Source: Acidobacteriota bacterium
Lineage (GTDB): Bacteria; Acidobacteriota; Terriglobia; Acidiferrales; UBA7541
Length of the DNA stretch: 37,634 nucleotides
Assembly: GCA_003224145.1 (NCBI GenBank)
Contig: QHYN01000213.1
Coordinates: 1 to 37,634, forward strand
Reading direction: 5' to 3'
Shown: positions 1-37,634 of the stretch, piece by piece
Layout: every line of letters starts with the position of its first letter
How positions within the stretch are numbered: the first letter of the stretch is position 1
Notes under the pieces: model-generated
What the model was told of the DNA's origin: nothing
Database searches by the model: none
What the model saw: the letters and a program-made list of their open reading frames with translations, nothing else
Program-made: the position numbers and the translations under genes

Positions 1-538
1 CCGCGAGGACGCTGCTGAAAGAGTCCGTCGAAAGCTCAGTGACTTTGTAGAAGCGGCAGGCGGCGTGAAAGATGGCTTCGCGGGCGGAATAATCCACAGC
101 CATCCGAAGATGCAGCCGGGTTCCGTCGGCGGTGGCAGCTTCTGAATCAGCGATAGCCTGGCGAAGCGTGGCGGACAAGCGGTCCCGGCGGCCAATGATG
201 CTGAGCCTTACGCCTTCGTCGATGCAGTGAGCCGTTTCCGCCAGTAGGTATTCGTGGAGCAATCGTAAGATGCCATTCACCTCGGCTGCGGGCCGCTTCC
301 AGTTCGCCGAGGAAAGCGCGAACAGCGTTAGTGTGTTAATGCCGAGCCGCGGCGCCGCCTCGATGATGCGCCGTGCCGCTTCCGCTCCCGCGCGATGACC
401 CGCGGAGCGCGGCAATCCACGCGAAGTAGCCCAGCGGCCATTGCCGTCCGAGATGATGGCCACGTGCAGCCGCGGGGCTCGCGCGATGGCCGGTGGCTTG
501 GCCGCAAGCTGGGGTACGGTCAGATGTTGCATGAGCAT
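1..538 (-). CDS. uppS: Undecaprenyl diphosphate synthase (cis-prenyltransferase), C-terminus cut by window edge
   Basis: Makes the C55 undecaprenyl diphosphate carrier used for peptidoglycan and surface polysaccharides by condensing isopentenyl diphosphate onto farnesyl diphosphate in cis; it acts at the cytoplasmic membrane face. The 179 visible codons contain the family motifs: HVAIISDGNGRWA with the catalytic Asp near residue 31, SAGHRAGAEAARRIIE, LTLFALSSANWKRP (usually LTLYAFSTENWKRP) and MAVDYSAREAI. The family is about 230-260 residues, so roughly 60-70 are missing beyond base 1. I chose ATG at 538 because GGAG lies ten bases upstream; a second in-frame ATG at 532 is possible. The gene follows the winged-helix regulator by 76 bases, and that spacer carries an operator-like palindrome (573-591) like the one before the membrane gene at 1627. 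This suggests local control of lipid-carrier synthesis. Confidence 0.93.
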   Translation of the reverse strand, partial: MLMQHLTVPQLAAKPPAIARAPRLHVAIISDGNGRWATSRGLPRSAGHRAGAEAARRIIEAAPRLGINTLTLFALSSANWKRPAAEVNGILRLLHEYLLAETAHCIDEGVRLSIIGRRDRLSATLRQAIADSEAATADGTRLHLRMAVDYSAREAIFHAACRFYKVTELSTDSFSSVLA

Positions 539-572
539 GCTCTTTCTCCGCCGCGGAGAATGTTCTACAAAC

Positions 573-591
573 TACTCTACAACACAAAGTA
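573..591. promoter_or_regulatory. Operator-like palindrome upstream of uppS
   Basis: TACTCTACAACACAAAGTA matches 16 of 19 positions of the site at 1666-1684, including the central ACAACACAAAGT block. It lies between the regulator stop (615) and the uppS start (538). In the uppS direction a TTGACG (600 to 595) lies just upstream, so a protein bound here would sit in the promoter spacer. Binding by the adjacent winged-helix protein is inference. Confidence 0.5.
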
Positions 592-614
592 GAACGTCAA
601 AAAAATTTGCCTCC

Positions 615-1001
615 TCAGCCCTCGCGTGTTGCGCGAATCAGCGCTTCCATATGATTCAAGTAGCGCTCCAGTGCCTTACGGCCAGCCGGCGCCAGACGGT
701 ACTCCGTCTTGGGCAAGCGCCCATCGAAGGACTTCGTGCAGACGATGTAGTCCGCATCTTCCAGTTTGCGCGCGTGGACGCTCAAATTGCCGTCGGTTGT
801 CTTGAGCAACGCTTTCAGTTCATTGAAAGTGAGCGAACGATTGACCGCCAGCGCACTGACGATACCCAGACGGATATGCTCGTGAATCAGCCGGTCCAGA
901 TCCGCGGGCGCGGCCTCCCGCGCTGGATTCCGAACAGCTTCGAAGGAGGCCTCGCGGTCGCGGGGCACACGTTCCTGACGCGCTGCAGATGATTTAGTCA
1001 T
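615..1001 (-). CDS. Winged-helix DNA-binding regulator (HTH_34 / MarR-like)
   Basis: A 128-residue protein that is essentially one winged helix-turn-helix domain, residues about 28-125. The segment LTFNELKALLKTTDGNLSVHARKLEDADYI is the helix-turn-helix and recognition helix, and TEYRLAPAGRKALERYL is the wing and last helix, as in the small dimeric regulators of the HTH_34 (PF13601) and ArsR/MarR-like groups. No ligand-binding domain is visible. The reading frame is open further upstream, but ATG at 1001 is the sensible start: it falls 11 bases after the stop of the membrane gene and the extra N-terminal residues look like a shadow translation. It is probably co-transcribed with the membrane protein upstream. 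Palindromes before that gene and before uppS make local autoregulation likely. Its signal is unknown. Confidence 0.85.
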   Translation of the reverse strand: MTKSSAARQERVPRDREASFEAVRNPAREAAPADLDRLIHEHIRLGIVSALAVNRSLTFNELKALLKTTDGNLSVHARKLEDADYIVCTKSFDGRLPKTEYRLAPAGRKALERYLNHMEALIRATREG

Positions 1002-1012
1002 GTGTTTTCCCG

Positions 1013-1627
1013 TTAGCCTCCATAATGCCGGGCGATCCACCAGCCGAATCCGACTTGTACAATTCCAAATCCTGCCGCCATAAAAGCGTCTCCCCAGGCC
1101 GCCGGTGCGAAAAGCGCCGCCGCCCCAAGCAACATCAGGCACAATCCCATCACCGGGACAACACGCACGGAAAAGGAACCGCCGGTGACGATGGCCGTTC
1201 CATACAACAAGAGCCACATTCCCGGTAGAGCGCCGAACACGCCCCCATGATACAGGGCAAAGGTCAAAAGGCCGCCCACGACGATGGGCGGGGCAAAGCT
1301 AAGCAGGAATTTGCGGCCGGGGCCGGAGAAAAGCCGGGAGTTTGCGCGGTGGGCCTTGGTCGCGGCCGCGGGCGCAGCGATGGCCACGGCAACGAACGCT
1401 TCGGCGAGCCAGACGCTCAGCCAAGCGAGCGGAGTAGCCTGGCGCGAAGCCACAAACGCGGCCACTAGCGCAGTGACGCCCATGGCCACGCCGCCCCAGC
1501 CCGGCACGGCGGTAAATTCCGCCGCGCTTTCCATAGTTTCGCGGATGTAGCGGAGATGATCGGCGGCGCGAGCGTCGATGGGGATGGGCTCGCGTTGGGG
1601 AGAGCGGAGCGGACCGGAGGTCGCCAT
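1013..1627 (-). CDS. Multi-pass membrane protein paired with the winged-helix regulator
   Basis: A 204-residue protein with a hydrophilic N-terminus of about 45 residues (containing ADHLRYIRETMESAAEFTAVPGWGG), then about six hydrophobic segments: GGVAMGVTALVAAFVA, LAWLSVWLAEAFVAVAIAA, FLLSFAPPIVVGGLLTFAL, LPGMWLLLYGTAIVTGG, VMGLCLMLLGAAALFA and AFMAAGFGIVQVGFGWW. I recognise no transport or catalytic motif. It is the first gene of a unit with the winged-helix regulator. The promoter is unusually clear and its -10 ends only eight bases before the ATG, with no Shine-Dalgarno, so translation is probably leaderless. A role as sensor or partner of the regulator is only suggested by the pairing. 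Confidence 0.78.
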   Translation of the reverse strand: MATSGPLRSPQREPIPIDARAADHLRYIRETMESAAEFTAVPGWGGVAMGVTALVAAFVASRQATPLAWLSVWLAEAFVAVAIAAPAAATKAHRANSRLFSGPGRKFLLSFAPPIVVGGLLTFALYHGGVFGALPGMWLLLYGTAIVTGGSFSVRVVPVMGLCLMLLGAAALFAPAAWGDAFMAAGFGIVQVGFGWWIARHYGG

Positions 1628-1635
1628 AGCACGAA

Positions 1636-1664
1636 ATTCTAGCGGAACGATCTCCCCTTGTCAA
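1636..1664 (-). promoter_or_regulatory. Sigma-70-type promoter, probably leaderless, of the membrane protein/regulator unit
   Basis: On the minus strand TTGACA (1664-1659) is followed after 17 bases by TAGAAT (1641-1636), close to the consensus. Only eight bases separate the -10 from the ATG at 1627, so transcription should begin at or within a base or two of the A of the start codon. No Shine-Dalgarno is present, consistent with a leaderless mRNA. Confidence 0.72.
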
Positions 1665-1665
1665 G

Positions 1666-1684
1666 TACTTTGCAACACAAAGTC
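1666..1684. promoter_or_regulatory. Operator-like palindrome just upstream of the -35 box
   Basis: TACTTTGCAACACAAAGTC contains a perfect inverted repeat ACTTTG-N5-CAAAGT (1667-1672 and 1678-1683), ending two bases upstream of the TTGACA -35 element of the membrane-protein promoter. A 16/19 match occurs upstream of uppS at 573-591. The spacing suits a dimeric winged-helix protein, most simply the one encoded at 615-1001. Confidence 0.6.
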
Positions 1685-1696
1685 AGGAGCGGAGAG

Positions 1697-2458
1697 TCAT
1701 GCTTTCCGCGGGTAGCGGCCCCGGAGTGAATTCCAGCGGATCTTGAAAACGTCCAGGAACATTTGCAGGCTGTCCCGCAGCATGCTCACCTTGGTTGCCG
1801 GGGAATGTCCCCATCGCACGGGAATTTCCACTGCGCGCAAACCATGATGCCTCGCGAGATACAGCAATTCGGGGTCGAATCCGAAGCGCTCGATGGTCTG
1901 CTGCTCGAACACGATGGCGCAACGTTCACGGCGGAACGCTTTGAAGCCGCATTGCGTGTCGACGAGCGGCAGCCAAAGGATGATCCGAACGAGTTTGTTG
2001 AAAATAATTCCGGCGAGTTCGCGGAAGCGGGATTCATGCACCGTGATCAGGCTTCGGTCGACGGCCCGTGAGCCGATGGCCAAATCGTACTTCTCCAGCG
2101 CTTCGATGAGCTTGTCGGCTTCCTCAATCGGCGCGGAAAGATCCGCATCGGTGAAAAGCACAATCCGGCCATGTGCTTCCTGCACGCCGCGTCGCACGCT
2201 GTAGCCCTTGCCCCGGTTAATTCCGTTCGAGACCACTCGAAGCGCGGGGATCCTGGATTGGAATGATTCAGCGACTGCGGCAGTGCGATCCTTCGAGCCG
2301 TCGTCCACCACCAGCACTTCCGCATCGCGACCGCAGTTTTTCAGATACGCCGCGACCTTTTCCAGCGTCGCGGGAAGACGCAACTCCTCGTTGTAAGCGG
2401 GGATGACAATGGAAAGCTCGGGTCCGGCTGGACTCATCGCAAGGGAGGTTTCTGCCAC
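1697..2458 (-). CDS. Family 2 glycosyltransferase, dolichyl/polyprenyl-phosphate hexose synthase-like
   Basis: Probably transfers a hexose from a nucleotide sugar to a polyprenyl phosphate at the inner face of the membrane. The GT-A fold motifs are clear: ELSIVIPAYNEELRLPATLEKV at the N-terminus, EVLVVDDGSKDRTAAVAE, NRGKGYSVRRGV, the DAD metal-binding triad in VLFTDADLSAP, and LVDTQCGFKAFRR with RFGFDPELLYLARHHG, which resemble ALG5/DPM1-type enzymes. There is no C-terminal membrane helix, and 253 residues suits a soluble or peripheral member. The start is ambiguous: ATG at 2458 overlaps pcm by 25 bases, while ATG at 2437 forms a 4-base ATGA overlap with the pcm stop and may be the coupled start. 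It is the last gene of the four-gene minus operon. Confidence 0.88.
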   Translation of the reverse strand: MAETSLAMSPAGPELSIVIPAYNEELRLPATLEKVAAYLKNCGRDAEVLVVDDGSKDRTAAVAESFQSRIPALRVVSNGINRGKGYSVRRGVQEAHGRIVLFTDADLSAPIEEADKLIEALEKYDLAIGSRAVDRSLITVHESRFRELAGIIFNKLVRIILWLPLVDTQCGFKAFRRERCAIVFEQQTIERFGFDPELLYLARHHGLRAVEIPVRWGHSPATKVSMLRDSLQMFLDVFKIRWNSLRGRYPRKA

Positions 2459-3099
2459 CCGTGATGGCCGACGAGAGGCACAAATCGGCAGCCTTCCAGC
2501 ATCTTTGTCGAAAACACACCGGCATGTTTTTCAACGAGTTGCAATTCCTGGTTATCCGCGTCTCCCACGGGGATAATCAACCGGCCAGTTTCGGCAAGCT
2601 GAGTCAGCAGCGGCTCAGGAACCTCCGGAGCAGCGGCCGCGACGAGGATGCCATCGAAGGGCGCGAATTCCGGGAGTCCGAGTGTGCCGTCTCCACAATG
2701 AACGTGGACATTGTGGTAGCCGAGCCGTGCAAGCTTTTCGGATGCAGCCGATGCCAGCTCTGGCCGCAGCTCGATTGTAAAAACCTCTCTCGCCAAATGC
2801 GAAAGTACCGCCGCCTGAAAACCACATCCAGTTCCAATCTCCAGCACCCGATCCCCGGGCTGTAGTCGCAAGACCGATGTCATTGCGGCAACAATATACG
2901 GCTGGGAAATGGTTTGACCGCCGCCGATGGGCAACGGCGCATCTTCGTAGGCTCGCGAACGGAGCTCCTCAGGCACAAATTGGTGCCTCGGCACCGCCAA
3001 CATCGCGGCGAGAACCGCGGCGTCCGAGATGCCGCGCCGCCGCAACTGTTTTTCGATCATTTCCGCGCGCTGTGGCGCGTACTCTTTGGTTTCAAGCAT
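2434..3099 (-). CDS. pcm: Protein-L-isoaspartate O-methyltransferase
   Basis: Repairs aged cytosolic proteins by methylating isoaspartyl residues with S-adenosylmethionine. The 221 residues have the usual family length and signatures: an N-terminal RAEMIEKQLRRRGISD segment, VPRHQFVPEELRSRAYEDAPLPIG, the substrate-loop motif GQTISQPYIVAAMTSVL, the SAM-binding motif VLEIGTGCGFQAAVLSHL (usually GTGSGYQ), and HCGDGTLGLPEFAPFDGILVAAAAPEVP. The ATG at 3099 overlaps the end of the class V enzyme gene by eight bases, and its stop overlaps the start of the glycosyltransferase, so it is translationally coupled on both sides. Its neighbours do not suggest a specialised role. Confidence 0.95.
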   Translation of the reverse strand: MLETKEYAPQRAEMIEKQLRRRGISDAAVLAAMLAVPRHQFVPEELRSRAYEDAPLPIGGGQTISQPYIVAAMTSVLRLQPGDRVLEIGTGCGFQAAVLSHLAREVFTIELRPELASAASEKLARLGYHNVHVHCGDGTLGLPEFAPFDGILVAAAAPEVPEPLLTQLAETGRLIIPVGDADNQELQLVEKHAGVFSTKMLEGCRFVPLVGHHGWQKPPLR

Positions 3100-4276
3100 G
3101 CGTAACCGCTGCGGCGTGTTTTTCCCACGCGTCTGTCTTCAGAATTTCTTCCATCTGTGCAAGGGTGAACTCGCATTCTTCCTCGCGGTTGTAAAAATGC
3201 GGCGAAACGCGCACACCGGCTTTGGGCCGGTAATCGACCAAAATTTCCCGCGCAAGAAGCTCCTGGCAAACTTCATACGCGTGGGGACATTCGACGGAAA
3301 CGGTTCCCGCTCGCTCTGCTGGATTCTCCGGCGTGTTGACGGTCCACCCGCGGGATTTCGCGCCCTCGATGAGACGCGCCGTCATGCGGATCGATTTCTC
3401 GCGAATCGCATGGATCCCAACTTGATTGAGGATCTCCAGGCCGGGCTGGCACGCGAACAACGCGGGAATGTGCGGCGTGCCGTTCAAGTACCGGAAAGAG
3501 TCCTCACGCGCATCGATCGCGCCAGTCTCAAACGCGAATGGCCGGCGATGCGCGATCCAGCCCGTGAGTGACGGCCTCAGCTTGGCCCGCAAATCTTCCC
3601 GGACGTAGAGGTAGGCGACACCCGGGCCTCCACAGAGCCACTTCAGCACGCCGCCGACGGCGAAATCCACGCCTAAGCTTCGCACGTTGAGTGGAATGGT
3701 TCCCGCGGCCTGAAAAGCGTCCAGAATGACGTGAGCGCCCACGCGGTGCGCCCGTTCGATGATGGCGCGCGCATTCACGATATAGGAGCTGCGAAATAGA
3801 ACCAGCGAAATCGGCACCAGAAGCGTGTTTTCATCGATGGCCGCCAGCAGCTTCTCTAGATCAAAGCGAATGGCGTCTGCGGCTGGAACAACCTCCACGC
3901 ACGCGCCGCGCCTGCGTTGTTCGTGGTAGAAGTACTGGATGGAAGGAAACTCCAGGTCAACCATCACGACTTTGTTCCGAGGTTCCTGGAAGTCAAAGCA
4001 GGAAGAAATCACGGCTTGCGTGAGGGTCACGTTCTGATGCAGGGAAATCTCCCCGGGCTCTGCGCCAATCAGCGGTGCAATTTTGTCGCCCACGCTGACG
4101 GCCATCTCCCACCAGCCTTCTTCCCAGGCACGAACGCCCCGCTCCGCCCAGGAATCGGCATAGGCGCGCATTGTGTCGTAGACCCCGCGTGGCATTGCGC
4201 CCAGCGAATTGCTGATCATATACGTGGTGCGTTCCAGAATCGGAAATTCAGCGCGCCACTTCAGAAGTTCATCCAT
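3092..4276 (-). CDS. Class V aminotransferase-fold PLP enzyme, kynureninase-like
   Basis: A 394-residue fold-type I PLP enzyme. The N-terminal ISNSLGAMPRGVYDTMRAYAD resembles the GNSLG start of kynureninases. HQNVTLTQAVISS is the phosphate-binding region, VILDAFQAAGTIPLNV carries the PLP-ring Asp with Gln two residues on, and FAVGGVLKWLCGGPGVAYLYV holds the Schiff-base lysine followed by a GGPG turn like that of kynureninases. The DAxQ motif is more typical of cysteine desulfurase or epimerase branches than the DxAH of kynureninase, so the substrate is uncertain: kynureninase, a cysteine-desulfurase-like lyase, or another C-S or C-C lyase. It lies between an amino-acid permease (8-base overlap upstream) and pcm (8-base overlap downstream), which fits amino-acid catabolism. 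Confidence 0.82.
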   Translation of the reverse strand: MDELLKWRAEFPILERTTYMISNSLGAMPRGVYDTMRAYADSWAERGVRAWEEGWWEMAVSVGDKIAPLIGAEPGEISLHQNVTLTQAVISSCFDFQEPRNKVVMVDLEFPSIQYFYHEQRRRGACVEVVPAADAIRFDLEKLLAAIDENTLLVPISLVLFRSSYIVNARAIIERAHRVGAHVILDAFQAAGTIPLNVRSLGVDFAVGGVLKWLCGGPGVAYLYVREDLRAKLRPSLTGWIAHRRPFAFETGAIDAREDSFRYLNGTPHIPALFACQPGLEILNQVGIHAIREKSIRMTARLIEGAKSRGWTVNTPENPAERAGTVSVECPHAYEVCQELLAREILVDYRPKAGVRVSPHFYNREEECEFTLAQMEEILKTDAWEKHAAAVTHA

Positions 4277-5705
4277 TCAACGAGTCTCCGTTGGCAGATC
4301 TGCGGGAGCGGGATCCTCTCCACACAAAGTAGCACACCGTCAGGGAAGCGAGCCAGGGCACGCCCGCCAGCAAGGTGATTTGAAAACCAGGCACCCACCA
4401 CGTGGATACCATCACCGCGAGGATTGCTGTTAATCCGGCGAGGGACGCCCAGGGCCCCCTGGGCCCCAACTGAAGATAAGGTTTGGCTTGGCGTTTGTGG
4501 AAGCGGCGAAACGCAAGGTGCGTTAGTAACGTCATTAGCCAGGCGAAAAGCGCGCCGAATGTGCTCAGCCCGATCATGAAGACGAACAGCGAATCCTGGA
4601 AATACCTCGAAAGCACCAGTGCTGCTGCCATGCCACATCCCGAAACCAACACCGCGATCACCGGCATGTCCTTGCCGCTTAACCGGCCCAGTGTGGTGGG
4701 AAGATAGCCGCCCCGCGCCAGCGAGAAAGCCAGTCGCGCCGCAAAATACAAATTAGCGATGGCACTGGAGAGCGCCGCTGTCAGCACCACAAAATTCATG
4801 ATGTGACTCGCCGCGGGAATTCCCACCGTCTGGAATACGCGCACGAAGGGACTTTCGCCCATTCCGATCTGCGTCCACGGGACAATCCCCACAACCAGCG
4901 CGAGTCCAGCAACGTAAAAAAGCGCCAAGGCGCTCAAGGTTCTCCGCAATGCCTTTGGCACCGCCACCTTGGGGTCGGCCGCCTCACCGGCGGTGCTTCC
5001 CACCACTTCGATTCCGAAAAAACTGAAGAGGCCCAGGGTTACGCCGAGACCAACGCCTCTCCAGCCATGGGGATAAAATCCGCCGTGCGCGGTATAGTTG
5101 GCCAGACCAACCCGTGGAAATCCCACTCCAAACAACAACGCCGAACCCAAGATCAGAAACGCGAGAATAGTCACAACCTTGACCATCGAGAGCCAGTACT
5201 CAAAGGTTCCAAGACTTCCGATATTGGTAGTGTTTACGTAGAGAATTATGACCGAGAACGAGCCTATCCATACCCACGACGGTGTTCCCGGAAACCAGAA
5301 CCTGCAATAAATCGAGGCGGCCACGACTTCGCTGCCGACCACAACCATCATGCAGAGCCAATACGTCAGCCGAATCGCAAATCCCGCCCAGGGGTGCAGA
5401 TACATTTCCGCGTACAATCCAAACGATCCGGCCGCCGGGTGCGCTGCGGCCATTTCTGCGAGCGCCCACATCATTGGCAGCGCGATGCAACCGCCAGCGA
5501 TGAAGCTCAGAATCACCGCCGGCCCTGCCAGCTTCACCGCGATGGCGCTGCCCAGGAACAGGCCAGTGCCGATGGTGCTTCCAAGACCAAGCATGGCAAG
5601 TTGAGCCGGGGTCAAGTTGCGTTGCAGGCCCGCCTCCCGCGCCGCCATGGTCGTAGGCCTGCTGTTGTCAACTGCCGCTGAACTTCCCAGGGATGGTTCA
5701 CTCAT
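4269..5705 (-). CDS. Amino acid permease, APC superfamily (AAT-type)
   Basis: A 478-residue inner-membrane transporter with about twelve hydrophobic segments. The start of helix 1 has the APC substrate/sodium-site motif GLGSTIGTGLFLGSA, followed by GPAVILSFIAGGCIALPMMWALAEMA and the conserved SFFGIEVVGSTAGEAADPKVAVPKA in helix 6. These match proton-coupled amino-acid permeases of the AAT family (GabP, ProY, AnsP-like); substrate cannot be read from sequence. A hydrophilic N-terminus of about 30 residues precedes helix 1. It is the first gene of a four-gene operon whose members all overlap. No Shine-Dalgarno precedes the ATG at 5705; an extended -10-like TGCTACGAT ends eight bases upstream, so this may be another short-leader or leaderless start, though no good -35 is seen. 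Confidence 0.9.
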   Translation of the reverse strand: MSEPSLGSSAAVDNSRPTTMAAREAGLQRNLTPAQLAMLGLGSTIGTGLFLGSAIAVKLAGPAVILSFIAGGCIALPMMWALAEMAAAHPAAGSFGLYAEMYLHPWAGFAIRLTYWLCMMVVVGSEVVAASIYCRFWFPGTPSWVWIGSFSVIILYVNTTNIGSLGTFEYWLSMVKVVTILAFLILGSALLFGVGFPRVGLANYTAHGGFYPHGWRGVGLGVTLGLFSFFGIEVVGSTAGEAADPKVAVPKALRRTLSALALFYVAGLALVVGIVPWTQIGMGESPFVRVFQTVGIPAASHIMNFVVLTAALSSAIANLYFAARLAFSLARGGYLPTTLGRLSGKDMPVIAVLVSGCGMAAALVLSRYFQDSLFVFMIGLSTFGALFAWLMTLLTHLAFRRFHKRQAKPYLQLGPRGPWASLAGLTAILAVMVSTWWVPGFQITLLAGVPWLASLTVCYFVWRGSRSRRSANGDSLNG

Positions 5706-5866
5706 GGCGAGGCATCGTAGCAGAAACTCATCCCATCTTCTCCACCTGAACGCTAGGACAGTGAACGACGGAGCACGACTGTCCTTCGAAACTCTCGCGC
5801 CCTACTCGTCCCATTCCTAGAATCGAAATCGTAGCCCGAGTCCAAGGGGGCACCACGGAGGCGGTT
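5706..5866. promoter_or_regulatory. Divergent intergenic region with an 8-bp inverted repeat
   Basis: The 161 bases between the permease (minus) and the DUF2059 gene (plus) must hold both promoters. AGGACAGT (5755-5762) and ACTGTCCT (5778-5785) form a perfect 8-bp inverted repeat with a 15-base loop, a possible operator. TAGAAT near 5819 could be a plus-strand -10, but no convincing -35 accompanies it. Confidence 0.35.
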
Positions 5867-6523
5867 ATGAAGGCAGTTCTCGCGCTGGTCATCATTTACG
5901 TTGGCACATTTTTCCTCGTCATTCAGGGAGCATCACAAAATTCCGTGCAAGCAGCGCGGCAAGGTGCGGCATCCGCTCAGGACAGCGCCGTATCAGCACA
6001 GCCAAACCCCTCCATTGACCCCGTGAAAGCCGCAGACATCCGCTCTCTTATGGAACTCGTTGGCGCGCGCGACCTCGTGCAAGACGCCGCCAACAATGCG
6101 ATCGAACAATCCCGGGAAAAGCTCATCGCCACGGTGCCCAACAATGACCAAGGCCAGGCTTTTGTGAATGCCTTCTCAGCAAGCTACCAGAATAAATTCG
6201 ACGCCGATCAGGTGACGCAACAGCTCGTGGGGATCTACGACAAGCACTTCACGGAAGACGAAATCAAGGGGCTCTTGCAATTTTACGGTTCGCCGCTGGG
6301 CCAGAAAGTAGCCGCGGAGATGCCCAAGATCGGGCGTGAGACACAGGCCGCTGCCCGCGCCGCGAGCACCAAAGCCGCCAGAGAAGCCCTCGTCGAAGTG
6401 AAACAGCAGAATCCGCAGGTCGGCCAGTCGGCCCGCCTCGGCTTGGGCCAGGGCCGCTGGCAGCAGCGCCGCGGGCAGCAAGCTCAGCAGCAAACGGCTC
6501 AACAGCAACAAGATCCGCAATAA
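5867..6523 (+). CDS. Exported DUF2059-domain protein
   Basis: A 218-residue secreted or periplasmic protein of unknown function. Residues 1-24 form a signal peptide (MKAVLALVIIYVGTFFLVIQG). The DUF2059 (PF09832) domain covers about residues 110-165, with FTEDEIKGLLQFYGSPLGQKVAAEMPKIGRETQ carrying the family's FYxSPLGQK signature. The C-terminus (about 195-218) is rich in Gln and Arg and probably disordered. The start is firm: GGAGG lies seven bases before the ATG. It stands alone on its strand and is followed by a strong intrinsic terminator. I know of no assigned biochemical role for the family. Confidence 0.87.
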   Translation: MKAVLALVIIYVGTFFLVIQGASQNSVQAARQGAASAQDSAVSAQPNPSIDPVKAADIRSLMELVGARDLVQDAANNAIEQSREKLIATVPNNDQGQAFVNAFSASYQNKFDADQVTQQLVGIYDKHFTEDEIKGLLQFYGSPLGQKVAAEMPKIGRETQAAARAASTKAAREALVEVKQQNPQVGQSARLGLGQGRWQQRRGQQAQQQTAQQQQDPQ

Positions 6524-6546
6524 AACCAACCTAACCGCAACTCGAT

Positions 6547-6577
6547 AAGCGCTTCCCGTTCATTGGAAGCGCTTTTT
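6547..6577 (+). terminator. Intrinsic terminator of the DUF2059 gene, overlapping the tamB 3' end
   Basis: AAGCGCTTCC (6547-6556) and GGAAGCGCTT (6565-6574) form a perfect 10-bp stem with an 8-base loop, followed by TTTTT and further T-rich sequence on the plus strand. The right arm lies within the last codons (Lys-Lys-Arg-Phe-Gln-stop) of the convergent tamB gene. There is no T-tract on the minus side, so it should work mainly for the plus-strand gene. Confidence 0.85.
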
Positions 6578-9500
6578 GATTTTGATGTCGATACCAAAGG
6601 TGCCGTTCTGATCGCGTAAACCCACGATCGAGACATTCCGGTCCACGTTGTACTCCACCTGAATCACCTGCTGCTGCGTCGAGCTCACATTCGAGACGTA
6701 GGTGATGGTGAGATTGCGGGCAATCTGCTGCTCCACGGTCACTCGCGCAGCAGCGTTTTGTTCGGAGCCGGTCGAGCCCACTCCCGCCAGCCCAGGGTCC
6801 ACGCGAAAACGTGTGATGCCAAAGAGGCGCTCGAGCCGCCCGCCCAATTGGCTGGAAATGGCCTCCGAGAGAATTGCGGAAGCGCCCGCTGTTCCGCTTT
6901 GTGAAGTGCCGCCGCTGCGCGTGGTGGCCTCCGAAGTCGTCTGCCCCAGCGCCAGCAAGGTAACGATGTCGTTGGTCGGCAACGGAGGATCCGAGCGGTA
7001 TGCCAGCGTGAGTTTGCTGGCCGGCCCGTTAAAATTCAAAGTGATCTCGTATTGCTGAATGGTCGTGGTGGCTTCCACATTCAGGATCGGATCGAGACGG
7101 AACGGGTTCGAGAAGTTTAGATCTCCCCGGGACACGCGATACCGGTTGCCCGCGAAATACAAATTACCGGAAAGGATATGGATGTGTCCGAGCAGGATGG
7201 GATGCTCCCAAGTTCCTCGCACGCGGAGATTTGCGTCAGCCTGGAGTTCCGCGCCAGGCCATTCCATGCGCGCGTCGGGCGCAGAAAGCGCTTCGACATC
7301 GAACTGCAGGTTTCTCAAGAACGGTGAACTGGTCGAAGGACCGCTGATTCCTTCTTTCACCGATACGAGCATGCCCGCGACTTGCAAGCCCTGGGTCAAA
7401 ATGACGCGCTCGATCAGCACCCGGCCCGAGAGCACTGCGGCCGTTGGCGTACCTGTCAGCCGCAGCGTCCCACCGGCGAGCCAGCTCATGCCTTCGGGAT
7501 AGCGGATGCGCACGCGGTCGGAGCGGACGCTGATGTCGTACCGAAGCGGACTCTCCGCATAATTGACGTTGCCCGACAGATGCAGCGTTCCCCCGCCCGA
7601 TTCGGCGCTCGCGTTCTCAAAGTAAAGGCGCGTCGCGTCAAAAACCATGTCGCCCTGTATCGCGTTGAGTCCCGTCGGAAAATCCGCGACGCGCGCCGAG
7701 GCGTTTTCAATGTGCACGCGTCCAGTGATGCGCGGCCGGTCCAGCGTCCCTTCGAAGGAGGCGTTAATCTGTGCCGGGCCGCGTGCATCAAGATCCGGCA
7801 CGTAGCCGCTCAGCAGACGGAGGTCCAATGCTCCGTTGAGGCGCAGTCCCAACGTGCGGCGCCCGGCAAACTGCACGGAACCTGCAATCTGAAGGTTCGT
7901 ATCCGTCCCTCGCAGGGTGGCAGGTTCGATCTCCAGCGTCTCTTTCGTTGACCGGAAATGCACCGGCCCTGTATTCTCCAGACGCACGTTGGCGTAATTC
8001 ATCGTCAGCCGCGAAAAATTGGCATCGGCTACGATGCTTTCCGGATGCCGCAGGGAACCGTTCAAGGCGATATCGCCATCGGCATTCGCATGCCCCGTGA
8101 ATTTTTCCAGATGCAGAGCCGTGAGCAAGAAGGGGTCCAAGGCAATGTTTTTGATGGTCACCTTTCCGCTCAGAGAGTAAGGCTCGGCAAGCGCCAGAGT
8201 GTAACCTCCGGAGATTTCCCCCGTGATCATGGCGGAGCCCAATTCGAGGTGCGCGTTCGCCCCGTCCGATTTGAGATTGCCGTCGAAACTGCCGATGATT
8301 TCCTGCCCAACCCTGAGATCCACCACCCGAAAAGTGCCCTCCCCCTGAGGCGTTCGAATCGGACCGTTGGCCCTGAGGCGGAAACTCAACTGGCCGCCCA
8401 CTGGTAGGCGCCGAGACTGCAATTTTTCAAAATTTTCCAGCGGCAGGCCCGCACCCACCAGATCCGCAGAAAGTGTTTGATCATCGGGTTGGTAGTCGAA
8501 GGCGCCGGTAACAATTCCGGCGCCGCGCCCGCCTTCTTTCCCGGGCGGGAAAAATCTCAATTCTGCATTGGCAATGCGAAATTCATCCGGCGAAATATTG
8601 AGCTGCCCGCGCAGGCGATTGAAGGAAAGTCCATACACTTTTCCACCAGCAAGATCGAAGAGGCCCGTAACGCTTGGTTCTCGTCGGGTTCCTCGTCCGT
8701 GAAATTGCCCTGTCAGGGAGCCGCTGATGGGATATTTCAATCCCAACGCTTGCTCGAGATTTTCGGCAGGGACTTTCTCGAAACTCACCTCAGCGGTCCA
8801 CTGGTTGGAAGGCAGGAAATTCCATTTGGTCAGTGAAAGATTCCCTTCCAGGGCGGCTTCCATTTCACCACGGCGTGCTGTTCCGTGTGTCAGTGCCAGT
8901 CGCGAAGGCGAGTAGGTCAGATCGCCCTCCAGGTAATCCACGAAAATGCCGCCGTAACGCGCTCGTTCGGCGCGCACGTGTCCTTGATACGTGGGAATCT
9001 TCGACGATCCGGTCAGGGTGCCTTCCCACTTCGCGCTTCCCGAAATTTGTTTTGCGGCCTCGGGTGAGCCGGGAGCAGCGCCGCGCAGAGCATCGATAAA
9101 CTCCTTGTACGTTTCCAGCGCTCCGGTCTCGAACTTCACATTGAGCGCGGAATTGGATTGAGAGAGCAGGCCGTCGACGGTTCCGCGGGAAGAGGGCGTC
9201 TCGAATTCTCCAGTTGCGATCCAAAGAGCGCGGACGTCGAAGCGATAACGGAATTGCCAGGCGCCGCGCACCGGCAGATGGTGCTGCGCGGTTTGCTCCG
9301 GTGTATCCCACACAGATTTCCCGGTTATCTCAAAATGCCGGAACGGACCGGTCCAGGTTTCCACCGAGTCTGCGGTGATGCGCGCATCCCAGTGCAATTC
9401 ATCGATGGGGAAATCGCGATGTTCGATGCAGGGCAAGATGGGAGCCAGCCTCATGTTTCCCACGTGCGTCTCGGCCTGGAATTTCCACCCCTCGAAGCGC

Positions 9501-10561
9501 ATGGCCACGTGCCCGGTAACCCTGCCCCCAAACGCGTCGGCAGAAAAATCAGGCATGTCGAGACCCACACTGTCGAATCGATAGCTGCTGCGGCTGGTGA
9601 GTCTCCTGGCGTGAAAGATTTCATACGGTAAGTCGATGTCTTGCCCGGCATAGCTTCCGCTCCCGCTCACATGACCTGCGGCGTACTCGCCTTCCCCTCG
9701 AAGATCCACGCGGCCTGTGGGTACATACGGATCTCGTAACGTTTCGCGAAAATCGAGGAGCTCGATCCATCCGCGGTAACGAAAGCTCCACTTCGGATTC
9801 GCAAAGCCATTCATTTCTGCCTGAGCGTCGATACGGGAATGCCCCGCGTTGAGCACCCCTTGTTCCAGGGCGAAGCCATTGCGCCACAGGGTGAACTTTG
9901 CGGTCAAACCCACGGCCAAAGGCACGTACCGTTTCGAGGTGAACTGCACCGTCTGCCATTCGACGTTGCCCAGATACAGGGGGTGGTCCAGGGCCCCGCC
10001 CGCTTCCAGCGAAAATTGAAGGTCGCCTCCATGAACGGCGAGCGGTGTTTTCACGTCGTTGTACAGAATCCATCCATCCTCCAGCAAGAGGCGGCGGACA
10101 TGCAGTTTGAATAGCGTGTCGCTGAGTCGCCGGTTTGCCGCAACGTAACTCGGTGGTGTCGGTATGTTGGTCGCCCCGTTCTTTCCGACCAGAATGTGAA
10201 TATGAGGCTTCTGAACCAGAAGCTCGTTCAGCGAGACTCTTCGACCCAAAACAGAATCGATGCGCAAACCGGCCTGCACTTCATCCGCCGTGAACAGAGG
10301 CTCTGTGCCGGCCGGCTCGTTTCCGTGAATTACCAGGCCAGTTATGGTTAAACGCATGGCGAGCCAGCGAATCGACATCGCTCGCAATTCCACTTTCCCG
10401 CCGGTCGCTCTTTCCAGACGGCTTACCATCAGCCGCTGAAGCAAGGGATTGCCCGCGCCACTCCCGAAAAAGATGAGCAGGCCCAAAATTGCAAGGACCG
10501 TCAGGACCCAGGGAGTATGAATGATCCAGCTCCAGATCGGGTGGCGGCTTTTCGGCTTCAC
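6560..10561 (-). CDS. tamB: TamB-family translocation and assembly / bridge-like lipid-transfer protein
   Basis: A 1333-residue inner-membrane-anchored periplasmic protein of the AsmA/TamB type, implicated in outer-membrane protein assembly and phospholipid transport. One N-terminal transmembrane helix (WIIHTPWVLTVLAILGLLIFF, about residues 10-30) is followed by AsmA-like N-terminal sequence and a very long run of beta-strand repeats. The C-terminal DUF490 (PF04357) region has DPILNVEATTTIQQYEITLNFNGPASKL and PPLPTNDIVTLLALGQ. I prefer the GTG at 10561: it overlaps the stop of the surA-like gene by four bases (GTGA) and has GAGGGGG upstream. An ATG at 10621 would add 20 residues but overlap the upstream gene by 64 bases. 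It is third in the bamA / surA-like / tamB operon, which supports a functional link to BamA. Confidence 0.92.
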   Translation of the reverse strand: MKPKSRHPIWSWIIHTPWVLTVLAILGLLIFFGSGAGNPLLQRLMVSRLERATGGKVELRAMSIRWLAMRLTITGLVIHGNEPAGTEPLFTADEVQAGLRIDSVLGRRVSLNELLVQKPHIHILVGKNGATNIPTPPSYVAANRRLSDTLFKLHVRRLLLEDGWILYNDVKTPLAVHGGDLQFSLEAGGALDHPLYLGNVEWQTVQFTSKRYVPLAVGLTAKFTLWRNGFALEQGVLNAGHSRIDAQAEMNGFANPKWSFRYRGWIELLDFRETLRDPYVPTGRVDLRGEGEYAAGHVSGSGSYAGQDIDLPYEIFHARRLTSRSSYRFDSVGLDMPDFSADAFGGRVTGHVAMRFEGWKFQAETHVGNMRLAPILPCIEHRDFPIDELHWDARITADSVETWTGPFRHFEITGKSVWDTPEQTAQHHLPVRGAWQFRYRFDVRALWIATGEFETPSSRGTVDGLLSQSNSALNVKFETGALETYKEFIDALRGAAPGSPEAAKQISGSAKWEGTLTGSSKIPTYQGHVRAERARYGGIFVDYLEGDLTYSPSRLALTHGTARRGEMEAALEGNLSLTKWNFLPSNQWTAEVSFEKVPAENLEQALGLKYPISGSLTGQFHGRGTRREPSVTGLFDLAGGKVYGLSFNRLRGQLNISPDEFRIANAELRFFPPGKEGGRGAGIVTGAFDYQPDDQTLSADLVGAGLPLENFEKLQSRRLPVGGQLSFRLRANGPIRTPQGEGTFRVVDLRVGQEIIGSFDGNLKSDGANAHLELGSAMITGEISGGYTLALAEPYSLSGKVTIKNIALDPFLLTALHLEKFTGHANADGDIALNGSLRHPESIVADANFSRLTMNYANVRLENTGPVHFRSTKETLEIEPATLRGTDTNLQIAGSVQFAGRRTLGLRLNGALDLRLLSGYVPDLDARGPAQINASFEGTLDRPRITGRVHIENASARVADFPTGLNAIQGDMVFDATRLYFENASAESGGGTLHLSGNVNYAESPLRYDISVRSDRVRIRYPEGMSWLAGGTLRLTGTPTAAVLSGRVLIERVILTQGLQVAGMLVSVKEGISGPSTSSPFLRNLQFDVEALSAPDARMEWPGAELQADANLRVRGTWEHPILLGHIHILSGNLYFAGNRYRVSRGDLNFSNPFRLDPILNVEATTTIQQYEITLNFNGPASKLTLAYRSDPPLPTNDIVTLLALGQTTSEATTRSGGTSQSGTAGASAILSEAISSQLGGRLERLFGITRFRVDPGLAGVGSTGSEQNAAARVTVEQQIARNLTITYVSNVSSTQQQVIQVEYNVDRNVSIVGLRDQNGTFGIDIKIKKRFQ

Positions 10562-11208
10562 CTCGCCCCCTCTTCCAGGAGTTTCTCGATGTGCAGCCGT
10601 AGCCGGCTCTCCTTCAGCCACCGCTCTGCCTGTTCATTGATACCATTCTGGACGAGCGCTTCTTGAATCGAATCGCGTGCCGCTTCGAGCGTGGGCGGGT
10701 CCTGGCCGCGGGCCTTCGCCCGTGGCAAGACGGTATTCTGATAGAAATCTTCAATCGCTTTGGGATCAATCTGGACGCCGGGGCGGAAGCGCGAATCGAG
10801 ATAGTAGCTCAGGTACAGTTGCGTGGCTGCCATGGCCCGTATGTCCTGGTCACTCAGTGCAGCTTGTTTCTTCCTGGCTTCGTATTCTTGCTCTGAAACG
10901 AATGAGTTCTTGAGGCTGCCAAGACTTCGGTCGATGTCTTCCTCCGAAGGACGCGGCGTGCGGGACACCTCCGCCTCCGTTCGCACGATCCATTGATCGA
11001 TCAGCCGGTCGAGAATCTGGGCATCGGTTTCCGACTTTCCATCGAGGAACTGCTGGTAACGGCTGAGCACGCGGATGTCGCTCAGCAAAATCACGTCGTT
11101 CTCCACGCGAGCCACAATGCGATCCACGACCTCTTGTGCTGCAAGCCGATGTCCCGTTACAGCTATGACTGTCGCGACGAGAAATATTGGAATCGCCAAT
11201 CGGCGCAT
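10558..11208 (-). CDS. SurA N-terminal-domain periplasmic protein lacking a PPIase domain
   Basis: A 216-residue exported protein resembling the N-terminal chaperone domain of SurA. MRRLAIPIFLVATVIAVTGHRLAA is a signal peptide. EVVDRIVARVENDVILLSDI is the typical SurA opening (compare VDKVAAVVNNDVVL), followed by the helical domain with LIDQWIVRTEAEVSR. The C-terminal helix LEAARDSIQEALVQNGINEQAERWLKESR is also SurA-like. No parvulin domain is present, so it would act as an isomerase-free chaperone for outer-membrane proteins. The ATG at 11208 overlaps the bamA stop by one base (TGATG); a longer open frame to 11310 would run inside bamA and lack a signal peptide. Its position between bamA and tamB strongly supports an envelope role. 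Confidence 0.86.
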   Translation of the reverse strand: MRRLAIPIFLVATVIAVTGHRLAAQEVVDRIVARVENDVILLSDIRVLSRYQQFLDGKSETDAQILDRLIDQWIVRTEAEVSRTPRPSEEDIDRSLGSLKNSFVSEQEYEARKKQAALSDQDIRAMAATQLYLSYYLDSRFRPGVQIDPKAIEDFYQNTVLPRAKARGQDPPTLEAARDSIQEALVQNGINEQAERWLKESRLRLHIEKLLEEGAR

Positions 11209-14200
11209 CAGAAGCTTGCCCCCAGATTGAAGAAGATTTGAAACCCGGGCAGCCGTGTGCCCTTCTGGCCGAGCGAACCAACTTGGCAAGTCGGTGTATT
11301 GCTCGGGCACGGGATGGGAATCACGAAGGTAGGCCGGTTGAGCTGATAGCCGAGATCGATGCGGATCGGGCCGACTGGGGTCTTGTAACGAAAGCCAAGG
11401 CCTGCGGTGTGGGCAAAGTAGTTTAGTTCATTCGAGCAATTGGTGACGCACATCGGCACATTTGCATTCTGTAGCGCGAAGGTGGGGCTGGGCAACATTC
11501 TCCGAAAGGAGATGCGACTCAGCCGACTGTACACGTTGCCACCATCGTAGAAAAATGCGCCACCCAGCGAGGTTCCCAAGAATGGCAAGCGCATAGGGAA
11601 ACGAAACTCCTGGTTGAGCACCAGCATGGCCTGTCCGCCCACGGGGAAGCCTGTGATCGAGTCGCGTGGCCCGGCCTGGTTCAGCGCAAAACCGCGTAGC
11701 GAAGTGCCACCACCGGCGAAGAATCGCTCCGGGAGTGGTATCACGGTTGGAAGCGAACAGGTGGTTCCTGTCGGGCAAGTGGGAGCCGGGAAAGTCAGCG
11801 AAACAGTATCCCGGTACGGGGCAAGGATTCCAAAGCGGATGGATCGCGCGAAACTGAACCGTCGCTTGATCGGATGGTATGTGGAATTCTGCAAGAACAA
11901 CCGTAGAAAACTCGCGCTGGAGCCAAAGTAGGTGTCGGCTACGCCAAAATCCGCGCTGTTGAAGCTGCCCTTGGAAGCGTCCGCGGGATTGTTGCGGGTG
12001 TCCCGGAACCACGTGACGCCAAATTGCGACACCAGCGTCGGCTGCTGGAACAGGGGGATCTCTTCCGGGGCAATATGCGAGTTCAGGTTCGATACCAGGA
12101 CTTTCCGGAAGGTATAGCGGTAGAGCAGCGTCGTGCGCGATGTGACCTGGTCGGTCAACTGAACGGAACCTTCATAGCGCATTACAGTGAAGGTGTTGAT
12201 GTCCTGCGTTTTTTCCGTATATGCTGTGGCCTGGGTGCTGTACCTTGGATTTCCAAACGTGTTCGGAATGGAATAACCCAGCAGCGCGCGGTCCTCGATC
12301 GTGCTGCCCCGGAGCTTCAGCGATAGCGAATCAGCGCGCCCGGTCAGATTTAATTTACTGATTTCCAGGATGCCTCGCGGCGCGGCCTGCACCTGCCCGC
12401 TTGTAGGGCTAGTTGTGCTGGCCAGCCGCTGCACTTCGAATCCTCCTCCGTACGCCAGGGTGTAGCGTTTCGCCTCTTCCACGAGAACCGCGATGTCCTT
12501 GTCCACATCGGTCCCCGTTGGATTTTGCGGTTCAATCGTCACGCGGTTGAAGACTCCGAGGTTGTACAGCCGCCGCTGAGATTCGACGACGTCGCCTTCG
12601 CGCAGGGGCTCCTGCGCTTTGATATGCACCTCCCTTCGAATCACTCCTGGCCGCGTGTGTTCATATCCGCTGATGAAAACCCTGCGCACTCGCGTTTGCG
12701 GACCCTCCTGAATCCGGTACACCAGCCGCATCGCGTCGGCTTGTTCCGTGGCGAACTTGGATTCCTTTCCCTTCTCTTCCCTCTTTTCATTTTTTGAAGC
12801 AGGACTGCCGTTTGCATCGGTAGCAGCCTTTTGCGCTCCAGCATCTGCGGTCACGCGCTCGGCCGCTGCAGAAAAGCTGGCTTCCGGGAATCCTTCATTG
12901 AAATAGAGGGCCAGAATATTGTCGCGGTCCGTCGTCACACTGAAATCGGAATAGGGCTGCCCGGGGGTCGAGCCGATGACCCCCAGTAACTCTTCTTCTT
13001 TGAACGCATGATTCCCTTCAATGGTCAGCGAAGCTACTCGCGTCTGCTTTCCTTCCTGCACTTTGAAGCGAATGAACACGTCTCCTTCTTTGCCCTTGTA
13101 ATTGTCCTCTACCTGCGGCTCGACCTTCGCGTCCAGAAACCCGTTTGCCTGATACAGGTTGCGCATGGATTGCGCATCCGAGTCCACGAGCCGCCGGCTG
13201 AATCGCCCCGGCGAACCGAAAGCCCCGCGGAAGACTTGCAGCCGGCTTTCCAGCAATTCCGTATCGAAGTATTTGTTCCCTGAAATTTCAATTCCGACGA
13301 GTTTGTGCTTATCGCCACGCTCCACCGTATACGCAATGACTTCTTCTGTTCCCTGCCAGCCGCCGGTTTTCACTTCGTGCGTCTCGATCTTGTAGCTCAC
13401 ATCCGCATCAAAGTAGCCGTCGCGCTCCAGCCGCTCTCGAATATTCCGTTTTCCTTCTTCGAGGAGGTCCGTATCGACCGCGCCTTCCTGATAAACCGGT
13501 ATCAACTTCTTAAGTTCCCCGCTGGAGAGTTTCGCGCCGCTTACCGTCAGTTGCACTCGCGGCCCCTGTGTGACCTCCAATTGGATCGGAATCGAGTTCT
13601 TCGCCACGTCGTAATCTCCGCGCCGCACCGTCACCCGCGCGCTGAGATGCCCCTTTTTCACCAAAAACTTCCGCACGCGGTCCGCCCCACGCTGTAAGCG
13701 CGCCGAAGTGATGGGCTGGCCGGCTTTCATCTTGAACCGCGAAAGAATTTGGGCTTCGCGATACGCCGTATCATTTTTTAATTGGATGCTTTCGGCGTGT
13801 GCGCGCGGCCCGGATTTTACATGCACCACAATATCCATTTGGTGCGTCTCCGCGTGCGGCACCGTCTCCGCAGAGACTTCCGCCCGGTACAACCCCTCCT
13901 CGCGAAGGGTCTCCCGTAGCCGCTCTAGCGCTTCATCCACTGTAACTCTCCGGTACGTTTGCCCCAGTCCGATCTGCATCGCCGCCGCTGCGGAAGCCTC
14001 GCTCGGCGGCGCCACCAATCCCTCGAGTCGCACCTGGTTGAAAAACAAATTCTCCCACACTACAAAATCCAGCCTCACCCCATCCCCTTCGGGCGTCACC
14101 ACTGCCCGTAGATCGGTGTAATCCCCCGTTCGGTAAAGTGCCCGCATACTTTCCGCGATTTTTCCCCGGTCCAGCGGCTTCCCGATTTCCACGGTGATTC

Positions 14201-14393
14201 CCGAAGGCGATTCCGCCAAAACCTGGCCATCTTCTCGCACGATCCGGATGGCCGCGACCTTGGGCTGCTCCTCTGCAACTTTGCCGGAAGGATTCTCCTG
14301 CTGAGCCGGAGCCTGCGGCCGCGCCGGCGCTGCTCCCATCAGCAGTGCGAGCGCGATGATCCCTCCCATCCGCTTGGCCCGGCTCAATCTCAT
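11208..14393 (-). CDS. bamA: Outer-membrane protein assembly factor BamA (Omp85), about seven POTRA domains
   Basis: Inserts beta-barrel proteins into the outer membrane. The 1061 residues are longer than E. coli BamA (810). An N-terminal signal peptide (MRLSRAKRMGGIIALALLMGAAPARP) is followed by about seven POTRA-like repeats, at roughly 45-117, 118-195, 196-276, 277-358, 359-445, 446-565 and 566-645, each ending near a xxEG or xxRG turn. POTRA6 is interrupted by a low-complexity insert (about 520-550) rich in Lys, Glu and Ala. The C-terminal barrel (about 650-1061) has the lid-lock motif RFFAGGGTSLRGF, the strand motif TPVGPIRIDLGYQL, and ends in NLGASF with the terminal Phe of a beta-signal. 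Two loop Cys pairs are visible. It is first in an operon with the surA-like gene and tamB. A TamA assignment is possible but the repeat number favours BamA. Confidence 0.93.
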   Translation of the reverse strand: MRLSRAKRMGGIIALALLMGAAPARPQAPAQQENPSGKVAEEQPKVAAIRIVREDGQVLAESPSGITVEIGKPLDRGKIAESMRALYRTGDYTDLRAVVTPEGDGVRLDFVVWENLFFNQVRLEGLVAPPSEASAAAAMQIGLGQTYRRVTVDEALERLRETLREEGLYRAEVSAETVPHAETHQMDIVVHVKSGPRAHAESIQLKNDTAYREAQILSRFKMKAGQPITSARLQRGADRVRKFLVKKGHLSARVTVRRGDYDVAKNSIPIQLEVTQGPRVQLTVSGAKLSSGELKKLIPVYQEGAVDTDLLEEGKRNIRERLERDGYFDADVSYKIETHEVKTGGWQGTEEVIAYTVERGDKHKLVGIEISGNKYFDTELLESRLQVFRGAFGSPGRFSRRLVDSDAQSMRNLYQANGFLDAKVEPQVEDNYKGKEGDVFIRFKVQEGKQTRVASLTIEGNHAFKEEELLGVIGSTPGQPYSDFSVTTDRDNILALYFNEGFPEASFSAAAERVTADAGAQKAATDANGSPASKNEKREEKGKESKFATEQADAMRLVYRIQEGPQTRVRRVFISGYEHTRPGVIRREVHIKAQEPLREGDVVESQRRLYNLGVFNRVTIEPQNPTGTDVDKDIAVLVEEAKRYTLAYGGGFEVQRLASTTSPTSGQVQAAPRGILEISKLNLTGRADSLSLKLRGSTIEDRALLGYSIPNTFGNPRYSTQATAYTEKTQDINTFTVMRYEGSVQLTDQVTSRTTLLYRYTFRKVLVSNLNSHIAPEEIPLFQQPTLVSQFGVTWFRDTRNNPADASKGSFNSADFGVADTYFGSSASFLRLFLQNSTYHPIKRRFSFARSIRFGILAPYRDTVSLTFPAPTCPTGTTCSLPTVIPLPERFFAGGGTSLRGFALNQAGPRDSITGFPVGGQAMLVLNQEFRFPMRLPFLGTSLGGAFFYDGGNVYSRLSRISFRRMLPSPTFALQNANVPMCVTNCSNELNYFAHTAGLGFRYKTPVGPIRIDLGYQLNRPTFVIPIPCPSNTPTCQVGSLGQKGTRLPGFQIFFNLGASF

Positions 14394-14508
14394 GCTTCCT
14401 TTCGCTCAGACGAAGCGTAGCACAGGGGCGTTGCCTCCCCTCTGCACTTTGGCGCTATCATGTTACGTAGCAGGCGCTGCCGCACGGCCTGCCGAGGCCG
14501 TACCGTCC
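14394..14508. promoter_or_regulatory. Divergent region between bamA and the ThiF-family gene
   Basis: These 115 bases separate bamA (minus) from the preferred start of the ThiF-family gene (plus). TTGCCT (14431-14436) and TATCAT (14456-14461) could be a weak plus-strand promoter with a long 19-base spacer; it would start transcripts near 14468, consistent with the GTG start at 14509. AGGA lies just before the bamA ATG on the minus strand. I see no good minus-strand promoter. Confidence 0.3.
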
Positions 14509-15537
14509 GTGACCGACTTTCTCCAGGAAAAATACTCGCGCCAGATGCTCTTTGCCGGGATCGGTCCCGAAGGCCAGCAACACCTGCTTGCTTCTCGCGC
14601 GGCCGTGGTCGGCTGTGGCGCCATCGGTGCCGCTGCGGCAAACCTGCTGGTTCGCGCCGGCGTCGGTTCGGTCAAAATCATTGACCGCGACTTCGTCGAG
14701 CACTCCAATCTTCAGCGGCAGACGCTCTTTGACGAATCCGACGCCCGCGAAGCGCTCCCCAAAGCCGTCGCCGCCGAACGCAAGCTGCTCTCCATCAATT
14801 CTAGCGTCCAAGTGCAAGGCGTCGTCGCCGATCTTCGTCCTCAAAATGCCGTGGAACTTCTTTCCCGCTGTGACCTCCTTCTCGATGGCACCGACAATTT
14901 CGAGACCCGCTTCTTGCTCAATGACTTTGCGGTGAAGTCCGGCCTGCCCTGGGTTTACGCGGCTGGTGTCGCCAGTTACGGCCTGACCATGACCATCCGT
15001 CCCGGCCTTACGCCCTGCCTTGCCTGTCTTCTCGAATCCGGAAACGCCTACCATTCCCTCGAAGAAACCTGCGACACGATCGGCGTGCTCGGTCCCATCG
15101 TGAGCCTCATCGCTTCCTGGCAGGTGGCGGAAGCGCTCAAGATTCTGGCTGGCCGCACCGAAGCTCTTCACGGCCGCCTGCTTTCGTGCGACGTCTGGAC
15201 CGGGCACATGCAATCCATCCGCGTGGCCCGCAATCCCGAATGCCGCGCCTGCGCAAAACACAACTACTCGTATCTCGTGGGAGAAGCCCAGCCGCATATC
15301 AGCCTTTGCGGCCGGGATTCCGTGCAGATTCACGAACGCAACCGGGCGCTCGACCTCGCGGCGCTCGCTCTTCGTTTGCAGCCCGTCGTCGAGGACGTGC
15401 GCCAGAATGATTTTCTGATTCGCTTCCGCGTCACGCCTTACGAAATGACCGTTTTTGCCGACGGCCGAGCCATCCTCAAAGGCACGAAGGATCCTGCTGT
15501 CGCGCGCTCGCTTTACGCGCGCTATCTGGGGGCCTGA
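14509..15537 (+). CDS. ThiF/MoeB/HesA-family E1-like adenylyltransferase
   Basis: Activates the C-terminal glycine of a ubiquitin-like sulfur carrier (ThiS or MoaD type) by adenylation in thiamine or molybdopterin synthesis. YSRQMLFAGIGPEGQQHL and the nucleotide-binding AAVVGCGAIGAAAANLLVRAGVGSVKIIDRDFVEHSNLQRQTLF are classical, with the conserved Arg and Asp present. LLLDGTDNFETRFLLND follows. CLAC and CRAC supply the four zinc cysteines. The last 70 residues form the small C-terminal domain seen in Bacillus-type ThiF/MoeB. The frame is open back to 14356 inside bamA, but GTG at 14509 gives the usual start just before the first motif, with GAGG upstream. Whether it serves ThiS or MoaD cannot be decided; no partner gene lies nearby. 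Confidence 0.85.
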   Translation: MTDFLQEKYSRQMLFAGIGPEGQQHLLASRAAVVGCGAIGAAAANLLVRAGVGSVKIIDRDFVEHSNLQRQTLFDESDAREALPKAVAAERKLLSINSSVQVQGVVADLRPQNAVELLSRCDLLLDGTDNFETRFLLNDFAVKSGLPWVYAAGVASYGLTMTIRPGLTPCLACLLESGNAYHSLEETCDTIGVLGPIVSLIASWQVAEALKILAGRTEALHGRLLSCDVWTGHMQSIRVARNPECRACAKHNYSYLVGEAQPHISLCGRDSVQIHERNRALDLAALALRLQPVVEDVRQNDFLIRFRVTPYEMTVFADGRAILKGTKDPAVARSLYARYLGA

Positions 15538-15572
15538 TTCTTCTTTTCAGTGCGATTTCCAGCAAGTGCACT

Positions 15573-16037
15573 TCAGCGGGGATGCCCAGAGCGCCCGAAC
15601 GAGCTGCGCATGTTTGAGCGATCCAGGTTTTCACGCAGATTCATCAGCGTCAGAAAAGTGCTCAGGATTCTGGCCTTCAGATCATCCGTTAAATGCAGGC
15701 CGCTGGTCGCCACGCGCGCGAGCTTCTCCCCGTGTTCGGTGATGAATCCCATGATCTCACGCTGCCGTTCCTGCGGTGCATTGCCCAGCGCTGTCTCCCG
15801 CCGCATTTCCCCGCAGCTCGATTCCAGCGCCAGCGTAAAGTGCAGGACGCACAGTCGCTGTTCGGCGAGTGCCGGGGGTGAGTCGTTCTTGCATCCCGTA
15901 ATTTGGCAGGTCGTTCCCATGGGCCCGTGGCTTTTCGATAAGTAACACTCCCCGCGCCGAAAATCCAGCACGCATCGCGCGGATGCGCTGAATATGACAT
16001 GATCCCGCTCTCCTCCGTCTCCTGCTTCTTCCCGCAT
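15573..16037 (-). CDS. Unrecognised cysteine-rich protein, divergent from argR
   Basis: A 154-residue protein that I do not recognise. The N-terminal half has five or six cysteines (in ARCVLDF, RGECYLSK, TTCQITGCKND, QRLCVLHF and ESSCGEM) with spacing that could bind zinc or another metal. The C-terminal half (about 90-145) is predominantly helical (IMGFITEHGEKLARV, DDLKARILSTFLTLMNLRENLD). There is no signal peptide or membrane segment. ATG at 16037 is chosen because the open frame upstream (to 16118) runs through the argR promoter region and looks non-coding; AAGG lies about 15 bases upstream. It is convergent with the ThiF-family gene and divergent from argR, sharing an 86-base upstream region. 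Confidence 0.62.
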   Translation of the reverse strand: MREEAGDGGERDHVIFSASARCVLDFRRGECYLSKSHGPMGTTCQITGCKNDSPPALAEQRLCVLHFTLALESSCGEMRRETALGNAPQERQREIMGFITEHGEKLARVATSGLHLTDDLKARILSTFLTLMNLRENLDRSNMRSSFGRSGHPR

Positions 16038-16064
16038 TACTTCGCAAAAACCTTCTAAATTCCA

Positions 16065-16094
16065 TTGACAGAGGTGTGCGCGCCAATGTATAAA
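16065..16094 (+). promoter_or_regulatory. Promoter of the argR-argC-argB-argD operon
   Basis: TTGACA (16065-16070) is followed after 18 bases by TATAAA (16089-16094), a strong sigma-70-type promoter 30 bases before the argR ATG. The start codon lacks a Shine-Dalgarno at normal distance; GAGG at 16101-16104 is about 20 bases away. Confidence 0.7.
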
Positions 16095-16100
16095 AATGCA
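16087..16100. promoter_or_regulatory. ARG-box-like operator over the argR -10 element
   Basis: TGTATAAAAATGCA matches the ARG-box core TGAATAAAAATTCA (Bacillus type) at 12 of 14 positions and covers the -10 of the argR promoter. A second weaker palindrome, GTATACGGCATAC, follows at about 16108-16120, a spacing compatible with a paired site. Autorepression by arginine-bound ArgR is the expected outcome, inferred from the family. Confidence 0.6.
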
Positions 16101-16123
16101 GAGGCACGTATACGGCATACATC

Positions 16124-16573
16124 ATGAGCGGTGGGAAGACATTTCGTCAGGGCCAGATTCTCCGCCTGGTCACCGGTCAGCGCATCGCCAGCCAGGAAGA
16201 GTTGCGCCGCCGTCTCGCCGCGCAAAAAATGCGTGTGACGCAGGCCACGCTTTCCCGCGATCTCCAGGAACTGCGCCTCGTGAAGACGCATGAAGGCTAC
16301 AAGCAGCCCTCTGCTCTGCCCGAAGAACCCGCGCCGTTGCCTCCGCTGGCACACGCGCTGGGCGAATTTCTTCTCGACATTCGCCCCGCAGAGAATCTCC
16401 TCGTTCTGAAAACCCCTCCGGGCGGCGCGCAGCCTCTTGCTGCCGCTGTGGATGCCGCAAAATTTCCCGAAGTCGCCGGAACGATCGCAGGTGACGACAC
16501 CGTCTTGATTATCACTCCCAGCAAAAAGACACGCGCATCCCTCCAAAAAGAGATCGAAGCCCTGGTGAAATGA
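16124..16573 (+). CDS. argR: Arginine repressor ArgR
   Basis: Hexameric, arginine-responsive transcription factor. The 149 residues match the family. The N-terminal winged helix (about 1-70) includes RLVTGQRIASQEELRRRLAAQKMRVTQATLSRDLQELRLVKT, with the TQATLSRDLQEL signature of ArgR. A short linker leads to the C-terminal oligomerisation and arginine-binding domain (about 78-149) with VLKTPPGGAQPLAAAVD and the conserved VAGTIAGDDTVLII. The stop overlaps the argC start by four bases (ATGA), so the regulator is the first cistron of the operon it presumably controls. An ARG-box-like sequence over its promoter supports autoregulation. Confidence 0.95.
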   Translation: MSGGKTFRQGQILRLVTGQRIASQEELRRRLAAQKMRVTQATLSRDLQELRLVKTHEGYKQPSALPEEPAPLPPLAHALGEFLLDIRPAENLLVLKTPPGGAQPLAAAVDAAKFPEVAGTIAGDDTVLIITPSKKTRASLQKEIEALVK

Positions 16574-17601
16574 AAAATCCCCACCAAATCGCCGTCGTCG
16601 GTGTCACTGGCTATACCGGCCTGGAATTGGCGCGTATTCTCTTGCGCCACCCCGCGCTCCAGACTCCTGTGTTCTATTTGCGGGACGCCAATGGCGCAAA
16701 ATGCCTGGCCGAACTCTTTCCGCAGTTTCGCGGCTGGGGCGAAGCGCCTCTCCGCCCACTTTCCGTCGAGGCCATCACTTCCAGTTCCGCCGGCACTGTC
16801 TTCCTTGCCACCCCGCATGAAGTCTCGGCCGAATTGGCGCCGGCCCTTCTCCAAGCCGGTCTTCGCGTTGTGGATTTGAGCGGCGCGTTCCGTCTTCGCA
16901 GCGCGGACACGTTCACTTCCTGGTACAAGCTGCCCGTTCCGCATGCCGAATGGCTCAGCGAGGCCGTCTATGGCATTCCGGAACTGTATTCCAAAGAAAT
17001 TGCCGCCGCCCGTCTGGTCGCCAATGCCGGCTGTTACGCCACCAGCGCAATTCTCGCGCTTCGGCCCCTCTCCGAATCCGGCTGGATCGCCCCGTACTCC
17101 ACCGTCGTTTGCGACTGCAAGTCCGGAGCGAGCGGCGCTGGCAAGGATCCGCGGCGCGATCTACACTTCGTCGAAGTGGATGAAAATTTCAAGGCTTATG
17201 GTCTCTTCACTCATCGCCACACACCGGAAATCCTCGAACACACCGGCTTAAGCGAATCGCAAGTCGTGTTTTCCACCCATCTGTTGCCGCTTGCGCGTGG
17301 GATTCTTTCCACCATCTACGTCACGCTCGATCCGCCTCAAACTGCTGCAGACGTCGAAGCTCTTTTCCGCCGCTTCTACGCCGGTCGTCCGATGGTGCGC
17401 ATCTGGCCCGCCGGCACGCTGCCGGAGTTGCAGCATGTCGCGCATACGAATTTCTGCGACATTGGCTTTGCTTTGGATTCTTCCGGACGCCGGCTGGTGC
17501 TCATCTCCTGTCTCGACAACCTCGGGAAAGGCGCTGCGGGCCAGGCCGTCCAGAACTTAAATCACATGCTGGGTATCGAGGAGCAGACCTCACTTCAATG
17601 A
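16570..17601 (+). CDS. argC: N-acetyl-gamma-glutamyl-phosphate reductase
   Basis: Third step of arginine synthesis: NADPH reduction of N-acetylglutamyl phosphate to the semialdehyde. The 343 residues are typical. IAVVGVTGYTGLELARILLRHP is the Rossmann dinucleotide-binding start, VFLATPHEVSAELAPALLQAG and VVDLSGAFRL are family motifs, and Cys155 in VANAGCYATSAILAL is the catalytic cysteine. The usual NPGCYPT reads NAGCYATS here, with both prolines replaced. CDCKSGASGAGKDP and LFTHRHTPEI complete the active-site region. The gene is coupled to argR (ATGA at 16570) and to argB (ATGA at 17598). The same fold serves LysY in the lysine pathway, but the context is clearly arginine. Confidence 0.95.
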   Translation: MKNPHQIAVVGVTGYTGLELARILLRHPALQTPVFYLRDANGAKCLAELFPQFRGWGEAPLRPLSVEAITSSSAGTVFLATPHEVSAELAPALLQAGLRVVDLSGAFRLRSADTFTSWYKLPVPHAEWLSEAVYGIPELYSKEIAAARLVANAGCYATSAILALRPLSESGWIAPYSTVVCDCKSGASGAGKDPRRDLHFVEVDENFKAYGLFTHRHTPEILEHTGLSESQVVFSTHLLPLARGILSTIYVTLDPPQTAADVEALFRRFYAGRPMVRIWPAGTLPELQHVAHTNFCDIGFALDSSGRRLVLISCLDNLGKGAAGQAVQNLNHMLGIEEQTSLQ

Positions 17602-18431
17602 GAATCGTCGTCAAGTTCGCCGGAACATTGCTCGAAGACGACGCCGTGGTGCGCGCCCTCGCGCGTCAGGTCGTGGCGCTTGCACAGGAAGGGCACGAGA
17701 TTCTCATCGTGCACGGCGGCGGCAGGCTTTTCACCGCCACGCTCAAGCGCATGGCCATTGAAAGCAAATTCATCGGCGGCCTGCGCGTTACGGACCGCGA
17801 AACGCGCGATGCTGCCGTCATGGTCTTTGCCGGCCTGCTCAATAAGAAGCTCGCGGCGGCCATTTCCGCCGAAGGCCAGCCCGCCGTCGGTATCTCCGCC
17901 GCAGACTCTCGCTCTTTCCTCGCCGAGCCCATGGTTCACAACGAAGTGGAAGGCAGCCTCGGCTACGTCGGTTACCTCACGGGCTTGAATTTGCCATTCC
18001 TCGAGTCGCTCTGGCGCCAAGGGCTTTTGCCCGTGGCACCTTGCCTCGGCATCGGCACCGACAACGAGCTCTACAACATCAATGCCGATCACATGGCCGC
18101 GGCTTGCGCGGAATTTCTCAACGCTGATCAATTGATCTATCTCACTGACGTCGCCGGCGTGTTGGACGGCGAGAAAGTTCTTTCTGTCGTCACGTGCCAG
18201 GAATTAGAGCGGCTGGTTCGGTGCCGCGTCATTTCCGGCGGCATGGTCCTCAAGCTCGAGTCGGCCAAGCGCGCCATCGAAGGCGGCGTCCGCGAGGTCC
18301 GCATCGTCGGCGGTACAACTCCCGAAGCGCTGCTGCTTGCTTCGCACGCGGAGGAAGCCGACTCCGTTCCCGGCACGCGCGTCCTGGGCCATTCCGTTTC
18401 AGCCGCTCAGACGGCTTCTTCGGCGGCATGA
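17598..18431 (+). CDS. argB: Acetylglutamate kinase
   Basis: Phosphorylates N-acetylglutamate, the second step of arginine synthesis. The 277 residues contain VVKFAGTLLEDD (catalytic Lys6; most members read VVKYGGN, so one glycine is replaced by Ala), ILIVHGGGRLFTATLKRM, FIGGLRVTDRETRDAAVMVFAG, NINADHMAAACAEFLNADQLIYLTDVAGVLD, and ISGGMVLKLESAKRAIEGGV (usually GGMIPK). The family fold is complete. Whether it has the N-terminal helix of arginine-inhibited hexameric enzymes is easy to judge: it begins at the first strand, so it resembles the insensitive dimeric type (E. coli-like). That would fit control by ArgR instead of feedback at this step. It overlaps argC and argD by four bases each. Confidence 0.93.
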   Translation: MRIVVKFAGTLLEDDAVVRALARQVVALAQEGHEILIVHGGGRLFTATLKRMAIESKFIGGLRVTDRETRDAAVMVFAGLLNKKLAAAISAEGQPAVGISAADSRSFLAEPMVHNEVEGSLGYVGYLTGLNLPFLESLWRQGLLPVAPCLGIGTDNELYNINADHMAAACAEFLNADQLIYLTDVAGVLDGEKVLSVVTCQELERLVRCRVISGGMVLKLESAKRAIEGGVREVRIVGGTTPEALLLASHAEEADSVPGTRVLGHSVSAAQTASSAA

Positions 18432-19783
18432 TGCGCACCTCGTCCAAAAAAGTTTCCACGACGCAGCCGGCGCCGAAAGCCAAGAAACTGGCTGTGTCCT
18501 CCGCAAAGCCGGACGCCCGCTTGCTCGACGCCGAGAAGTTTTTGCTCCCAACGTACAAGCGTCCCGCTGTTGTTATGACCCAGGGCCGCGGCGCTTTTGT
18601 TTTCGACTGCACCGGCAAAAAGTACCTCGATTTTCTCGGCGGCATTGCCGTCAATGCGCTCGGCCACGCCCATCCCCGTATCGTGAAAGTCATCCGGCGT
18701 GAAGCGGCTCGTGCCATCCATCTTTCCAATCTGTATCACAACGCGTTCCAAGGTCCGCTCGCTCGTAAACTCACCGAATGGTCCGGCCTCGATCGCGTCT
18801 TCTTTGCCAATAGCGGCACGGAAGCCATTGACGGTGCGATGAAGCTGGCGCGCCTTCTCGGCCGCAGGCCCGAAGAACCTGCCGGTACCGCCGCAAAGAA
18901 GCATCGCTTCCTCGCCCTGGACAACTCTTTTCACGGCCGCACCTTCGGCGCCATCAGCGTCACGGCGACGGAAAAATATCGTCTGCCCTTTGCACCCGTC
19001 GTTCCCGGCGTCGAGTTCGTTCGCTTCAACGATCTCGCCGATCTCGAAGCGAAATTCGACGACACTGTTTGCGCCATTATTCTCGAAACCATTCAGGGAG
19101 AAGGCGGCATTTATCCCGCCAGCGAAGCTTTCTGGAATCGCGCTCGCGCTCTCGCGACCCAGCGTGGAGCACTTTTGATCGCCGACGAGATTCAATGCGG
19201 GCTCGGCCGCACCGGCCGCTACTTTGCCTATCAGAAATTTCCTTCCAAGCCGGACATTGCTTTGATCGCTAAGCCGCTCGCCGCGGGGCTTCCCCTCGGC
19301 GCCATTCTCACCACCGAAGCGGTTGCTTCCCGCATCTCTCCCGGCATGCATGGCACAACCTTTGGTGGCGGGCCGCTCGCATGCGCTGTGGCGCTCGAAT
19401 TTCTCAGGATCGTCGACGACGAAAAACTTCTCGAAAATATCCGCACTCGTAGTGCGGACCTGCGCGAAGGCCTCACCAGGCTCGCTTCCAAATTCGCTTT
19501 AATCCGCGAAATCCGTGCCGAAGGCCTCATGATCGGCATCGAGCTTTCCGTCGAAGGCGCGCCGTATGTTACCGAAGCCATGCAGCGCGGCTTGCTAATT
19601 AACTGTACGCACGACTTTACTCTCCGCCTCCTGCCGCCCTTCATCATCACGCGTGCGCAGGTCCGCGAATTTTTCAAGCTTTTTGAGATCGTTCTCGCTA
19701 AAACTCCAAAGCAGGCCAATGCTACGAATTCCGGCAAGTCCGCCGCTCCGGAGCGAGCTGCCCATGCTGCAGCAAAGGGATAA
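18428..19783 (+). CDS. argD: Acetylornithine aminotransferase
   Basis: PLP enzyme converting N-acetylglutamate semialdehyde to N-acetylornithine; related enzymes also serve lysine synthesis. The 451 residues include an unusual N-terminal extension of about 40, rich in Lys, Ala and Ser, before the normal start LLPTYKRPAVVMTQGRGAFVFDCTGKKYLDFLGGIAVNALGHAHP. NSGTEAIDGAMKLAR, NSFHGRTFGAISVTATEKYR, LETIQGEGGIYPA, ADEIQCGLGRTG and the Schiff-base lysine in IALIAKPLAAGLPLGAI are all present, as is GTTFGGGPLACAVA. I place the start at ATG 18428, which forms ATGA with the argB stop; the longer open frame to 18194 lies within argB. The C-terminal tail after the last helix is Ala- and Lys-rich. argF follows after five bases. 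Confidence 0.93.
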   Translation: MMRTSSKKVSTTQPAPKAKKLAVSSAKPDARLLDAEKFLLPTYKRPAVVMTQGRGAFVFDCTGKKYLDFLGGIAVNALGHAHPRIVKVIRREAARAIHLSNLYHNAFQGPLARKLTEWSGLDRVFFANSGTEAIDGAMKLARLLGRRPEEPAGTAAKKHRFLALDNSFHGRTFGAISVTATEKYRLPFAPVVPGVEFVRFNDLADLEAKFDDTVCAIILETIQGEGGIYPASEAFWNRARALATQRGALLIADEIQCGLGRTGRYFAYQKFPSKPDIALIAKPLAAGLPLGAILTTEAVASRISPGMHGTTFGGGPLACAVALEFLRIVDDEKLLENIRTRSADLREGLTRLASKFALIREIRAEGLMIGIELSVEGAPYVTEAMQRGLLINCTHDFTLRLLPPFIITRAQVREFFKLFEIVLAKTPKQANATNSGKSAAPERAAHAAAKG

Positions 19784-19788
19784 ATCGA

Positions 19789-20739
19789 ATGACCACTACC
19801 ACTCTCGTTGCTCCTATTTCTTTGTCGAACGATCTCCTGACCGGGGCGGAGTGGAGTCCCCCGCATACTCGCGAACTCCTGCACCTCTCAGCGGACATCA
19901 AGGCCCGTCCCGTTCGCTACGCCTCCACGCTGCACGGCAAATTCATCGCTCTGATTTTTGAGAAGCCTTCGCTCCGCACTCGCGTCACGTTCGAAGTCGG
20001 AATTCAAAGCATGGCCGGGGCGGTCGTCTTCCTCGACCATACGCAGGCCTCCGCGTCTCTCGGCGCTCGCGAATCCATCGCCGATGTCGCACGCAATCTC
20101 GACCGCTGGGTGCATGGCATCGTCGCGCGCGTCTACTCGCAGCGCGTCCTGGAAGAGATGGCTGTCAATGCCGGCATTCCGGTGATTAACGCGCTTTCCG
20201 ACAAGTTTCATCCCTGCCAGGCGCTTGCCGATTTCTTTACGCTCGAAGAGCGATTTGGCGCCTTGCGCGGTTTCAAGCTCGCTTACGTGGGCGACGGCAA
20301 CAACGTCTGTCATTCTTTGATGTACCTTGCGGCGCGGCTCGGCGTTCATCTGCGCATCGCCACGCCACCGGATTACGCGCCTGCCCCGGAGGTCATCGCC
20401 GACAGCAAGCGCGTGGCCCGCGAGACGAAGGCCAAAATCGAACTGATGCATGACCCACGCGAAGCGGTCACTGGCGCGATGGGCGTCTACACGGATTCCT
20501 GGACCAGCATGGGTTTTGAAGCCGAAGAGGCTGTGCGCAACCAGGTTTTCCAGCCCTATCAGGTGAACACTGAGCTGATGTCGCTTGCAACATCCGACGC
20601 TGTCTTCATGCACTGTCTTCCGGCGCACCGCGGCCTCGAAGTTACGCCCGAAGTGCTCGATGGTCCGCAATCGGTGGTCCTCGACCAGTCCGAAAATCGC
20701 ATGTACGTGCAGAAAGCCATCCTGCATACTTTGTTCTGA
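19789..20739 (+). CDS. argF: Ornithine carbamoyltransferase
   Basis: Joins ornithine and carbamoyl phosphate to citrulline. The 316 residues are typical. [21 protein letters not shown] carries the carbamoyl-phosphate site (SLRTR at 61-65 in place of STRTR, a common variant), [17 protein letters not shown] the second, and [19 protein letters not shown] plus [13 protein letters not shown] the ornithine site (the SMG loop). [11 protein letters not shown] holds the catalytic Cys; the usual HRGEEV is HRGLEV. The intact SMG loop and DGNNV favour ornithine over acetyl- or succinylornithine, and the presence of argJ, which returns the acetyl group, agrees. It follows argD by five bases. Confidence 0.94.
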
Positions 20740-20782
20740 TTCAGCGAATGCCAGCCATCGTATCGCTTCGAATCGAATTTGC

Positions 20783-20803
20783 GGGGGCGCAGCATGCTGC
20801 CCC
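20783..20803. repeat. GC-rich palindromic element, copy A (argF-argG spacer)
   Basis: A perfect 12-base palindrome GCAGCATGCTGC (20789-20800) is flanked by G-rich and C-rich arms, with CAGTTTGCC to the right. It resembles copies at 22071-22096 and 26061-26088, including the centre GCATGC and a similar right flank. It sits 44 bases after the argF stop and 34 before the argG start, and could fold into a hairpin in the arg transcript. Confidence 0.6.
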
Positions 20804-20836
20804 AGTTTGCCTATATCTCATCGCAAGAGAGGAATT

Positions 20837-22060
<1,224 letters not shown>

Positions 22061-22070
22061 TTTCGCCTTA

Positions 22071-22096
22071 TAGGGGCACAGCATGCTGCGGCCCAA
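22071..22096. repeat. GC-rich palindromic element, copy B (argG-argH spacer)
   Basis: TAGGGGCACAGCATGCTGC followed by GGCCCAA, ten bases after the argG stop. The core CAGCATGCTG (22079-22088) is a perfect palindrome. The left arm TAGGGGC is shared with copies C and D, and the right flank CCAACTTGGC resembles that of copies A and C. Confidence 0.6.
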
Positions 22097-22112
22097 CTTG
22101 GCAACGACGCCG

Positions 22113-22206
22113 AATGCTAGCGCTGCATTTGACGGAAACGGACAAGCGCAACAGGAAGGCAAAACTTAGAAACTAAGAACTGAATACTGGCAACTGAGAA
22201 CTCAAA
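22113..22206 (+). repeat. argH leader: inverted repeat and heptanucleotide tandem repeat
   Basis: An inverted repeat AATGC-N7-GCATT with a palindromic AGCGCT inside lies at 22113-22129. From 22171 to 22202 the triplet ACT recurs exactly every seven bases five times (AACT, AACT, TACT, AACT, AACT), giving degenerate heptamers such as GAAACTA, AGAACTG, AATACTG, GCAACTG and AGAACTC. The run ends four bases before the argH ATG, where a ribosome-binding site would normally lie; no good Shine-Dalgarno is seen. Confidence 0.6.
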
Positions 22207-23634
22207 ATGGCAGAACGCAAAGACGATCGGCTGTGGGGAGGGCGATTCGAACGCGAGCCAAACGCTCAGTTCGACGCATTCCAGCGCTCTTTTGCGTTTG
22301 ATCGGCGTCTGCTGCCGTACGAAATCGCGGTCGATCGCGCCTGGGCCAAGGCGCTCGAACCGATCCGCATATTCACTGCAACCGAATTGAAGCAAACGCT
22401 CGCGGCGCTCGACAAAATTGCCGAACGCACAAAAACGGATTCCGCGTGGGTCGAATCCTTCGGCGCATCCGCCGAAGACGTCCACCACTTCGTGGAAAAA
22501 GCTCTCGTCGAAGAACTCGGCCCGCTTGGCTGGAAATTGCACACCGGCCGCAGCCGCAATGAGGTCATCGCCACAGATTTTCGCCTGTTCGTGATGGATG
22601 CTGCCGCTGAAATGCGGCGCGGCCTGGAAGCGTTGCTGAACGCTTTTCTGCTGCAGGCGAAAGCCAACATCAGCGTGCCTATGGCCGGTATGACACACAT
22701 GCAGCATGCCCAGCCGATCCTGCTCTCGCATTTTTTGCTGGCACATGCGGAAGCGTTTACGCGCGATATCACGCGCTTGCAGCACGCCTCCGCAAGCGCC
22801 GACGCCTGCCCGATGGGCTCGGGCGCGCTTGCCGGAAATTCCTTTGCCATCGACCGCAACGCGATTGCGCGCGAACTTGGATTTTCGCGCATCACCGCGA
22901 ATAGCCTCGATGCGGTAAGCGATCGCGACTTCGCGCTCGATTATCTTTTCGCGCTCGCGGGAATCGCCACGCATCTTTCGCGGCTGGCGGAAGATTTTGT
23001 AGTTTTCGCGTCGCAGGAATTTTCTTACGTAACTCTTCCTGACGAATTCTCGACGGGCAGCAGTCTGATGCCGCAGAAGAAAAATCCCGACGCCTGGGAA
23101 CTGATTCGCGGCAAAACCGGCCGCATCACTGGCGCGCTTCTTAGCTTGCTCACAACGCTGAAAGGTCTGCCCACGAGCTACCAGCGCGATTTGCAGGAAG
23201 ACAAAGAAGCGCTTTTCGGCGCTCACGATCAAGTTGAAGGGATGGTGTGGATTGCGATGGGCGCATTGACCGCAACCAAATTCAACGCCGATCGCTTGCG
23301 CGCGGCCGCGTCGAATCCGGTGCTATTCGCCACAGACGCCGCCGACTATCTCGTTCACAAAGGTGTTCCTTTCCGTAAGGCACACGATCTTGTCGGGCAA
23401 GTTCTGCGCGAAGCGGAGCGCCAGGGAAAGCCCTGGACGCAGCTTTCTCTCGAAGACGTGCAGAAGATTTCTCCCCTCTTCGAGAAAGATTTCCTGGACG
23501 GTCCGTCAGTAGAGGACGTGATCGCCAACAAGATTGTTCCCGGCGGCACCGCGCCGGAAAGCGTGCGCGCCGCGATCGCCGATTTGGAAGCACGCCTTAG
23601 CAAGAAAACTACGAAAACAGGAGCAAAACCATGA
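22207..23634 (+). CDS. argH: Argininosuccinate lyase
   Basis: Last step of arginine synthesis: cleaves argininosuccinate to arginine and fumarate. The 475 residues contain the family motifs LWGGRFEREPNAQF at the N-terminus, EDVHHFVEKALVEELG, LHTGRSRNEVIATDFRLF, MAGMTHMQHAQPILLSHFLLAHAEAF and the fumarase/aspartase-superfamily signature GSSLMPQKKNPDAWELIRGKTGR, whose serine loop is the catalytic base region. A Lys- and Thr-rich tail ends the protein. The stop overlaps ATGA at 23631, the start of a tiny ORF leading towards argJ. The leader carries a heptamer repeat instead of a clear ribosome-binding site, so expression may depend on upstream translation or on the leader structure. Confidence 0.95.
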   Translation: MAERKDDRLWGGRFEREPNAQFDAFQRSFAFDRRLLPYEIAVDRAWAKALEPIRIFTATELKQTLAALDKIAERTKTDSAWVESFGASAEDVHHFVEKALVEELGPLGWKLHTGRSRNEVIATDFRLFVMDAAAEMRRGLEALLNAFLLQAKANISVPMAGMTHMQHAQPILLSHFLLAHAEAFTRDITRLQHASASADACPMGSGALAGNSFAIDRNAIARELGFSRITANSLDAVSDRDFALDYLFALAGIATHLSRLAEDFVVFASQEFSYVTLPDEFSTGSSLMPQKKNPDAWELIRGKTGRITGALLSLLTTLKGLPTSYQRDLQEDKEALFGAHDQVEGMVWIAMGALTATKFNADRLRAAASNPVLFATDAADYLVHKGVPFRKAHDLVGQVLREAERQGKPWTQLSLEDVQKISPLFEKDFLDGPSVEDVIANKIVPGGTAPESVRAAIADLEARLSKKTTKTGAKP

Positions 23635-23761
23635 GCATGCAAACTGCAATTCACTTGGGAACTCTCGCCTCCGTCGCGGATTGGAGGTCCCTTCCGGGAG
23701 CGGCGCGCTAATGACGCGGAAGTTGCCTTCGGCAATGGCGACCGCAAACCGATCGACATGA
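23631..23761 (+). other. Two tiny overlapping ORFs linking argH to argJ
   Basis: A 26-codon ORF (23631-23711, beginning MSMQTAIHLGTLAS) starts at an ATGA overlap with the argH stop and ends in TAATG. A 16-codon ORF (23711-23761, beginning MTRKLPSAMATANR) starts in that overlap and ends at an ATGA overlap with the argJ start. Neither resembles a known protein. They could be a translational relay carrying ribosomes to argJ, which lacks its own Shine-Dalgarno, or chance frames in a 123-base spacer. Confidence 0.35.
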
Positions 23762-24972
23762 AGCACGCACTTTCGGAAGCGGCTTTGCCGCGCGGATTCC
23801 GCTTTGCCGCGACTTCCTGCGGCTTGAAGAAAACCGGTGCGCTGGACTTGGCAATCCTCTCGAGCGATGTGACCGCTTCAGCCGCCGCCGTGTTTACGCA
23901 AAATCTGGTGGTTGCCGCGCCGGTGCTGATTTCCAAAGAGCATTTGCGCATGTCCAAGGGCCGCATGCGCGCCGTGGTGGTAAATGCCGGCAACGCCAAC
24001 TGTGCTACCGGCGCAGCGGGCCGCGCTGCCGCCGAGCGTATGGCTGCCGAGACGGCCAAGCGCCTGGGCTACATTGCACGGGAAGTTTTCGTGTGCTCGA
24101 CGGGAGTCATCGGCGTGCCCCTGCCGCTGGAAAAGATTTTGCGGGTGCTGCCGGTGATCGCGCGGCATCGCCGCCCGTCCGCGCGCTCGTTCGCGGAAAC
24201 CTCGCTGGCGATCTGCACCACGGACACGCGCCCAAAAACCGCGGCTGCTTCGTTCAAAACGGCCGGGAAGCGCATTCATCTGGTAGGCTGCGCGAAAGGC
24301 GCGGGAATGATTCATCCGAACATGGCGACGATGCTGGCGTTCGTCGCGACGGATGCGGCAATTGCACCTTCCTTGCTGCAGAAAACTCTGCGCGCCGTTA
24401 CGGGACGCACATTCAATGCGATCAGCGTGGACGGAGACACCTCGACGAACGACACGCTGCTCGTGCTCGCGAATGGCGAGGCCGGCGCACCATCGATCAA
24501 AGCGGAGACGTCGGCGCACCGCAAGTTCTCAGCGGCGCTCGAGGAAGTCTGCCGGTCTTTGGCGCTGCAGATCGTCGCCGATGGCGAAGGCGCGCAGCGC
24601 GTGGTTGAAATTGAAGTGCGCCACGCGAGAACGGAAGCCGCTGCGAAACGAATCGCCGAAACGATTGCAACTTCGCCTCTGGTGAAGACCGCGTTCGCGG
24701 GCGGAGACCCCAACTGGGGCCGCATCTTCGCCGCCGCGGGCCGCTCTGGCGTAAAGTTCGATCCCGCTCTGGTGGATATTAAAATGGCGGGCATTCCCGT
24801 GCTGCGCCGCGGCCAGCCGCTGGCCTTCAACGAGCGCGTCGCCAGCAACAAACTGCTGAGCGAACACGTTCCGGTCGTTGTGGACCTGCACGCTGGGCAG
24901 GCGAAGGCGCGCTACTGGACCTGCGACTTCACGGCGGAGTATGTGCGCATCAATGCTTCGTATCGCACCTAA
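23758..24972 (+). CDS. argJ: Glutamate N-acetyltransferase / ornithine acetyltransferase
   Basis: Transfers the acetyl group from N-acetylornithine to glutamate, giving ornithine and recycling the acetyl group. The 404 residues show the family motifs: VFTQNLVVAAPVLIS, VVVNAGNANCATG (usually NSGNANACTG), and VGCAKGAGMIHPNMATML with Thr191 as the autoproteolytic nucleophile that splits the precursor into two chains. ISVDGDTSTNDTLLVLANGEAG and FAGGDPNWGRIFAAAGRSG follow. Whether it also uses acetyl-CoA (bifunctional) cannot be told. The start at ATG 23758 matches family N-termini and there is no other ATG, GTG or TTG in frame after the argH stop. No argE is present in the window and the cluster does not need one. 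It is the last gene of the arg run. Confidence 0.95.
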   Translation: MKHALSEAALPRGFRFAATSCGLKKTGALDLAILSSDVTASAAAVFTQNLVVAAPVLISKEHLRMSKGRMRAVVVNAGNANCATGAAGRAAAERMAAETAKRLGYIAREVFVCSTGVIGVPLPLEKILRVLPVIARHRRPSARSFAETSLAICTTDTRPKTAAASFKTAGKRIHLVGCAKGAGMIHPNMATMLAFVATDAAIAPSLLQKTLRAVTGRTFNAISVDGDTSTNDTLLVLANGEAGAPSIKAETSAHRKFSAALEEVCRSLALQIVADGEGAQRVVEIEVRHARTEAAAKRIAETIATSPLVKTAFAGGDPNWGRIFAAAGRSGVKFDPALVDIKMAGIPVLRRGQPLAFNERVASNKLLSEHVPVVVDLHAGQAKARYWTCDFTAEYVRINASYRT

Positions 24973-24995
24973 CCGGAGGATGTGGGCCGCCGGAA

Positions 24996-25367
24996 TTAGC
25001 CGCGGTCGGGATCGACCGTCTGATCCAGATAAATCCACAGAACTCGCGCAAACAATGTGATCATCGGCGTCAGCGGCAGGAACAGCACAACGGCCCAGAT
25101 CGTATCTTTCGTGAATCCCCACCCGGTGACCACCCAGAGCACCGCGGCAATCAAAGCGACAACCGACAGCCCCAACACGAAACTGATATACATGGCGCCA
25201 AGGAAATATCCCGGTTCGCGCTCAAATCGCAGATCGCAGACCGGGCACCGTTCAAACATCCTCGGCAACCCGCGCCAAATGGAGTAACGGAATATCCCTC
25301 CCAAACGGCACCGCGGACACCGCTGCCCCCAAATATCTCCTACCGTCGCCCTCATCCCTCTTCTCAT
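24996..25367 (-). CDS. DUF983 membrane protein with zinc-type cysteines
   Basis: A 123-residue protein of the DUF983 (PF06170) family. The N-terminal CPRCRLGGIF and CPVCDLRFEREPGYFLGAMYISF supply two CxxC pairs that look like a small zinc ribbon, followed by two hydrophobic segments (ALIAAVLWVVTGW and AVVLFLPLTPMITLFARVLWIYL) plus the shorter one at FLGAMYISFVLGLSVVAL. The family has no established function. ATG at 25367 is used; the next Met, at 25355, is also possible. It is convergent with argJ (23 bases between stops) and divergent from der. Confidence 0.88.
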   Translation of the reverse strand: MRRGMRATVGDIWGQRCPRCRLGGIFRYSIWRGLPRMFERCPVCDLRFEREPGYFLGAMYISFVLGLSVVALIAAVLWVVTGWGFTKDTIWAVVLFLPLTPMITLFARVLWIYLDQTVDPDRG

Positions 25368-25538
25368 CCCTTTGCCCAGCCATCTTATCGCGTCCTCGGA
25401 CGCAACTCCGCCGAATCCATTCCTTCTTTTTCCTTTTTTCGCAACTCAAAACGGAGAACTAAAAATTCAACCTCCTCCGCGTCTTCCGGCTCAGGCACCG
25501 ATGCGGTACAGTGGAAGATTGCGCCTCAGCCCAAATTC

Positions 25539-27053
25539 ATGACCGCTCGTTTGCCATCTCTCGTCATCGTCGGACGCCCCAACGTGGGCAAGTCCACGCT
25601 CTTCAACCGTTTGACCGGCACGCGCCGCTCCATCGTCACCAACGAGCCGGGCATCACCCGCGATCGCATCTATGGCCAAGCCGAGTGGCGTGGTCGCACG
25701 CTCGAAGTTGTCGACACGGGCGGCATCCTCCCGGACGACAACGCCGTCATCCCCCAGGAAATCCTTCGCCAAGCCCACGTCGCCATCAAGAAAGCCGCAC
25801 TGCTCGTTCTCGTGGTGGACAGCCAGGCTGGCGTCACGCCTCTCGACCAAGAGCTGGCCCGCCTCCTTCGCACCACCGGAAAACCGTTCGTCATCGCTGT
25901 CAACAAAGTCGACTCGCCGTCGCAGGAAGTCAATGCCGCCCCGTTTCATTCCATTGGCGTTCCCGTCTTTCCCATTACCGCCGAGCACGGCACCGGCGTC
26001 GACGATCTTCTCGACTTCGCTCTCGCACAGTCCTTTCCATCGACTCAATCCCCCTCCGTTGTAGGGGCGCCGCATGCCGCGCCCCAAGTGCCTCCCGTCA
26101 CTCCGGCTGACTCGATTGCAGACGAAAAACAACCCGCTGTCATCGAGGTCGCCATCATCGGCCGCCCCAATGTTGGCAAATCAACACTGCTCAATTGCCT
26201 GGTCGGTGAAGAACGCTCCATCGTTTCGCCCATTCCCGGCACCACCATGGACAACGTAGACACGGAGATTACCCGCGGGGGGCGTAACTACCGCTTCGTG
26301 GACACCGCCGGAATTCGCCGCAAAGGCAAAACCAAGCTCGTCGCGGAAAAACTCAGCGTAGTCATGGCGCGCCGCGGCCTCGAGCGCTGCGACGTCGCTC
26401 TCCTGGTCGTCGATGGCGAGCAAGGCGTGACCCAAGGCGACGCGCAGATCGCCAGCTACGCCGAAGAATCCGGCCGCTCCGTCGTTATCGTCATCAATAA
26501 GTGGGATCTCGCGCTTGCCGCGGCGCGCGAAGCCGCTTCCCGCGATGCCGCCACCGCGAAAGGTAAATCCAAGCGCGCTCCCGGCGAACGCTACAAACCG
26601 GAAAACTTTGATCCGGGGCGACTGATGTTTGATTACGAAAAAATGATCCGCGCAAAATTAAAATTCCTGAGCTACGCGCCGATTGCTTTTCTCTCCGCGA
26701 AGACCGGTGAGCGCGCCGATAAGCTCTTTCCGCTCGTCAATCAAGCCTGGGAAGCACGCCGCCGCCGCATTCCCACGCCAGCGCTCAACAATTGGCTGAA
26801 AGAAGAGGTCGACTTGCAGCGCGGCAGCACGCCGAAAGCCCGCCCCGTGCGCATTTACTACATCACGCAGGCAAAGACTGCGCCGCCCACGTTTCTTCTC
26901 TTCACCAATCAAAAAGCGCCGCTGCACTTCAGCTACGAGCGCTTCCTCGAAAACCAGCTGCGCGCGAAATTCGATTTTACGGCCACGCCCGTCCGCTTCG
27001 TCCAGCGCCTCCGCAAACGCGAAAGACGGGGACACGCCTTTTCCGAGCGGTGA
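25539..27053 (+). CDS. der: Ribosome-assembly GTPase Der (EngA)
   Basis: Essential tandem-GTPase factor in 50S subunit assembly. The 504 residues hold two G domains: GRPNVGKSTLFN, DTGGI and NKVD in domain 1 (about 7-168), and GRPNVGKSTLLN, DTAGI and NKWD in domain 2 (about 210-390), followed by the KH-like C-terminal domain with ITQAKTAPPTFLLF and NQLRAKFDF. It is longer than the usual 440-490, with an extended Pro-rich linker at about 170-208. Bases 26061-26088 in that linker form a copy of the GC-rich palindromic element found in nearby spacers, read in frame as VGAPHAAPQV. A second Lys-rich insertion (AKGKSKRAPGERYKPENFDPGR) lies in domain 2. No Shine-Dalgarno is visible before the ATG. 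Confidence 0.95.
   Translation: MTARLPSLVIVGRPNVGKSTLFNRLTGTRRSIVTNEPGITRDRIYGQAEWRGRTLEVVDTGGILPDDNAVIPQEILRQAHVAIKKAALLVLVVDSQAGVTPLDQELARLLRTTGKPFVIAVNKVDSPSQEVNAAPFHSIGVPVFPITAEHGTGVDDLLDFALAQSFPSTQSPSVVGAPHAAPQVPPVTPADSIADEKQPAVIEVAIIGRPNVGKSTLLNCLVGEERSIVSPIPGTTMDNVDTEITRGGRNYRFVDTAGIRRKGKTKLVAEKLSVVMARRGLERCDVALLVVDGEQGVTQGDAQIASYAEESGRSVVIVINKWDLALAAAREAASRDAATAKGKSKRAPGERYKPENFDPGRLMFDYEKMIRAKLKFLSYAPIAFLSAKTGERADKLFPLVNQAWEARRRRIPTPALNNWLKEEVDLQRGSTPKARPVRIYYITQAKTAPPTFLLFTNQKAPLHFSYERFLENQLRAKFDFTATPVRFVQRLRKRERRGHAFSER
26061..26088. repeat. GC-rich palindromic element, copy C, inside der
   Basis: GTAGGGGCGCCGCATGCC followed by GCGCCCCAAG: the arms GGGGCGC (26064-26070) and GCGCCCC (26079-26085) are perfect complements around a palindromic GCATGC core. 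It shares TAGGGGC, the core and the right flank with copy B. It lies in the coding sequence for the flexible linker between the two GTPase domains and keeps the frame open. Confidence 0.65.
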
Positions 27054-27056
27054 CGA

Positions 27057-27527
27057 ATGAACGCCTCCCTCTACAGCATTTCGCCGCAAACTGCTACGAT
27101 AACGGCGTCCCCTTTCCGGCAGGACCTGAAGATGCCAGGCAATGTCACCGCTACAAAAACCGCCACCGAAGAGCGCCTCTATGCTATTGGCGAGGTCAGC
27201 CGCCTGGCGGACCTGAAACCATTTGTGTTGCGCTACTGGGAAACGGAATTCCCCATGCTCGAGCCTATCAAGAGCGAAGGCGGCCGCCGCCTCTATCGCC
27301 AGGAAGATGTGGACATGGTCTTCCGCATCAAGCGGCTGCTCTACGATGAAGGATTCACGATTGCCGGCGCGCGCCGCCATCTTCGAGAAAAAGGCGGCAT
27401 GGATGAAACGGTGCACCGCGGCACAAATCACGCGCCGGACGGCGCGGGGCAGTTGCTGAGCCGCAAGATGCTGCTCGATCTGCGCGATGCGCTGCGTGCT
27501 TTCTTGACGCTTCTCGAACGCCGGTGA
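27057..27527 (+). CDS. MerR-family transcriptional regulator
   Basis: A small MerR-type DNA-binding protein of up to 156 residues. LYAIGEVSRLADLKPFVLRYWETEFPMLEPIKSEGGRRLYRQEDVDMVFRIKRLLYDEGFTIAGARRHL is a complete MerR helix-turn-helix with its wing (about 41-108). The rest (about 109-156) is a short helical region suited to a dimerisation coiled coil; no effector domain or metal-binding cysteines are seen. ATG at 27057 follows the der stop by three bases; ATG at 27132 (25 residues shorter) has AGGA upstream and may be the real start. The order merR-type gene, tRNA-Pro, surE is one I recall from several other phyla, where a pheT-ihfA block often precedes it. Confidence 0.85.
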   Translation: MNASLYSISPQTATITASPFRQDLKMPGNVTATKTATEERLYAIGEVSRLADLKPFVLRYWETEFPMLEPIKSEGGRRLYRQEDVDMVFRIKRLLYDEGFTIAGARRHLREKGGMDETVHRGTNHAPDGAGQLLSRKMLLDLRDALRAFLTLLERR

Positions 27528-27601
27528 TAGCCTTGAGAGTGCAGATGCTACCGCGATTCGGCCCTCTCGATTTTTCGCCGCATCGTTGTCAGCTTACCGG
27601 T

Positions 27602-27678
27602 CGGGACGTAGCGCAGCCTGGTAGCGCGCACGCTTGGGGTGCGTGAGGTCGCTGGTTCAAATCCAGTCGTCCCGACCA
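27602..27678 (+). tRNA. tRNA-Pro (anticodon GGG)
   Basis: A 77-base cloverleaf. The acceptor stem CGGGACG pairs with CGTCCCG (27668-27674), with discriminator A at 27675 and an encoded CCA at 27676-27678. The anticodon stem CACGC/GCGTG encloses a 7-base loop TTGGGGT, so the anticodon is GGG (27636-27638). The T-loop GGTTCAAATCC is canonical. The D-arm region GTAGCGCAGCCTGGTAGCGC is also normal. Confidence 0.97.
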
Positions 27679-27778
27679 TTCTTTTTCGGACATGCTGCAG
27701 CCACCTCGTATTTCCGCCGGTTGAAAACCGCGTACACTGGTTGTCCTGAGAAAGTAAAGCAGCAAAAGATTCGGAACT

Positions 27779-28540
27779 ATGCCGCACATTCTTCTAACCA
27801 ACGACGACGGATATCAGGCGCAAGGATTGCGGGCGCTGGCAGGGGCGCTCGAAGATTTCGCGACCGTGAGCATTGTGGCGCCGAGCCGGGAGCAGAGCGG
27901 GACGGCGCAATCGCTGACGCTGCGGCAACCCATCGTGTGCAATCAAATTGCGGAGCGCGAATGGGCGATTGACGGGACGCCGGCGGACTGCGTAATCGTG
28001 GCCCTGCACAAACTTTTACCGGAAAAGCCGGACCTGCTGATTTCCGGAATTAATCACGGCGCGAATCTCGGAGAAAACGCTTATTATTCGGGCACCGTTG
28101 GCGCGGCGCGAGAAGGAGCGCTGCATCACATTCCGTCGGTGGCCGTGTCACTGTGCTCGAAAAAAGAAAAAGTGAAATTTGAAAACTCCGCGCGAGTGGC
28201 GCGCGCAGCGACGAAACTGATTTTGAAAGAAGGATTGCCGGATCAAGTCCTGCTCAACGTGAATGTGCCGGAGCCGTGCAACGGCGAGGTGAAATTCACG
28301 CGCCAATCGCAGAAAATCACACGCAACCAGTTGAGTGAAGGAAAAGATCCGCGCGGCCGCAGTTATTTTTGGCTCTTCGAGCAAAGAATCGACAAAGACG
28401 TTGAGCCGGACACCGATTACGCGGCGATTTTTTCCGGTGCCGTTTCCATCACGCCGCTGCACCTCGATCCCACACATACCGAATCACTCAATCATCTTTC
28501 CCACTGGTCGAGAGCGATTGCCGCCGCCTTTAAGAAGTAG
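27779..28540 (+). CDS. surE: 5'/3'-nucleotidase SurE
   Basis: Metal-dependent phosphatase acting on nucleoside monophosphates in stationary phase and stress. The 253 residues carry the SurE motifs: LLTNDDGYQAQGL with metal-binding Asp9 and Asp10, VAPSREQSGTAQSLTL with the metal-binding Ser40, GTPADCV, LLISGINHGANLGENAYYSGTVGAAREG with the active-site Asn, and LLNVNVPEP. The C-terminal region has DPRGRSYFWL and DTDYAAIFSGAVSITPLHLD, as in other members. It follows tRNA-Pro by 100 bases and is convergent with the Asp-box protein; the spacer between them carries palindromic elements. Confidence 0.94.
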   Translation: MPHILLTNDDGYQAQGLRALAGALEDFATVSIVAPSREQSGTAQSLTLRQPIVCNQIAEREWAIDGTPADCVIVALHKLLPEKPDLLISGINHGANLGENAYYSGTVGAAREGALHHIPSVAVSLCSKKEKVKFENSARVARAATKLILKEGLPDQVLLNVNVPEPCNGEVKFTRQSQKITRNQLSEGKDPRGRSYFWLFEQRIDKDVEPDTDYAAIFSGAVSITPLHLDPTHTESLNHLSHWSRAIAAAFKK

Positions 28541-28545
28541 TCGTT

Positions 28546-28596
28546 GGTAGGGGCGCAGCTTTATCCCGTGCGTACGCGAGGGAATACTGCGCCCTT
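28546..28596. repeat. Composite palindromic element, copy D (surE downstream)
   Basis: GGGCGCAG (28551-28558) pairs with CTGCGCCC (28587-28594). A nested inner palindrome, TCCCGTGCGTACGCGAGGGA, lies between them. The left end GGTAGGGGCGCAG is identical over TAGGGGCGCAG to the element in the other spacers, apparently with extra sequence replacing the GCATGC core. It could terminate or protect the 3' ends of the two convergent transcripts. Confidence 0.5.
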
Positions 28597-28620
28597 GTGG
28601 TTTCGCGGAAGCAACCCCTT

Positions 28621-28660
28621 GTCATCCTGAGGGCCGCGCCCTTTGCGGCCCGAAGGATCT
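28621..28660. repeat. Second palindromic element in the surE downstream spacer
   Basis: GTCATCCTGAGGGCCGC followed by GCCCTTT and GCGGCCCGAAGGATCT. GGGCCGC (28631-28637) pairs perfectly with GCGGCCC (28645-28651), and ATCCT pairs with AGGAT outside. The ends GTCATCCTGA and GAAGGATCT resemble a short dispersed repeat I recall from other Acidobacteriota; that recollection is not checked here. Confidence 0.5.
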
Positions 28661-28703
28661 CAACCTCAGCGCAACCTCGACGAAAGAACAAGAGATACCC
28701 CGA

Positions 28704-31700
28704 TCATTTTGCTGGCATCGCCGCCGGCGCGATGAGCGGAACGTTGTTTTTGCGCATGGCGTCATTGAGCGCGGGAACGTCTTTCGAAAGGACGTCGCGC
28801 CACTTCACGAGCTGGGCTTCCAGCCGCTGATCGAGATCCGCGAAAACCGCAAGTTCGGCTCCCGTCGGCGCGGTGTCGGCGCTGTCGGTCACGTTTTGCA
28901 GGTAAGCTAATTTGCTTTCGAGCTTGGTGGGAAAGTTCGCGAAATCCTCACTGGACGTGGCGCTAACCTGAATGAGTTCTTCCTCGATGGCGCTCATTTT
29001 CTTGCGCAGATCGATGGAAGCAACGGCAACGGGATTGGGAGGATCGCCGGAATCCTTTTTCGAATCTTGATTCGAACCGAGGCGCTTTTCCAGCGCGAGA
29101 AGCTGAGTGCGAAGATCGCGGATCGCTAAAATAGCCTTGTTCATTTCATCCTGGCGGTCGCGCATCTTGAGCATGAGTTCGAATTGCTTGCGCAAATCTT
29201 CGGCGGAAGTTTGCACGCGCGGGTCCATTTTGACTTCGAACGAAGCGGTTTGCGATTTTCCGGCAACGGTCAGCCGCGCCTGGTAGGTTCCCGGGAGGAC
29301 GAGCGGACCGGTCGGATCGCCAGCGTCATAAACGGCCTTGGGGATTTTGGCGGGAAATTCATAACGTAAATCCCACGCAAAACGATTGAGGCCCGCTTTG
29401 GCGGGAATGTGTTCTTCGGGATTGTCACGCTCCCATTCTTCGGCGGCACCTTCCGTTTTCTTCTCCTCGCTGGTGAACGCGCGGATGACTTTGCCTTGGG
29501 CGTCGAGAAATTCGAGCTTGGCCGGTTCTTTCGGTTCTGCCTTCAAGTAGTAATACAAAATCGCGCCATTCGGCGGATTTTCGCCGACGGGATAGCGGCG
29601 CGGATTGAAGTGCCCCATCCGGTGGCGCGTGGCGGTTCTTGGGGTGAAGAGATGCGCGTCTTCGGCGGCGATCGAAGCAGCGGCCTGCCGCAAAGGACTT
29701 ATATCGTCGAGTACCCAGAACGACCGGCCGTGCGTGGCGACGGCGAGATCGTCGTCGTGAACAATCAAATCATGGATGGGTGTCACAGGTAGATTGAGTT
29801 GCAGCGGCTGCCAATTCGAACCGTCGTTGAAGGAAACCCAGACGCCCGTTTCCGTGCCAGCGTAGAGGAGACCTTTGCGCTTGGGATCTTCGCGCACCGC
29901 GTGAACATAGGAATTGTCCGGCAAGCCGGTGATGATTTTTGTCCAAGATTTGCCGAAGTCGGTGGTTTTGAAAACATAGAGTTTGAAATTGTCGAGCTTG
30001 TGGGCGTCCACGGCGACATAGGCGGTTCCTGATTCGAACTGTGAGGCCTCGATGAGGCTGATCATGGCCCATTCAGGCGTTTCCTTGGGTGTGACGTTAG
30101 CCCACGTCTTGCCGCCATCGCGCGTCAATTGAATCAGGCCGTCATCCGTGCCGGCCCAAAGCACACCTTCCTGCTTGGGCGATTCCGCTAGGGTAAAAAT
30201 GGTGTCGTAGTATTCGACGGTGTATTGATCTTTCGTAAGCGGGCCGCCGGAATCTTGCTGCTTGGACTTGTCGTTGCGCGTGAGGTCGGGACTGATGGTG
30301 GTCCAGGTGTGCCCCGCATCGTTTGAACGAAAGACAAACTGCGAGGTGTGATAAATCACGTCCGGATTGTGCGAGGAGATGACAATCGGCATGGTCCAGG
30401 TGTAGCGGTATTTTTGCGTTGCGGCGGAGTAGCCGTTGGGATCTTCGGGCCATTGCTGAATGCTTTGGGCCTGATTGATGCGGCGATCAAAGCGCGTGAA
30501 GATAGGGCCTTCGTCGTCGGCGTAGACGATGTTCGAATCGCGCGGATCCGGGAGGATGTAGCCGCTCTCTCCGCCGCCGACGGCATCCCAATCACCGCGA
30601 TCGATAAAGCCACGGTCGCTGCGCGTGCGGATGCCCACCGAAGAGTTGTCCTGCTGAGAGCCGTAGACGCGATACAGAAAATCGTTGTCAGCAGCGACGT
30701 GATAGAACTGCGCGGTGGGCTGATTGTTTTGCGTAGACCAGTTTTTGCCACCGTCCACGGAAATGGTGGCGCCGCCGTCGTTGCCATTGATCATGCGATT
30801 CGGGTCGTTGGAATCGATCCAAAGAGCGTGATGATCGCCATGGGGCGCGTTGAGGCGTTCGAAGGATTTGCCCGCATCGATGGAGCGGTAGAGGCCAGTG
30901 TTCGCGATGTAGACCTTGTTCGAATCTTTCGGGTCAGCCCAGACATGCGTGAAGTACCAGGCGCGCTGGCGGAAGCGATGGTCGTCGTTGATGAGAGACC
31001 ATTTGCCGCCGCCGTCGTCGCTTCGATAGAGGCCCCCTTTCTTGGCTTCGATGAGAGCATAGACGACATTCGAGTCGGCGCCGGAAACAGAGACGCTGAT
31101 GCGGCCGAGCGGACCTTCAGGGAGTCCGTTGCCTTCGACGGGCTTCCACGTCGCGCCGTCGTCGCTGGAACGGTAGAGGCCGTCTTTCGCGCCGCCACTA
31201 TTGAGCGACCACGGCGTGCGATAGCCTTCCCACATCGCGGCAAAGAGAATGTGAGGATTCTGCGGATCGAAGACGACATCGATGCCGCCGGTGCGGTCGT
31301 CGAGGTAGAGGACTTTTTCCCAGGATTTTCCGCCGTCGCGCGTGCGGAAAATGCCGCGCTCGGTATTGGGACCGTAGGCGTGCCCTAGAGCGGCGACGAA
31401 GACGACGTCAGGATTGGTGGGATGGATAATGACGGCACCGATGTGGCGGGTGTCTTTTAAGCCGACGTTGGTCCAGGTCTTGCCCGCGTCGGTGGATTTG
31501 TAGACGCCATCGCCGAACGAGATATTGCCGCGGATGCAGGCTTCCCCGGAGCCGACATAGATCACGTTAGGATCGGAATCGGAGACGTCAATGGCACCAA
31601 TGGAAGAAGTGGTGGTCTGCTTGTCGAAGAGCGGATCCCAGGTAATGCCACCATCGGTGGTTCTCCAGACACCGCCGGCGACCGCGCCGAAGTAAAAGGT

Positions 31701-31886
31701 ATTTGGCTGGCTGGGGACGCCAGTGACGGCAATGGCGCGGCCTCCGCGGAACGGGCCAATGAGCCGCCACTTCATGCCACCATAGGTTTTGGGATCAACC
31801 TGCTGCGCGTTGACGGCGGGGGCTAAGAACAACACAAAAGCGAAAGCCGCAAAAATGGACATACCGCCACGACGAAAGGAATTCAC
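28704..31886 (-). CDS. Secreted Asp-box (BNR/sortilin-like) beta-propeller protein
   Basis: A 1060-residue exported protein. The first 28 residues (MNSFRRGGMSIFAAFAFVLFLAPAVNA) are a signal peptide. Residues about 30-730 hold at least ten Asp-box motifs of the SxDxGxTW type, such as RTTDGGITW, KSTDAGKTW, RTRDGGKSW, RSSDDGATW, SVDGGKNW, RSNDAGHTW, LTRDGGKTW and KTTDFGKSW, the pattern of VPS10/sortilin-like and glycosidase-related propellers. The C-terminal 300 residues contain a beta domain (KLEFLDAQGKVIRAF, LPGTYQARLTVAGKSQTASFEVKMDP) and a helical tail with MLKMRDRQDEMNKAILAIRDLRTQLLALEKRL. I choose GTG at 31886: GGAGG lies five bases upstream, whereas GTG 31892 overlaps that site. No catalytic residues are evident, so binding is the safer inference. 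Such proteins are abundant in Acidobacteriota. Confidence 0.88.
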   Translation of the reverse strand: MNSFRRGGMSIFAAFAFVLFLAPAVNAQQVDPKTYGGMKWRLIGPFRGGRAIAVTGVPSQPNTFYFGAVAGGVWRTTDGGITWDPLFDKQTTTSSIGAIDVSDSDPNVIYVGSGEACIRGNISFGDGVYKSTDAGKTWTNVGLKDTRHIGAVIIHPTNPDVVFVAALGHAYGPNTERGIFRTRDGGKSWEKVLYLDDRTGGIDVVFDPQNPHILFAAMWEGYRTPWSLNSGGAKDGLYRSSDDGATWKPVEGNGLPEGPLGRISVSVSGADSNVVYALIEAKKGGLYRSDDGGGKWSLINDDHRFRQRAWYFTHVWADPKDSNKVYIANTGLYRSIDAGKSFERLNAPHGDHHALWIDSNDPNRMINGNDGGATISVDGGKNWSTQNNQPTAQFYHVAADNDFLYRVYGSQQDNSSVGIRTRSDRGFIDRGDWDAVGGGESGYILPDPRDSNIVYADDEGPIFTRFDRRINQAQSIQQWPEDPNGYSAATQKYRYTWTMPIVISSHNPDVIYHTSQFVFRSNDAGHTWTTISPDLTRNDKSKQQDSGGPLTKDQYTVEYYDTIFTLAESPKQEGVLWAGTDDGLIQLTRDGGKTWANVTPKETPEWAMISLIEASQFESGTAYVAVDAHKLDNFKLYVFKTTDFGKSWTKIITGLPDNSYVHAVREDPKRKGLLYAGTETGVWVSFNDGSNWQPLQLNLPVTPIHDLIVHDDDLAVATHGRSFWVLDDISPLRQAAASIAAEDAHLFTPRTATRHRMGHFNPRRYPVGENPPNGAILYYYLKAEPKEPAKLEFLDAQGKVIRAFTSEEKKTEGAAEEWERDNPEEHIPAKAGLNRFAWDLRYEFPAKIPKAVYDAGDPTGPLVLPGTYQARLTVAGKSQTASFEVKMDPRVQTSAEDLRKQFELMLKMRDRQDEMNKAILAIRDLRTQLLALEKRLGSNQDSKKDSGDPPNPVAVASIDLRKKMSAIEEELIQVSATSSEDFANFPTKLESKLAYLQNVTDSADTAPTGAELAVFADLDQRLEAQLVKWRDVLSKDVPALNDAMRKNNVPLIAPAAMPAK

Positions 31887-31991
31887 ACACACCTCCGAAG
31901 TAGGAACGCGAAACGCAAAATGCTAACTCGATAGCGAGATGGATGGAAGTGATTTTCGCTGGCGAACAGGTTGGGATAGGATGCAGGCGGG

Positions 31992-33146
31992 ATGAGCGCC
32001 CAGAAAACATACGACGTGGCGGTGATTGGGGCGGGGGTGTTTGGGGCGTGGACGGCGTGGCACCTGGCGAAGCGCGGGCAGCGCGTGGCGCTCGTCGAGG
32101 CGTACGGGCCGGGGCATTCGCGGGCGAGTTCCGGAGGCGAGTCGCGAATCATTCGAATGGGGTATGGCGCGGATGAGCTGTACACGCGGTGGTCGCAGCG
32201 GTCGCTCGAGGAATGGAAGCAATTTTTTGCGAGGACGAAGCAGCCGTTATTTCTCGAGACCGGTGTGCTGTGGATGGCGGGAAAAGATGATGAGAGACTG
32301 CGAGACACAGCTGCGACATTAAAACGATGTGGTGTGGTGTTTGAAGAATACGACCGCGCGGCGCTGGAAAAACGATATCCGCAAATTGGGCTTGAGGAAA
32401 TTCAAAAAGGAATATTCGAGCCGCGAAGCGGCGTGCTGCTGGCGCGGCGGGCGGTGGCCGCGGTGGATGAAGATGCGGTGCGATTTGGGGTGGAATATCG
32501 CTGCGCGCAGGTGATGAACCCGAGAGAAGCAGGGCCCGTGGAGCACATCACGACGAGCCGCGGAGAGCGAATTGTTGCGGGGCAGTTTGTTTTTGCATGC
32601 GGGGCGTGGCTGGCGAAAGTTTTTCCGGACGTGCTGGGAGCGCGAATCTTTCCTTCGCGGCAGGAAGTTTTCTTTTTTGGAATTCCCGCGGGTGAAACGC
32701 GGTTTGCGCCGCCAGCGCTGCCGACGTGGCTGTTTCAGGAAGATTTGGTCTACGGAATGCCCGATATCGAGAGCCGCGGACTGAAGATTGCTTTCGACAA
32801 GCATGGGGAGCACATCGATCCGGACTCGCAATCGAGAATCGTTTCACCGAAAATGATGGAAGCGGTGCGGGAATACGTTGCCCGGCGCTTCCCCGCCTTG
32901 CGGGACGCGCCGATCGTGGAGACGCGCGTCTGCCAGTACGAAAACACTTCGAGCGGGGATTTTCTGATTGACCGGCACCCGGAAATGGAGAATGTGTGGT
33001 TTGCGGGCGGGGGCTCCGGGCACGGATTCAAGCACGGTCCAGCGGTTGGAGAATACGTTGCGGGCCAGCTCTTGGACGGCGCACCAGCGGAGAAGCAATT
33101 CTTGCTGGCAACTAAGGAAACGGTGCAGAAACGCGCGGTGTACTAG
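31992..33146 (+). CDS. Sarcosine oxidase-like FAD-dependent amine oxidase
   Basis: A 384-residue D-amino-acid-oxidase-fold flavoenzyme resembling monomeric sarcosine oxidase and N-methyltryptophan oxidase, which oxidise N-methyl amino acids to the amino acid, formaldehyde and peroxide. DVAVIGAGVFGAWTAWHLAKRGQRVALVE is the FAD Rossmann motif. HSRASSGGESRIIRMGYG is the conserved active-site loop. In the C-terminal region, Cys314 in ETRVCQYENTSSGDFLIDRHP aligns with the cysteine that binds FAD covalently in monomeric sarcosine oxidase, and FAGGGSGHGFKHGPAVGEYVA is the closing motif. It is divergent from the Asp-box gene and convergent with the GGDEF gene. The exact substrate is not determined by sequence. 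Confidence 0.9.
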   Translation: MSAQKTYDVAVIGAGVFGAWTAWHLAKRGQRVALVEAYGPGHSRASSGGESRIIRMGYGADELYTRWSQRSLEEWKQFFARTKQPLFLETGVLWMAGKDDERLRDTAATLKRCGVVFEEYDRAALEKRYPQIGLEEIQKGIFEPRSGVLLARRAVAAVDEDAVRFGVEYRCAQVMNPREAGPVEHITTSRGERIVAGQFVFACGAWLAKVFPDVLGARIFPSRQEVFFFGIPAGETRFAPPALPTWLFQEDLVYGMPDIESRGLKIAFDKHGEHIDPDSQSRIVSPKMMEAVREYVARRFPALRDAPIVETRVCQYENTSSGDFLIDRHPEMENVWFAGGGSGHGFKHGPAVGEYVAGQLLDGAPAEKQFLLATKETVQKRAVY

Positions 33147-33176
33147 GGACACGTGAATACTGAAAACGATGCTGGC

Positions 33177-34487
33177 TCAGGTTTTCGGTGTACGGCGGCG
33201 AGGATAGATTGCATTGGGATGGCGCTTAGCGCGCTTGGCCTTTTCCGCGTAGAGATCCTGGTCCGCTTCGGAAAGCAGGGTTTCGATGCGCTCGCCATCT
33301 CCGCGGTAGACGGCGATACCGATGCTGGCGGAGAGACGCGGCGGTTCATCGTCGTTGGCCATGACTTCGCGGATACGGTCGGCCACGCGGTGGGCCTCGG
33401 GTTCCTGAGATTCTGGGAGAACGAGGGCGAATTCGTCGCCGCCATAGCGAGCGGCGGTATCGATGGCCCGGCAGTGAATGCGGAGGATATCGGCGAGGCG
33501 GCAGATGGCCCGGCTGCCGACGAGATGGCCGTAGCTGTCGTTGATGGTTTTCAGGCCATCCAGATCGAGAAGCAGGACAGCGAAAGGGCGGCCGGTGCGG
33601 TCGGTGCGCTCGGTTTCGTTTTCGAGGACGTCGAGGAGGCGGCGGTAGTTGGCGAGGCCGGTGAGCGGGTCGCTGACGGCCATGTGGCGAACGCGCTCGA
33701 AGAGGCGGGCGTTTTCCAGAAGCGCGCCGCCGAGAGCGACGGCGTAGCCCATGACTATGAGGCTCTGGGCGAAAACGAAAGGAGCGTCCATCAACCGAGC
33801 AGACTGCGCGGAGGAAAGTTGAGCGGCAACGTTCAGCCAAGTGGCGGCGTACATGGTGCGATCAAACGGCGAATCCTCCACCACCAGACGGCGGCGGTAC
33901 CAGAAGAGACTCACCAGGAAAATACCGCCGGGCAGTAACTGTTGCGGGCTCGGAAAAAAGGTCTGGGGATGGCGAGAGACTTCGGGAGGCAAGCCGCGAA
34001 GCGAAGCGGCGAACACATAGGTAACCGCAATGACGGCAAGCAAAGCGCTGGCGATCTCCTGGCGCGGGTGACGCGAACGGGGCATGAAGTGTTCGACCAG
34101 CAGCGCGGCGACCATGAGCAACGCCAGTATCATGCGGCCAATCCACCAGGCGAAGGGCGCCCAGAGAAGACGCAGAGGCTCGTCGGGCAAAAATTGGAAA
34201 AAGAGCACACTGGTGGCGACCAGGACGGCACCGGAGAGAAGAAAACCGGCGCCGAGAATCAACGAGATGCGATCCTGGGTCCCCTGGAAGCGAACGAGGG
34301 TTACGGCGGCGAATACAAAGGCAAGCAGGCTACTGATTACCTGGAGATAACCCTGGAGAAGAGGGTCGGATGGAATGGTGATGCGGCGCAGCCAATATGC
34401 TGCAAGGATAAGGAGCAGAAAGGCAGCTACATGCGACAGGAACACTGTCGTGCGCGTGTGCCTATGCTTGAGGGAAGATTGGCCCAT
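33177..34487 (-). CDS. Membrane-bound diguanylate cyclase (7-TM sensor + GGDEF)
   Basis: Makes the second messenger c-di-GMP. The 436 residues begin with seven predicted transmembrane helices (about 14-33, 46-66, 74-97, 112-133, 146-163, 185-198 and 236-258) forming an unnamed membrane sensor domain, followed by a linker helix (ENARLFERVRHMAVSDPLTGLANYRR) and a GGDEF domain (about 270-430). The active-site motif ARYGGDEFAL lies at 349-353 and is intact, and RAID (340-343) is the RxxD inhibitory I-site, so product feedback is expected. DLDGLKTINDSYGHLVG and VSIGIAVY-type sequence (ASIGIAVYRGDG) complete the domain. There is no EAL domain. The gene is alone on its strand, convergent with the sarcosine oxidase. 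Confidence 0.92.
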   Translation of the reverse strand: MGQSSLKHRHTRTTVFLSHVAAFLLLILAAYWLRRITIPSDPLLQGYLQVISSLLAFVFAAVTLVRFQGTQDRISLILGAGFLLSGAVLVATSVLFFQFLPDEPLRLLWAPFAWWIGRMILALLMVAALLVEHFMPRSRHPRQEIASALLAVIAVTYVFAASLRGLPPEVSRHPQTFFPSPQQLLPGGIFLVSLFWYRRRLVVEDSPFDRTMYAATWLNVAAQLSSAQSARLMDAPFVFAQSLIVMGYAVALGGALLENARLFERVRHMAVSDPLTGLANYRRLLDVLENETERTDRTGRPFAVLLLDLDGLKTINDSYGHLVGSRAICRLADILRIHCRAIDTAARYGGDEFALVLPESQEPEAHRVADRIREVMANDDEPPRLSASIGIAVYRGDGERIETLLSEADQDLYAEKAKRAKRHPNAIYPRRRTPKT

Positions 34488-34786
34488 AGCGATCTTGATT
34501 CTGGTCCGTCGTGTCCGGGCTAGCCGTCTATTTCATTAGACTACAAATTGCTGCCCGGCGTTGCGCAGGAATCGAAGACAAACGACACGCGGTGTGGATT
34601 TCGGAACCTGTACCAAAGAGCAGGACAGAAAATGGCAGAAAATCCGGGTATCCGGCGCGCGGCCGCGTAGGAAGCTTTTTGCTGTTGCGCTGCGCCGTAA
34701 GAGTGCGCAAAACTGTCAGAATTGAAACGATTGAATACGGCTTCGTTTAGCTCTCAAGGAGACTCCGTTGCAAAAGGGAGAGGCGC
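34488..34786. other. Divergent intergenic region, GGDEF gene / permease
   Basis: These 299 bases contain no supportable gene; a 79-codon open frame at 34511-34750 looks fortuitous. Just before the permease are AGGAG (34757-34761) and GGGAG (34776-34780), the latter placed correctly for the TTG start at 34787. TTGAAA at 34722-34727 could be a -35 but has no good -10. I see no repeats, tRNA or terminator. Confidence 0.4.
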
Positions 34787-36130
34787 TTGAGCAATGAAAC
34801 GGGCATGGATTCCGGGCCGCGCCTGAGACGGACGCTCACGCTGTGGGACTTGATTCTCTACGGCGCAATCGTACTTCAGCCTGTGGCGCCCATGTCTGCG
34901 TTTGGAGCACTCAGCGACCGCGGCCGCGGGCACGTGGTGACAGCGGTGCTGATCGCCATGGTGGCGATGCTGTGTACGGCAATCAGCTACGGGCGGATGG
35001 CACGGCTCTATCCAAGCGCGGGATCGGCTTTCACCTACGTAGCGCAGGAAATTCATCCTGCCGCCGGGTACATTACCGGATGGAGTATGGTCATGGATTA
35101 CATCGTGAATCCCCTGATCTGCACCATCTGGTGCGCGGGACAGGCGCACCAATTTGCACCAGGCCTGCCGGTTTGGGCCTGGAAGATTTTTTTTGCGGTG
35201 GTGTTCACGCTGCTGAATCTACAGGGAATCAAGACCTCCGCGCGGGTGAATGCGGGGCTGGCTGCGGCGATGAGCGCAGTCGTAGTTGTGGTGTTTGTGG
35301 CGACGATTCATTACGTCTTTGGGCATCCGCACAGCGAAGCAGGTTTTTTCACGCGCCCGTTTTATGACCCTCAAACATTCACCTTTGATGGCTTGTTTGG
35401 ATGCACGTCGCTGGCCGTACTGACATACATCGGGTTTGACGCTATTTCAACACTCTCCGAAGAGGCGGAAAATCCGAAGCGGAATATCCTGCTGGCGACG
35501 GTGCTGACCTGCGTGGTGATCGGCATTCTTTCGGCGGCGGAAGTCTACGTGGCACAACTCGTGTGGCCGGCCTCGCAGCCGTTCCCAGATCCCGACACTG
35601 CTTACGTGTTTGCGGCGGCGCGGGCCTGGGCGCCACTTTTTAGCATCGTCGGATTTACGTTGCTGGTGGCCAATTTCGGGTCAGGCATGGGAGCACAAAT
35701 CGGTGCAGCGCGGCTGCTGTACGGCATGGGACGAAGCAAGGCGCTGCCAAGCTCCTTTTTTGCGCAGGTGGACCCGAAGCATCACGTTCCCCGGAATAAC
35801 GTGATTTTCATCGGGGTGATCGTTCTTATCGGGTCGTTTTTTCTGACGTATGGCCGCGGAATTGAACTGCTGAATTTTGGAGCGCTGATCGCTTTCATGG
35901 GAGTCAACGCGTCCGCATTTGTGCGGTATTTTGTCCGGGAACAGGAGAAAAAGGTGGCGAATTTCGTTTCGCCCGTTTTGGGGTTTTTCATCTGTCTCGG
36001 CCTATGGTGGAGCCTGAGCGCACCGGCAAAAATCGTTGGATCCATCTGGATGGCGGCGGGAATAGCGTTTGGGGTTTGGAAAACGCGCGGATTCCGCGAG
36101 CCGCTTTCCTTTGAGGTGCCGCCCGAATGA
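34787..36130 (+). CDS. Amino acid permease, APC superfamily (second permease)
   Basis: A 447-residue inner-membrane transporter with about twelve hydrophobic segments. TLTLWDLILYGAIVLQPVAPMSAFGALSDRGRGHV begins helix 1, and YPSAGSAFTYVAQEIHPAAGYITGWSMVMDYIV is the helix 3 region. GCTSLAVLTYIGFDAISTLSEEAENPKRNILLATV is the conserved APC segment around helix 6. GAARLLYGMGRSKALP is also characteristic of the family. It differs clearly from the permease at 4269-5705 and resembles the PuuP/YhdG-like branch; substrate unknown. The TTG at 34787 has GGGAG six bases upstream; ATG at 34805 lacks such a site. It precedes the LacI-type regulator by 55 bases and may be co-transcribed with it. Confidence 0.9.
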   Translation: MSNETGMDSGPRLRRTLTLWDLILYGAIVLQPVAPMSAFGALSDRGRGHVVTAVLIAMVAMLCTAISYGRMARLYPSAGSAFTYVAQEIHPAAGYITGWSMVMDYIVNPLICTIWCAGQAHQFAPGLPVWAWKIFFAVVFTLLNLQGIKTSARVNAGLAAAMSAVVVVVFVATIHYVFGHPHSEAGFFTRPFYDPQTFTFDGLFGCTSLAVLTYIGFDAISTLSEEAENPKRNILLATVLTCVVIGILSAAEVYVAQLVWPASQPFPDPDTAYVFAAARAWAPLFSIVGFTLLVANFGSGMGAQIGAARLLYGMGRSKALPSSFFAQVDPKHHVPRNNVIFIGVIVLIGSFFLTYGRGIELLNFGALIAFMGVNASAFVRYFVREQEKKVANFVSPVLGFFICLGLWWSLSAPAKIVGSIWMAAGIAFGVWKTRGFREPLSFEVPPE

Positions 36131-36185
36131 GGCGGTGGCCGCGGAATAGAAGCATTGCATCTTGGGCGATGATCGAAGGATGATC

Positions 36186-37301
36186 ATGCGTGCGGAGGAA
36201 CCCAGTCCGGTGAAGCGGCATAGCGGCAAAGGCCACGCAGTGACCATGCGGGAAGTCGCAAAAAGCAGCGGTTTCTCTCCCGCCACGGTTTCCATTGTTT
36301 TGAACAATGCGCCACTGGCACGCTACATCGCCTCGGCCACGAAGAAACGGATTGAAGAGACTGCCAAGAAGCTGGGCTACCGGCCGAACGCGATGGCGCG
36401 TTTTCTGCGCAGCAAACGGAGCCACAGCGTCGGTGTGATGCTGTTTGACGTCACCGATCCGTTTTGCGCGCCCATTTTGCGCGGGATTGAGAACGCGCTG
36501 TATCAATCGTCGTACGTGCCGATTTTTGCCGACGCCCACAACCAAAAAAGCCGGTTCGAGCACTGCCTGGAAATGCTCCTGGAGCATCACGTGGAGGCCT
36601 TGATCGTGGTGGCCAACTGGCTCTTCGTGGACATTCAGCTTCTGGCGGACCTGAGCAAGAGAAACATCACCGCGGCGACCATCTGCTGGGAAGTGCCCGG
36701 CGACTCGGTGAGCTCGGTGATCGTGGACAATGAAGCCGGAGGACGGCTGGCGCTCGAGCATCTCTACCACCTGGGGCATCGCAAGATCGCGTTCATCCGC
36801 GGACCCAAAATGCTGATCGACAGCGCGCCGCGGTGGAAAGGCACGCAGAAGTTCGCGCACTCCGTGGGATTGGAGATCGACCCGTCGCTGGTCGTGCAAC
36901 TGCCCGATGTTTGGGACCCGAACTCCGGATTCGAGGGTGGCTACCGGCTCACGGAAGAATTGCTACAGCGAAAAAAGAAGTTCACGGCATTGATGGCGTT
37001 TGACGACTTGACGGCTATGGGCACCATTCGCGCGCTGACGAAGGCCGGAATGAAAGTGCCGGAACACTGCTCGGTAGTGGGCTTCGATGACGTGCCGCTC
37101 TCCGCCATGGCTGCACCCTCTCTGACTACGATCCGGCAGCCGCTGGAGGCCATGGGAAACCTGGCGGTGAATACCGTGATGGAAGGCATCAATGCGGGAC
37201 TGGAGAAGCGCGACTGGAGCATTTCGCGACATAAAGTGAGCCCGGAACTGGTGATTCGAGACTCCACGAGGGCCGCGGCGCTGACCGGATCGAACGACTG
37301 A
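36186..37301 (+). CDS. LacI-family transcriptional regulator
   Basis: A 371-residue regulator. The helix-turn-helix TMREVAKSSGFSPATVSIVLNNAPLARYIASATKKRIEETAKKLGYRPNAMARFLRS (about 20-75) carries the LacI headpiece and hinge helix, preceded by a basic N-terminal extension. The periplasmic-binding-protein-like effector domain (about 80-365) has VGVMLFDVTDPFCAPILRGIENALYQ, DNEAGGRLALEHLYHLGHRKIAFIRGP, ALMAFDDLTAMGTIRALTKAGMKVPEHCSVVGFDDVPLSAMAAPSLTTIRQP. I take ATG at 36186: GAAGG lies six bases upstream, better than the TTG at 36162 or ATG at 36180. The upstream permease is a plausible target and part of the same transcription unit. The effector cannot be read. Confidence 0.92.
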   Translation: MRAEEPSPVKRHSGKGHAVTMREVAKSSGFSPATVSIVLNNAPLARYIASATKKRIEETAKKLGYRPNAMARFLRSKRSHSVGVMLFDVTDPFCAPILRGIENALYQSSYVPIFADAHNQKSRFEHCLEMLLEHHVEALIVVANWLFVDIQLLADLSKRNITAATICWEVPGDSVSSVIVDNEAGGRLALEHLYHLGHRKIAFIRGPKMLIDSAPRWKGTQKFAHSVGLEIDPSLVVQLPDVWDPNSGFEGGYRLTEELLQRKKKFTALMAFDDLTAMGTIRALTKAGMKVPEHCSVVGFDDVPLSAMAAPSLTTIRQPLEAMGNLAVNTVMEGINAGLEKRDWSISRHKVSPELVIRDSTRAAALTGSND

Positions 37302-37373
37302 AGATTGTTCCTCCCTCAGCGAATCGCAAGAGCCGCTTGGACTCGATTCACAGGTACCCCCTCCCCCTGTTTT

Positions 37374-37450
37374 GTGTAAGTGTTGAATCTAAAGATAGTT
37401 AAAGTTCTTTGCTTTCATACACTTTGCAAGTGTTGATTCTAAAGCAGTTA
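37374..37450. repeat. Direct repeats of an AAGTGTTGA[AT]TCTAAAG element
   Basis: AAGTGTTGAATCTAAAGATAGTTA-type sequence (37378-37401) recurs at 37428-37450 as AAGTGTTGATTCTAAAG plus CAGTTA, with a 50-base period. The second copy overlaps the inverted repeat ACACTTTGCAAGTGT (37419-37433). The preceding GGTACCCCCTCCCCC tract and the repeats resemble intergenic sequence I recall from other Acidobacteriota; function unknown. Confidence 0.55.
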
Positions 37451-37550
37451 CGAGCTCTCCAATTCTTCTCCGACGCGTGCGAAACTAGACGGGTCGAGGG
37501 CAAGACACAGAGTTGGTGTGAGGAATCCGGAGAAGCAGGCATGCGAAAAT

Positions 37551-37577
37551 GAAAAAGCGGCAGCCGAGCTGCCGCTT
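37551..37577 (-). terminator. Intrinsic terminator for a minus-strand gene beyond the right edge
   Basis: AAGCGGCAG (37555-37563) and CTGCCGCTT (37569-37577) form a perfect 9-bp stem with a 5-base loop. Read on the minus strand the stem is followed by TTTTTC and more T-rich sequence (complement of 37551-37556), so it should end a transcript entering from the right. Confidence 0.75.
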
Positions 37578-37634
37578 CCCACAGTATTACACACCTCATC
37601 TTATACCACATGCTTAGGATAATTTCAAGGGTTG

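Follow-up and report, generated by a model that had tools for sequence, protein, structure and literature searches.

The window, by which we mean the whole stretch of 37,634 nucleotides analysed here, belongs to a MAG of 4.79 Mb (hereafter G000). It carries on its forward strand the essential gene der (engA; positions 25539 to 27053), an open reading frame of 504 aa whose product, the ribosome biogenesis GTPase Der, scored 493.5 bits against TIGR03594 (GTPase_EngA; cut-off 306.7). Inside this gene lies a GTAG-tagged copy of a palindrome (26061 to 26085, forward strand) that differs from a 22-mer consensus by two mismatches. Read in the der frame together with the next five bases, these bases, GTAGGGGCGCCGCATGCCGCGCCCC, encode V G A P H A A P Q V, of which VGAPHAAP corresponds to residues 175 to 182. 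The original prediction of an in-frame palindrome encoding this peptide in der is confirmed by sequence and frame, and the identity of Der by TIGR03594. That the element is palindromic, as also claimed, needs qualification for the der copy, which is imperfect: the arms GGGGCGC and GCGCCCC pair, beyond which a C faces a C in place of the A-T pair of the consensus, so that the two changes from consensus leave one arm pair broken.

The palindrome is located in an extended linker between the two GTPase domains (26043 to 26135, forward strand; residues 169 to 199), delimited by alignment and AlphaFold and predicted to be disordered. This link comprises 31 residues in the source Der and 8 in PDB entry 2hjg, a Der of B. 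subtilis. The AlphaFold model, mediocre as a whole (mean pLDDT 74.7, pTM 0.55), has pLDDT values below 50 at residues 169 to 199 and in other stretches as well.

A dispersed palindrome with a GTAG tag

Two further copies are found upstream of der on the forward strand, one in the spacer between the ornithine carbamoyltransferase gene and argG (20783 to 20804; 3 mismatches to AGGGGCGCAGCATGCTGCGCCC) and one between argG and argH (22072 to 22093; 2 mismatches to AGGGGCGCAGCATGCTGCGCCC, followed by CAACTTGGCAAC). Both spacer copies, to which the der segment had been likened in arms, core and right flank, are real; the likeness of the right flank is weak. A possible half copy, TAGGGGCGCAGCT (28548 to 28560, forward strand), lies just past an open reading frame ending at 28540 and does not by itself exceed chance.

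An ordinary Pro/Ala-rich linker might resemble the intergenic palindromes by chance, especially in a GC-rich genome, and within the window the GCATGC core alone (16 occurrences, 20 expected) and the half pattern TAGGGGCGNCGCA with two mismatches (5 occurrences, 4.9 expected) are indeed at chance level. In contrast, the full pattern is far from it: in the genome of G000, GTAGGGGCGNNGCATGCNNCGCCCC has 15 strand matches and the 22-mer AGGGGCGCAGCATGCTGCGCCC, allowing up to three mismatches, has 96, which merge into 51 places when the strands are combined, whereas the reversed control gave 0 matches in either case. Moreover, the relatives G022, G013 and G017 carry the palindrome in the same linker. 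Chance likeness was rejected on the control matches, and we regard it as extremely unlikely. The expectation that the palindrome is repeated elsewhere in the genome is met by these 51 places.

The comparison set consisted of 36 genomes of the genus, mostly MAGs, the relatives of G000 being denoted here by other G-numbers. The palindrome, with at most one mismatch, is present in 31 of them, the source genome included. A sample of 399 genomes from the class contains 55 with a match; by our own count, 46 of them belong to the same family. Named relatives are Acidobacteria MAGs, many labelled gp2, and include JABCZR010000023, JABCZG010000018 and Candidatus Acidiferrum typicum.

From 12 genomes, 155 copies were fetched. 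G000 contributed 48, as shifting the 22-mer slightly dropped three of its 51 places; the other 107 are part of the copies of eleven further genomes. The 136 copies not called coding yield the consensus TTGTAGGGGCGCAGCATGCTGCGCCCC, followed by a weaker agcTtgccaa; the conserved stretch, GC-rich and nearly self-complementary, consists of ∼27 well conserved bases and ∼10 weaker ones, about 27 to 37 bp in total. GTA precedes GGGG, forming a GTAG tag, at one end in 125 of the 155 copies and at both ends in 11, each copy having been turned to its better end and the chance expectation being about 1 in 32. The der copy is also tagged, and the der segment is a slightly eroded copy of this dispersed GTAG-tagged palindrome.

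Der linkers across the genus

A readable der linker, taken as the stretch between GVDDLLD and AIIGRPN, was obtained from 31 of the 36 genomes. Its length is 22 to 25 residues at 15 loci, 29 to 35 at 12 and 42 to 50 at four, namely those of G000 (45 residues), G022, G013 and G017. These four linkers contain a recognisable palindrome and the remaining 27 do not; there is no genus-wide conservation of the segment at either the protein or the DNA level. The original prediction had called the linker unusually long, which holds for 45 residues against the 22 to 25 of the 15 short linkers, and had proposed looking for relatives whose linker lacks these residues, which is the situation at the 27 loci. 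As a separate observation, L082, a record titled Betaproteobacteria bacterium, encodes a Der 83% identical to the source Der and is probably a mislabelled MAG.

The tag is on the left in the der copies of G000, G022 and G013 and on the right in that of G017. In the alignment, five relatives lack a 48-nt inserted segment that holds the G017 copy, while the copies of G000, G022 and G013 sit in an insertion of 57 to 66 nt relative to six short-linker relatives, the G000 linker being 66 nt longer. Remnants bearing TAGGGG occur in G029 and G014 at the same alignment columns as the G000, G022 and G013 copies. In the linkers of G014, G016 and G029 (L048, L051 and L056), GTAGGGG leads into a palindrome that is imperfect and of another sequence (VGAGLAPP, VGGGLVPP), and these GTAGGGG-headed linkers represent either worn copies or another repeat. 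A second GTAG family was suspected from VGAGLAPP in G014 and G016; a single pattern for it matched none of 310 loci.

On a tree of the 36 genomes based on four concatenated proteins, the minimum number of presence/absence changes is 4 for the der copy, 3 for a copy in SMC and 5 for one in an HpnC-HpnD fusion (see below), and on a Der tree it is 3 for der; these counts are blind to gain versus loss and use presence states set by hand, the HpnC-HpnD set comprising six genomes, including the worn copies of G024 and G026 and the copy of G027. The der insertion seems to be old, since its position and direction are common to G000, G022 and G013, and G029, G014 and G016 may retain worn remnants. Short and long linkers are intermixed within subclades, so losses or recombination are also needed. 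The simplest history is one old insertion in part of the clade, followed by decay and by loss or recombination, with a second insertion in G017.

Copies in other protein genes

Copies within coding sequence, which had been proposed for counting, were identified with a codon model trained on 23 window genes, der included. It called 19 of the 155 copies in-frame coding, whereas of 1500 positions drawn at random from these loci 902 (60.1%) were coding, indicating that copies are strongly depleted in genes. Host proteins scoring over their NCBIfam cut-off are PrmC, TrpS, a DnaE family protein, PurL, SMC, an HpnC-HpnD fusion, a PdxS-PdxT fusion and Der. Beyond der, in-frame copies occur in six named protein genes (SMC, PrmC, PurL, TrpS, DnaE family and HpnC-HpnD) and in two unnamed long open reading frames, both on contig C64. 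Together with the genome-wide repetition of the element and the variation of the linker among congeners, this strongly supports the proposal that coding sequence has captured a dispersed palindrome. As in der, where the insert adds about eight amino acids to a flexible protein loop, so do the inserts in other core genes.

The SMC copy is clear in G000, G021 and G033 and worn in G030 (29 readable of 30 loci). For HpnC-HpnD (30 loci), copies are clear at the DNA level in G000, G010 and G012, the peptide is kept in G027 and worn forms occur elsewhere; in all 30 genus loci read, HpnC and HpnD are fused in one open reading frame (L187:706-2655 and relatives). PurL copies occupy three sites over G022, G010 and G030, and site 1 of G030 is an addition relative to relatives. 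The DNA polymerase III alpha (DnaE) family host, assigned at the family level and cut short at the edge of the fetched sequence, has two copies in one G030 gene. A copy in a TPR protein (L369), counted among the 19, lies near an uncertain start. In the source MAG, PdxS and PdxT are fused (L167:3225-4748, contig C331) and palindrome-encoded residues replace the conserved PdxS tail; this case was set aside as a coding insertion, since the genes are separate in 29 relatives, some with a palindrome in the spacer, which makes a deletion-fusion or an assembly error likelier.

Contig C64 of G000 (L158, 18219 bases) combines seven palindrome copies with large open reading frames. Its two host proteins had no match in PHROGs and none over the cut-off in Pfam. 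By eye, the large open reading frames of this contig look portal- and scaffold-like, and the same proteins hold further VGAGVAPP and VGARHAVP stretches. A copy of G030 with an ambiguous coding call (L344, near 2369) has no counterpart in G024, G022 and G026, where the surrounding bases align poorly. In the close pair G012/G027 no clean empty site was found, each candidate being a larger indel, a partial alignment or a worn copy present in both.

The breadth of host proteins also bears on the idea that a hairpin function keeps the palindrome in genes, be it through mRNA stability, translational pausing between the GTPase domains or a site for a nucleoid protein. The der copy can fold as an RNA hairpin (-16.2 kcal/mol), and among 78 different 22-mers 786 of 858 paired cells and 8 double changes exceed the values of all 500 shuffles (at most 783 and 7), although these numbers are small and come from related copies chosen within three mismatches. 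Against such a function, the z-score of the der fold is only -1.07, 32 of 200 shuffles folding equally well, one arm pair is broken, most der loci lack a recognisable copy and the host proteins are unrelated. We therefore consider it improbable. An Rfam search of the window had a tRNA as its sole match and none at the palindrome; this tRNA gene (27602 to 27675, 64.3 bits) is located downstream of der.

In PrmC, the copy occupies the loop before NPPY in G017, G022, G010 (a fragment) and G030 (assigned by alignment). Its tag is at opposite ends in G017 and G030, members of one small clade, and at both ends in G022. The loop has thus probably been hit more than once, unless a double-tagged copy such as that of G022 lost different tags. 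The PrmC 22-mers show 0 to 1 mismatches to the consensus, but in the 45 nt beside them only 49 to 72% of aligned bases agree, a contrast that is partly selected because the copies were found by their likeness to the consensus. This pattern is what repeated overwriting would give, and gene conversion or template switching, by which palindromes from elsewhere, e.g. the nearby arg spacers, are copied into genes without a transposase, is a less likely alternative to insertion as a mobile element. The finding of no cognate transposase at 33 distinct Y1_Tnp loci among the matches listed also agrees with it. On the other hand, the additions relative to relatives (G017 der and PurL site 1 of G030) require a first insertion, and the opposite PrmC tags are not explained by overwriting a single copy, save for the same proviso of a double-tagged ancestor.

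The reading phase of the 19 coding copies is biased as well: 16 are in phase 0, three in phase 2 and none in phase 1. Phase 0 (GGG GCG CAG CAT GCT GCG CCC) encodes GAQHAAP or a variant and the three others are in the GAACCA phase; in the third phase, a forward-oriented element brings in a stop codon through its tag. Merging orthologues, a matter of our own judgement, and setting aside L369 and PdxS-PdxT leaves 13 sites, 12 of them in the GAQHAAP phase, with a chance of 0.0017 if two phases are equally open. Owing to its self-complementarity over 22 nt, the element encodes the same core peptide per phase in either orientation. Since the core peptide is the same both ways, the forward TAG closes one phase and the survivors are mostly in the GAQHAAP phase, the palindrome might be shaped by protein tolerance and act as a two-way linker module whose recurrent insertion rebuilds the Der, SMC, PrmC, PurL and HpnC-HpnD loops across lineages, a reading that we put forward as a speculation, rather unlikely at present.

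Relation to known elements and origin of the copies

Passages of a 2013 paper (PMC3733652) describe GTAG REPs as palindromes of 20 to 40 bp that bear GTAG at one terminus and lie chiefly between genes, some copies falling within open reading frames. Genes with such copies include those for repair, replication and tRNA synthetases, flexible linkers or loops were proposed to account for tolerance, and one same-site intragenic case, Xanthomonas recB, is given (PMC3733652). The acidobacterial repeat resembles these elements in being palindromic and multi-copy within G000 and across the genus, in its tag at one end in most copies and in its mostly extragenic location (PMC3733652, the same passages). 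In view of the copies in open reading frames, the flexible linkers and the recB case reported there, intragenic GTAG REPs are an already known kind. Two differences stand out: no RAYT neighbour was found here, with 0 copies in 33 distinct Y1_Tnp loci among the matches listed, and in several species the acidobacterial repeat occupies one and the same protein loop, with its tag facing either way and one reading phase prevailing. Classical REPs, which according to PMC2817692 usually number more than 100 copies per genome, likewise share with it the short palindrome, the many copies and the extragenic bias, and differ in that copies here number tens per genome with no adjacent RAYT found.

The parallel with Rickettsia palindromic elements (RPEs) drawn in the original prediction is apt as a way of working, as these too are in-frame palindromes in conserved protein genes; by family the fit is poorer. 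Passages of PMC2229807 give RPEs as 105 to 146 bp long and report that Gmk, an enzyme carrying such an insert, is translated and active, whereas the repeat described here measures about 27 to 37 bp and carries a GTAG tag, a distinction drawn from length and tag. Two shorter ones, RPE-4 and RPE-6, are placed by the passages of PMC3733652 among the CGTC-tagged REPs. Actual membership in an RPE family is accordingly most improbable; GTAG REPs are the better match in tag and size, in the avoidance of genes and in the copies that persist there.

The mobility suggested for the palindrome would, as a present activity, be conjectural: presence and absence at orthologous sites are seen, but no cognate transposase was found, and none of 33 distinct Y1_Tnp loci among the matches listed (all 4 of G000 and 29 others) has a copy within five mismatches. 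Copy number does not correlate with the number of Y1_Tnp genes (Spearman 0.28, p 0.10), and G017 (95% complete) and G021 (73%) carry the palindrome without any Y1_Tnp match. The passages of PMC3733652 hypothesise mobilisation of GTAG REPs by RAYT transposases, with proximity to a RAYT frequent and not required, and place the acidobacterial tyrosine transposases that they name, Koribacter included, in a TIR-flanked group. Because of the 0 copies in 33 loci, we file the palindrome as REP-type with a putative link to a transposase. Other GTAG- or GTGG-footed hairpins, unrelated in sequence to the palindrome, are present on the contigs of two G000 Y1_Tnp genes (L188 near 453, L191 near 4935) and possibly belong to other REP families.

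Taken together, what lies in frame in der is very probably a copy of a miniature element of the REP type, which is scattered over a genus of group-2 soil Acidobacteria and the family around it and survives in genes only at tolerant loops. Copies would have been inserted as DNA, probably via a single-strand hairpin intermediate that a REP-associated (HUH/Y1) transposase may have handled in trans. Most coding insertions would then have been purged, and those kept would be frame-preserving ones in tolerant loops. The der-encoded peptide is most likely a tolerated spacer.

The 17-base core was not found in the literature texts searched, and the literature matches listed, consisting of titles, the starts of abstracts and passages of PMC6006769, PMC12306157 and PMC3174227, do not describe the palindrome in Acidobacteria. 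What is new here is the acidobacterial family, and follow-up is best directed at the repeated use of particular loops and at the skewed reading phase. Protein-coding palindromes are hereby extended to group-2 Acidobacteria. Within one genus, a single small repeat can be followed at given loops of essential proteins as present, absent, worn down or probably inserted anew. This series, provided by nature, allows tests of whether palindromes inside genes are no more than tolerated and whether the encoded peptide filters their sequence.
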